From the NCBI GenBank assembly GCA_001564275.1, contig LKND01000010.1, positions 1 through 46,357 of the forward strand: a DNA stretch of 46,357 bases, written 5' to 3'. This DNA is from Natrialbaceae archaeon Tc-Br11_E2g14 (GTDB taxonomy: Archaea > Halobacteriota > Halobacteria > Halobacteriales > Natrialbaceae). How positions within the stretch are numbered: position 1 is the stretch's first letter; each line of letters starts with the position of its first letter. The notes under the pieces are model-generated. The model was not told where the DNA came from and made no database searches. It saw nothing but the letters and a program-made list of their open reading frames with translations. Of this stretch, positions 1 through 46,357 are shown piece by piece. A program made the position numbers and the translations under genes.

Positions 1-1648
1 GGGAGTTGTGACGCGGCGTGATCGGCTGGTAGCGCCACTGGACCGACCGGTTCGTCGCCGTGACCGAGCCGCGACTCTCGTGGTTCGTCGCCGCGGGCAA
101 CAAGATGATGCCGTCTTCGCGCTCGGGAAGCGAGCCGTGGAGCCCCGGGAACGGATCGACGCCGATGACGACCTCGACGTTTTCCATGGCCGCCTTGAGC
201 CGCTTCATCTCGCTGATCGAGTTCAGCGAGTGCCCCCAGACCACGAGCGCTTTGACCTGCTCGGGCTGGTACAGCTCGCCCTTCCGCTCGTCGTCGTCGA
301 GTGCCCCCTCGAACCAACGGCTAACCGTCAGGCCGTTTTTCTCCATCAACTCCTGGGACTCGAAGCGCTCGAGCATGTCCTCGTAGCTGGTCGAGCCGCT
401 GGTACTCGGCGTCCGATCCCAGACGTTCGACCAGTGTTCCCAGGCGCCCCGGTCGAGGCCGTAGTACGCGGGCAGGTTGTGCGACAGGATACAGACGTCG
501 GTCGCCCCCTGCACGTTGTCGTGGCCACGGACCGGATTGTTCCCCCCGCCGGGCTGTCCCGTGTGTCCGAGCGCCAGATTGAGGATCGCGTACGAACGAA
601 TGTTCTGTGTGCCGACGGTGTGCTGGGTGGATCCCATCGACCACTCGACGGTGCTCACGTCGGATTCGACGAGCGTCTCGGCGATCTCTTTCAGTTCCTC
701 GACCGGCACCCAGGTGATGTCCTCGACCGTCTCGAGGTCGTAGTCGGCGATCGTCTCCTTGGCGTCCGCCCACCGGTAGACCCGTGACTCGAGGAACGCC
801 TCGTCGTGTGCCTCGAGGTTGTAGACGATGTGATAGAGCAATCCGTTGATGAAGGCGATGTCCGTCCCGGGCCGGAATCGGGCGAAGGTATCGGCGTGGG
901 CCGCCGTCTTCGAGAACCGTGGCTCGGCGACGATGACCGTGCCGCCGTTTTTCTTGGCCTGCTGGACGTACCGCATCATGACGGGATGAGCCTCGGCTGG
1001 ATTGTGCCCGATGATGAGATTCGCGTCGGCGTTGGCGACGTCGTTGACCGACTGGGTCATCGCCCCGTAGCCCCAGGTGTTCGCCAGTCCGGCGACCGTC
1101 GTGGAGTGACAGATTCTGGCCTGGTGATCGACGTTATTCGTCCCGTAGAAGGCCGCCAGCTTGCGGAACATGTAGGCCTCTTCGTTGCCGATCTTGGCCG
1201 ATCCCATCCACATGGTGCTGTCGGGGCCGTACTCCTCACGGACTCGGTCGAGTTCGTCGGCGACTTCCGACATCGCCTCCTCCCAATCGAGTCGGACCCA
1301 CTCACCCTCTTCTTTCTTCATCGGCTCCTTGAGCCGCCGTTCGGAGTTGACGGTCTGACTCAGACTGGCCCCCTTCGAACAGAGTCCACCCTGATTGATC
1401 GGATGGTCGTCCCAGGACTCCTGGCCGAGGATTGCGTCGTTTTCGACGACCATTTTGAGCCCACAGCCCACCGCACAGTGTGAACAGATGGTTTTGATCT
1501 CGTCTATTTCGGTCGGCGTGTCACCTCCCTCGGAACGTGTCTGTTCGACCAGGGTTCGGCCCCCGATCCCTGCTGTCAGCGCTGCGACACCACCGATCTT
1601 CATGAAGTCACGGCGCTCGACATCTAACGATCCTTGTAGCTGTCGCAT
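1..1648 (-). CDS. Formate dehydrogenase-type molybdopterin oxidoreductase, alpha subunit (3' part outside window)
   Basis: Read on the minus strand from ATG at 1648, open to the window edge: 549 codons of a protein that in the FdnG/FdoG family is about 1,000 residues. It starts with a Tat signal (ERRDFMKIGG, then a hydrophobic stretch), so the catalytic subunit probably acts outside the membrane. Next comes the 4Fe-4S motif CSHCAVGCGL, with the fourth Cys in GGLCSKGAS. The block NNVDHQARICHSTTVAGL aligns with the FdnG active-site block, with Cys where E. coli has selenocysteine; Cys-type enzymes are known. GAMTQSVNDVANADANLI and AEPRFSKTAAHADTFARF are further FdnG-like segments. Likely reaction: formate oxidation to CO2 with electrons passed to an iron-sulfur partner encoded to the left. 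Nitrate reductase and other family members fit less well. Substrate is inferred from the active-site block. Confidence 0.88.
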   Translation of the reverse strand, partial: MRQLQGSLDVERRDFMKIGGVAALTAGIGGRTLVEQTRSEGGDTPTEIDEIKTICSHCAVGCGLKMVVENDAILGQESWDDHPINQGGLCSKGASLSQTVNSERRLKEPMKKEEGEWVRLDWEEAMSEVADELDRVREEYGPDSTMWMGSAKIGNEEAYMFRKLAAFYGTNNVDHQARICHSTTVAGLANTWGYGAMTQSVNDVANADANLIIGHNPAEAHPVMMRYVQQAKKNGGTVIVAEPRFSKTAAHADTFARFRPGTDIAFINGLLYHIVYNLEAHDEAFLESRVYRWADAKETIADYDLETVEDITWVPVEELKEIAETLVESDVSTVEWSMGSTQHTVGTQNIRSYAILNLALGHTGQPGGGNNPVRGHDNVQGATDVCILSHNLPAYYGLDRGAWEHWSNVWDRTPSTSGSTSYEDMLERFESQELMEKNGLTVSRWFEGALDDDERKGELYQPEQVKALVVWGHSLNSISEMKRLKAAMENVEVVIGVDPFPGLHGSLPEREDGIILLPAATNHESRGSVTATNRSVQWRYQPITPRHNS

Positions 1649-1699
1649 AGCGATAAATTGGAATAGGCGTCGATTAGGTCATTATCTGGATTACTTGAG

Positions 1700-1714
1700 G
1701 GCTTATATACATAA
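1700..1714 (-). promoter_or_regulatory. TATA box of the formate dehydrogenase-type gene
   Basis: On the minus strand the AT-rich stretch reads GTATATAAGC (1701-1710). A start about 27 bases downstream would be near 1680, giving a leader of about 30 bases before ATG 1648. The divergent spacer to the PAP2 gene (1649-1871) is much more AT-rich than the rest of the window and could hold control sites for both genes. Confidence 0.5.
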
Positions 1715-1871
1715 TGCTAAATACCGATAGAACCGGTATCGAAAGCAATGTGGAATAACCCCCCTTCTGTTGGGGAATTATTGGATCGATTGATCGAGCC
1801 TGTCATTGCCCCACCAGTGAGCGACAATCCCAACCTTTGACTATAATTCGCACAGTAGGCCGAGACACCGC

Positions 1872-2828
1872 ATGATCGAGGACACGCCACTGTGGGATGA
1901 GTCGGTCAACGAGACCGTCCGTGATGGCGTCGGACCGCTCGTACCGCTATTCGAACTCTTGACGCATCTCGGTGATGGTGCGTTACTGTTAGTCACAGGG
2001 GTCCTGATCTACTGGTTCGGCGGCCGTCGGTCGCCTCGAGAGCGGGCGTTCGTGATTGCGGTTGGGACGGCCGCACTCGCCCTCTCGGCCGGTATGAAGG
2101 GCGTCATCCAGATACCGCGACCGACGCTAGCGTTCGCAGCCGTCGACTACCCGGGATACACGTTCCCGAGTGCACACGCCATGGGTAGTGCGGCGTTCTA
2201 CGGCGCAATCGCGGTGACGATGAAGCGGGGTCGACTCGGGTGGCGTCTCGCCGGGGCTGCGGTGCTGGTGGCGATCATCGCGCTCTCGCGGGTCGTGATC
2301 GGCGTTCACTACCCCGGTGACGTTCTGGTAGGAGCGGTCCTCGGCTTCGGGTTGGTTGGTATCGGGCTCTGGGTTCGACAGGAGGGACTGTTCGATCCGG
2401 GGGCGATGTTCGCGCTGGCGACGGTCATCTCGCTGGTCGCGGTCGCGCTTGGGTCGCGGGTGTTCGTGAGCCTCACGATCGGGGCGTCGGCCGGTGGCAT
2501 GGTCGGCTGGCACCTGGTTCGGGGGCGGACGACGACCACCTCGGGTGCGGCGATTCTGGTCGTTGGCGGGATCGGATTGCTCGGTCTCGTGACTCTCCGC
2601 ACGATCTCGTCGGTGGTGGGTGCGCCGGGCGTCGGGAGCCCACCGTCGGAACTTCTATTTATCGGGGAAGTCCTTGGCTACGCGATACTGACAGCGCTCG
2701 TGTTGCTCGCGCCGGCGATAGCCGTGAGAGTCGAGGACCACGCGATGGTTCGATCGATCCAGCAAACGTTACCGTTCCGCGGGCGCATCGTCGAACCGGC
2801 TGGCTTCGAACTCGAGACTGACGATTGA
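1872..2828 (+). CDS. PAP2-family membrane phosphatase
   Basis: 318-residue integral membrane protein of the PAP2 / type 2 phosphatidic acid phosphatase family. All three motifs are visible: K76-x6-R83-P84 (KGVIQIPRP), P99-S-A-H102, and S139-R140-x5-H146-x3-D150 (SRVVIGVHYPGD). H102 and H146 are the expected catalytic pair, one forming the phospho-enzyme. Hydrophobic segments surround the core and continue beyond it (about 155-260), so the protein has an extra C-terminal membrane half. Family members dephosphorylate lipid phosphates or polyprenyl diphosphates; the substrate cannot be told here. It is divergently transcribed from the formate dehydrogenase-type gene and ends 60 bases before a DMT transporter. 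A soluble phosphatase is ruled out by the membrane segments. Confidence 0.85.
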   Translation: MIEDTPLWDESVNETVRDGVGPLVPLFELLTHLGDGALLLVTGVLIYWFGGRRSPRERAFVIAVGTAALALSAGMKGVIQIPRPTLAFAAVDYPGYTFPSAHAMGSAAFYGAIAVTMKRGRLGWRLAGAAVLVAIIALSRVVIGVHYPGDVLVGAVLGFGLVGIGLWVRQEGLFDPGAMFALATVISLVAVALGSRVFVSLTIGASAGGMVGWHLVRGRTTTTSGAAILVVGGIGLLGLVTLRTISSVVGAPGVGSPPSELLFIGEVLGYAILTALVLLAPAIAVRVEDHAMVRSIQQTLPFRGRIVEPAGFELETDD

Positions 2829-2888
2829 TCGGAACGACTACGTCGCCGGAATCGCAGCCTCTATTGACGCCCTACTGAAAGAGTCGGT

Positions 2889-3809
2889 GTGGGCCGATCC
2901 CGACCGCTTGATGTGGCGATGTTCGCCGTCCTGGCGACGCTCTGGGGACTGTCGTTTCCGGCAATTGCTGTTGGACTCGAGGAGCTGCCACCGCTGCTAT
3001 TCGCGGCGTTTCGGTACGACGTTGCCGCAGTCCTCTTGCTCGCCGTGGCGGTCGTGCGGGTAGACGACTGGTGGCCTCGAGGTCGACGGAATCTACTTGC
3101 CATCGCTGGTGGTGGGGTCTTCATGATCGCTGGCAACGGGTTGTTGTTCGTCGGTCAGCAGACAGTTCCCTCGGGTGTGGCGGCTATTTTGCAGGGGTTG
3201 GTGCCCATCGCAACTTCCCTGTGGGCGTTGCTCTTGCTCGGAGAGCGGCTGTCGGGGGCGGGTGCAGTGGGTGTCTGTGTCGGCTTTCTCGGCGTCGGGT
3301 TCGTTATCCAGCCGGATCCGTCGAATCTCCTTGCGGGTGACACTGTCGGTCGGCTTATCATCGTGGTGCAGGTGACGAGTGTAGCCCTGGGCGGAGTGAT
3401 CGTGCAACGGGCGCGACCGACGATTCATCGACTCTCGCTGACGGGCTGGTCGATGCTTGTCGGCGCGGTGATCTTGCATCTCATTAGCCTCGGTGTGGGG
3501 GAGGGCCAGCACGTCAGCGACGTCACCGCTATCGGATTTGGTATGGTACTCTACCTCGGCATCTTTTCGACAGCTATCGCTTTCCTGATCTATTTCACCA
3601 TTCTCGAGGAACACGGGGCGTTCGAGGCGGCTCTGGTGGCGTACCTGGTGCCCATTGTTGCGACAATTGCGGGCGTGTTCGTGCTCGGGGAGTCGATCGG
3701 CTTGCTGACGTTCGTCGGCTTTGGATTCGTCGCCCTCGGGTTCGCGCTGCTGAAGCGCCGAGCCCTCGCCGAGTTTTTCGGTGCGGCACCGACACCGATT
3801 CGGGACTGA
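2889..3809 (+). CDS. DMT superfamily (EamA) transporter
   Basis: 306-residue hydrophobic protein with the two-fold EamA repeat: about ten membrane helices in two halves (about 8-135 and 150-292). The first helix shows the typical LATLWGLSFPAIAVGLEELP, and the end of the first half shows LLLGERLSGAGAVGVCVGF, repeated in the second half as FVLGESIGLLTFVGFGFVAL. The family exports metabolites or amino acids; no substrate can be assigned. The longest frame starts with GTG at 2889; a later in-frame ATG (MFAVLATLWG) is possible but would shorten the N-terminus before helix 1. It lies 60 bases after the PAP2 gene in the same direction, so cotranscription is possible. Confidence 0.83.
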   Translation: MGRSRPLDVAMFAVLATLWGLSFPAIAVGLEELPPLLFAAFRYDVAAVLLLAVAVVRVDDWWPRGRRNLLAIAGGGVFMIAGNGLLFVGQQTVPSGVAAILQGLVPIATSLWALLLLGERLSGAGAVGVCVGFLGVGFVIQPDPSNLLAGDTVGRLIIVVQVTSVALGGVIVQRARPTIHRLSLTGWSMLVGAVILHLISLGVGEGQHVSDVTAIGFGMVLYLGIFSTAIAFLIYFTILEEHGAFEAALVAYLVPIVATIAGVFVLGESIGLLTFVGFGFVALGFALLKRRALAEFFGAAPTPIRD

Positions 3810-3910
3810 TGGGGGCGGTACTGTCTCCTCCTCCCTGGGGCTCACGAGGCGATGGGCTCCGGGTTCGCTGTGGGGTCGAGCTGGCACAACATGTTCGTCA
3901 ACCAGACAGA

Positions 3911-3920
3911 TGGTTTAACA
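3911..3920 (+). promoter_or_regulatory. TATA box of the TFB gene
   Basis: GGTTTAACAC lies about 33 bases before ATG 3949, placing the transcription start about 7 bases before the start codon. The purine-rich GGAGAGG at 3937-3943 could serve as a ribosome site. Confidence 0.55.
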
Positions 3921-3948
3921 CGCCGCGTCACTTCCGGAGAGGTAAGCG

Positions 3949-4920
3949 ATGAGACGCCACACCCGCGAACGCGAGCGACCCGGGACCAAAACCGACGAAA
4001 CTACCTCGAGTTCGAGTCAGGAGGCGGTGCGGCGGTGCCCGGAGTGTGATTCCGAGGCGCTCTTGACCGACGACGGGAGTGGCGAAGTGAGCTGTGAGCA
4101 GTGTGGCCTCGTCATCGAGGAATCCCGCATCGATCGGGGACCGGAGTGGCGGGCGTTCAACCACTCCGAGCGGGAGAGTAAATCGCGCGTGGGGGCACCG
4201 ACGACCCAGACGATGCACGACAAGGGTCTGACGACGGCCATCGACTGGAAGGACAAGGACGCCTACGGACGCTCGCTCTCCTCGGAAAAGCGCAGCCAGA
4301 TGCACCGTCTGCGCAAGTGGCAAGAGCGGATTCGGACGAAGGACGCGGGCGAGCGCAACCTGCAGTTTGCTCTCTCAGAGATCGATCGGATGTCCTCGGC
4401 ACTGGGGATTCCACGATCGGTACGTGAGGTGGCGTGTATGCTCTATCGTCGAGCGCTCGAGGAGGACCTCATTCGCGGCCGGTCGATCGAGGGTGTGGCG
4501 ACCTCGGCGCTGTATGCGGCCTGCCGGATGGAGGGAATTCCCCGCAGTCTCGAGGAGGTCGCGGGTGTCTCGCGGGTCGACCGCAAGGAAATCGGCCGGA
4601 CGTACCGTTACATCGCCCAGGAACTGGGACTCGGGATGGAGCCGGTCGATCCGAAGAAGTACGTCCCGCGATTTTGTTCGGAACTCGAGTTGACCGAGGA
4701 GGTCCAGTCGAAGGCGAACGAGATCATCGACGTCACGAGCGAGAAGGGGCTGCTGTCCGGGAAATCGCCGACGGGGTATGCGGCGGCAGCCATCTACGCG
4801 GCCTCGCTGCTGTGTAACGAGAAGAAGACCCAGCGTGAAGTGGCCAACGTCGCACAGGTGACCGAAGTCACGATCCGCAACCGCTACCAGGAACAGATCG
4901 AAGCGATCGGGCTGTACTGA
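3949..4920 (+). CDS. tfb: Transcription initiation factor IIB (TFB)
   Basis: 323-residue archaeal TFB, which bridges TBP on the promoter and RNA polymerase. An N-terminal zinc ribbon has Cys30, Cys33, Cys49 and Cys52 (CPECD..., CEQCG). The B-finger/linker follows ([18 protein letters not shown], residues about 66-85), then two cyclin-like repeats (about 125-205 and 220-310); [17 protein letters not shown] and [18 protein letters not shown] are equivalent positions in the two. The length is normal and nothing is missing. Haloarchaea usually carry several TFBs; this one has an intact core and a charged N-terminal extension of about 25 residues. It stands alone, with 211 bases to the next gene. 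Confidence 0.96.
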
Positions 4921-5097
4921 TCGCCGGTCTCGTCGTCAGCAGCATGTTTCCCACCCGAGCCGGCATCGGTTCGTTTTATCGATAGTTCAGGCCCGCCGTC
5001 GAGACCACTCCCCCGATGGAACCGCTGTCTGTGTCGCCGCTCGTGGCGACTCCGGCGTTGGCCCCTCTCCTACCAGATAAAATATATGTGTCTGACA

Positions 5098-5108
5098 TAC
5101 GTTTAAGT
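5098..5108 (+). promoter_or_regulatory. TATA box of the smc operon
   Basis: ACGTTTAAGTG is centred about 28 bases before ATG 5132, the spacing of a leaderless archaeal transcript. A second AT-rich stretch (AAAATATATG, 5079-5088) lies just upstream. No similar box precedes smc itself, so smc and scpA are probably read from here. Confidence 0.6.
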
Positions 5109-5131
5109 GTCGAGCACGGTCGTTAGTATGT

Positions 5132-5443
5132 ATGTCGAAGAATCGTGTCGAGCGACTCGAGGCGACCGTTCAGGAGCTGGAATCGACCGTCGAAGGCCTG
5201 ACAGAGGAACTGGTGGAATCGAAAGAGCGCATCCGTGTCCTCGAGGCCGAACTCGACACCGAAATCCCCACGCGCGTTCCGGACCGTCGCGGGACGACCA
5301 TCGAGGTCGAAGAGGCCGATGGCGATACCGAGACGCCCGAAGCGGCCCAGAACGACGTTGCCGAAGCGGCCGAGGCTGCGGGCGAGGACACCACGGAGTC
5401 CGAACCAGAAGACTCAGGTACCGACGACATTATCGTGGCATAA
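5132..5443 (+). CDS. Small acidic coiled-coil protein upstream of smc
   Basis: 103-residue protein. Residues 3-45 form a heptad-rich coiled coil (VERLEATVQELESTVEGLTE onward). The rest is a disordered, very acidic tail ending in DDIIVA. It is the first gene of a plus-strand run: 63 bases to smc, with no separate promoter seen. The start at 5132 fits the TATA box; an ATG at 5128 is in another frame. Position suggests a role with SMC, perhaps chromosome organisation, but this is only context. I do not recognise a characterised family. Confidence 0.75.
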   Translation: MSKNRVERLEATVQELESTVEGLTEELVESKERIRVLEAELDTEIPTRVPDRRGTTIEVEEADGDTETPEAAQNDVAEAAEAAGEDTTESEPEDSGTDDIIVA

Positions 5444-5506
5444 CTCGTCGGAGGCCCTAACGGCGATCGACCCTTTCGGGCCGACACGGTTGACGGAGAT
5501 TCCAGC

Positions 5507-8500
5507 ATGCACATCAAGGCACTCGTCCTCGACAATTTCAAGAGCTTCGGTCGGAAGACGAAGATACCGTTTTACGAGGACTTCACCGTCGTCACGGGGC
5601 CAAACGGCTCCGGGAAGTCGAACATCATCGACGCCGTCCTCTTCGCGCTCGGTCTGGCCAGAACGCGTGGCATCCGGGCCGAGAAGCTGACCGACCTGAT
5701 ATACAACCCTGGGCACGACGGTGGCGACGACTCGGCGGCCCCCAACGAAGCCGTCGTGGAGGTCGTCCTCGACAACAGCGACGAGACGCTTACCCGCTCT
5801 CAGGTCATCAACGCCGCGGGGAGCGAGGACGTCGGCGACTGTGCGGAGATTCGCATCCGCCGACGGATCAAACGAACCGAGGACAACTACTACTCCTATT
5901 ACTACCTGAACGATCGCTCGGTGAACCTCTCGGACATCCAGGATCTGCTGGCACAGGCCGGCGTCGCTCCGGAGGGATACAACGTCGTCATGCAGGGAGA
6001 CGTGACCGAGATCATCAACATGACGCCGTACAACCGTCGACAGATCATCGACGAGATCGCCGGCGTCGCCGAGTTCGACGCAAAAAAAGAAGACGCCTTC
6101 GAGGAACTCGAGGTCGTCCAGGAACGCATCGACGAGGCCCAGTTGCGCATCGAGGAGAAGCGAACGCGCCTCGAGCAGCTCGCAGACGAACGCCGGATCG
6201 CGATGCGGTATCGTCGTCTCCGTCGGGAACGGGACGAGTACGAGGGGTACCTGAAGGCGAGCGAACTCGAGGACAAACGCGAGGAACTCGAGCGCGTCGA
6301 GTCGAGAGTCGAGGACCTCGAGGAAGCCCTCGAGGACCGCCAGCGAGAACTCGACGAACGGCAGGGGAAGGTCCTGCGTCTCGAGGAGGATCTCGAGGAC
6401 CTCAACGCGGAAATCGAGCGCAAGGGCGAAGACGAGCAGTTGCGAATCAAAAGCGAGATCGAGTCGATCAAAGGGGACATCTCACGGCTCGGGGATACCA
6501 TCGAGGCCACGACCGAGCGCATCGACGAGGCCGAGTCGAACCGCCGTGAGGCGTTCGTCCAGATCGATCGCAAGCAAGAGCAGGTGAGCGATCTCGAAGA
6601 CGAGATGCGCGAACACAAACTCGAGAAGGCCTCGCTGAAGGGCGAGATCCAGGAGCGTGAGGCCGAGGTCGAACGGCTCGAGGCCGAAGTCGACGCGGTC
6701 GACACCGAGTACGACGAGGTGAAAGCCGACCTGCGCGAGCGCAAGGCAGACCTCGAGGCGGCCAAGACCGAAAAGAACGATTTACAGCGCGAGCAAGACC
6801 GCTTACTCGACGAGGCGCGCCGGCGATCAAACGAGGTCGAGCAGACGGAAACCGAGATCGAGAGTCTGCGCGAGGAGATCCCCGAGATCGAAACCCAGCG
6901 GTCGGATCTGGAACGCGAACTCCAGAAGGCCGAGACCAATCGCGAGAACATCACGGAGGTGGTCGAGGATCTGCGCCAGGAAAAGCGGTCACTGCAGGCG
7001 GACCTCGAGGAGCTCGACGACGAACTCCAGGCGAAACAGGCCGAGTATGCGGAACTCGAGGCTAACGCCGGGGAGAGCGGCGATTCCTCCTACGGACGTG
7101 CGGTAACGACGATCCAGAACGCGGCGATCGAGGGCGTCCACGGCCCCGTCGCCGAACTCGGATCGGTTTCGGGTGAGTTCGCCGTGGCCTGTGAAACCGC
7201 CGCCGGTGGGCGGATGGCGAACGTCGTCGTCGACGACGACGTGATCGGCCAGCAGTGTATCGAGCACCTCAAGTCGCGCAACGCCGGCCGGGCGACGTTC
7301 CTGCCGATGACGGAGATGCGCACGCGGGGGCTACCGAACGCACCGAGCGACCCCGGGGTCGTCGACTTCGCCTACAACCTGGTCGATTTCGACGACCAGT
7401 ACGCCGGCATCTTCTCGTACGTCCTCGGGGACACCCTCGTCGTCGAGGACATCGAGACGGCCCGGGCGTACATGGGCGACTACCGGATGGTCACGCTCGA
7501 CGGCGACCTCGTCGAGAAGACCGGGGCGATGACCGGTGGCTCCCGAAAGGGCTCGCGGTATTCGTTTTCGGCGAGCGGGAAGGGGCAACTCGAGCGCGTC
7601 GCCAGCCAGATCACGACGCTGCAGGACCGACGTGAAGGCGTCCGCGAGGAGGTGCGAAGCGTCGAGGAACGCCTCGACGACGCTCGGGATCGACAGACCG
7701 ACGCCACTGACGAGGTTCGATCGATCGAGACCGAACGCGACAGACTGGGCGAGGAACGCGACCGTCTCGAGGAGGAGATCGCCGGCAAAAAGGGTCGCCT
7801 CGAGGAACTCGAAGCCGAACGCGAGTCCGTCGACGAGCGGATGACGGAGATCGCTGGCGAGATCGAGGCCCAAACGGAGGCGATCGAGGCGATCGAGGCC
7901 GACATCACCGAACTCGAGCGGGAACTGGCCGACTCGAAGATTCCGGAACTCACCGCCGAGATCGACTCCTTGGAGGATGAGATCACCGAACGGGAGTCAC
8001 GGATGGATGCCATCGACAGCAAACTCAACGAGTTGAGCCTCGAGAAGCAGTACGCCGAGGACGCCATCGAGGATCTCCACGACGAGATCGAGACGGCCCA
8101 GAATCGGAAGGCGGAACTCGAGAGCAAAGTCGAGGGCTGTGAGGAGCGGATCGCCGAGAAGGAAGTGGAACTGGCCGCCAAACGCGAGGCCGTCGCCGAA
8201 CTCGAGGACGAACTGGCCGACCTCAAGGAATCGCGAGCCGAAATCAAGGAGACGGTCGCCGAGGCGCGGACTGAACGCGATCGACAACAGACCCGGGTGA
8301 ACGAGAAAGAGAGTACGCTCGAGGGCGCTCGCGAGAAGGCGGGTGCCCTCGAGTGGGAGATCGAGGCCCTCGAGGAGGACGTCGGCGAGTACGATCCCGA
8401 GGAGATCCCGGACCACGACACCGTCCTCGAGATGGTCGAGTTGCTCGAGGCGGACATGGAGTCGCTCGAACCGGTCAACATGCTGGCGATCGACGAGTAC

Positions 8501-9088
8501 GACGAGGTTCGTGCGGACCTGGATACGCTGGAAGCGGGCAAGGCGACACTGGTCGAGGAGGCAGACGGGATCCGCGATCGCATCGAGCAGTACGAGACGC
8601 AGAAAAAGCGGACGTTCATGGGCGCTTACGAGGCCATCGCCGGCCACTTCACGGAGATTTTCGAGAAGCTCTCGGAGGGGACCGGTAGCTTACACCTCGA
8701 GGACGAGTCGGATCCGTTCGAGGGTGGACTGACGATGAAGGCCCAACCCGGTGACAAACCGATCCAGCGGCTTGACGCGATGTCCGGTGGGGAGAAGTCC
8801 CTGACTGCGCTGGCGTTCATTTTTGCGATTCAGCGACACAACCCCGCCCCGTTTTACGCCCTCGACGAGGTCGACGCCTTCCTCGATGCGGTCAACGCCG
8901 AGCGTGTGGGGCAGATGGTCGACGAACTCGCCGGTCGGGCGCAGTTCGTGGTGGTGTCCCATCGGTCGGCCATGCTCGATCGCTCAGAACGGGCGATCGG
9001 TGTCACCATGCAACAGGACAACGTCTCGGCCGTGACGGGGATCGACCTGAGCGGCGAGGGCGAGCGTGAGGTGCCCGCCGATGACTAG
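5507..9088 (+). CDS. smc: Chromosome segregation ATPase SMC
   Basis: 1,193 residues, normal for a prokaryotic SMC. The N-terminal head has Walker A GPNGSGKS at 31-38 and the Q-loop region around NYYSYYYLNDR (about 125-135). Two long antiparallel coiled-coil arms flank a hinge at about 540-685 (HGPVAELGSVSGEFAVACET through VEKTGAMTGGSRKGSRYSF). The C-terminal head has the signature SGGEKSLTALA starting at residue 1093 and Walker B YALDEVDAFLD with Asp1120 and the catalytic Glu1121. The D-loop FLDAVNAER and H-loop VVVSHR follow. It acts with ScpA in DNA-loop extrusion and chromosome compaction. ATG 5507 is preceded by GGAG eight bases upstream. The stop codon lies inside the start of scpA, so the two are translationally coupled. 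Confidence 0.97.
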   Translation: MHIKALVLDNFKSFGRKTKIPFYEDFTVVTGPNGSGKSNIIDAVLFALGLARTRGIRAEKLTDLIYNPGHDGGDDSAAPNEAVVEVVLDNSDETLTRSQVINAAGSEDVGDCAEIRIRRRIKRTEDNYYSYYYLNDRSVNLSDIQDLLAQAGVAPEGYNVVMQGDVTEIINMTPYNRRQIIDEIAGVAEFDAKKEDAFEELEVVQERIDEAQLRIEEKRTRLEQLADERRIAMRYRRLRRERDEYEGYLKASELEDKREELERVESRVEDLEEALEDRQRELDERQGKVLRLEEDLEDLNAEIERKGEDEQLRIKSEIESIKGDISRLGDTIEATTERIDEAESNRREAFVQIDRKQEQVSDLEDEMREHKLEKASLKGEIQEREAEVERLEAEVDAVDTEYDEVKADLRERKADLEAAKTEKNDLQREQDRLLDEARRRSNEVEQTETEIESLREEIPEIETQRSDLERELQKAETNRENITEVVEDLRQEKRSLQADLEELDDELQAKQAEYAELEANAGESGDSSYGRAVTTIQNAAIEGVHGPVAELGSVSGEFAVACETAAGGRMANVVVDDDVIGQQCIEHLKSRNAGRATFLPMTEMRTRGLPNAPSDPGVVDFAYNLVDFDDQYAGIFSYVLGDTLVVEDIETARAYMGDYRMVTLDGDLVEKTGAMTGGSRKGSRYSFSASGKGQLERVASQITTLQDRREGVREEVRSVEERLDDARDRQTDATDEVRSIETERDRLGEERDRLEEEIAGKKGRLEELEAERESVDERMTEIAGEIEAQTEAIEAIEADITELERELADSKIPELTAEIDSLEDEITERESRMDAIDSKLNELSLEKQYAEDAIEDLHDEIETAQNRKAELESKVEGCEERIAEKEVELAAKREAVAELEDELADLKESRAEIKETVAEARTERDRQQTRVNEKESTLEGAREKAGALEWEIEALEEDVGEYDPEEIPDHDTVLEMVELLEADMESLEPVNMLAIDEYDEVRADLDTLEAGKATLVEEADGIRDRIEQYETQKKRTFMGAYEAIAGHFTEIFEKLSEGTGSLHLEDESDPFEGGLTMKAQPGDKPIQRLDAMSGGEKSLTALAFIFAIQRHNPAPFYALDEVDAFLDAVNAERVGQMVDELAGRAQFVVVSHRSAMLDRSERAIGVTMQQDNVSAVTGIDLSGEGEREVPADD

Positions 9089-10166
9089 CGAGGACGCCGA
9101 GGAGCCACAGGCGACGACGGCGGCCTCGAGTGACGCGAGCGGGGAGGGAAGCGACCCGCGAGCGCCAGGCGGTCAAGGGCGACAGGACGCCGACGACATC
9201 CCACTCCAGATCGCGGGTCACGAAGACCGCACACGACCGGGAGCCGGTGACGACTCGACTGGTGGGTCGGCGAACGAGCGCAACGGCACACCTCCGGGTG
9301 GCGAGTCGGTCCTCGAGTTCAGCGAGGACGACGACGTGGGCGAATTCGGGGAGGCTGGTGACGAAGACGAAGACGAGGTCGAACCCGTCGAACTCCTCGT
9401 CCAGCTCGCCAAAGACGGCGAGATCGATCCCTGGGACATCGACATCGTCGCCGTCACGGACAAATTCCTCGAGGTGCTCGACGAGGCCGACCTCCGCACC
9501 TCCGGGCGGGCGCTGTTCTACGCCAGCGTGCTCTTGCGAATGAAAGGTGACGAACTGTTCGCGCCCGACGAACCCGACGACGCGGAACTCCCACCGTGGG
9601 AAGCGCCTTTTGCGGACGACGACGAAGGGCAGGGGGCGTTCGATCCCGAGTTCGACCCCGTGGCTGGCCTCGAGGCCGAGATGGAGCGTCGCCTCGAGCG
9701 CAAGCACGCTCGGGGCAAACCGGAGACGCTCGACGAACTGGTGCGTGAGCTTCGGGATGCCGAACGGGGCACCAGGTGGAAGGCCTCGCGGAGTTACGAT
9801 ACGAGCGACTCACCGAGTGGTTATGGCCGTGGCGTTCAGGAGTTGAGCTATCACTCGGGAGACGACTTCAGGGTCGATGACGAGCCGACGGCCAACGACG
9901 TGACTCACACGGCCCACGAAGAGGACATCGAGTCGGTGATCGACGACGTGGACGCGGCACTCACCGAACAGTACGACAGGGGACGCGAGGAGGTGCTGTA
10001 CGCCGAAATCGAACAGGTCGGTGGCTCCCGGGTGATGACCTACCTCTCCTTGCTCTTTCTGGCCCATCGGGGGCGGATCGTCCTCGAGCAGGACGAACTG
10101 TTCGGCGACCTGTGGATTCAGCGGGCGGCCCCGGAGACGGAGGTCACCGAAGCGGTCGCGGATTGA
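9081..10166 (+). CDS. scpA: Segregation and condensation protein ScpA (kleisin)
   Basis: 361 residues from ATG 9081, overlapping the smc stop by 8 bases; an in-frame GTG at 9066 is less likely because it lies deeper in smc. The first ~95 residues are acidic, low-complexity and probably disordered. The kleisin domain starts at EVEPVELLVQLAKDGEIDPW and continues through VTDKFLEVLDEADLRTSGRA and ASVLLRMKGDELF, the ScpA N-terminal helices that bind the SMC neck. The C-terminal winged helix is near residues 285-350 (VLYAEIEQVGGSRVMTYLSL, then FLAHRGRIVLEQDELFGDLW) and contacts the SMC head. No scpB follows; the next gene is convergent. The N-terminal extension is longer than in bacterial ScpA. Confidence 0.93.
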   Translation: MTSEDAEEPQATTAASSDASGEGSDPRAPGGQGRQDADDIPLQIAGHEDRTRPGAGDDSTGGSANERNGTPPGGESVLEFSEDDDVGEFGEAGDEDEDEVEPVELLVQLAKDGEIDPWDIDIVAVTDKFLEVLDEADLRTSGRALFYASVLLRMKGDELFAPDEPDDAELPPWEAPFADDDEGQGAFDPEFDPVAGLEAEMERRLERKHARGKPETLDELVRELRDAERGTRWKASRSYDTSDSPSGYGRGVQELSYHSGDDFRVDDEPTANDVTHTAHEEDIESVIDDVDAALTEQYDRGREEVLYAEIEQVGGSRVMTYLSLLFLAHRGRIVLEQDELFGDLWIQRAAPETEVTEAVAD

Positions 10167-10182
10167 GCGCTCACTACGACTT

Positions 10183-10247
10183 TCGAAGCGGAAAACTTCG
10201 ATTACCGAAGCGTGGACGGACAGGGTAGAGAGTCCGCTCTTCCACGC
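10183..10247. other. Hairpins between convergent scpA and mtnP
   Basis: Two structures lie in the 190-base space between convergent genes. GCGTGGACGGAC (10210-10221) pairs with GTCCG (10232-10236) and TCCACGC (10241-10247), giving 12 base pairs with a 4-base bulge and a 10-base loop. Just upstream, CGAAG (10184-10188), CTTCG (10196-10200) and CGAAG (10206-10210) can form two mutually exclusive small hairpins. A transcript-end or bidirectional terminator role is plausible, but there is no clear T-run. Confidence 0.35.
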
Positions 10248-10356
10248 CGTTTGCCAGCGGCCGTCACGCACCCACCACTGCGCGTACCGACAGGCCGCTA
10301 TGATCTCAGACGATCTGCGTGGCCGTCCCAATCACCTCGGCGTCTCGAGTGACCGG

Positions 10357-11211
10357 TCAATCCAGGTACTGGCCGGCGAGCAACTCGACCCGCTCGCGGG
10401 TCTCCTCTGGAATCGATTCGGTGGGGGTGTTGATCGTGCCCTCGAGGGCCGACCACGCCTCGCTCTCGAAGTCTTCGGGCATGGTGCGGATGGCCTCCTC
10501 GATGACCGCATTGAGTGATTCCTGGTTTGCCGCGGCGTTCTCGAGCACCTCCTCGAGGGTGACTTCACTGTCGGTCTTCCAGACGTCGTAGTCGGTGATG
10601 CCGGTCACGGTGGCGTAGCTCAACTCGGCCTCGCGGGCGAGTTTCGCCTCGGGAATGGTCGTCATGCCGACAACGTCCCACCCCTGCTCGCGGTAGAACT
10701 CGCTCTCGGCTTTCGTCGAGTACTGTGGTCCCTCGATGCAGACGTACGTCCCGCCCTGCTGGACCGCGGTGTCGGTCGCCGACTCCGCCGCTGACGCGAG
10801 GTGGTCGACCATGGCCGGACAGTAGGGGTCGGCAAATCCCATGTGGACGACCATCCCGTCGCCGAAGAACGTGGGCTGGCGGTGTTTCGTCCGGTCGAAT
10901 ATCTGATCTGGGATCACGAGCGACTGCGGGGGCAGGTCCTCGCGGAGGCTTCCCACCGCGTTCGTCGAGATGACGCGGTCGACGCCGGCTGCCTTCAGCG
11001 CGTAGATGTTGGCCCGATAGCTCGCCCCTGTCGGAGTGTGGCGATGATCCTCCCCGTGTCGGGGAAGGAAGACGACCTCCTCGCCGGCGAGTTCGCCCAT
11101 CGTCAGGTCGTCACTCGGGTCGCCGTATGGGGTCGACACCGATTCGGTCCGGACGTGCTCGAGTGGGAGTGCCTCGTAGATGCCGCTGCCGCCGATGACG
11201 CCGATGGTCAT
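10357..11211 (-). CDS. mtnP: S-methyl-5'-thioadenosine phosphorylase
   Basis: 284 residues from ATG 11211; a frame extension to 11235 adds eight unlikely residues. It belongs to the PNP/MTAP phosphorylase family, which splits methylthioadenosine with phosphate to adenine and methylthioribose-1-phosphate in methionine salvage. Visible family segments: MTIGVIGGSGIYEALPLEHV with the phosphate loop, LPRHGEDHRHTPTGASYRAN, STNAVGSLRED, DQIFDRTKHRQPTFF, CIEGPQYSTKAESEFYR, WDVVGMTTIPEAKLAREAEL and GITDYDVW. A TATA-like CGTTTAGGTG at about 11235-11244 is 27 bases upstream, supporting a leaderless start. It is divergent from the MATE gene. Purine nucleoside phosphorylase activity on adenosine or guanosine cannot be excluded from sequence. 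Confidence 0.9.
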   Translation of the reverse strand: MTIGVIGGSGIYEALPLEHVRTESVSTPYGDPSDDLTMGELAGEEVVFLPRHGEDHRHTPTGASYRANIYALKAAGVDRVISTNAVGSLREDLPPQSLVIPDQIFDRTKHRQPTFFGDGMVVHMGFADPYCPAMVDHLASAAESATDTAVQQGGTYVCIEGPQYSTKAESEFYREQGWDVVGMTTIPEAKLAREAELSYATVTGITDYDVWKTDSEVTLEEVLENAAANQESLNAVIEEAIRTMPEDFESEAWSALEGTINTPTESIPEETRERVELLAGQYLD

Positions 11212-11315
11212 GGTTCCAACTCCCCGTGGCGGCACCTAAACGATGTGGATTCGTGTGCTCGGACTGGGTCGACGACCACACCGACCCATGGTTCGTGGTA
11301 CCGTCTCTGACAAGT

Positions 11316-11326
11316 GTTCAAATAGC
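11316..11326 (+). promoter_or_regulatory. TATA box of the MATE gene
   Basis: GTTCAAATAGC is centred about 28 bases before ATG 11349. This supports the internal ATG rather than the longer frame from 11226, which would overlap the divergent mtnP promoter. Confidence 0.6.
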
Positions 11327-11348
11327 CCCGGTGCCATTTCGGTTCGTA

Positions 11349-13001
11349 ATGGCTCCCGCCGACGATGTCGACGGTTCACCTCACGAGGAGCCTGCCGAAT
11401 CGACCGACAGTGACACTGCCCCTGGTCCCTCAGCGGGGGTCGACGAGCGGCCTCCCGACGACGGTGGCGACGAGGGGTCGCCAGTTGACGGTGGTGACGA
11501 TTCGTCCATGGCTGACGACGGGGGGTCCACACCCGACGGCGAGGCGAAACCAGCCTCGAACGGGGGTCCCTCGAATCTCACGGAGGGCGCGTTGCTCAGG
11601 CCCATGTTTCATCTCGCGTGGCCGCTGGTGGTCATCCAGTTGTTGCAGGTGGCCTACAACGTCGGCGACACGTTCTGGCTCGGGGCGCTCTCGCCGGACG
11701 CGGTCGGTGCCCTGAGTCTGGCCTTCCCGCTCATTTTCTTCCTCATCTCGATCGGCGGCGGATTCACCGCTGCGGGGGCCATTCTGATCGCCCAGCACAC
11801 CGGTGCCGAGAGCGGGGCGGGTGGGATGATCGCTGGCCAGACGCTCTCGTTCATTTCCATGCTCGCGATCGTGCTCGGTGTCGTCGGCTATTTCGTTACC
11901 GACCCAATGCTCGCGCTCCTGCCGGCAGAGGGGGAGACGGCGACGAACGTCGTTCCGCTCGCGGCCGATTACATGCGCATTTTCTTCCTGGGAATGCCGT
12001 TTCTCTTCGGCTTCTTCATCTTCGTCTCGCTCATGCGCGGGTACGGCAACACCCGTGCCCCGATGCGAGTGATGGCTGTCAGCGTCGTCATCAACCTGGC
12101 CATCGATCCACTGCTCATCTTCGGTGTCGGGCCGTTTCCACGCCTCGAGATCCAGGGCGCCGCCGTCGCGACGGTGTTCTCACGCGGCGTGGCCACCGCC
12201 ATCGGGCTTTACATCCTGTTTTATACGGACGTGGGCCCGGACATCCAGGTGGGCCATCTCGTGCCCCGTCTCGAGTACGTCTCGAAGATCACTAGGCTTG
12301 GGGTGCCGACCGCCCTCGAGCAGTCGATGAGCTCGCTCGCGATGATCGCGATGACGGCGATGGTGGCCACGTTCCCGCCCGCAGTCGTGGCGGCCTACGG
12401 TCTCGGGAACCGCCTCATCTCCCTGGCGTTCCTCCCCGCCATGGGAATGGGACAGGCGACGGACACCATCGTCGGTCAGAATCTCGGGGCCGAAAAGCCC
12501 GAGCGAGCCGAGCGGGCGACGTGGATCGCCTCGGCCGCGATCGCGGGGATCATGCTCGGCGCGACGGCCATCGCGTTCGTCTTCACCGAACCGATCGTGA
12601 GCGTGTTCATGACTGCCGACGAAGCGGGAGCCGCGGAGACGATTCACTACGGGACGATCTACCTCCAGATCGCGGCAGCGATGTTCGTCTTCATGGGGGT
12701 CCTGCAGGTCATCCTCGGTGCGTTCCGCGGGGCCGGGAACACCAAGACAGCCCTGGTGTTCTCCGTCGTCACGCTCTGGATCGCTCGCGTCCCGGTCAGT
12801 TACTACCTGATCTTCGTCGCCGGGTGGGGAACCACCGGGATCTGGATCGGGGTCGTCGCGGGCGACGTCATCGGGGCCCTCGCCGCGATTGCGTACTTCA
12901 CCAGGGGCACCTGGAAGGAGTCGATCGTAGAGGAGACCCCGAACGCCGACCGGGACCCGTCGAATTCGATGGAGTCCTCGACCGCGCAGACGGACGATTG
13001 A
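11349..13001 (+). CDS. MATE family efflux transporter
   Basis: 550 residues. The first ~78 are an acidic, Gly/Pro/Ser-rich cytoplasmic extension (PDDGGDEGSPVDGGDDS and similar). Twelve helices then start at EGALLRPMFHLAWPLVVIQL. Typical MATE features are the start of each half (VGDTFWLGALSPDAVGALSL and FPPAVVAAYGLGNRLISLAF) and AMGMGQATDTIVGQNLGAEK in the second half. MATE proteins export drugs or metabolites in exchange for Na+ or H+; Na+ would suit a halophile, but the coupling ion is not readable here. The N-terminal extension is unusually long. The neighbours on both sides are on the opposite strand, so it is monocistronic. Confidence 0.9.
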   Translation: MAPADDVDGSPHEEPAESTDSDTAPGPSAGVDERPPDDGGDEGSPVDGGDDSSMADDGGSTPDGEAKPASNGGPSNLTEGALLRPMFHLAWPLVVIQLLQVAYNVGDTFWLGALSPDAVGALSLAFPLIFFLISIGGGFTAAGAILIAQHTGAESGAGGMIAGQTLSFISMLAIVLGVVGYFVTDPMLALLPAEGETATNVVPLAADYMRIFFLGMPFLFGFFIFVSLMRGYGNTRAPMRVMAVSVVINLAIDPLLIFGVGPFPRLEIQGAAVATVFSRGVATAIGLYILFYTDVGPDIQVGHLVPRLEYVSKITRLGVPTALEQSMSSLAMIAMTAMVATFPPAVVAAYGLGNRLISLAFLPAMGMGQATDTIVGQNLGAEKPERAERATWIASAAIAGIMLGATAIAFVFTEPIVSVFMTADEAGAAETIHYGTIYLQIAAAMFVFMGVLQVILGAFRGAGNTKTALVFSVVTLWIARVPVSYYLIFVAGWGTTGIWIGVVAGDVIGALAAIAYFTRGTWKESIVEETPNADRDPSNSMESSTAQTDD

Positions 13002-13151
13002 CGCGTCTCGAGGCTCACCGTCGGGTCGGGATCTGTGGCGTTGGCTGGCGGGTGCTCGAGTGGGGTGTTTATCGCGGTCTGCTACCGGTATCTACACGCG
13101 CAGCCATGCTGTCGTCTGGCGACGAACCGTTCGGCGACGCCAGCGAGCCGC

Positions 13152-13847
13152 TTACTCCGCCAGCGCCCACTCACCGGGGGCGGTCATGCGAACGACCTCG
13201 CGGCGCTCCATCTCGGTCAGCACCTCTGTCAGGCGGTTGGGCTGGGCGATCTCCATCCCGATGCGCTCGACTTGGTGGTACTCCTTGAGGTAGTGGCGAA
13301 GGTCCCCCTTCGTGAACGACTCCTGGTCCGCCTTCGCCATCACGCCCGAGATGAGGTCGACCATGTCCTCGATGAAGTTCCAGGGATAGACGACCCAGGC
13401 CCACTCCTCGAGGACCTCGCCGATGTAGTCTGGTTCGAACTCGCTGGTCTGGAGAAGTTGCAGGGTTGCCGTGCGGACCTCGCCCGCGTTGCGGTCCTCG
13501 ACGTACTCCTGGGCGCGCTTGATGGAGCCGCCCGTGTCGGCGATGTCGTCGATGATGAGGACGTCCTTCCCCTCGACGCTCCCCTCTGGCATCGGGTAGC
13601 GAATCGTCGGCTCGCCGGATTTCGCCGCGGTGCCGACGTAGTGTTCCATCTTTAGACTCGTCAGGTCGTCCATCCCGAGGAAGTCACAGATACATCGGCC
13701 CGCAAACCAGCCCCCACGGGCTAGCGCGACGATGACGTCGGGCTCGAACGCGTCGCGGCGAACGTCGTCGCTGACGTCCCGACAGAGGCTGTAGATGTAC
13801 TCCCAGTTCGTGATCGTGCACTTGAATTCGTCCGGTAGGTCGGACAT
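13152..13847 (-). CDS. Phosphoribosyltransferase (HGPRT-like)
   Basis: 231-residue cytosolic type I phosphoribosyltransferase. The PRPP-binding loop is VLIIDDIADTGGS with the two acidic residues and the TGGS phosphate loop. Upstream, EPDVIVALARGGWFAGRCIC is the PPi-loop region. A C-terminal tail of about 70 residues (LKEYHQVERIGMEIAQPNRL, then TEMERREVVRM) looks like a winged helix, possibly for regulation. Archaeal relatives are annotated as purine phosphoribosyltransferases; the base is not decided by what I can see. A TATA-like CTCTTAAATC around 13886-13895 suggests a leader of about 16 bases. It converges on the MATE gene with a 150-base gap. Confidence 0.85.
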   Translation of the reverse strand: MSDLPDEFKCTITNWEYIYSLCRDVSDDVRRDAFEPDVIVALARGGWFAGRCICDFLGMDDLTSLKMEHYVGTAAKSGEPTIRYPMPEGSVEGKDVLIIDDIADTGGSIKRAQEYVEDRNAGEVRTATLQLLQTSEFEPDYIGEVLEEWAWVVYPWNFIEDMVDLISGVMAKADQESFTKGDLRHYLKEYHQVERIGMEIAQPNRLTEVLTEMERREVVRMTAPGEWALAE

Positions 13848-14009
13848 TGCGTGTGGCCACCTATCTCGAGACGATGCAGTGGGCTCTCTTAAATCGGCTG
13901 ATACCGATCGCCATCACCGATTGTCCGCGCCGCGACGCCGGTTCTCGTCCCCGCCCGGGACGGGGGGACGCCGAATTCAGCGGCTCGGTTCCACTCTGCG
14001 TGGCTGTCC

Positions 14010-14171
14010 TCACCCGATCCTGTCCTCGGCAACGACCGTGACGGTCACCGCACCACAGCCACACTCGTAGACGTGGCGGGTCCCGGCTGTCGTCGTCATG
14101 GCCAGCCGGAACTGTTCGTCGTCGAGAGCGTGGTCACACCGGGTGCACCGACAGTCGATGGACTCGAGCAT
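14010..14171 (-). CDS. Small Cys-rich zinc-ribbon-like protein
   Basis: 53 residues from ATG 14171 (MLESIDCRCTRCDHALDDEQ...). Cys7, Cys9, Cys12, Cys37 and Cys39 form CxCxxC and CxC pairs (ESIDCRCTRC, YECGCGAV) as in small zinc-binding proteins, which are common in haloarchaea. The second half is beta-rich (AVTVTVVAE). A longer frame from 14264 has a non-acidic, Ser/Leu-rich N-terminus and is unlikely. Function unknown. Too short for certainty; the Cys pattern is the main support. Confidence 0.6.
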   Translation of the reverse strand: MLESIDCRCTRCDHALDDEQFRLAMTTTAGTRHVYECGCGAVTVTVVAEDRIG

Positions 14172-14275
14172 AGCATCCCCTGGCACCCGCCGATACCTCA
14201 AGGTCCGCCAACAGGAAAGTGAAAGTGAAAGTGGTGTGAACGTTCCTCCAGCTGGGTTCTTCACCGACGTCGCAA

Positions 14276-14288
14276 CTTCTATTTACCC
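14276..14288 (+). promoter_or_regulatory. TATA box of the GH2-like gene
   Basis: ACTTCTATTTACC lies about 27 bases before ATG 14310, matching a leaderless transcript and favouring 14310 over the GTG at 14304. Confidence 0.5.
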
Positions 14289-14309
14289 ACCGTTCAGTGA
14301 TCTGTGGTA

Positions 14310-16190
14310 ATGGCTGGCAAGTGGACGGCTGGTATCGTGACGTCGCCCCCGAGTGCGGGGACCCCGACCGTCGAGCGGTGGCACCAGACGTCGGTCCCCG
14401 GCCGACCGGCGTCGTTGCTCGAGGGCCTCGACACCGAGGACACGGTGGGCTACCGGACCACGTTTGCCGACCCTCGCTCGACCGAGGACGAGCGAACGCG
14501 CCTCGCCCTCCGGGGGGCGGTGGGGCTCGAATCGGTCTGGATCAACGGCACCGAACACGCCTTCGAGTCGGTGAGTCCGTACTTCCTCCCGACGTACCTC
14601 GAGTTCGAGCCCGAGACGGAGAACGAACTGCTCGTCTGTCTCGATGCCGGTGCGTCCCCGGGCGGAATATACGAAACGGACGACGTCCCGGCCGCCAGCG
14701 GGATGCCCGGCCTCTGGTGGGATGCCGAGGTGCAAGTGCGCCCAAGGACGTTCCTCGCGTCCCTCGAGACACGCCCGCGGGTCACCGACGATGGGGCACT
14801 CCTCGACATCGGTATCGAGGTCGCCGTCGGCGACGAGCCACTCGACGATGCGATCACGCTGTCGATGCGACCCGAGGGGTTCCACGGCGGGGCCACCATG
14901 GATCGCGTTCGCGTGAGCGGCGAGGCAGGGGAACGGGTCACCGTCTCTACGACACTCGACGTTCGCGACCCGGCGCTGTGGTGGCCCCGAGGGTACGGCG
15001 AGCAGCATCGCTACACGGTCCGAGCAAAACTCGGCGACGATGCGACGGAGACGACCACGGGACTGCGAACGATCGAACGCACGGACGACGGATTGCTGGT
15101 CAACGGCCGACGGCTTCGAGTACGAGGCGTCGAACGCCGGCCCGGTGGCGACCCGCGATCCGACGTCGAGCGTGCACTCGACTTGAACGCGACGCTCGTG
15201 CGTGTGCGCGGTCACGCTCCCTCCCCCGCGCTCTACCGAGCGTGTGACGAGGCCGGACTGCTGGTCTGGCAGGACCTGCCCATCCGGGGCGATCGCTTCG
15301 AACGCGATCGGGCGACCACGGTGCTCGAATCAATTCTCGAGGCATTCGGTGGGCACCCCAGTTTGGCCTGTCTGGGGATTCAGGACGAACCCGTGGATCC
15401 GTTCGAGCGTCCTGTCGGCGGTGGTCGAGTCGGCCGACTCGCGTTCCGCTGGCGAACCTGGCGTGCTGGGAACGACGGCGGTGACGCGCAGGCAGTTGCC
15501 GCGAGCGTTCCCGAGGAGTACGTGTCGGTACCGATCACGGGTGCTCCGGGATTGGACGCGACAGCAACCACGCTCGCTCCAGGGTGGCAGTACCTCGACC
15601 TCGCCGATCTGGAGTGGCTCCTCGAGCGCTATCCCGATCTCGGCAGGATCGTCGGTGCCTACGGCACCCAATCGGTAACCGCCGAGGACCGGGACCCTGC
15701 GACCATACCGGGGGTCGATGCGGCCGCGTACGAGCAACGAGCCGAGTCGGCCGAGGCGTCACTCACGTATCAGGCGAACGCCGTTCGACGACTCACGGAG
15801 ACACTGCGCCGCCACGAATCCGCTATGCTCGTGGCCTCGAGCCTTCGTGATAGCGCATCCGGTGGCGGCTCGGGGGTCCTGACACTCGAGGGTGAGGAAA
15901 AGCCGGCCTACGAGGCCCTGAAGCGGGCGTTCGAACCAGTGCTCCCCATCCTCGAGTCGACGCCGCGTCCCGGCACCACCGTCGCGCTTGCGCTGGTGAA
16001 CGACTCGTCATCACTCGTCGAGACGACGGTGTCCTGGCAGGCCGGTGACGAGGATGGAACGGCGTCGGTTTCGGTCAGTGCAATGGGGTCGGCCACCGTC
16101 GGTACGGTCGACATACCCACGGATGCCGACGCCGTCGCGGTGACCGTCGACCTCGAGAAGCGGTCGGTGACGAATCGCTATCCTTTATAA
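14310..16190 (+). CDS. Glycoside hydrolase family 2-like protein, divergent active site
   Basis: 626 residues with the order of a GH2 beta-mannosidase or glucuronidase: N-terminal jelly-roll (about 45-150, with LRGAVGLESVWINGTE), immunoglobulin-like domain ending in DPALWWPRGYGEQHRYTV (220-237), then a TIM barrel. In the barrel, YRACDEAGLLVWQDLP (309-324) and HPSLACLGIQDEP (349-361) match GH2 landmarks; Glu360 is at the acid/base position. The nucleophile block, usually SE(F/Y)G.QS, reads VGAYGTQS (448-455), with Ala450 in place of Glu. The barrel also looks short. No signal peptide, so cytoplasmic. It may be a non-hydrolytic sugar-binding relative, or use another residue. Sugar-related genes are absent around it. 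Confidence 0.72.
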   Translation: MAGKWTAGIVTSPPSAGTPTVERWHQTSVPGRPASLLEGLDTEDTVGYRTTFADPRSTEDERTRLALRGAVGLESVWINGTEHAFESVSPYFLPTYLEFEPETENELLVCLDAGASPGGIYETDDVPAASGMPGLWWDAEVQVRPRTFLASLETRPRVTDDGALLDIGIEVAVGDEPLDDAITLSMRPEGFHGGATMDRVRVSGEAGERVTVSTTLDVRDPALWWPRGYGEQHRYTVRAKLGDDATETTTGLRTIERTDDGLLVNGRRLRVRGVERRPGGDPRSDVERALDLNATLVRVRGHAPSPALYRACDEAGLLVWQDLPIRGDRFERDRATTVLESILEAFGGHPSLACLGIQDEPVDPFERPVGGGRVGRLAFRWRTWRAGNDGGDAQAVAASVPEEYVSVPITGAPGLDATATTLAPGWQYLDLADLEWLLERYPDLGRIVGAYGTQSVTAEDRDPATIPGVDAAAYEQRAESAEASLTYQANAVRRLTETLRRHESAMLVASSLRDSASGGGSGVLTLEGEEKPAYEALKRAFEPVLPILESTPRPGTTVALALVNDSSSLVETTVSWQAGDEDGTASVSVSAMGSATVGTVDIPTDADAVAVTVDLEKRSVTNRYPL

Positions 16191-16267
16191 CAGGTGTCGG
16201 TTCCTGTGTGTCCAGTTCTCATGGGCTATCGCGTCCCCTGACAACGGTTTTCACAGTTCCGTATACC

Positions 16268-16306
16268 GGTACATTTAAATGTTGGCCGGCGGTATGTGGA
16301 GATACC
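16268..16306 (+). promoter_or_regulatory. Palindromic AT-rich box and small hairpin before the coiled-coil gene
   Basis: ACATTTAAATGT (16271-16282) is a perfect 12-base palindrome resembling a strong TATA box readable in either direction. GGTAT (16291-16295) and ATACC (16302-16306) form a small hairpin. The box is about 145 bases from the likely start codon 16428, so it would give a long leader, or serve an unseen short RNA. A closer TATA-like AATCTTATTC (16350-16359) may be the main promoter. Confidence 0.35.
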
Positions 16307-16427
16307 AGAACGCCACCGGGGCGCGTATCGCTCGACGATCGATGACAGGAAATCTTATTCACCGGGTTTTCGCCAGTCGTGAGCGGTCGTGCCGGCCGGT
16401 GCGGGTATGGCACAGAGGGTAACAACA

Positions 16428-17309
16428 ATGGTAGACGAATCGAAAAACATCGAACTCACAGACGATCACCTCGAAAACAATTCCAAAGGACAACTCATCA
16501 AGAAGGCTGGACAGCTCCGAGACCGACGAAACGAGCTGAACCAGATGGCCTCCGAGCGTGCCGGCAAGCGTGACGAACTCAACGCCAAAACGCGCGAGAA
16601 GGTCGACGAGGCCCAGGAACACCGCGAGAAACGCGACGAGCTCAACGAGCAGGTCCAAGAGCACAAGGAGAAGCGAAACGAGCTCAACGCCGAGGCCAAC
16701 AAACTGTTCGACAAGGTCGAGCGCCTCAAGTCGGACATGGAGATCGGCGAGGGCAAGGACCTCGAACAGCTCGAGTCCGAGATCGAACAGCTCGAGTTCA
16801 AACAGCAGACGGAGGTCCTCTCCTCGGAGGAAGAGCGTGACCTCATCGAGAAGATCGAGGAGAAACGCGAGGAGTACGCCGAACGCAAGGACAAACTCGA
16901 GGACAACGGTGATCTCGAGGCGCTCGTCGAGAAGGCAGAGGAGGTCCGCTCCGATGCGTCCCAGCACCACCAGAAGGTGACGGAGCTCGCGGACAAGGCC
17001 CAGGAACACCACAACCAGATGATCGAGGCCTACCGCGAGGCCGACGACATCCGTGACGACGCCGACGAGATGCACGAGTCGTTCGTCGAGGCCCAGGAGG
17101 CGGCCGACCGCCACCACGAAGACTTCGTCCGTGTCCAGAAGCGACTGCGCGAGATGGACAAGAAAGAGGAGAAACAGCGCCAGTCCGCTCGCGACCAGAA
17201 GAAAGAGGAAGCGAAGGCCGAAGCCGAGGAGATCTATCAGAAGTTCAAGGAGGGCGAGACCCTCGACACCGAGGACCTGATGAAACTCCAGAAGACCGGC
17301 CTGCTCTAA
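16428..17309 (+). CDS. Long coiled-coil protein (COG1340-like)
   Basis: 293 residues from ATG 16428, with GAGGG nine bases upstream; in-frame starts exist at 16389 and 16407. Almost the whole chain (about 15-270) is charged alpha-helical coiled coil rich in repeated KRDELN / KRNELN units (AGKRDELN, REKRDELN, KEKRNELN). The C-terminus (EEIYQKFKEGETLDTEDLMK) looks like a short globular cap. It resembles the uncharacterised archaeal coiled-coil proteins of COG1340, conserved in Euryarchaeota; no biochemical role is established that I know of. Older annotations sometimes call relatives phosphoserine phosphatase, which nothing here supports: no HAD motif is visible. Confidence 0.82.
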   Translation: MVDESKNIELTDDHLENNSKGQLIKKAGQLRDRRNELNQMASERAGKRDELNAKTREKVDEAQEHREKRDELNEQVQEHKEKRNELNAEANKLFDKVERLKSDMEIGEGKDLEQLESEIEQLEFKQQTEVLSSEEERDLIEKIEEKREEYAERKDKLEDNGDLEALVEKAEEVRSDASQHHQKVTELADKAQEHHNQMIEAYREADDIRDDADEMHESFVEAQEAADRHHEDFVRVQKRLREMDKKEEKQRQSARDQKKEEAKAEAEEIYQKFKEGETLDTEDLMKLQKTGLL

Positions 17310-17649
17310 TTCGACTCTCTATTGCTGTTTTCGCTGATTCAGGAGCACCAGCGCCAGGTCTGGCAGGGATCGGGTGTGAAGTGCAGTCGGTACGGGCGAG
17401 CTGGGGGCTGCGGTCGTCAGGGGCCGGTCGCCGCCCACGTCGGCGGGCGGGGGGCGATCGGTAGTAACCCCTCTGCATAGGGCGACGCCCAGTCCTACGA
17501 TCTCGTGTGCCTGAGCGGCGTCGAGCCAGTTTGGAGCCTCGAGCGAAAGTGAGGAAAGCAACGACGCGAACGTGGTCGGCGGGTGCCGGTCAGACACTAC
17601 ACTTACCACGCCGGCGAGCCCACTCCAGGTATGTCACGAGGTGTCGCCT
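17310..17649. other. 340-base spacer between coiled-coil gene and sppA
   Basis: A GC-rich stretch with a G-run block around 17420-17460. A 96-codon minus frame (17319-17609) is open but GTG-started, not acidic and Ser/Pro/Leu-rich, unlike proteins of this genome, so I do not call it. The last 60 bases hold the sppA control region: TATA-like ACACTTACC (17597-17606) and a 9-codon leader frame. Confidence 0.4.
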
Positions 17650-17660
17650 ATGGCACGTAA
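17631..17660 (+). CDS. Possible 9-codon leader ORF overlapping the sppA start
   Basis: ATG 17631 opens MSRGVAYGT and stops at TAA 17660, ten bases after the sppA ATG (17650) in another frame. The TATA-like box near 17602 would place transcription start close to this ATG. The sppA ribosome site GAGGTG (17638-17643) lies inside it. It may tune sppA translation or be fortuitous. Confidence 0.25.
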   Translation: MSRGVAYGT

Positions 17661-18651
17661 TCGCACCGTCCGCCGACTGTCGATCGTCCTCGGGGGCACG
17701 TTCGTAATCGCGGTCGCGAGCGTGGCCCTCTTCGTCGTGGTGCCGACGACGCTCGCGGACGTGATCGGCGTCGTGCTCGCACTCGTCGCAACCCTTCTGG
17801 GGATGAAGCTGGCGAGTTCGATTGCCTCGAGTCTGGTCCCGTCGTACAACGTCGCCGAGGTCGCCGTCACGGGCCCGATCACGCGTGACGGCGGCGGCGG
17901 TCCGTTGCCCTCGAGCCCCCGGTCGACGCCGGCAGACGACATCGTCGACCAGATCGAACGCGCCGACGACGACGATAGCGTCGAGGCCCTCCTTGTCAGG
18001 CTCAACACGCCCGGTGGTCAGGTCGTGCCGAGTGACGACATCAAGCTCGCCGCGGAGGCCTTCGAGGGACCGACGGTCGCCTATACGACCGATCTGTGTG
18101 CCAGCGGGGGGTACTGGATCGCCAGCGGCTGTGACGAACTGTGGGCCCGTGATGCGAGTATCGTCGGCTCTATCGGGGTCGTTGGCTCCCGGATCAATGC
18201 CACCGAGTTGGCCGAGAAGGTCGGCCTCTCCTACGAGCAGTTCACCGCCGGCGAGTACAAAGACGCCGGTGTTCCCCTCCGTGAGCTCGAGGACGACGAA
18301 CGGGAGTACCTGCAGGGGATCGTCGATGGCTACTACGAGTCGTTCGTCGAGCGGGTGAGCGAGGGCCGTGACCTCGATCCGGACCTCATTAGAGAGACCG
18401 AAGCCCGGATCTATCTGGGGACTGATGCCCTCGAACTGGGGCTTGTCGACGGGCTGGGGACGCGGGAGGCCGTCGAGGACGTCGTTGCGGAGCGTCTCGA
18501 TCGCGATCCCGATCGGATCAGCGTGGCGGAATTCGAACCCGAGCGTCCACTGGTGTCCAGACTCGGCGCGGGCGCACAGCGGGTGGCGTACGCCTTCGGG
18601 GCCGGTTTCTCGGGGCTGGCTGACGAGCGGGGGTTCCGGTTGCGGAGTTGA
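17650..18651 (+). CDS. sppA: Signal peptide peptidase SppA (S49 family)
   Basis: 333 residues from ATG 17650, with GAGGTG six bases upstream. The N-terminus has one or two membrane segments (LSIVLGGTFVIAVASVALFV and DVIGVVLALVATLLGM). The S49 protease domain follows: VRLNTPGGQV, then LCASGGYWIASG with the nucleophile Ser152, GSIGVVGSR, and the general base Lys204 in GEYKDAGVPLREL. The protein is the short, single-domain type that forms oligomers. It degrades residual signal peptides or membrane protein fragments, with the active site expected outside the membrane. The next gene has its own promoter. The N-terminal extension of the frame to 17572 is rejected because it crosses the promoter. 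Confidence 0.9.
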   Translation: MARNRTVRRLSIVLGGTFVIAVASVALFVVVPTTLADVIGVVLALVATLLGMKLASSIASSLVPSYNVAEVAVTGPITRDGGGGPLPSSPRSTPADDIVDQIERADDDDSVEALLVRLNTPGGQVVPSDDIKLAAEAFEGPTVAYTTDLCASGGYWIASGCDELWARDASIVGSIGVVGSRINATELAEKVGLSYEQFTAGEYKDAGVPLRELEDDEREYLQGIVDGYYESFVERVSEGRDLDPDLIRETEARIYLGTDALELGLVDGLGTREAVEDVVAERLDRDPDRISVAEFEPERPLVSRLGAGAQRVAYAFGAGFSGLADERGFRLRS

Positions 18652-18788
18652 GCAGGCACGGTGTCTGATCCGCGAGCGCTACGGGATCGCCCCTCGACGG
18701 GCGGCAGTACACCCGTGGCCCGGTTCCCAGCACCCGTGATCACACCGTGACGATCCGGTCGGTGGCGGTGGGTTCGAACGAGTGCATG

Positions 18789-18798
18789 CCTTTATAAT
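18789..18798 (+). promoter_or_regulatory. TATA box of the DUF373 gene
   Basis: CCTTTATAAT is centred 27 bases before GTG 18821. This makes GTG 18821 the leaderless start and rules against the ATG at 18797, which overlaps the box itself. Confidence 0.65.
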
Positions 18799-18820
18799 GG
18801 CTGAGAATGGATCCTCGTGC

Positions 18821-20254
18821 GTGACAACGCTGGTGGTCTGTCTCGACCGGACCGACGACGTCGGCCGGAAGACGGGACTGCGAACGCCCATCGTCGGCTG
18901 GGAGGCCGTCCGGGCGCTCGTGACCGACGTGGGGTTGGCCGATCCGGAGGATTCGGGCGTCAACACCCTCCTCGAGTCGTTGCGAGTCGCCCAGAGCCTT
19001 CGCGACGGCGACGAGGAGACGGTCGTGGCCGTCGTCTCCGGGGACCGGGACTCGATGGTCTCCGCCGACCGCGCGGTTGCCCACCAGCTGGACGAACTCA
19101 TCGCGGAGTACGAGCCGGACTCCGCGGTCGTCGTCACGGACAGCGCCGAGGACGAACGTCTGGTCCCCATCGTCGAAAGTCGGGTTCAGGTGGACGCCGT
19201 CGACCGCGTCGTCGTCCGTCAGGCCCGTGACATCGAGTCGACGTACTACCTGCTGAAGCAGTTTCTGGCCGACGAGGAACTCAGACAGACCGTGCTCGTC
19301 CCCCTCGGGTTGACGCTGCTGGTGTTTCCGATTCTCGCGACGCTGGTCGGCCCGGCAGAGGGTGCCGCGACGATTACGGCCGTCATTGGCCTCTTTCTCC
19401 TCTACAAGGGATTCAGCGTCGACGACCTCATCGCCGGGCTGGCCAGACAGGCCAGGGATTCCCTCTACTCCGGGCAGGTCTCGGTGGTCACCTACGTGGT
19501 CGCCATCGGGCTCACACTCGTCGGCCTGTTCGTCGGGGCACTCAGCGTCTCCAGCCTCGAGGCCGAGGGCGCGGTCGTGCCCACGATGCAGTTCGTCTTC
19601 GACAGCATCCCGTGGCTCGCTGCGGCAGGGCTGACGGCGAGTGCAGGTCGGCTCCTCGACGAACTCATCCAGGACGAACCGCTCCGTGCCTCGTACCTGC
19701 ACCTGCCGTTCGTGGTCGTCTCCGTTGGGCTCGTGATTCGCGGGTTCAGCGGCTTCTTCCTGGAGCAACAGGGCCAGGTCGATTCGTTCGTCGTCCCCTC
19801 GATCATGGTCAATCAACAGGGAATCGAGAGTTTCGCGTTGACAGCCGGTCAGCGACTGGCGATGTTCGTCGGGCTGGGCGTGCTGTTGAGTCTCGTCGGG
19901 GTGCAAATCGTCTCACGGTACACTGGGTCGACGGTCCAGGGGGGGACCGACAAACCGGAAGTCCCGCCCCAGAAACCGACTGGGTCGACGTCGGCGCCTG
20001 GTGAGCAGGGCCGAACCACGGACACCCAGGCCGAGCGCCCGGAGCGAAGCGATCCGGAACTCACCGACGGCGGATCGAAGACCGCCTCCAACGTGGCTCC
20101 GGAGCGCACTGATCGTGGAGGTGGCGAGGAGACCGGGCCGGTCGAGTCGCCGTCTACATCGGCAGCGGCCGCAGAAACCGACTCCGAGCAGGGGCCGGCG
20201 GAGGGGGACGATACTGTGGACGGAGACGAGGACGACGACCCGACTCGGGCGTAA
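18821..20254 (+). CDS. DUF373 family membrane protein
   Basis: 477 residues from GTG 18821 (read MTTLVVCLDRTDDVGRKTGL). The soluble N-terminal half (1-150) is the archaeal DUF373 domain, with a Rossmann-like TLVVCLDR start and VAVVSGDRDSMVSADRAVAH. From about 165 there are six or more membrane helices, then a long acidic, Ser/Pro/Thr-rich C-terminal tail (about 375-477), probably disordered. DUF373 proteins are widespread in Euryarchaeota with no known function. The start was chosen by promoter spacing and because the family begins at this motif. It sits between sppA and dph6 in the same direction, each with separate spacing. Confidence 0.85.
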   Translation: MTTLVVCLDRTDDVGRKTGLRTPIVGWEAVRALVTDVGLADPEDSGVNTLLESLRVAQSLRDGDEETVVAVVSGDRDSMVSADRAVAHQLDELIAEYEPDSAVVVTDSAEDERLVPIVESRVQVDAVDRVVVRQARDIESTYYLLKQFLADEELRQTVLVPLGLTLLVFPILATLVGPAEGAATITAVIGLFLLYKGFSVDDLIAGLARQARDSLYSGQVSVVTYVVAIGLTLVGLFVGALSVSSLEAEGAVVPTMQFVFDSIPWLAAAGLTASAGRLLDELIQDEPLRASYLHLPFVVVSVGLVIRGFSGFFLEQQGQVDSFVVPSIMVNQQGIESFALTAGQRLAMFVGLGVLLSLVGVQIVSRYTGSTVQGGTDKPEVPPQKPTGSTSAPGEQGRTTDTQAERPERSDPELTDGGSKTASNVAPERTDRGGGEETGPVESPSTSAAAAETDSEQGPAEGDDTVDGDEDDDPTRA

Positions 20255-20388
20255 ACACGTGTATCGTAGCCTGTTTGCCCACTGCGGTGCGAGCAGGGCT
20301 GTCCGTGGTACCGTCCAGTCTGCTGTGAGTGGTCCACAAGCCAGCACACACTCGTCACGTCTTTCACCCTGGCCTGCCAATTGCGGTT

Positions 20389-21120
20389 ATGCCTGAGGAT
20401 TTCGCGGACGGTTCCTGGATTGGCCTGTTTTCGGGGGGCAAGGACTCCTCCTGGGCGGTGTATCGAGCCCTCGAGCGTGGGCTGTCGGTCGATCGGCTCC
20501 TGACGGTGCATCCAGAGGGCGACTCCTACATGTACCACGTTCCGGAAACGCGGTTGACGGCGCTGGCCGCCGAGAGCATGGGTATCCCGCTCGTCGACGT
20601 CGAACCCGGTGATCTCGAGGCCGAGGGTGTCAGGGATTCCGGCCGCCAGGGCGACGACGAACTCGAACCGCTGGAGGTGGCGGTGGCGACCCTCGACGAC
20701 GAACTCGAGGGCGGTGTCACAGGGGTGACCGCGGGAGCGGTCGAGAGCGAGTTTCAGACCAGTCGGATCGAGGGGATGTGTGAGCGCCTCGACTGTGACC
20801 TGTTTGCCCCGCTGTGGCAGGCGGATCCGCGGACGCTGGCCGAGTCGATGCTCGAGGCCGGATTCGAAATTCTGATCGTGCAGGTTGCAGCAGCGGGTCT
20901 GGACGAATCCTGGCTCGGCCGGACCTACGATGCCGACGCATTGGCGGATCTGGAGGCGCTGAACGAGGAATATGGCGTCCACCTACTGGGTGAAGGTGGG
21001 GAGTTCGAAACGCTTGTGATTGACGGGCCGCACATGGGGCGGCGCCTCGATCTCGAATACGAGACGGAGTGGGCGGGGACCCGTGGTCGGATTCGGGTGA
21101 CCGAAGCGTCCCTCGAGTAG
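20389..21120 (+). CDS. dph6: Diphthine--ammonia ligase Dph6
   Basis: 243 residues, ATP-pyrophosphatase fold. The PP-loop is FSGGKDSSWAVYRALERG near the N-terminus. HVPETRLTALAAESMGIPL, VTAGAVESEFQTSRIEGMCE and FAPLWQADPRTLAESMLEAG are typical of the MJ0570/Dph6 family, as is the end LLGEGGEFETLVIDGP. It performs the last step of diphthamide formation on elongation factor 2, amidating diphthine with ammonia and ATP. It is the short archaeal form without the C-terminal RidA-like domains of eukaryotes. ATG 20389 was chosen over an upstream in-frame start at 20329. An acidic insert (about 80-95) is a halophilic feature. Confidence 0.9.
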   Translation: MPEDFADGSWIGLFSGGKDSSWAVYRALERGLSVDRLLTVHPEGDSYMYHVPETRLTALAAESMGIPLVDVEPGDLEAEGVRDSGRQGDDELEPLEVAVATLDDELEGGVTGVTAGAVESEFQTSRIEGMCERLDCDLFAPLWQADPRTLAESMLEAGFEILIVQVAAAGLDESWLGRTYDADALADLEALNEEYGVHLLGEGGEFETLVIDGPHMGRRLDLEYETEWAGTRGRIRVTEASLE

Positions 21121-21164
21121 GGGTTGTGCCACCCCTCGGAATCGTCCGGGACATGCGACCCGCC

Positions 21165-22328
21165 TCAGTTCGAGTCCGGTTCCGGATCGGGGTCGGGACG
21201 GCTCTCGAGTCCCGTCGGTGTCGCATCACTCGATCCCGGGGCGTTCGTATCGGCCGTTCCGCCCGCCTGTGTCGAGGTAGCCTCGAGTGAGCCATGGGCC
21301 TCGCCGAACACGTTGAGGGCGGCCTTGAACACGCCCAGGATGACCGGTCCGATGAACAGCCCCATGATGCCGAAGAGATAGATGCCGCCGATCACACCGA
21401 CGAGGACGACCGCTGGATGGAGGCCGGAACCCATGTCGACGAACACGGCTCGCAGGTAGTTGTCGACGACCGAGAGCACGGTGATCCCGTAGACCAGGAG
21501 CAACCCGCCGAGCAGGGGCTCCCCTATCAGAAACAGATAGCCCACGGCCGGTCCCCAGACGAGCCAGACGCCGATAGCGGGCAGGAACGCCACGACCACC
21601 ATCACCATCGTCCAGAACGCGACGTTCGGAATGCCGACGACCCAGAGCCCGATACCGGCAAGCACCCCCTCGACGAGGGCCACCAGGACGTGACTCTTGA
21701 TGACGGCCCAGGTCACCACGTTGACCTCGTCGAACAGCCGGACTCGAACGTGATCCTCGAGCGGGGCGATGGCCCCGAGCCACGCCACGAACCGGTCGCC
21801 ATCCACCAGCAGGTAATAGAGCAAGAAGACGAGGACGAGCAACCCAAGCCCCATCTCGATGCTCGTGTTCACCAGTCGCAGGAGTTCACCGGTCAGCAGG
21901 TCGATACCGTCCGTGAGCAACTCCTCCTGGAACTCCTCGCCGAGTTCAGCCTCGAGATCACCGATGTAGGTGGGATCGATCCCCACATCGATCAGGAACG
22001 ACTCGAACTGGTCGAATGCGGTTGGCCCGTCGACGTTCGTGAGGAAGCCGACCACCGTTCGAAAGAGGATTACCGAAAAGATCGCGATTGGGACGATCGC
22101 CCCCACGAGGGCAAACCCCGTCAGCCCGAGGGCGACGAGTTTGGTTCCCAGCCGCCCCTCCAGGTGGGTCGACTCGAGTCGCGCCTCGAGTCGTCGCTGA
22201 GATGGATACAGCACGAACGCGAGGAGGGCAGCCGCGATGACGTACGGCAGGAGGGGAAACACCATCAGGACACCGATGTACCCCAGGATTGCGAGCAAGA
22301 GCCCGAAAAAGGCCGTACGAACGTCCAT
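21165..22328 (-). CDS. AI-2E family transporter
   Basis: 387-residue membrane protein of the AI-2E (TqsA/YdiK) family. Two N-terminal helices (LLLAILGYIGVLMVFPLLPY, VIAAALLAFVLYPSQRRLE) are followed by an amphipathic/soluble region (about 100-150), then the C-terminal bundle (LVLVFLLYYLLVDGDRFVAW, FLPAIGVWLVWGPAVGYLFL, DNYLRAVFVDMGSGLHPAVV, GIMGLFIGPVILGVFKAA). The PxxxxGxxLVWxPA and DNxLR blocks are family marks. The last 40 residues are a polar tail. Some members export autoinducer-2, others act as Na+/H+ antiporters; I would not assign signalling here. The frame extends upstream to 22550, but the TATA box sets the start at 22328. It converges on dph6 with a 44-base gap. Confidence 0.88.
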   Translation of the reverse strand: MDVRTAFFGLLLAILGYIGVLMVFPLLPYVIAAALLAFVLYPSQRRLEARLESTHLEGRLGTKLVALGLTGFALVGAIVPIAIFSVILFRTVVGFLTNVDGPTAFDQFESFLIDVGIDPTYIGDLEAELGEEFQEELLTDGIDLLTGELLRLVNTSIEMGLGLLVLVFLLYYLLVDGDRFVAWLGAIAPLEDHVRVRLFDEVNVVTWAVIKSHVLVALVEGVLAGIGLWVVGIPNVAFWTMVMVVVAFLPAIGVWLVWGPAVGYLFLIGEPLLGGLLLVYGITVLSVVDNYLRAVFVDMGSGLHPAVVLVGVIGGIYLFGIMGLFIGPVILGVFKAALNVFGEAHGSLEATSTQAGGTADTNAPGSSDATPTGLESRPDPDPEPDSN

Positions 22329-22639
22329 GACGTGACGTGTCGGGTTGTCATTATAAGTGTTGACACTTCCGTTCGATCGACCCGTTCTCGAGTCCGGTCG
22401 GACGGCGGTCAGCCACGGAGTATCTCGCGGACGACCCAGGTGACAGTGGGTCGCCGATTGCACCGGCTCGCGCTGTGGCTGCTCGTCGGGAACGGTGGCA
22501 GAACCAGCGGCGATCGCTAGCCAGGGCGACGATCGGGGCTCCGTGGCCAAGACCGGTCACCGACGATCTGTGAATCGTTTTATCAGATCGTTGCCGATCC
22601 GGTCCGGACGGTCACCGGGACGTCACTCAGGAAACCGCC
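22329..22639. other. 311-base spacer upstream of the AI-2E gene and downstream of the DUF302 gene
   Basis: Beyond the AI-2E promoter the only clear structure is the inverted repeat ACGATCTG (22563-22570) / CAGATCGT (22584-22591) around a 13-base AT-rich loop. It lies about 50-75 bases past the DUF302 stop and could end that transcript. No believable short gene is seen. Confidence 0.4.
22349..22359 (-). promoter_or_regulatory. TATA box of the AI-2E gene
   Basis: On the minus strand ACTTATAATG, centred 26-27 bases before ATG 22328, fits a leaderless transcript. Confidence 0.6.
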
Positions 22640-23092
22640 TCAGGGGGTCGTTGCCTCGAGTTCGTCGAACAGTGCCGCCACGAGATCGCCCGTCTCGTCG
22701 ACGATCTCGGCCCACGCCTCGGTATGTGGGGCGACCCCGACCAGGCGGGCCAGCTTCATTATCGAGAGGTGGTAGACTCGCTGGACCCCGGGTTCGACCT
22801 CCCAGACGATCACGTTGCAGGGGAAGAGGCCACCGATCCGGTTCGTTTCATCCAGGGCCCGATCCGCGATCATCGGATTACAGGCCCCGAGCACGTAGTA
22901 CGGGTCCCGATCGGCGTCGACCTTCTCGTTGAGGAGCGCCGACGGGGAGAATTCGACGGGGATGCCGAAGCCGATGTCGAGACAGGCCTCTCGTACGTGC
23001 TCGATGGCGTCCTCGTGGCTCATCTCGAGGGTGGTCTCGTGTTCACCGATGTCCTCAGGGTCGATCGTCGCGGGGTCGATAGGGAGCGTCAC
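22640..23092 (-). CDS. DUF302 domain protein
   Basis: 150 residues from GTG 23092. The DUF302 fold is recognisable in SHEDAIEHVREACLDIGFGI, YYVLGACNPMIADRALDETN, IGGLFPCNVIVWEVEPGVQR and VYHLSIMKLARLVGVA. Family members are small cytosolic proteins of unknown role, often linked to redox or sulfur genes; here the neighbours give no such link. The start is supported by a TATA-like CGCTAAAAAC (23112-23121), 25 bases upstream on this strand; an ATG at 23094 is out of frame. Two conserved Cys (in GACNP and FPCNV) are present. Confidence 0.87.
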   Translation of the reverse strand: MTLPIDPATIDPEDIGEHETTLEMSHEDAIEHVREACLDIGFGIPVEFSPSALLNEKVDADRDPYYVLGACNPMIADRALDETNRIGGLFPCNVIVWEVEPGVQRVYHLSIMKLARLVGVAPHTEAWAEIVDETGDLVAALFDELEATTP

Positions 23093-23157
23093 ATCTGGCG
23101 TTGGTCGTCGGCGCTAAAAACCACCGTGGTTGCCCGAGCGGCCGCCCCCAACTGGGA

Positions 23158-24366
23158 TCAACGAAGGTCCTCGGGATCGATCTCGAGATCCTCGATCACG
23201 GACAGTATCGGTTCGTAGTCGGCACGGGTTGCTGGTTCGAGGCCGTCGAACCAGAGTTCTTCCCCAGAATCGGCCTGGATGGCCCCCTGGCTCGAGTCGA
23301 CCATGGCGTCCTCGATTGCCGTTCGCGCCGGGTCATCCCAGTCGGCACGGGCGACGATCGGTGCACGCGGGATCGGATCGGAGACCGCGAGGAGTTCCAG
23401 TTCGTCCCCACCATCGGCGAGCGCGCTCCCTGCGTCGTCGTACTCGGCCGAGTGTTCGACGAAGTCGGAATACTCCTCGAAGGCCGCCTGGGGAACACTC
23501 GGAGCGGCAGCAAATGCACCGGTTCCGGCCGCGACAATGCGGGAGTCCTGGCTTAGCATCTCCAGGGCCGTCAGATGATCGCTGTACTGCACTTCGAAAT
23601 CAACCGCGGACCCCGCAGGGGCGGCACCGACGTCGAGGCCGAAATCGAGGAGCAACCAGAGGGGGACCAGTGAGCCGGACACCGATTGGGGCGCTGCGAG
23701 ACTGATTGTCTCTCCTTCGAGTTGCCCGAGTTCTGTGACGTCTGTCTCCGGCGTTGTGGTGATCGTACTAAAGTAGTACGCGGAGCCAAAGGCCACGCGG
23801 ACGCCAATGACGTCGACCAGATCGGGGTACATCGAGGGGGTGAACATGTCAGTTTCGAGGATGTCGAGATCGCCATCGGCGAGCAGCGCCTCACCCGCTG
23901 CTGGCGAAGCGAGTGAGACGGGTTCGATCTGGGTGTCCGTTTCGGCCTCGAGGTGTGACACCCACGACTCGTAGGCGGCGATCTCGTTGCCGTCTCTCTC
24001 GACGATACCCATTTGGACGGTGTCCTGGCGGCCAACGTCGTCTTCATCGTCGCTCTCGTCGTCAATGCCGTCTTCATCGTCTTCGGCGACCGTCTCGGCT
24101 TCATCCGCTGGCTCTGTGTCCACCTCGTCCGTCGACGCGTCGTCTTCGGCGTCGACCTCCTCGTCGTCATCGCCACCGGCGTCGGTATCGTCGTCAGTTG
24201 ATCCATCGTCGTCGGTGTCCCCGCCCTCGTCGTCCAACTGAATAGCATCGTCGCTGGCCGAGTCCGTACAGCCAGCGAGCGTGAGAAGACCTCCAGCACC
24301 GAGAACCTGTAGCACCGTTCGACGATTAGCCCGATCACCGTCGGTACAGTTCATGCGTACACTCAT
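23158..24366 (-). CDS. PhnD-like phosphonate/phosphite-type substrate-binding lipoprotein
   Basis: 402 residues from ATG 24366, with GGAGG four bases upstream. The signal NRRTVLQVLGAGGLLTLAGC is a Tat twin-arginine lipoprotein signal (Arg15-Arg16, lipobox Cys33). Residues 34-115 are an almost uninterrupted Asp/Glu-rich tether. The binding domain starts at VQMGIVERDGNEIAAYESWV and shows periplasmic-binding features: LLADGDLDILETDMF, GVRVAFGSAYYFSTITTT, LAAPQSVSGSLVPLWLLLDF and RIVAAGTGAFAAAPSVPQAA. It resembles PhnD/PtxB-type proteins that catch phosphonates, phosphite or similar anions. No ABC permease or ATPase is nearby. The ligand is not certain. It lies downstream of the CPBP gene on the same strand, with a 119-base gap. 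Confidence 0.8.
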   Translation of the reverse strand: MSVRMNCTDGDRANRRTVLQVLGAGGLLTLAGCTDSASDDAIQLDDEGGDTDDDGSTDDDTDAGGDDDEEVDAEDDASTDEVDTEPADEAETVAEDDEDGIDDESDDEDDVGRQDTVQMGIVERDGNEIAAYESWVSHLEAETDTQIEPVSLASPAAGEALLADGDLDILETDMFTPSMYPDLVDVIGVRVAFGSAYYFSTITTTPETDVTELGQLEGETISLAAPQSVSGSLVPLWLLLDFGLDVGAAPAGSAVDFEVQYSDHLTALEMLSQDSRIVAAGTGAFAAAPSVPQAAFEEYSDFVEHSAEYDDAGSALADGGDELELLAVSDPIPRAPIVARADWDDPARTAIEDAMVDSSQGAIQADSGEELWFDGLEPATRADYEPILSVIEDLEIDPEDLR

Positions 24367-24485
24367 ACTGCCTCCGTTGTAATTGTTTTCGAACCTGACC
24401 TTCTCATCCAATTTACTGTCGTCTCTTCCCGGTGATTGCCCATACCGAGTCGGCGTTTACCGGTAAACCGTCACAGCAAACCCCA

Positions 24486-25184
24486 TCACAACGCGACCGG
24501 AAACCACTCGAGGAACTCCAGTGCGGGGGCTGGATCGAACAGCGGCTCCCTGAGGACCAGCCAATCGAGGAGAACGAGGCCGGCTCCGTGAGCGACCACC
24601 GAGGGCAGGATCGAGTTCGAGTGGTAGTCGACGGCCCCGAACAGTACGTCGGTTGGACCCGAGAGCAGGAACTCGATCGGGGGTTTGGACAGGTGGTGGA
24701 TCATGTACACGATCGGGCTGATGAAGACGGCCTTGAAGCCGATCTCCTTCACGCCGACACAGAGCAGCCCTCGGTAGTAGGTCTCGGCGGCCAGCGCGAG
24801 GATGAATAGCTGTATCGCGTGTGGGACGAAGCTCGCGGGGGCGAGGGTCGTCTGCCACATCGGGTAATAGGCCCGAATGGTCGGCAACGTCGAGCCGATC
24901 AGGTAAAACGGCAAGACGAACACGGAGAGCAAGACGGCGTTGCGCACGGCCACTCGGTTGATGTTCCAGCCGACGTGACGACCGTGGGTCAGCCCGAGAG
25001 CGAGGGGGCCGCCGATCAGCACTACCGCGTCGAACACCGTTCGCCGACCGAGTTCACTCGGCGACCACCACATCCAGACGACCGTGAGCACGGCCCCGGT
25101 GAGTAGGGACTTCTGGAACCAGGAGAGGCGGTCGAACTGCCCCAGTAGCCACCGTCGCGCGGTGACGCTCTCGGAGTCCGCCAC
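24486..25184 (-). CDS. CPBP family intramembrane metalloprotease-like protein
   Basis: 232 residues with about six or seven membrane helices. The CPBP (Abi/CAAX) motifs are present in altered form: LAAETYYRGLLCVGVKEIG, where the usual EExxxR is Ala133-Glu134-xxx-Arg138; IVYMIHH with His163/His164; and VVAHGAGLVLLD with His199. Family members cleave prenylated or other membrane substrates, or act in bacteriocin immunity. Whether the first-Glu change removes activity is not known. Its start is 5 bases after the stop of the DUF5789 gene, so the two are cotranscribed. Confidence 0.75.
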   Translation of the reverse strand: MADSESVTARRWLLGQFDRLSWFQKSLLTGAVLTVVWMWWSPSELGRRTVFDAVVLIGGPLALGLTHGRHVGWNINRVAVRNAVLLSVFVLPFYLIGSTLPTIRAYYPMWQTTLAPASFVPHAIQLFILALAAETYYRGLLCVGVKEIGFKAVFISPIVYMIHHLSKPPIEFLLSGPTDVLFGAVDYHSNSILPSVVAHGAGLVLLDWLVLREPLFDPAPALEFLEWFPVAL

Positions 25185-25189
25185 GGTCG

Positions 25190-25636
25190 TTACTCGTCGT
25201 CAGTCGAGCCCGCAGCGCTCGATTCGTCGGCTGCCTCGTCCTCACCGGTTGTTTCGTCGGCGGTCGTCTCCCCTCCCTCGGCGTCGGTATCGGCGTCGTC
25301 CGCCTCCTGGTCCTCACTCGAGTCCTCGGCCTCGACTGGCACACTACCGCCGTCGGCAGCCGTCGCGACCGGCCCGGTGCCGATCACGTCGGTGACGTGG
25401 GTCTGGAACTCCTGGCGTCGCTCGAAGTACGTTTCCTCGACGTCCTCGAGAATTTCGCTGATCGTCATTGGCCCGTCGGGCGTCCGGATCGTCGCCTCGC
25501 CTTCCTTGCGATCGATTTCACTCCGCTGGATCGGCCAGTGGAGTCGGGACGTGACCCTGGCGAGTGGCGCACCCTCGACCGGGGTGGCCTCGCCGAGTTC
25601 GACGGCGGGTTCTGGCTCGTCTTCCTCGTCGCTCAT
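25190..25636 (-). CDS. DUF5789 family protein
   Basis: 148 residues from ATG 25636. The conserved core is RLHWPIQRSEIDRKEGEATI followed by RTPDGPMTISEILEDV and TYFERRQEF; this is the haloarchaeal DUF5789 pattern. The last ~55 residues are acidic and low-complexity, probably disordered. Function unknown. It is the first gene of a minus-strand pair with the CPBP protein, 5 bases apart. A longer frame to 25666 adds a Cys/Arg-rich start that does not fit the protein. Confidence 0.8.
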   Translation of the reverse strand: MSDEEDEPEPAVELGEATPVEGAPLARVTSRLHWPIQRSEIDRKEGEATIRTPDGPMTISEILEDVEETYFERRQEFQTHVTDVIGTGPVATAADGGSVPVEAEDSSEDQEADDADTDAEGGETTADETTGEDEAADESSAAGSTDDE

Positions 25637-25766
25637 GACCGGGGATTTGCAAGCACGTCGATTCAAGCTTTCGTTTCCTGGGCCACCGGTCGTGGCGCGT
25701 ATTCCTCTCTGTTCAATGAAATGTGTCTGACGTATTGTTTTGGTGGAGGCGGTTCATTACCCACGC

Positions 25767-26672
25767 ATGACAAGCCTGACGGAGGTCTACAACGGTGGAA
25801 CGGGGGGGACGAACCTCCGGCGGCTGTACGCCGGGACGGTGCTGGTTGTAGTGGGGGCACTCCTCGCACTCATCGCGGTTCTGATCTCGACGACGTCGGT
25901 GTTTGCGGGGGCGTTCAGCGATCAGTACGCGCCGGTACTCTGGGCGGGAGTGCTTGCGGGGACGGGAGTACCGCTCGCCCTGCTGGGCGTCTTCACGGTC
26001 CTGCCCGCGAGCCGAAACGTGCAGGCCGCGGCCGTCATCGGGACGAGCATCTGTTTGCTCGGGGTGGTCCTGTTCTGGCAGGCGTATCCCGCCCACTGGC
26101 GCGGTCACGGCAACAACTACACGCTCCACGTCTCTGGTGTGTACCTGCTCGGCCTGTTTACCGCCATGTGGTGTCTGTTCACCGGGGTCGTCAACTTCAA
26201 AACGCGGAACGATCCCGGCGGCATGCTCGAGATGAACGTCACGCGGCGCAACCAGACGAAAGTCGTCGAGGTCGAGGGTGATCGGAAGGGCCTCGGTGGG
26301 GTCGGTTTCCTCGGATCGACGCCCGATGGCGACGTGGAGACCCAGACGAACGAGTCTGCAGACGACGACTTCGATGTCGAGACGGAGACGACGAACAATC
26401 AGACCACCCTCGGTCGTTCGGCCCCCGCGAGCGACGGTGGGGCCGTCTCGAACGATATTCAGTCGCCACTCGAGGACGGTTCGTCTGGTGACGGACGGGA
26501 CGGCATGATCGTCGATGGCCCCGAGAACCCCGAAACCGCCGACCAGTACTGCGGCAACTGCCGACACTTCGAGTACGTCCGGAGCTCTGGCGGAATCACG
26601 CCCTACTGTGGCCGGTTCGACGAGCAGATGGACGACATGGACGCTTGCGAGGAGTGGACGCCGAACCGCTGA
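25767..26672 (+). CDS. Four-helix membrane protein with C-terminal Cys zinc tail
   Basis: 301 residues from ATG 25767. Four membrane helices are seen at about 20-41, 53-77, 88-108 and 120-142 (GTVLVVVGALLALIAVLIST; WAGVLAGTGVPLALLGVFTV; AAVIGTSICLLGVVLFW; VYLLGLFTAMWCLFTGVV). A polar linker (about 160-255) follows, then a zinc-finger-like tail YCGNCRHFEYV...YCGRF...DACEEW with four Cys. It resembles a conserved haloarchaeal protein family found next to hisS; I do not know its function. hisS starts 70 bases downstream with a TATA-like box of its own. The frame extends upstream to 25740, but ATG 25767 is more likely. Confidence 0.78.
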   Translation: MTSLTEVYNGGTGGTNLRRLYAGTVLVVVGALLALIAVLISTTSVFAGAFSDQYAPVLWAGVLAGTGVPLALLGVFTVLPASRNVQAAAVIGTSICLLGVVLFWQAYPAHWRGHGNNYTLHVSGVYLLGLFTAMWCLFTGVVNFKTRNDPGGMLEMNVTRRNQTKVVEVEGDRKGLGGVGFLGSTPDGDVETQTNESADDDFDVETETTNNQTTLGRSAPASDGGAVSNDIQSPLEDGSSGDGRDGMIVDGPENPETADQYCGNCRHFEYVRSSGGITPYCGRFDEQMDDMDACEEWTPNR

Positions 26673-26741
26673 TTTTCAATCCCGTTCACGGGCCGACCAC
26701 GAACGGACACTTAGAAGTGTGCCACCCCCGAAGCCCCGAAC

Positions 26742-28043
26742 ATGTACGACCGAATCAAGGGCTTTCGGGACTTCTACCCCGGCGAGATGGCCGCGCGACG
26801 CGAGGCCATCGACACCCTCGAGGACACGGCCCGATCCTACGGCTTTCGCGAGATCGGGACGCCAGCGCTCGAGCGGGCCGAACTCTGGACCGACAAGAGC
26901 GGTGACGACATCGTCGAGGAACTCTATGCGTTCGAGGATCAGGGCGGTCGCCACGTCGCGCTCACCCCGGAACTGACGCCGACCGTCGCCCGGATGGTCG
27001 TCGCCAAACAGCAGGCGCTCTCGAAGCCGATCAAGTGGTTCTCGACGCGACCGTTCTGGCGCTACGAGCAGGTGCAACAGGGTCGTCAACGGGAGTTCTA
27101 CCAGACCAACGTCGACATCTTCGGCTCGAGCGAACCCGAAGCCGATGCGGAGATCCTGGCGTGGGCGGCCGACGCCCTCACCGGCCTCGGTCTCTCCGGC
27201 GAGCACTTCGAATTTCGAATCTCCCACCGGGACATCCTCGGCGGCGTTCTCGAGGCCTACGCCGACGATGTCGACACCGAGGCGGCGATCCGCGCGGTCG
27301 ACAAATCCGACAAGATCGAGACGGGCGAGTACCACGGCCTGCTCGTCGACGCGGGGCTCTCTCCCGGCGACGCCGAGGAGTTTGCCGACCTGATCGCGAC
27401 CGGCGACCTCGAGGCGGTCGAGGCTACGGCCGATACCGAACGCGTGACCGAGGCGGTCGAGAACCTCGAGGCTGTCCTCGCCGCCGCCGAGGACTACGGT
27501 GCCCGCGAGTACTGTACGATCTCGCTCGAGACCGCTCGCGGCCTGGATTACTACACGGGTGTGGTCTTCGAGTGCTTCGACTCCGCGGGTGAGGTCTCTC
27601 GATCCATCTTCGGCGGCGGCCGATACGACGAGTTGCTCGAGTCCTTCGGCGGCCAGCCGACGCCCGCCGTCGGCGTCGCGCCCGGTCACGCGACCCTCTC
27701 ACTGCTCTGCCAGCGTGCGGGCGTGTGGCCCGAGGAGTCCGTAGCCACGGATTACTACGTTCTCAGTGTCGGTGACACCCGTTCCGTCGCCGCCGAAATC
27801 GCCCGCGAGCTTCGGGACGACGGTCACGTCGTCGAAGCGGACGTTGCCGGCCGCTCCTTCGGTGCGCAACTGGGATACGCCGATTCGATCAACGCCGAGA
27901 CCACCGTGATCGTCGGCGAGCGCGACCTCGAGAACGACGAGATCACGGTCAAGGACATGGCCTCGGGCGACGAGGTCCAGGTTCCAGTCGATGCCTTCCC
28001 GGGCGATCACGCGCGCCCGACGATCGTCGAGTTCCAGGACTGA
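26742..28043 (+). CDS. hisS: Histidyl-tRNA synthetase
   Basis: 433 residues, class II synthetase that charges tRNA-His. MYDRIKGFRDFYPGEM is the N-terminus. Motif 1 is near residues 42-80; motif 2 is RPFWRYEQVQQGRQREFYQTN (about 104-124); the histidine signature is ARGLDYYTGVVFE (about 265-277). Motif 3 is GVAPGHATLSLL near 310. The C-terminal anticodon domain follows (VLSVGDTRSVAAEIARELRD, VGERDLENDEITVKDMASG). Full length, no insertions. A TATA-like CACTTAGAAG (26709-26718) sits about 29 bases before the start, consistent with a leaderless transcript. Confidence 0.97.
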   Translation: MYDRIKGFRDFYPGEMAARREAIDTLEDTARSYGFREIGTPALERAELWTDKSGDDIVEELYAFEDQGGRHVALTPELTPTVARMVVAKQQALSKPIKWFSTRPFWRYEQVQQGRQREFYQTNVDIFGSSEPEADAEILAWAADALTGLGLSGEHFEFRISHRDILGGVLEAYADDVDTEAAIRAVDKSDKIETGEYHGLLVDAGLSPGDAEEFADLIATGDLEAVEATADTERVTEAVENLEAVLAAAEDYGAREYCTISLETARGLDYYTGVVFECFDSAGEVSRSIFGGGRYDELLESFGGQPTPAVGVAPGHATLSLLCQRAGVWPEESVATDYYVLSVGDTRSVAAEIARELRDDGHVVEADVAGRSFGAQLGYADSINAETTVIVGERDLENDEITVKDMASGDEVQVPVDAFPGDHARPTIVEFQD

Positions 28044-28094
28044 CCCGTTCGAGGCGAGAGGCACCTTCTTGGGCTCACCCGGCGAATGTGAGCC

Positions 28095-28727
28095 ATGACA
28101 GGCGGGGAACGTCACCGGGCGGACGTCAGATACCGCCGGACCGCGAGGCCCGATCGATCTCCCGAGGACCCAAACCCCACGCTCGAGCGCATGCTGGCCG
28201 AGTGCAGGGCCGGCCGCGCTCTCGACATCGCGACAGGTTCCGGACGGGACGCTCGAGCCCTGGCAGCCGCGGGATGGACGGTCCACGCCATCGACATCTC
28301 CAGAGCAGTCCTCGAGCGGGCCCAGCGCCGTGGCCTCGATGATGGCCTGCGGATCGAGTGGATACTGGCCGACGTCGATCGGTACGGCTTTGCAAGCGGA
28401 ACCTACGACCTCGTCACTATCTGCAACTTCGACGCCCGCCATCGAGTGCCGGCGATCATCGAGGCGCTCGTTCCTGGCGGCGTCCTGATCTACGATCACT
28501 ACCTGCAACCAGCGGGGGATCCCGGCGGACAGCGTTCGCGCTATCGGTTCGAATCGAACGAATTGCTCCAACGATGTGCGAACCTGGAGGTCCGATACTA
28601 CCTCGAGTTCCAACGGGAGCGAGACGGCGAACGACGGGTTCGGTTCGTGGGTCAGCGGCCAATCGAAGACGGTGACGATGGGGGGACTGCCTGTCTCGAG
28701 TATCCACTCACGCCCACGCTGGACTGA
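28095..28727 (+). CDS. Class I SAM-dependent methyltransferase
   Basis: 210 residues. Motif I is ALDIATGSGRDARALAAAGW, motif II includes VHAIDISRAVLERAQRR, then WILADVDRYGFASGTYDLVT and the post-motif LVPGGVLIYDHY. The fold is that of small TehB/UbiE-like methyltransferases. The substrate cannot be told. It follows hisS by 51 bases in the same direction and may share its transcript. The start ATG 28095 is the only sensible one. Confidence 0.82.
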   Translation: MTGGERHRADVRYRRTARPDRSPEDPNPTLERMLAECRAGRALDIATGSGRDARALAAAGWTVHAIDISRAVLERAQRRGLDDGLRIEWILADVDRYGFASGTYDLVTICNFDARHRVPAIIEALVPGGVLIYDHYLQPAGDPGGQRSRYRFESNELLQRCANLEVRYYLEFQRERDGERRVRFVGQRPIEDGDDGGTACLEYPLTPTLD

Positions 28728-28813
28728 CGGCAGGTCGAAGCCAGGGGGATTGGTTCTGTGACGCTGCGGAACCTGTCACGGTAAATCGCGTCGACGACGC
28801 TCGCTCGTCTCGG

Positions 28814-30514
28814 TCAGGCGAGCCCGATCTGTTCGGTGTAGGCCCCATACTCGGCCTCGAACACCTGCATGATCTCGCCCATCGTCGCGTACGCCTTGAC
28901 GGCGTCGACGACGTACGGGATCGTATTCTCGTCGCGATCGATCGCCCCCCGAAGTGCCTCGAGTGCCGCCTCGACGGCCGCGTCATCGCGCTCGGCCTTC
29001 GTCCGCTCGAGGCGCTCGAGCTGGGTCTCCTGGGCGGCCTCGTCGACGTGGAGAATCTCCGGGCTGGTGTCCTCCTCGATCGTGAACTTGTTGACGCCGA
29101 CGACGATCTCCTCCTCGCGCTCGACCCGTTCCTGGTACTCGTAGGAGGCCTCCTGGATCTCCCGGAGGAAGTAACCGTCGTCGATGCCCTGGAGGATGCC
29201 GTCACGGACCGACCCATCGCCCTTCTCGCGGATCGCCTCGATGTAGGCCATCGCCTGCGCCTCGACCTCGTTCGTGAGGCTTTCGACGGCGAAACTCCCG
29301 CCAAGGGGGTCGACGATGTCTGCTGCACCCGACTCTTCGGCGATGATCTGCTGGGTCCGGAGCGCGACGCGAACGGCCTTCTCGCTCGGGAGCGCCAGTG
29401 CCTCGTCGAAGCTGTTCGTGTGGAGGCTCTGGGTGCCACCGAGAACCCCCGCCAGTGCCTGCATCGTCACGCGAGCGACGTTGTTGATGGGCTGTTGGGC
29501 CGTCAGCGACTGGCCGGCGGTTTGGGTGTGGAACTTGAGGCGCTTCGATTCGGCGCGTTCGGCGTCGTACCACTCGTCCATCACGCGAGCGTAGATGCGT
29601 CGGGCGGCCCGGAACTTGGCGATCTCCTCGAAAAAGGAGTTGTGGCAGTTGAAGAAAAACGAGAGTCGAGGCGCGAACTCGTCGACCTCGAGCCCGCGAT
29701 CCATCGCATCTTCGACGTAGCCGAAGCCGTCGGCGAGGGTGAAGGCGAGCTCCTGAACCGCGGTCGAGCCGGCCTCGCGGATGTGATAGCCCGACACTGA
29801 GATGGGGTGGAACTTCGGCGTCTCTTCGGTGCTGAACTCGACGACGTCGGTGACGAGTTTGAGGGCGGGCTCCGGGGGCACGACCCACTCCTTCTGGGCG
29901 ATGAACTCCTTGAACATGTCGTTCTGCAGGGTACCCCGGATCTCCTCGCGGGGGACGCCTTGCTGGTCGGCAAGGGCGACGTACATCGCGTAGATGACCG
30001 GTGCGGAGGGGTTGATCGTGAAACTCGTGGAGACGTCGTCGACGTCGATGCCGTCGAACAGGATCTCCATGTCCCGGAGGGTGTCGACGGCGACGCCTTC
30101 CCTGCCCACTTCGCCGTCGCTCATCGGGTCGTCGGAGTCGAGTCCCATCAGCGTCGGCATGTCGAACGCCGTCGAGAGCCCGGTCTGGCCCTGCTCGATC
30201 AGGTAGTGAAATCGCTCGTTGGTCTCCTCTGCGGTGCCGAAGCCGGCGAACTGGCGCATCGTCCACGTGCGACCCCGGTACATCGTCGGGTAGGGTCCGC
30301 GGGTGTAGGGTTCCTCGCCGGGAAACCCGAGGTCCTCGAGATACTCGAGATCAGCGATGTCGTCGGGTGTGTAGAGTCGATCGACCTCGAGATTCGATAT
30401 CGTGGCGAACCGATCCTTTCGCTCGCCAAACCGATCCAGCACTGGCTCGAGCGTCTCCGATTCCCAGTCGGATTCGGCCTCGCGGATCGCCTCGAGATCC
30501 TCATCGTCGTACAT
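28814..30514 (-). CDS. Cobalamin-dependent acyl-CoA mutase large subunit, isobutyryl-CoA mutase-like signature
   Basis: 566 residues from ATG 30514: the catalytic TIM barrel of methylmalonyl/isobutyryl-CoA mutase without a B12-binding domain, so a separate small subunit is needed; none is in the window. Core segments: TRGPYPTMYRGRTWTMRQFA, SVSGYHIREAGSTAVQELAF, RLSFFFNCHNSFFEEIAKFR, HTQTAGQSLTAQQP and GGTQSLHTNSFDEALALPSE. At the two specificity positions known from the family, Phe89 and Gln207 occupy the places of Tyr89 and Arg207 of methylmalonyl-CoA mutase; isobutyryl-CoA mutase (IcmA, also 566 residues in Streptomyces) has Phe and Gln. Methylmalonyl-CoA activity remains possible, since haloarchaea need it. 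The frame can be extended to 30541, but the TATA box favours 30514. Confidence 0.88.
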   Translation of the reverse strand: MYDDEDLEAIREAESDWESETLEPVLDRFGERKDRFATISNLEVDRLYTPDDIADLEYLEDLGFPGEEPYTRGPYPTMYRGRTWTMRQFAGFGTAEETNERFHYLIEQGQTGLSTAFDMPTLMGLDSDDPMSDGEVGREGVAVDTLRDMEILFDGIDVDDVSTSFTINPSAPVIYAMYVALADQQGVPREEIRGTLQNDMFKEFIAQKEWVVPPEPALKLVTDVVEFSTEETPKFHPISVSGYHIREAGSTAVQELAFTLADGFGYVEDAMDRGLEVDEFAPRLSFFFNCHNSFFEEIAKFRAARRIYARVMDEWYDAERAESKRLKFHTQTAGQSLTAQQPINNVARVTMQALAGVLGGTQSLHTNSFDEALALPSEKAVRVALRTQQIIAEESGAADIVDPLGGSFAVESLTNEVEAQAMAYIEAIREKGDGSVRDGILQGIDDGYFLREIQEASYEYQERVEREEEIVVGVNKFTIEEDTSPEILHVDEAAQETQLERLERTKAERDDAAVEAALEALRGAIDRDENTIPYVVDAVKAYATMGEIMQVFEAEYGAYTEQIGLA

Positions 30515-30536
30515 GTACGTAATTTTTGCCGGACAG

Positions 30537-30547
30537 TCCATTAAGGA
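30537..30547 (-). promoter_or_regulatory. TATA box of the acyl-CoA mutase gene
   Basis: Minus-strand CCTTAATGG at about 30538-30546, some 28 bases before ATG 30514. The start codon lies in the perfect palindrome CGTACATGTACG (30508-30519). Confidence 0.5.
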
Positions 30548-30628
30548 TTCCGGAGCGTGGTGCCGTCGAACGGGCGTTTCTGGATTCCTGTGATCGCCGC
30601 TGGTGTGGGGGACTTCCTGGAATCGCCG

Positions 30629-33430
30629 CTACCGGTCGGCCCACGCGAGCATGCGCTCGTACACGGGATCCGACTCGAGCGCCTCGCGGTCGCCGACCAG
30701 CACGAGCGCCCGCTTCGGGCGGGTCAGTGCCACGTTGATTCGGCGATAGTCCTCGAAGATGGGGCCCTCGAGGCTGCCCGTCGCGGTGAACGAAATGACG
30801 ATGATCTCCTTGCTCGAGCCCTGAAATCGGTCGACGGTGTCCACCGCGACCCCGTCGGGAACGGCGTTCGAGATGGCCGACACCTGGGCGCGGAAGGGCG
30901 CGATGACGCCGATATCCTCGCGGGCGACCCCTGCACGCTCGTAGGTGTCGATCAGGTCACGAATCCGATCGGCTTCTCGGGCGTCGGTGTAGCGCTCGTC
31001 GTCGCCATCGACGTGGACGAACGAGACTGGATCCCTGCGCGCTGCGGGGAGGACCCCACGCGAGACGCCAGGGAGGTCATCGAGCGTCCGTCCGGCGACC
31101 TCACCAGTCGCGGGACGGAGCGCCCCGTCGTAGAACTCCCGTGAGGCGAAGGCCTGAATGCGCTGGTTCATGCGGTACTGCCGGTCGAGCATCACGCCCG
31201 CTTCGGGGTATCGATCCACGAGCCGTTCGAACAGCGACGTCGAGAGGTCGTTTTCCGCACGCACTACGGGTGGGAGTTGCTCGTGGTCACCCACGAGGAC
31301 GAACCGTTCGGCGAGTTCGATGGCCGCGTACGTCCCCGGTTCGGTCAACTGGGCAGCCTCGTCGACCAGCGCGACGTCGAAGGCCTGTTCGGCCATTACC
31401 CGCGATCCACAGGTCGCCGTCGTCGCCGCCACGACGCGCGCGGACTCCAGCGCGTCGACCACCGTCTCGGGGTCGCCCGAACGCTCGAGGCGGAGGGACT
31501 GCATGTCCGGACGAACGCCGCTCTCGCTCCCGACTCGCACGACGACCTCGGGATCGATCCCCTCCTCGAGCAGGGCCTCGAGGGCGTTGTCGACGGCCCG
31601 GTTGGTGAACGCCGAGAGCAGGACACGCTCGCCACGGTCGACCATTTCGCAGATGGCTCTGGCGATGGTGTAGGTCTTCCCCGTGCCCGGTGGCCCGTGG
31701 ATCAGCGCACAGTCTCGAGCCCCGACGGCCTTGCGAACGGCCTCGTCCTGGGCGTCGTTGTTGTCGATGAACGTCGCCCCCAGGGGCTCGAACTCGGGTT
31801 CGGTGCGTCCGAACAGGATATCCTTCCGACGCGGTTCACCCTTGAGCATCGCGTCGTGGAGCGCCGTCAGCAGACGATCTGTCGTCAGTTCGGAGGGGTA
31901 GACGTCAAGCCTCGTGACCTCGACCGGTTCGTCGGCGGTCAGGACGATCTCGGCGTCCAGGCGTTCGATCCTGGCCAGTTCGGCCTCGCCCCTGACGGGG
32001 TGGCCGTCGCTCGCGAGCACGAGGTCTCCCTCCCGAATTTTCGAGGTGGCCGCGCCGCGTTGGCGTGCCCGTAACTCCCAGCGACCGCCCTCGAGTTCGC
32101 GCTTCTCGATGAACTCGAGATCTACGATGGCTCGATCGTCGTCGGCGCGCTCCGTGGCCGTCTGCTCCCAGAGCTTGGCGTATTCGCGGTGGACCTCGCG
32201 GCGCTCCTCCTCGATGGCCCGATAAAAACGGTCGAAGTGCTCGCGCTCTTCGGCGGGAAGGGGCTGGGCCAACTTGCCCGCTTTGGAATCCTGATCGAGT
32301 CGCCCGGAGACGACCATGCAGGTATCCCGCTCGAAGCAATACTCACACTTCGCATCGGCCTCGTAGCCAGTGGGAATTCCCCCAGAGCCCTCCATTGCTG
32401 CGATCTCGTTTCGGAGTCTGACGACGTACTTCAACAGGCCATCGCCCATCGAAAAGTCCTTCGCTGGGGTCAGGTCGCCGGTCTCCTCGTTGCGATCCAG
32501 GGCGGAGTTTTTCGTGTACAGCAGGGTGCCCGTATCGATATCGCCCCCGTTCTCCTCGAGCAATAGGGCGTAGCAGGCGGCCTGGACCTTGTCCTTGAAC
32601 CGGGGGTCCTTCCGGAGGTTCTTTCCCGTCTTGAGCTCGACCGGTGCACCGCGGCGAACGGCGTCGGCACGGCCCCGAATGCCGAAGGTTTCGCTGATCA
32701 GCAACTGCTCGGAGCGCCACTCGTCGTCCTCGGTCAGGCGGCCCTGCTCAAGCCAGCCCTCGATTGCGGCGGCGTTCTTGCGGACGTCTTCGGCCACGCT
32801 CTCGGGTGACTCTCCGAGCAGCCCGAGCTCGAGCCCTCGTTCTTCGATCCGTGCGTCGATCGCCGCCTCGAGCTCCCGACCACGCAACAAATCGCCGAAG
32901 ACCTCGTGAACGATGGTCCCCTTGACAACGGGGTAGTTCAGCGGGACCCCCGAGAGCTTGTTGAGGTAGTAGAGTCGGGGGCACTCGACCCAGTTTCTGA
33001 TCGCGGTAACGTTGACGAGGAAGGCGGGTTCGACGACGACGTAGGAGTCGCCGGTGGTCGACAGCTGTGGGCGTCCTTTGTACTCGTCGTACTCGACGTT
33101 GGTCACCAGCAGTTCCATGCCCGGCTCGATCAGGGCCGCCGATTCGGTCCACTTGCCCCAGCAGGTACAGGTGACGGTGGGGCGTTCGGCGGGTGGGGTG
33201 TCCCTCTCACCCACCGCGGTTGCCAGCGCTTCGGGGGCGGTAGCCGGACCGTCCTCGCCGACCTCGGTGGATTCGGTCGCTGCTCTCGGGGCGTGTTCCA
33301 CCGACTCGAGGCGCAAGGGCACCTCCGCGAGGTCACTGGATCCGTAACTCGTCGAGACCGTTCTGGTCGTGACCTCGTCGGCGACGGTTCCGCGTACGTT
33401 CACGACCGTCGTGAGGAACTCGGCGGGCAA
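30629..33430 (-). CDS. Dna2-like helicase-nuclease (Cas4/RecB-type nuclease fused to SF1B helicase)
   Basis: 933 residues. Residues 1-140 form an OB-like region. A PD-(D/E)xK nuclease follows with His175 (GTIVHEVFG), Asp256 (GRADAV), and Glu265-x-Lys267 (VELKTGK). Its iron-sulfur cluster cysteines are Cys150 (WVECPR), Cys362, Cys365 and Cys371 (CEYCFERDTC), as in Cas4/AddB/Dna2. The helicase has Walker A GPPGTGKT (579-586), SAFTNRAVDNAL, DEAAQ (690-694), VGDHEQLPPV, DRQYRMNQRI, and the C-terminal VDTVDRFQGSSKEIIVISF and RRINVALTRPKRALVLVG. This is the Dna2 order and suggests 5'-flap or end processing in replication and repair. The longest frame begins with TTG at 33430; a GTG at 33403 is possible, so the start is uncertain. 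Confidence 0.9.
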   Translation of the reverse strand: MPAEFLTTVVNVRGTVADEVTTRTVSTSYGSSDLAEVPLRLESVEHAPRAATESTEVGEDGPATAPEALATAVGERDTPPAERPTVTCTCWGKWTESAALIEPGMELLVTNVEYDEYKGRPQLSTTGDSYVVVEPAFLVNVTAIRNWVECPRLYYLNKLSGVPLNYPVVKGTIVHEVFGDLLRGRELEAAIDARIEERGLELGLLGESPESVAEDVRKNAAAIEGWLEQGRLTEDDEWRSEQLLISETFGIRGRADAVRRGAPVELKTGKNLRKDPRFKDKVQAACYALLLEENGGDIDTGTLLYTKNSALDRNEETGDLTPAKDFSMGDGLLKYVVRLRNEIAAMEGSGGIPTGYEADAKCEYCFERDTCMVVSGRLDQDSKAGKLAQPLPAEEREHFDRFYRAIEEERREVHREYAKLWEQTATERADDDRAIVDLEFIEKRELEGGRWELRARQRGAATSKIREGDLVLASDGHPVRGEAELARIERLDAEIVLTADEPVEVTRLDVYPSELTTDRLLTALHDAMLKGEPRRKDILFGRTEPEFEPLGATFIDNNDAQDEAVRKAVGARDCALIHGPPGTGKTYTIARAICEMVDRGERVLLSAFTNRAVDNALEALLEEGIDPEVVVRVGSESGVRPDMQSLRLERSGDPETVVDALESARVVAATTATCGSRVMAEQAFDVALVDEAAQLTEPGTYAAIELAERFVLVGDHEQLPPVVRAENDLSTSLFERLVDRYPEAGVMLDRQYRMNQRIQAFASREFYDGALRPATGEVAGRTLDDLPGVSRGVLPAARRDPVSFVHVDGDDERYTDAREADRIRDLIDTYERAGVAREDIGVIAPFRAQVSAISNAVPDGVAVDTVDRFQGSSKEIIVISFTATGSLEGPIFEDYRRINVALTRPKRALVLVGDREALESDPVYERMLAWADR

Positions 33431-33639
33431 AAACGTGCCCGTTGTCGCCGGTCGTCGACTGTATCAGAGTGGTCGGACGGGTTTGGTGGGCGACGGGGCG
33501 CTATTTGCTCTCCTGGGGGAATCACACGCCGGCCGTCGAGTCGGTTTCAGTCCCGCAATCGGTCGTTTCGGCGGTAGTCGGCGACAGAACGGTGTAACGG
33601 TGGGCGTCCCTTTTGGAGAGATGACGCGAGGGTCCGCAC

Positions 33640-34176
33640 GTGTTCGGGGGATTTCGTCGCTGGCGACGGACAGTGACAAGACGTCGATGGTTCCAGACCC
33701 TCGGTGAGCGATCGGTACAGGCCTCGGGGACCGACGGGGATCACTCGACACCGGATCACGGACCACCGGATCGATCTCCCAGCCTCGACGATGCCGATCG
33801 TCACGGCAATACACCGGTGATCGCCGTGGTGATCGCCGCCCTCGGCGTCTGGACAGTCATTTCACCGCTCGTCCTCGAGGCTGCCCCCTGGAACGGTGCC
33901 CTCAACAACGTCCTCGTCGGGCTGGTTATCGCGGCCGGTGGGGGGTACGACGCGTACCGTCTTCACAATGACGTCCCCTCGAGTCCCGCTGCCGGCTCGC
34001 TGGTCGCCATACTGGGATGCTGGTTACTGGTCAGTCCCTCCATATTCTCGATGACCGGCACGATCTGGTGGAGCACGCTGTCCACTGGCGCGACGGTGAC
34101 CCTCCTTGCCGGCTACGCGACCTATCGAGCACGCGGAGTACGCAGGGTTGTCACCGATCGGGACCGTTCGCACTGA
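33640..34176 (+). CDS. SPW repeat membrane protein
   Basis: 178 residues from GTG 33640. An Arg-rich N-terminus and a polar stretch (1-58) precede four helices. Two SPW-type repeats are visible: ALGVWTVISPLVLEAAPWNG and LGCWLLVSPSIFSMTGTIWW. SPW proteins are small membrane proteins of unknown function. CTTTTGGAG at 33610-33618 lies 25 bases upstream, suggesting a leaderless GTG start. The N-terminus before the first helix is not conserved-looking, so a later start could be used. Confidence 0.7.
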   Translation: MFGGFRRWRRTVTRRRWFQTLGERSVQASGTDGDHSTPDHGPPDRSPSLDDADRHGNTPVIAVVIAALGVWTVISPLVLEAAPWNGALNNVLVGLVIAAGGGYDAYRLHNDVPSSPAAGSLVAILGCWLLVSPSIFSMTGTIWWSTLSTGATVTLLAGYATYRARGVRRVVTDRDRSH

Positions 34177-34281
34177 GCGGGGTCCTCGCTGGAGTGTCTC
34201 GTCTTTCGTTAATAAACCGGACAGTCCCGACGGTTCGACCTCGAGACGGCCACTGACGACATTCCGCCGATAGACCGACTC

Positions 34282-34542
34282 CTATCCACCATCGATCAAA
34301 CGGCGTCGGCGACAGCCGGCCTCGAGGTAGCCGAGTGCGGTCCAGGCGAAGGCGACCATGACGATCGCGAAGGCGATCATGGCGAGGCGTGACCCACCAC
34401 CGACCAGGGCAATCAGGAGTTGGGACGCGGCGAGACCGAGCGGAGCAACCACGACCAACGTCGTTTCGACCGGCGCCTGCCACAGGATGCGTCTCACCCG
34501 CTCGATAACGGATCGCTGTCGGCTGTCGGTGAGTGTACCCAT
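34282..34542 (-). CDS. Small two-helix membrane protein
   Basis: 86 residues from ATG 34542 (MGTLTDSRQRSVIERVRRIL). Two membrane helices: TTLVVVAPLGLAASQLLIAL and LAMIAFAIVMVAFAWTALGY, with an Arg-rich C-terminus (EAGCRRRRLIDGG). A longer frame to 35106 is the shadow of the DUF555 gene and is rejected. Function unknown. Convergent with the SPW gene. Confidence 0.65.
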   Translation of the reverse strand: MGTLTDSRQRSVIERVRRILWQAPVETTLVVVAPLGLAASQLLIALVGGGSRLAMIAFAIVMVAFAWTALGYLEAGCRRRRLIDGG

Positions 34543-34743
34543 TCGGTAATCGAGACTTACCGCTACAGGGCGCGAGTGGGTTGAAATCTTTGTGGTCGAC
34601 GCGGTCGTACAGGAGATCGCCGTCGACACCCAACCAACGATCGGATTGGGGCGCTCCCAAAGCGGCGCTCGAGGCCACCTGTCCCCACTCGAGCGCCAGC
34701 GTGAAACCGCAAAGCAGGAAACCCCCCGGCCCGACGTTGAACT

Positions 34744-35097
34744 ATGAGCAACTATCTCGTCGCGATGGAAGCCGCGTGGCTCGTCCGTGACGTCGACAAA
34801 ATCGACGACGCCATCGGTGTCGCCGTGAGCGAAGCCGGAAAACGACTCAACAGCGCGAACATGGAGTACGTCGAGGTCGAGGTCGGTGCGACGGGGTGTC
34901 CCGCCTGCGGAGAACCCTTCGATTCGGCGTTCATTGCGGCCGAAACAGCCCTCGTGGGGCTTGCACTGGAGATGGACGTGTTCAATGCTGACAGCGAGGA
35001 ACACGCCTCCCGCATCGCCAAGAGCGAGGTCGGCGGAGCCCTGCGCGACGTCCCCCTGTCGGTCGTGGAAATCTTCGAACTCGAGGACGACGAGTAG
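34744..35097 (+). CDS. DUF555 (UPF0212) family protein
   Basis: 117 residues. MSNYLVAMEAAWLVRDVDKI and DAIGVAVSEAGKRLN, then EYVEVEVGATGCPACGEPFD with Cys52 and Cys55, and ALVGLALEMDVFNADSEEHA are the pattern of the archaeal DUF555 family. It is conserved in Euryarchaeota with no known role; the CxxC may bind a metal, possibly as a dimer. The start is set by ATG at 34744. The HTH-CBS gene follows after 46 bases with its own TATA-like box. Confidence 0.9.
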   Translation: MSNYLVAMEAAWLVRDVDKIDDAIGVAVSEAGKRLNSANMEYVEVEVGATGCPACGEPFDSAFIAAETALVGLALEMDVFNADSEEHASRIAKSEVGGALRDVPLSVVEIFELEDDE

Positions 35098-35143
35098 GAC
35101 ACCCACCCCAACACCTTTCTATTACCTGTGGTTATTTGCAGGT

Positions 35144-35683
35144 ATGGAACTCCCCACGCCGACGGACCTCAAACAGCGCCGCCACGACCTCGAGTTGACC
35201 CAGAGCGAACTGGCCGACCGGGCCGACGTGTCACAGCCCCTGATCGCCCGCATTGAGGGCGGGGACGTCGATCCCCGGCTGTCCACGTTGCGCCGCATCG
35301 TCAACGCGCTGGAGGAGGCAGAGAGCGACGTCATCAGAGCAGCGGACCTCATGCACGAACACGTCGTCAGCGTTGCACCGGACGACTCCGTGCGTGAGGC
35401 CGCCCACCTGATGGAACAGGAGGCCTACTCGCAACTGGCAGTGATCCAGAACGGGATTCCCGTGGGCTCGATCAGCCAGAGCGAACTGGTCCATCTCGAC
35501 GAGGACGCCCGGAACGAACCCGTCGCCGAACACATGGCCGAGAGCTTCCCGACGGTGTCGAAAGACGCGACCCTCGACGAGATCAGCAACCTCCTGGATC
35601 ACTACAAGGCAGTGATGATCACGGAAGCCGGGCAGACGGTCGGAATCATCACCGAGGCGGACCTGGCGGCACGGCTGTCCTGA
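35144..35683 (+). CDS. XRE-type HTH regulator with two CBS domains
   Basis: 179 residues from ATG 35144. Residues 7-57 are a Cro/CI-like helix-turn-helix (LKQRRHDLELTQSELADRAD, VSQPLIARIEGGDVDPRLST). Two CBS domains follow (about 68-120 and 128-178: AADLMHEHVVSVAPDDSVRE, QLAVIQNGIPVGSISQSELV, FPTVSKDATLDEISNLLDHY, VGIITEADLAARLS). CBS pairs bind adenosine nucleotides, so this is probably a transcription regulator sensing energy or nucleotide state. This HTH-CBS combination is common in Archaea. The upstream frame to 34886 overlaps DUF555 and is a shadow. CTATTACCTG (35121-35130) is about 20 bases upstream. Confidence 0.9.
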   Translation: MELPTPTDLKQRRHDLELTQSELADRADVSQPLIARIEGGDVDPRLSTLRRIVNALEEAESDVIRAADLMHEHVVSVAPDDSVREAAHLMEQEAYSQLAVIQNGIPVGSISQSELVHLDEDARNEPVAEHMAESFPTVSKDATLDEISNLLDHYKAVMITEAGQTVGIITEADLAARLS

Positions 35684-35824
35684 CCGACGTGGCGCTTCGA
35701 GGGGGATCGTTGCTCGGACTCGGCGTGGTGGTCAGTTCCAGGTTCAGCCTTCGCACGATCCGTCACGACCCAGGGACCGAAGCCACCCGGAACACCTTTT
35801 GTCCTGACGGCAGTCACCTCGAGT

Positions 35825-36676
35825 ATGATCGACGAGACGGCCGAGGAGATCAGGGAGATGCAGACACACAGTTCCTCGGTGGTGGCGGTGAAGGCCACGC
35901 GAGCACTCACCGAACTGACGGAGCGGGAGTTCGCGACGGTCGAGGAGTACACGCGTGCCCTCGAGCGCAACGCGGCGGTGTTGCGTCGAGCAAACCCATC
36001 CCACGCGTCCCTCCAGAACGCCGTCCGGGAGGTCGTCCACCAGGTCGAGGCCGACGACCCCGAGACGGTCGAGGCGGCGAAGACGCTGACCGAGACCGCC
36101 ATCCAGGACGTCGTCGCCCGTGTGGAGGCTGGCAAAACGAGAGCCGCCGAGAACGCCCTCGAGTACCTCTCCGACGGCGAGACTATTCTGACACACGACT
36201 ATTCCTCGACGGTGATCGAGGCACTCGAGCAAGCGACCGCACGAGGGATGACCTTCGACGTCTACGCCACTGAGGCTCGACCACGTTACATCGGCCGGAA
36301 GACCGCCCGTCGACTCGCGACCCTCGACGGCGTCGAGGTCACCCTCATCACCGATAGCGCACACGGTCACTTTCTCGAGGGCTGTACTCGCGTCCTACTT
36401 GGGATGGACTGTATCGTCGACGGGTTCCTCTACAACCGGGTCGGCACCTTCCCAATCGCCTCGACGGCGGCCCAGCTCGACGTCCCGGTCACGGTGCTCG
36501 GCTCGGCGGCCAAGATCGTCACCGAGGGGTTCGCCTTCGAGAACGAGTATCGGACGCCCGTGGAGGTGATGGCGGAACCGGCCGAAGGGTTCGCCATCGA
36601 AAACCCGGCCTACGATGCAACGCCGGTGTCGCTGCTCGAGAGTGCGATCACTGACGAGGGGCGACGGACGTTTTAA
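35825..36676 (+). CDS. eIF2B alpha/beta/delta-like protein (R15P isomerase family)
   Basis: 283 residues of the eIF2B/ribose-1,5-bisphosphate isomerase/MtnA fold. Core: VEAGKTRAAENALEYLSDGE, YATEARPRYIGRKTARRLA, ITDSAHGHFLEGCTRVLLGM, DCIVDGFLYNRVGTFPIAST and VTVLGSAAKI. Asp195 matches a conserved catalytic Asp. In Thermococcus R15P isomerase the catalytic Cys133 lies in a THCHS-type motif; here the motif is ILTHDYSSTV with Asp125 at that place. It is also shorter than the ~320 residues of that enzyme. It may therefore be a regulatory or eIF2B-like paralogue rather than the AMP-pathway isomerase. CCTTTTGTC around 35796-35804 gives leaderless spacing. Confidence 0.82.
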   Translation: MIDETAEEIREMQTHSSSVVAVKATRALTELTEREFATVEEYTRALERNAAVLRRANPSHASLQNAVREVVHQVEADDPETVEAAKTLTETAIQDVVARVEAGKTRAAENALEYLSDGETILTHDYSSTVIEALEQATARGMTFDVYATEARPRYIGRKTARRLATLDGVEVTLITDSAHGHFLEGCTRVLLGMDCIVDGFLYNRVGTFPIASTAAQLDVPVTVLGSAAKIVTEGFAFENEYRTPVEVMAEPAEGFAIENPAYDATPVSLLESAITDEGRRTF

Positions 36677-36857
36677 CCGGCGGTCCTCGGCCATTTCCAT
36701 CGGGTGCCGTCAGTCGTGTTGCGGCGGCGGCCGACCTGGGGTCCGAACGTCGGCCCCGCCACACTTCTTTGTGGTCCGTCCGTCCACGTCCTGAGCGTTC
36801 ACCCCCTCGGGAGCGATAGAGAGATTCAAGGGGCCAGCGCGTGCCTTGACGAACGAA

Positions 36858-37772
36858 ATGCGTGACGATCACCTGCTCACGAGCAAACACCTCACACGGG
36901 CGGACATCGAGGGCATCCTCGATCGGGCGGCCGAGATCGACGCCGATCCCGGGGCGCTCGCCGGCAAGCACGACGGGAGCCTCCTGGGACTCCTTTTTTT
37001 CGAGCCCAGCACCCGGACGAAGATGAGCTTCGAGACCGCGATGAAACGACTCGGCGGTGACGTCGTCGACATGGGATCGGTCGAATCCTCGAGCGTCAAG
37101 AAGGGGGAGACCCTCGCGGACACCGTCAGGGTCATCGAGGGGTACGCCGACGCTCTCGTCGTTCGTCACCCGCGTCAGGGGGCCGCGAAGATGGCCAGTG
37201 AGTTCGTCGACGTGCCGTTGATCAACGCCGGTGATGGCGCCGGTCACCATCCAACCCAGACGTTGCTCGACCTCTACACCATGCGGGAGGCCGCTGGGCT
37301 GGACGACCTCTCGGTCGGCATCATGGGCGACCTGAAGTACGGGCGGACGGTCCACTCGCTGGCGTACGCCCTCTCGAACTTCGATGTCCAGCAACACTTC
37401 ATCAGCCCGGAGAGCCTGCAACTCCCCCGCGAGGTGGTGTACGACCTTCACCAGCAGGGGGCATCCGTCCGCGAACACGAGCATCTCGACGCCGTCCTCG
37501 AGACGCTCGATGTCCTCTACGTGACTCGCATCCAGCGCGAACGGTTCCCGGACGAAAACGAGTATCAGAAAATTGCGGGCGAGTACCAGATCGACATGGC
37601 GACGCTGGAGGATGCCACACCCGAGTTGACGATCATGCATCCGCTGCCGCGGGTGGACGAGATCGACCCGGCGATCGACGACACCGATCACGCGGCCTAC
37701 TTCGAGCAGGCACACAACGGCGTGCCCGTGCGGATGGCCCTCCTCGATCAATTTCTGGGGGGGTCAGCATGA
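36858..37772 (+). CDS. pyrB: Aspartate carbamoyltransferase catalytic subunit
   Basis: 304 residues from ATG 36858; the frame reaches back to TTG 36846, but TTCAAG at 36825-36830 favours the ATG. Catalyses carbamoyl phosphate plus aspartate to carbamoylaspartate in pyrimidine synthesis. Carbamoyl phosphate loop [15 protein letters not shown], the Ser-Lys loop [45 protein letters not shown], and the aspartate site near [10 protein letters not shown] and HPLPRVDEI are all present. Its stop overlaps the pyrI start by 4 bases, so both subunits are made together. Confidence 0.96.
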
Positions 37773-38236
37773 GCAGCGACGATCACGAACTCCGTGTCAG
37801 CAAGATTCGAAACGGGACGGTCATCGATCACGTCCGTGGCGGCCAGGCGCTGAACGTGTTGGCCATCCTCGGGATCGATGGCACCCAGAACGAGCAGGTC
37901 TCCATCGGGATGAACGTCCCTTCCGACCGCCTCGCCCGCAAGGATATCGTGAAGGTCGAAGATCGGGAGTTGAGCCAGGAGGAAGTCGACGTCATCTCAC
38001 TGATCGCACCCGACGCCACGATCAACATCGTGCGTGACTACGACGTGACCAGCAAACACCGCGTCGAGCGCCCGTGTCAGGTCGAGGGCGTGTTGACCTG
38101 CCCGAACACCACCTGTATCACGACCGAGGACGAACCTGTGACCTCCCGCTTCGAGGTCCTCGACGACGGTGTCCGGTGTACGTACTGTGGCACCATTGTC
38201 CGCGATGGCATCGCCGACCTGATCGGCTCACGGTAG
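37769..38236 (+). CDS. pyrI: Aspartate carbamoyltransferase regulatory subunit
   Basis: 155 residues, starting in the ATGA overlap with pyrB. The nucleotide-binding domain (residues 8-100, [33 protein letters not shown]) binds ATP/CTP in the family. The zinc domain has Cys111, Cys116, Cys137 and Cys140 ([13 protein letters not shown]) and joins the catalytic subunit. With pyrB it makes the allosteric form of the enzyme. Confidence 0.97.
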
Positions 38237-38305
38237 TTCGCTCGCGGTCCATCTTCACGATGAAGGCCACCCCACGGATGATCAGCAGTTCGAGAACGTC
38301 CAGAA

Positions 38306-38315
38306 TCGCTAAGTG
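38306..38315 (+). promoter_or_regulatory. TATA box of the 35-residue membrane protein
   Basis: AATCGCTAAGTG is about 30 bases before ATG 38342, the leaderless spacing. Confidence 0.45.
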
Positions 38316-38341
38316 GGTACCGTGCCAACGTGGATGTGGAC

Positions 38342-38449
38342 ATGTCGCGAATGCTTAAAGTGCTGCTCGTGCTCGTGGTGGTCGTCGTGCTCTGGAAGGT
38401 CGTGTTCAGCACCTCCGAAGTCGACGTCGAGTACGATCCAATCGAGTGA
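38342..38449 (+). CDS. 35-residue single-helix membrane protein
   Basis: Translation begins MSRMLKVLLVLVVVVVLWKV, followed by VFSTSEVDVEYDPIE and a stop. A positive N-terminus, one membrane helix (5-22) and an acidic tail of about 12 residues make an obvious membrane protein, and the acidic tail matches this halophilic proteome. It has its own TATA box and lies 105 bases after pyrI. I know no named function. It is easily missed by gene callers. Confidence 0.65.
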   Translation: MSRMLKVLLVLVVVVVLWKVVFSTSEVDVEYDPIE

Positions 38450-38592
38450 TCGTCGCTGGCTAACGGGGGAGTCCCTGGCCCCAGCGCTCGCCGCCGGCAG
38501 ACGGATCGAGCTGCCCGCCGTCAGGGCTCCACCCGAACGGACACGACCGCCACACCAGAACCGCTTACCGTCTCGAGGCCCTACATCCCGGT

Positions 38593-39426
38593 ATGTATGG
38601 CGTCGTGACGCGAAATCCCGACGAAGTCGCGTGGGACGACTTCGACCGGGCATTCTACGAGGTCAAGGACGTGACCGGTCGGTCAGCCGAACCACTCCCG
38701 GATGCGGTGAACATGGTCTCCTGTTTCGGGGACAACGCGGCGGCCGACGCAGAACCGTCGCTGGTGCCCGTCGACGACCAGGGTCGGCCAGCCACCCGCG
38801 AGCGAACGTACTTCGACTGGGCGTACATCTGCCCCACTCGCGAGGAGTATCGTGAGGGGCTGCTCGAGATCATCGACGACTGTGTGGCGGTCAACGAGGA
38901 CGTTCGACTCGACGACGTCGGCTTTCCTCGCCCGGAGTACTGTCGATGTGACGTCTGTGAGGCGGCCTTCGCCGAGAGCGAGTACGACGACCGCTTCGCC
39001 TGGCGGGCGGCCGTAATAACTGACTTCGTTGCCGACGCAACTGCACACATCCCCGGCAAGACCTATCTGACCTGTTACCCCGACCCCTATCCAGGCCACC
39101 TCTACGAACGCGCCGGCCTCGATCTCGAGGCCCTCGAAGCCCACGTCGACGAGTTCGTCGTTCCGCTGTACGACATGGCCTACGAAACGACCTACTGGCT
39201 GGAGGTAATCGCGAAGGGGTTCCAGAGCCAGCTCGACATCCCGTTTAGCATCGAGCTCTACGCGATCGACATCGAACTCGAGAACCTCCGGAAGGCCACG
39301 GAGGTTGCCAGCGCCTACGCGAACGACGTCTACTTCGGCTACGAGGCGAGCAACGCACGGGCGACGCTCAGGCGCATGAAAGCCGATGCCCGCGAGGGAG
39401 TGTCCCACGGCGACCCCTCGCGGTGA
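38593..39426 (+). CDS. Putative TIM-barrel glycosidase-like protein with CxCxxC motif
   Basis: 277 residues, no signal peptide. The central block TYFDWAYICPTREEYREGLL...DDVGFPRPEYCRCDVCEAAF resembles uncharacterised glycosyl-hydrolase-like TIM barrels: a strand ending in CP, a helix, a strand with Asp-Asp-x-x-Phe-Pro, then a CxCxxC...F unit (Cys117, Cys119, Cys122). KTYLTCYPDPYPGHLYERAG, VDEFVVPLYDMAYETTYW and VYFGYEASNARATLRRM would be later barrel strands. Family identity and function are not established. A TATA-like CGCTTACCG (38561-38569) gives leaderless spacing. It could have another function on the same fold. Confidence 0.7.
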   Translation: MYGVVTRNPDEVAWDDFDRAFYEVKDVTGRSAEPLPDAVNMVSCFGDNAAADAEPSLVPVDDQGRPATRERTYFDWAYICPTREEYREGLLEIIDDCVAVNEDVRLDDVGFPRPEYCRCDVCEAAFAESEYDDRFAWRAAVITDFVADATAHIPGKTYLTCYPDPYPGHLYERAGLDLEALEAHVDEFVVPLYDMAYETTYWLEVIAKGFQSQLDIPFSIELYAIDIELENLRKATEVASAYANDVYFGYEASNARATLRRMKADAREGVSHGDPSR

Positions 39427-39478
39427 GGACGCGGCCGGCCACCGGTGGGGACCGCGACAGCGTTCCCCCTCAGCTATC

Positions 39479-39560
39479 GTAGCCACTGCAAGTCATTGCA
39501 CACCTGATCGCCAGACGTATCGGCGATCAGTGTGTGAATCGTTACAGTTGTTACTATACT
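39479..39560 (+). repeat. Conserved-flank hairpin element, copy 1
   Basis: The left flank 39479-39503 ends in GTCATTGCACAC and the right flank 39533-39558 contains GAATCGTTACAGTTG. Between them CTGATCGCC (39504-39512) pairs with GGCGATCAG (39522-39530) around a 9-base loop, and CACAC (39499-39503) can pair with GTGTG (39532-39536) past one bulged T, so 14 pairs in all. The two flanks are themselves partly complementary. Copy 2 shares both flanks but not the core. It lies between two plus-strand genes. Confidence 0.7.
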
Positions 39561-39604
39561 CTGTCCCCACCTCCGACGACGCTTCCTCGGCGCGAATTCG
39601 CCCT

Positions 39605-39620
39605 AGCTGTCTAGACAGCT
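39605..39620. promoter_or_regulatory. 16-base perfect palindrome upstream of the 3-dehydroquinate synthase gene
   Basis: AGCTGTCTAGACAGCT is identical to its reverse complement. It contains CTAG, which is usually rare in haloarchaeal DNA. It is about 70 bases upstream of the TATA-like TTCAAG (39689-39694), a fitting place for an activator or repressor site. Confidence 0.45.
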
Positions 39621-39718
39621 CCCCACTCGAGCGGGCACAGCCGAGGGTGACCTCGAGCGGACGGGAAAACCCTGACGAAGTCGCCACGTTCAAGCCACCT
39701 CCGTTCGACGGCCACAGT

Positions 39719-40897
39719 ATGACACGCACGGTCTGGGTCAAAGCCGACGACACTGTCGGTGACTGGGACGCCCGTCGCGAGCGCATCACGACTGCCCTCG
39801 AGGCCGGGGCCGACTGGGTACTGGTCGACGAGGCTGACGTCGCTCGAGTTCGCGAGCTCGGGGAGATATCGGTCGCCGCGTTCCGAACCGACGGCGACGT
39901 GAGTTTGATCGACGATGCCGAACCCGAAGCATCGAGCGCCAAACCCGATGCGTACGTGATCGGCAAAGACGGCGAGGGTGACGGGACGATCGAACTGCCG
40001 ACCGATTTCTCGGGGTCCGCCGACCTCTCGACACTGCGTCGCGAGAGTCAGGTCGAAAGCGGGGCGTACGTTCGCATTTTGGGCAAGGACTACGAGGAAT
40101 TCGCGGAGGCTGCCGCCGAAGCCACAGCGCACACCATCGTCATCGGCGAGGACTGGACGATCATCCCCCTCGAGAACCTCATCGCCCGAATCGGCGAGGA
40201 GACGAACCTCATCGCTGGCGTCACGACGGCTGCGGAGGCACAAACGGCCTTCGAAACGCTCGAGATCGGAGCCGATGGGGTCTTGCTCGACAGCGGCGAT
40301 CCCGACGAGATCCGGCGCACGGTCGAGGTTCGGGAGGCGGCCGAACGGGAAACGCTCGACCTCGAATGGGGAACCGTCGTCGAGGTCGAACCCGTTGGCT
40401 CGGCCGATCGGGTCTGTGTCGACACTGGCAACCTGTTCGAACACGACGAGGGGATGCTCATCGGCTCGATGTCCCGTGGGCTGGTCTTCGTCCACGCCGA
40501 AACCGCGGACTCGCCGTACGTCGCCTCCCGGCCGTTCCGGGTCAACGCTGGTGCGGTCCACGCTTACGTGCGCACGCCCGAGGGCGGCACGAAGTACCTC
40601 TCGGAACTCAAAAGCGGCGACGAGGTACAGGTCGTCGACACCGAGGGGCACACCCGTGAGGCAATCGTGGGCCGGGTCAAAATCGAGAAGCGACCGATGT
40701 TCCGCGTCGCCCTCGAGACCGCAGCCGGGGACCGCATCGAAACGCTGTTGCAGAACGCCGAGACGATCAAGGTCGCCACGAAAGACGGCCGTCGGGCGGT
40801 CACGGACCTCTCGCCAGGTGACGAACTCGCGCTCTACTACGAGGATACCGCCCGCCACTTCGGCGAGGCGGTCGACGAGAGCATCATCGAGAAGTGA
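39719..40897 (+). CDS. aroB': 3-dehydroquinate synthase II
   Basis: 392 residues from ATG 39719; the frame extends to 39386 but that part covers the repeat element. This archaeal enzyme makes 3-dehydroquinate from an aldol product of aspartate semialdehyde and a deoxy-keto sugar phosphate, the alternative entry to the shikimate pathway. Family marks: MTRTVWVKADDTVGDWDARR, WTIIPLENLIARIGEETNLI, GADGVLLDSGDPDEIRRTVE, DRVCVDTGNLFEHDEGMLIG, RPFRVNAGAVHAYVRTPEGG, GTKYLSELKSGDEVQVVD and the C-terminal KIEKRPMFRVALETAAGD. Full length. TTCAAG at 39689-39694 fits a leaderless start. Its usual partner enzyme (the aldolase) is not nearby. Confidence 0.94.
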   Translation: MTRTVWVKADDTVGDWDARRERITTALEAGADWVLVDEADVARVRELGEISVAAFRTDGDVSLIDDAEPEASSAKPDAYVIGKDGEGDGTIELPTDFSGSADLSTLRRESQVESGAYVRILGKDYEEFAEAAAEATAHTIVIGEDWTIIPLENLIARIGEETNLIAGVTTAAEAQTAFETLEIGADGVLLDSGDPDEIRRTVEVREAAERETLDLEWGTVVEVEPVGSADRVCVDTGNLFEHDEGMLIGSMSRGLVFVHAETADSPYVASRPFRVNAGAVHAYVRTPEGGTKYLSELKSGDEVQVVDTEGHTREAIVGRVKIEKRPMFRVALETAAGDRIETLLQNAETIKVATKDGRRAVTDLSPGDELALYYEDTARHFGEAVDESIIEK

Positions 40898-41025
40898 CCG
40901 AGCCGACGGCGATGGGGTGGGCGAGTCGAGGGGCACCCCTCGATCGGTACCAGACACGTCGTCTACAATCAAAACGCGTCACTCACATCCACTCGCGAGG
41001 GCTACAGCCACGCGTACGCCCTCGC

Positions 41026-41433
41026 TCAGGCGTGCTCTTCGCTCTCGGCCGGTGGCTCGAGACGCGCCGTACACCAGTGGCAGAACTCGAGGTCGGTGTC
41101 GAGTTCGCGGTTACAGTGTGGGCACGTCGGTCCCTCAACGTCGTTCGAGCCGATTGTCCCGAGGCCCCGGAAGAGCGCGTCCGTCGCCGCAAAAAGCACG
41201 AGGAAGCCGAACATGAATCGATCCAGCTGGCTCGTTTCCTGGGTCAGCGCCGTCCAGATGCCGTCGATGGAGGTCATCGCACTCAACTGATCCGTCGAGA
41301 ACGCGAGCGCGATAGCCATGACGAACAGTCCCGAAAAGAACATCGCCCGAACCCAGTCGCGGATAACTGCGTGGCCGATGCCAGGGAATAGAAGCGACAG
41401 CGAGGCGGCGATGAGTGCACGAGCCAGCGTCAT
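41026..41433 (-). CDS. Membrane protein with C-terminal zinc ribbon
   Basis: 135 residues. Membrane segments at about 5-22 (LIAASLSLLFPGIGHAVI), 29-46 (AMFFSGLFVMAIALAF) and 70-90. The tail carries a zinc ribbon with Cys104, Cys107, Cys118 and Cys121 (CPHCNRE..., FCHWC). Similar small zinc-ribbon membrane proteins are common in haloarchaea; role unknown. CGTTAAGG around 41461-41468 on this strand is about 28-35 bases upstream of ATG 41433. Convergent with the 3-dehydroquinate synthase gene. Confidence 0.78.
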   Translation of the reverse strand: MTLARALIAASLSLLFPGIGHAVIRDWVRAMFFSGLFVMAIALAFSTDQLSAMTSIDGIWTALTQETSQLDRFMFGFLVLFAATDALFRGLGTIGSNDVEGPTCPHCNRELDTDLEFCHWCTARLEPPAESEEHA

Positions 41434-41594
41434 GCTGTGGCCATCACTTGGTGACCGGGTCCCTTAACGTTGCGATTTCTGCGTGAACTGTTCAACCGAC
41501 TGGCTATTTCTCGAGCGAGGCTCGCTGTAATCACGTCCCGGCGCTCGCCACTACCGTATCGGGGGGCGCCGCTCCGTCGTGACACCGTTTCCAG

Positions 41595-42242
41595 TCAGGG
41601 ATGGGGGTCGTTTATATCGGGTGACGTGTCGACCGTAGGCGGGTCATTTCCGGCCCCCAGGCGGCCTTGCCGGAGGTGCCAGTGGTGGACGAGCGCCGAG
41701 ACCCCGAACATCACGAGCACGATCGTGGCCACGACCGACCCGGAGAGTCCATCGAACGGATAGCGCGCCGTCCAGGCAAGCCCGAGCAGGACCGCGCCCA
41801 CGCCGACCAGTCCGAGATAGAACTGACTCCACGGGATGTCGTGGGCGGGGACGTACTCGAGATACATCTGGACCTCGCGTGCTCCCTCGGTGAGTGTAAC
41901 GGTGCCACGCGATCGGTCGTAGTCGATGACGCCAGCCTCGTCGAGTTTGGGCAGGTGAGACTGTCGAAGTGCGGTGTAGACTCGCTTTCGTTGCTTCCAG
42001 GAGAGTCCCTCGACTGGTTGCTCGTACTCCCACTCCGAGAGCACGTCGACCAGGGTGCGAAGCTGGACTGCGCCCTCGTCGTGGCCCTTCAGATAGTGGA
42101 GCACCCAGCGACGTCGCTGGTTGCTCAACACGGTGAAGACTTCGTCCCTGCTCGGCCCGCTGTCGGTTCGGTCGGTACCCCCGGTGTCGTCGATAGTCTC
42201 GGTGATGGCGTTCACGTCACGTCCCCCTGCCCACACGGGCAT
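41595..42242 (-). CDS. Winged-helix regulator with two membrane helices (DUF7344-like)
   Basis: 215 residues from ATG 42242; a GTG at 42215 is an alternative. The N-terminal winged helix (about 30-125) has RDEVFTVLSNQRRRWVLHYL, then RKRVYTALRQSHLPKLDEAG and VIDYDRSRGTVTLTEGAREV, typical of haloarchaeal ArsR-like regulators. Two membrane helices follow (about 138-160, LGLVGVGAVLLGLAW; 166-187, GSVVATIVLVMFGVSALVHH), then a short tail. A membrane-bound transcription regulator is the simplest reading. Minus-strand ACTTAATGG at about 42268-42276 is 26-30 bases upstream, fitting leaderless ATG 42242. The plus-strand DUF1102 cluster is divergent from it across a 653-base spacer. Confidence 0.82.
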   Translation of the reverse strand: MPVWAGGRDVNAITETIDDTGGTDRTDSGPSRDEVFTVLSNQRRRWVLHYLKGHDEGAVQLRTLVDVLSEWEYEQPVEGLSWKQRKRVYTALRQSHLPKLDEAGVIDYDRSRGTVTLTEGAREVQMYLEYVPAHDIPWSQFYLGLVGVGAVLLGLAWTARYPFDGLSGSVVATIVLVMFGVSALVHHWHLRQGRLGAGNDPPTVDTSPDINDPHP

Positions 42243-42577
42243 CGGTTCGAGGGGACATGACAGTGTCCATTAAGTAATCGTCGCGTGTCACCGCACAACT
42301 GCTGGCTGTGCCAGCGCAGGCGATCCATACCGCCCGACGGTCGAAACGGGTGGTTGCCAACTCGGTGACTTGGACGAGTTTCGATACCGACGGTCGCGGA
42401 ACACGCAGTGGTCCGTGGAGCCATTGAAGCACTCGAGCGGTATTGGCTTCTCTCGAGTGGCTCACACGGTCTGTGAGACCACTGGATTGCCAACCGCCGA
42501 CGCGGAGCGGGTGGTCGGCTTCACCCGAGGATACCAGTCTCGATCGGATCGGCCACGGGCCAGTACCCACGACGATA

Positions 42578-42694
42578 GTAGCCACTGAACGTCATTGCAC
42601 ACTCCCTCACGACACCATGGCTCAGAACCGGTCACAAACCGGCTCTGAGCCGACTCGCTGTGAGGGTTGTAAATCGTTCCAATTGGTACTGTAG
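42578..42694 (+). repeat. Conserved-flank hairpin element, copy 2
   Basis: The left flank 42578-42602 matches copy 1 at 23 of 25 bases; the right flank 42667-42694 matches copy 1 at about 20 of 25 (AAATCGTTCCAATTGGTACT). The core is different: CCCTCAC (42604-42610) pairs with GTGAGGG (42660-42666), and inside it GGCTCAGAACCGGT (42619-42632) pairs with ACCGGCTCTGAGCC (42638-42651) with one mismatch and a 5-base loop. It is in the same orientation as copy 1, 3.1 kb away. Confidence 0.7.
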
Positions 42695-42773
42695 TTTGAC
42701 AACTATCGCTATCGGTGACTGGCCAGCGTGTGGCCGTAACCGGTGCCTGTGAAAACTGGAGCCGACGGCGGCG

Positions 42774-42815
42774 ACGTATATGCACGGACTGGAATCACTC
42801 CTTGCTGTGCATACA
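42774..42815 (+). promoter_or_regulatory. Inverted repeat over a TATA box upstream of the DUF1102 cluster
   Basis: GTATATGCAC (42776-42785) and GTGCATACAC (42807-42816) form an inverted repeat with one mismatch in ten. The left arm is the best TATA candidate for the cluster. A protein bound to both arms would cover the start of transcription near 42805. A leader of about 90 bases would precede ATG 42896. Confidence 0.4.
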
Positions 42816-42895
42816 CAAACCCCAGGAAATTGAGGGCGCACTCGAGCGAATCCACGAGCGGTCCCTGGTGGACCACGCGTGGTCGCCGACCAACC

Positions 42896-43516
42896 ATGCA
42901 ACGAAGACAGTTCCTCCTCGGCGTCGGGGCGGCCGGAGTCGGTGGGACCACCCTCATCGGCACCGGTGCGTTCTCCGGAGTGGTATCGCAGCGAAAGACG
43001 AAAATCAGCGTGGCTCACGACGAGGACGCTTACCTTGGCCTGCTCCGCAGCGAGGGGCCGAACCGGAGCTACGTCGATTACGACAAGAAGGGCCACCTCC
43101 GGATCCGGATGGACAAAAAGAACCCCACGGAGGGAGGTGGGCAGGGTGTCAACTCCGACTCGGTATCGTGGTTCGACAACCTCTTTCACATCTGTAACCA
43201 GGGCAAAGAGCCGGCCACGGTATACGTCCTCAAGTCGGGTGACGAGCCAGACCGGGTGACGTTCTATCACGGCGACTTCGACGGCGGCTACGAGATCCTC
43301 GGTGGGCAGCAACTCGACGTAAGCGAGTGCCTCGAGGTCGGCCTCTTCACCTACACGAAGAGCATTACCGCCCACACCCAGTTGCTCCGTGAGGTGCTCA
43401 TCGTCGCCATCGCCGAGAGCGCCCACACCAAGGACATGAAACCGGAGCACATCCTCGAGACCGTCGACATGACGGATAAAGACGACCGCGAGTGGGTCCA
43501 CAACACGGATGATTGA
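42896..43516 (+). CDS. DUF1102-like exported protein 1
   Basis: 206 residues from ATG 42896. The signal is MQRRQFLLGVGAAGVGGTTL, twin-Arg-like, followed by IGTGAFSGVVSQRKTKISVA and AYLGL, the start typical of haloarchaeal DUF1102 proteins. The mature part is beta-rich with Cys100 (LFHICNQG) and Cys145 (SECLEVG), which probably form a disulfide. The nearby signal peptidase and DUF5305 gene suggest export to the cell surface. TasA/camelysin-like fibre subunits are a possible relation, but that is inference. Its end overlaps the next gene by 8 bases. Upstream in-frame start 42743 is rejected. Confidence 0.75.
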   Translation: MQRRQFLLGVGAAGVGGTTLIGTGAFSGVVSQRKTKISVAHDEDAYLGLLRSEGPNRSYVDYDKKGHLRIRMDKKNPTEGGGQGVNSDSVSWFDNLFHICNQGKEPATVYVLKSGDEPDRVTFYHGDFDGGYEILGGQQLDVSECLEVGLFTYTKSITAHTQLLREVLIVAIAESAHTKDMKPEHILETVDMTDKDDREWVHNTDD

Positions 43517-44048
43517 TCCCGATTCGATCACGCGCCGGCAGATACTCGCGGGTTTGGGCGGCGTCGGGATCGGGGCTGCCGTCCTCGGGAGTGCCACCTA
43601 TTGGCCCCGTACCGACGAACCGGCCGTCAGGACCGACGACGACGAGACGACCGTCCACGACGCCCAGCGTGGGGACGGCCCACCGGAGCCACCCGAACCC
43701 GAGGACAAATCCCACGAGATCAGCCTCGAGATGCCGAAAAAAGACGGCGAGCGGTTCAATTCGAATTCGGTCTCGTTCGACCACGACGCGTTCCAGGTCT
43801 GCAATCGTGGCACGCGCGAAGCCGACGTCTGGATCGACGCCGATGCCATCGAGAACGACCGCGGCGAACCAGCTATTCGGTTCTATCGGGATGGTGATCT
43901 GAGTGCCTACGTCGACGATCCGAAGCGGGCAGTCACCCTCGAACCGGACACCTGTTTACGGATTGGGCTGCTGACCAGGACATTCGGGGTCGCGGCGGAG
44001 ACCAGACTCCTCGAGACCGTCTCCGTCAGAACGGATCGTACCCCTTGA
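43509..44048 (+). CDS. DUF1102-like exported protein 2
   Basis: 179 residues. SITRRQILAGLGGVGIGAAV is a Tat-like signal. An acidic Pro-rich linker (about 35-68) comes next, then a domain paralogous to the preceding gene: NSNSVSFDHDAFQVCNRG aligns with NSDSVSWFDNLFHICNQG, and DTCLRIGLLTRTF with SECLEVGLFTYTK. Cys98 and Cys149 match the pair of protein 1. It is therefore a tandem duplicate, translationally coupled by an 8-base overlap. It lacks the AYLGL block of protein 1. After the stop, about 50 codons remain open in frame, possibly chance. Confidence 0.72.
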   Translation: MIDPDSITRRQILAGLGGVGIGAAVLGSATYWPRTDEPAVRTDDDETTVHDAQRGDGPPEPPEPEDKSHEISLEMPKKDGERFNSNSVSFDHDAFQVCNRGTREADVWIDADAIENDRGEPAIRFYRDGDLSAYVDDPKRAVTLEPDTCLRIGLLTRTFGVAAETRLLETVSVRTDRTP

Positions 44049-44452
44049 AGGGTTCGCTCGACCTCGACCGCGCTGACCCACGACCCGTCGCCGCGTCGTT
44101 TCACGCCTGCTGAGGCCCGCTTGTTCGTTTTCGACTCCCGGCCGCCGAGCCATTCATTGACGTTGGGAATCCAGGTATTCCAATTCGACCACGACTGACA
44201 CCCACGCTGAACCATCCTCGCTCGAAGACCATCGTTACTGCCTGACAGTCACTCATTACTAAGGTCGACAGGTGAACCCTGTCGGGGTGTGACCTCGGCT
44301 GAAGCCACCGCGACGACGGGACTCCCGCAGACTCGTGTTCGGGCTGGAGTGGCGGGTGCGGAACTGCTGACGGCTATCCCCGCAGCGGGTAGCGACCGAG
44401 AGGGAGCGAACAGCGTTCATGGGGTCGGCCCCGCTCGAGGTGACCGTCGACG
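44049..44452. other. 404-base spacer before the signal peptidase gene
   Basis: A TATA-like CATTACTAAGG (44254-44264) may start a transcript near 44287. A 55-codon frame (GTG 44289 to TGA 44456) would end on the signal peptidase ATG in an ATGA overlap, but its product looks arbitrary and I do not call it. The signal peptidase ribosome site GAGGTGA is at 44437-44443. Nothing else recognised. Confidence 0.4.
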
Positions 44453-45616
44453 ATGACGACTCGCGGCGAGAGTCCCCTGGCGACAGTCGCGACCGTGGTT
44501 CTGGTGGTCGTCGTCGGGTTGCTGGTCGTGGGGGCAATCCTTGGCCAGCCCGTCCTCCTCTCGTATGTCGAAACGGGGAGCATGGAGCCGGCGATCGACG
44601 CCGGCGACGGGTTCGTTGCGGTGCCGACCGCCATCACCGGCTCGCCCGACGCAGGTGACGTCGTCGTCTACGACGCTCGAGAGACCGACGGTGGCGGACT
44701 CACGACCCATCGTGTCGTCGAGGCGACCGAACACGGCTACGTCACTCGCGGGGACGCGAACGTCGTCACCGATCAGGACGGTGGGGAGCCACACGTCACC
44801 GACGGCCAGGTGGTCGCGACGGCCTGGCAGGTCAACGGCAACGTGGTCACGATCCCCCATCTCGGGACGGCCGTGATGGGGATGCACGACGGCCTCGATC
44901 GGCTGCAACTGTCTCTCGGGAGCGCACTCGGCATCGGATCGTTTCTCGGCGGCTCGAGTCTGTCACTCCTCCTGTTGCTGTTCGGCCTCGGGGTGCTCGG
45001 ATTCACGATGATCGCCGATCGCGGCGGCGACCGCAAGCGGCGTCGCTCCCGATCTCGCTCGCGGCGGGAGGCATTCGACGCCCGGACGGTCGTACTGGCC
45101 ATGGCACTGGTGATCTGTCTGGTTACCGCCGGCACCATGATCGCCATGTCCGGTTCCACCGAAATCGGCGTCGTCAGCAGTGAACACGATTCGGGGGCCG
45201 CCCACGTCATCCCGGCTGGTGGGTCGGACAACCAGACGTTCGAACTGGCCCACGGCGGCCCGGTGCCGGTCGTGACGATAGCCGAGGCCTCGAGCAGCGG
45301 CGTCGACGTCGACGAACCGCCCCACCGGCTCGAGCGCGGCCAGGCCGTCAACGCGACGGTCGGCGTCCACGCGCCCGACGAGACGGGATACTACGTGCGG
45401 TCGTTCACGGAGTACCGGTACTTCGCCGTCCTGCCGACGCCGGTGCTTTCGACCCTGCACGCCATCCATCCCTGGGTGGCGATGGGGGCGGTGACGGCGG
45501 TGATTACGGGGCTGTTCACGCTGCCGTTCGCGTTCGTCCTCGGCAGCGGGACGATCCGGACGCGCGAACGACGGCGAACGGGACGACAGGGGGGCTGGCG
45601 ACAACTGTTACGGTGA
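44453..45616 (+). CDS. Signal peptidase I (archaeal/ER type)
   Basis: 387 residues, about twice the size of a minimal Sec11-type enzyme. Helix 1 is TVATVVLVVVVGLLVVGAIL. The catalytic region has Ser43 (SYVETGSMEPAID), His86 (THRVVE) and Asp101 (TRGDANVV), the Ser-His-Asp arrangement of archaeal and ER signal peptidases rather than the bacterial Ser-Lys. After the first domain come further helices (about 167-186, 208-229, 335-365) and a beta-rich region, so there is a C-terminal extension outside the known fold. It cleaves Sec signal peptides and may serve the neighbouring exported proteins. The start has GAGGTGA 9 bases upstream. A DUF5305 gene follows after 70 bases. Confidence 0.88.
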   Translation: MTTRGESPLATVATVVLVVVVGLLVVGAILGQPVLLSYVETGSMEPAIDAGDGFVAVPTAITGSPDAGDVVVYDARETDGGGLTTHRVVEATEHGYVTRGDANVVTDQDGGEPHVTDGQVVATAWQVNGNVVTIPHLGTAVMGMHDGLDRLQLSLGSALGIGSFLGGSSLSLLLLLFGLGVLGFTMIADRGGDRKRRRSRSRSRREAFDARTVVLAMALVICLVTAGTMIAMSGSTEIGVVSSEHDSGAAHVIPAGGSDNQTFELAHGGPVPVVTIAEASSSGVDVDEPPHRLERGQAVNATVGVHAPDETGYYVRSFTEYRYFAVLPTPVLSTLHAIHPWVAMGAVTAVITGLFTLPFAFVLGSGTIRTRERRRTGRQGGWRQLLR

Positions 45617-45686
45617 TTTCGATGAGACAGACACACTCGAGCGTGCAGCTTCCGGCTGCGCGCACAGGCGACGGGGGGTATCGACG

Positions 45687-46357
45687 ATGAATCGCGACCA
45701 GCTCGCACTCAGGACGCGAGCGACGCTCGACCAGTGGTTCGTCTTGGTGGTCGTCGTGTTGCTCGCGGTGGCCGCCTTCGGCGGGTGGATGGCCTATTCA
45801 GCGCACGCCGCGGAACCCGAACCCGGCCAGCAGACGGTCGAGGTCTGGTCGACCACGGCGGGCTACCAGCACAGCGCCGAGGTCCAGGTCGGTAACCCGG
45901 TCTTCGAGGCGGGTGAGACGCTCGAGGATCGGCCGATCTACTACACGAGACTGGCCCCGGAGCTCGAGGCGGCGTTCCACCACCGATACGACGGGGCCGA
46001 GGGTGACGTCGACGTGACGATCGACCTCGAGCAGGTCATCCGCTCGGTGGATGGCGACGGCGGGGAGTACTGGTCGACGAGCGAACCGCTGAACGCCACC
46101 CAGGCGTCGAGCGTCGAGCCCGGTGAGGGCCAGTCGACGGCAGTCACGCTCTCGGTGCCCGAGCTGGTGAACGAGACCGAGATGATCGACTCGAGTTTCG
46201 GCGATACGCCCGGCGACATGGAAACGGTCGTCGTCGCCTCGGTGACGATGGAGGGGACGATCGACGGCGAGGAGGTTCGCCACACCGAGGCCCACGAACT
46301 GGTCCTCGAGCCCGACGGCGACACCTATAGCGTGGATGCGCCCCGCAACGAGCGCCA
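45687..46357 (+). CDS. DUF5305 domain protein (3' end outside window)
   Basis: 223 codons from ATG 45687, open to the right edge. One N-terminal membrane helix (FVLVVVVLLAVAAFGGWMAY) is followed by a large extracellular beta-rich domain: WSTTAGYQHSAEVQVGNPVF, RPIYYTRLAPELEAAFHHRY, VDVTIDLEQVIRSV, VTLSVPELVNETEMIDSSFG. This matches the archaeal DUF5305 family, whose members often sit next to signal peptidases. Function unknown; an anchoring or assembly role for exported proteins is inferred from the neighbours. The C-terminal part, which usually carries a second membrane helix, is cut off. Confidence 0.82.
   Translation, partial: MNRDQLALRTRATLDQWFVLVVVVLLAVAAFGGWMAYSAHAAEPEPGQQTVEVWSTTAGYQHSAEVQVGNPVFEAGETLEDRPIYYTRLAPELEAAFHHRYDGAEGDVDVTIDLEQVIRSVDGDGGEYWSTSEPLNATQASSVEPGEGQSTAVTLSVPELVNETEMIDSSFGDTPGDMETVVVASVTMEGTIDGEEVRHTEAHELVLEPDGDTYSVDAPRNER

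What the first reader, a model, noticed from the sequence alone, without database searches (positions are those of the whole stretch)
39479..42694. A repeat family with conserved flanks and interchangeable hairpin cores
Copies at 39479-39560 and 42578-42694 share a 25-base left flank (23/25 identical) and a right flank (about 20/25), but the DNA between is unrelated. Both cores nevertheless fold: 14 pairs with one bulge in copy 1, and a 7-pair plus a 14-pair nested stem (one mismatch) in copy 2. Left and right flanks are also partly complementary to each other, so each whole element is an imperfect inverted repeat. Conserved ends with variable but foldable centres is not how ordinary terminators behave. 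It fits a small non-autonomous mobile element (MITE or REP-like), a structured RNA class, or a recombination substrate. I have an unverified impression that this flank recurs in haloarchaeal genomes.
Basis: partly seen in the sequence, partly recalled or inferred. Interest (0 to 1): 0.82.

Follow-up and report, generated by a model that had tools for sequence, protein, structure and literature searches.

The report
Hairpin jumping-DNA family in haloarchaea
The two repeats are copies of a small, gene-less jumping DNA element that is scattered about a hundred times through this salt-loving archaeon and occurs in many of its relatives, very probably moved by an enzyme borrowed from a larger element.

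Summary
Both copies belong to a dispersed family: 108 left ends in the 3.16-Mb host genome, reversed control 0. In 293 genomes of the order 69 match: 50 of 63 in the host's family (probably Natrialbaceae; host included) and 17 of 59 in a second family (probably Haloarculaceae). Elements are about 80 or 117 bp, with imperfect inverted ends and self-complementary cores of several subfamilies. Two clean empty sites, in Natrinema and Haloarcula, show insertion into CTAG with duplication of TA; eight other comparisons gave no clean junction. A 1,055-bp haloarchaeal IS630-family element has similar ends (best 25 of 30 positions), TA-flanked ends and mostly the same C..G flanks. So these are most likely MITEs moved by an IS630 transposase. 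Sixty resident copies of one subfamily show no covariation (4 cells against 5.5 shuffled) and no RNA-strand bias, while arms co-change between subfamilies; this argues against a host RNA function. Against: no IS630 transposase in the host or in several high-copy genomes, and no partner with identical ends.

The parts
39477..39556 (+). MITE copy 1, 80 bp, short core subfamily (called type C here)
39475..39476 (.). left TA target duplication of copy 1
   Evidence: assigned by analogy with the clean empty sites.
39557..39558 (.). right TA target duplication of copy 1; followed by C, so the target would read CTAC today
   Evidence: analogy.
39480..39503 (+). left terminal repeat of copy 1 (24 bases used as pattern)
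39530..39553 (-). right terminal repeat of copy 1
   Evidence: 2 mismatches to the shared end pattern.
42576..42691 (+). MITE copy 2, 116 bp, nested-hairpin core subfamily (called type A here)
   Evidence: 60 copies aligned at 87% mean column identity.
42574..42575 (.). left target duplication of copy 2, decayed to GA
   Evidence: analogy.
42692..42693 (.). right TA target duplication of copy 2; C at 42573 and G at 42694 complete a CTAG target
   Evidence: analogy.
42579..42602 (+). left terminal repeat of copy 2
   Evidence: 0 mismatches.

Best explanation
The two sites are copies of one old MITE family. Shown: the elements end in unequal inverted repeats, are dispersed, and in two independent cases in relatives stand in a CTAG site whose TA is doubled. 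Inferred: an IS630-family (Tc1/mariner-like DDE) transposase supplied in trans binds the roughly 28-bp ends, cuts the element out and inserts it at CTAG. The core only has to be short and self-complementary, so it drifted into several subfamilies whose arms changed together. In the host genome no such transposase was found, so its copies are probably fossils that decay neutrally in intergenic DNA.
For: 108 left ends, control 0. Core types share ends with different self-complementary cores. Empty sites: Natrinema mahii filled, N. thermotolerans and N. salsiterrestre empty; Haloarcula hispanica pHH400 filled, H. sinaiiensis and H. marismortui empty; both give C-TA-[element]-TA-G against CTAG. 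In the own genome 45 of 87 copies with TA at either end restore CTAG, against 7 of 739 TA steps in the window. IS630 elements (PF13358, 1,055 bp between the TA pairs) have ends matching a partly degenerate MITE left-end consensus at 18 to 25 of 30 positions in 18 ends compared; the best has 18 of 23 beyond TATAGTA. Of 28,902 background TA positions 10 reach 16, and the 8 that reach 18 equal in number the MITE copies in those loci. C..G flanks in 14 of 18 IS copies read. 1 of 101 copies lies inside a gene predicted by my own simple finder.
Against: No PF13358 match in the host (91% complete) nor in other high-copy genomes: G003, G011, G014, G061, G093, G252, G267. No IS with ends identical to the MITE. 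The end asymmetry TAGTAG / TAGTAA of the MITE is matched in 10 of 20 IS end pairs read; 5 of 20 have TAGTAG at both ends and 5 differ otherwise. Only 2 of 10 filled/empty comparisons gave a clean junction; at both window copies relatives lack the same copy but the flanks are too diverged. A shuffle test for duplications found no signal, though it cannot see an invariant TA and did not test length 2.
Confidence: 0.78

Rival explanations
1. A structured RNA or transcript-end signal kept by the host for its hairpin.
For: Cores differ but pair; across 52 short copies 14 of 33 pairs have two-sided changes, 65 cells against 22.2 in shuffles. Copies are intergenic.
Against: In 60 resident copies of one subfamily 4 cells have two-sided changes against 5.5 in shuffles, and all five measures are at or below the shuffled mean. 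G-T (56) and A-C (60) deviations are equal. The smaller own type C set gave 5 double cells against 2.6 expected, type D 0 against 0.1. No Rfam match. In tandem gene settings 28 copies oppose and 14 follow the genes, a weak bias.
Confidence: 0.05
2. A TA-duplicating MITE moved by a transposase other than the 1,055-bp IS630 group, for instance an unseen relative with exact ends (overlaps the best explanation if that relative is also IS630).
For: MITE ends differ from every IS630 end compared (best 25 of 30); several high-copy genomes have no PF13358 match.
Against: Ends, TA pairs and C..G target flanks agree with the IS630 group.
Confidence: 0.2
3. A REP-like or IS200/IS605-derived palindrome (PATE) or a Haloquadratum-type SMR, inserted without target duplication.
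For: Size (80 to 117 bp) and high copy number resemble the SMRs described in PMC3119063 (sections 23 and 25 read).
Against: TA is doubled at both clean sites; the ends are inverted repeats similar to those of a transposon, which by that paper's definitions SMRs and PATEs lack.
Confidence: 0.04

Closest known systems
Haloarchaeal IS630-family insertion sequence, 1,055 bp between TA pairs (for example L229, L236, L315, L316)
   Same: Similar ends (18 to 25 of 30 positions), TA at both ends, C..G flanks in 14 of 18 read.
   Different: Carries a transposase (PF13358; records call it IS630 family transposase); ends not identical; half of the end pairs read do not show the MITE's TAGTAG / TAGTAA asymmetry.
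Bacterial TA-duplicating palindromic MITEs: Correia/NEMIS, RUP, ERIC (recalled, from no call)
   Same: About 100 bp, TA duplication, imperfect palindrome, high intergenic copy number.
   Different: Unrelated hosts; here the target is CTAG and several cores share one pair of ends. Sequence relation not tested.
Haloquadratum walsbyi MITEs and SMRs (PMC3119063; passages and sections 23 and 25 read)
   Same: Short transposase-free repeats in a haloarchaeon; the paper notes mobile MITEs there without a functional partner.
   Different: SMRs have no target duplication and no transposon-like ends; the HqIRS sequences were not compared.

Membership tests
MITE (IS630-type) | Terminal inverted repeats and too short to encode a transposase | tested here: met
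   about 80 or 117 bp with imperfect inverted ends.
MITE (IS630-type) | TA target duplication | tested here: met
   two clean empty sites in relatives; 8 further comparisons not clean.
MITE (IS630-type) | Ends shared with an autonomous IS630 element | tested here: inconclusive
   Similar, up to 25 of 30, well above background, but no IS with identical ends found.
MITE (IS630-type) | Mobilised in trans by that transposase | not testable with these tools
   Needs a transposition assay; no PF13358 match in the own genome.
SMR (Haloquadratum) | Inverted ends without target duplication and unrelated to transposons | tested here: not met
   definition.
PATE / IS200-IS605 | No terminal inverted repeats and no target duplication | tested here: not met
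   definition.
Structured RNA family | Match to a curated family, or covariation with strand bias among resident copies | tested here: not met
   (0 matches at E<=1).
REP with RAYT | Linked TnpA-REP gene | not tested
   No search for RAYT genes was made.

The most novel reading that the evidence does not exclude
The hairpin itself is part of the transposition substrate: only copies whose two arms pair can act as source elements, so arms co-change between subfamilies while resident copies decay freely, and the enzyme aims these elements at CTAG, a word the host strongly avoids.
Probability: 0.2. Interest if true: 0.6.

Novelty: new member of a known kind. Interest (0 to 1): 0.4.

Why it matters
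It is a large MITE family in at least two haloarchaeal families, and it offers many filled and empty sites and subfamilies for timing IS630 activity. Its CTAG target means that an insertion removes a site of a word that this genome avoids (7 in the 46-kb window against 34 expected from its shorter words). I recall, from no call, that CTAG is methylated in many haloarchaea. The contrast between co-changing source lineages and freely decaying residents shows how foldable but variable cores can arise without a host RNA function.

Tried and rejected
Rejected: chance match or single local duplication. Rfam membership. Target duplications at other offsets (no z>3 for lengths 4, 5, 6 and 8; blind to an invariant TA). 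An autonomous copy behind unpaired ends in the fetched stretches, within about 1 kb (I saw remnants or indel-shifted copies). The MITE left end in viral contigs (0 exact matches). RNAalifold on the 60-copy alignment gave almost no structure, so the pairs were taken from the fold of the consensus. Insertions of the family into other repeats of the own genome: showed a second repeat family instead. Further plasmid sites: a Halomicrobium and a second H. hispanica site have siblings without the element but no clean junction; three others found no homologous flank on both sides. Three elements of the named loci (in L149, L173 and at 16251 of L171) were compared by blast only, not aligned.

Rows dropped: a script found 113 left ends with up to 5 mismatches, 111 distinct because L036 and L099 overlap. 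The type A alignment used 60 of the 61 listed (L099 left out). The short-element alignment used 27 of the 31 own copies listed there plus 25 from other genomes chosen by hand for length. In one search three of the 27 own rows fell in neither type C nor D. Flank counts use 90 copies with good ends. IS flank counts leave out L247 (which fits), L248, L317 (cut by the contig end), L324 and L337.

Full report
What is there. Both fold far better than shuffles as single DNA strands. A 24-base left-end pattern with up to 3 mismatches finds 108 places, none for the reversed control. A script on the fetched stretches found 113 left ends with up to 5 mismatches, 111 of them distinct. The cores fall into groups: A, about 110 bp with a nested hairpin (window copy 2); B, A without its inner hairpin; C and D, 74 bp with unrelated stems (window copy 1 is C); and E, C with another element inside.

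Where else. In 60 relatives, blastn of copy 2 matched 24 of 36 genomes of the same family and 0 of 24 of other families. The looser end pattern, with up to 2 mismatches, matched 69 of 293 genomes of the order, G000 included: 50 of 63 in family f1, 17 of 59 in f4, one genome of f7 with 13 places, and one place in f5 that may be chance; the reversed control gave 4 places in all. Strands are near balance in genomes such as G001 (50 and 44), G003 (20 and 19), G032 (48 and 49) and G023 (16 and 16), but not in G000 (42 and 62), G202 (36 and 18) or G070 (11 and 2). Family f1 is taken as Natrialbaceae because two hits in G032 have the coordinates of two Natrialba magadii plasmid hits and the best named relatives of a window gene are Natrialbaceae. 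Family f4 is most likely Haloarculaceae, because an 84-bp copy from it matches Halomicrobium and Haloarcula plasmids best. That copy matched 56 plasmid records at 235 places. The exact left-end pattern gave 0 viral contigs.

Mobility. Natrinema mahii carries an element 1.6 kb downstream of its 3-dehydroquinate synthase gene; N. thermotolerans and N. salsiterrestre have the uninterrupted site. Filled: ACTAC-TA-[TAGTAG...CTCCTA]-TA-GCGTGG; empty in N. thermotolerans: ACTAC-TA-GCGTGG. Haloarcula hispanica pHH400 against H. sinaiiensis and H. marismortui gives GAGC-TA-[element]-TA-GAAG against AAAC-TA-GAAG. Eight other comparisons lack a clean junction, including both window copies. The own copies fit the same target: 59 of 90 have C before and 67 of 90 have G after the TA, and 45 of 87 restore CTAG, against 7 of 739 TA steps in the window.

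Partner. PF13358 (DDE_3) is found in 19 of 41 genomes searched, 18 of them over the cut-off, and not in G000; in a second set of 20 genomes that carry the MITE it is found in 14. One group, about 1,059 bp counting one TA at each end, has ends of the kinds TATAGTAGnCRTTAGAARTAATTGCTCACT and TATAGTAACCGTTAGAAYTTTCCGCCCA. Of 20 end pairs read, 10 have one end of each kind, TAGTAG and TAGTAA, as the MITE does in most subfamilies; 5 have TAGTAG at both ends and 5 differ otherwise. Flanks read C..G in 14 of 18 copies. Against a partly degenerate MITE left-end consensus, 18 IS ends score 18 to 25 of 30; the best scores 18 of 23 beyond TATAGTA. Of 28,902 background positions starting with TA, 10 reach 16 or more and 8 reach 18 or more, and 8 MITE copies lie in those loci. 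Other IS630 groups met in the same searches did not show such ends. Transposase frames are split in two in the copies translated, which is typical of some IS630 elements by recall.

Fold. In 60 type A copies the consensus folds into one long hairpin of 45 pairs. Pairs with a Watson-Crick consensus hold 2,264 paired cells, 56 G-T, 60 A-C and 166 other. Cells with changes on both sides number 4, against 5.5 in shuffles, and the share of paired cells equals the shuffled value (90.1 and 90.2%). So resident hairpins of this subfamily are not maintained and no RNA strand is preferred. In 52 short copies from the own and other genomes, 14 of 33 pairs changed on both sides (7 to 12 in slid controls), 65 cells against 22.2 in shuffles and 10 to 19 slid. 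Within the small own sets, type C has 5 double cells against 2.6 expected and type D 0 against 0.1. Relatedness inflates such counts, but the contrast suggests that pairing matters, or is restored, mainly in source elements. That step is inference.

Setting. By a simple codon-usage gene finder of mine, which marks 64% of the stretches as coding, 1 of 101 copies lies in a gene; 25 are convergent, 16 divergent, 14 tandem with and 28 tandem against the genes, and 17 have no neighbour in the locus. Of 40 listed plasmid records, 35 have gene tables, and in 32 of these no feature lies under the best match; the tables hold only part of the genes. Window copy 1 lies upstream of 3-dehydroquinate synthase II (39719-40894), copy 2 between a DUF7344 gene and a gene with a DUF1102 match.

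Novelty. Eight searches of the held open-access library found no paper describing this family; the nearest, on Haloquadratum mobile elements (PMC3119063), was read in passages and in sections 23 and 25. ISfinder and most subscription journals could not be searched, so a name may exist. I file it as a new member of a known kind.

Noticed in passing
window 24412-24482; also L011, L023, L029, L030, L031, L033, L063, L073, L107: A second dispersed hairpin family of about 83 bp (TACGGWTTA...TAAWCCGTA): 70 blastn matches in the own genome counting both strands of the palindrome, with 40 of 87 candidates scored. Most copies read look flanked by a 3-bp TGA or TCA repeat, and it sits inside the right arm of type C elements at two different sites.
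   Followed up: partly
L030, L031, L033: The composite (second element inside a type C element) occurs at three loci; the insert is turned round in L030, which suggests at least two insertions at the same spot.
   Followed up: partly
window, whole: CTAG is strongly depleted: 7 found, 34 expected from shorter words, 154 from base composition.
   Followed up: partly
L124, L125, L126: In other genomes the core carries a different repeat (GCGCGGTTCGGAGCGAACGAAGTGAGCGAG and similar), as if hairpin loops attract insertions.
   Followed up: no
L149 9830-9913: Natronosalvus hydrolyticus has its own, opposite-facing copy with another core upstream of the same 3-dehydroquinate synthase gene as window copy 1.
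   Followed up: partly
window 39605-39620: Perfect 16-bp palindrome AGCTGTCTAGACAGCT just beside copy 1, containing one of the few CTAG words.
   Followed up: no
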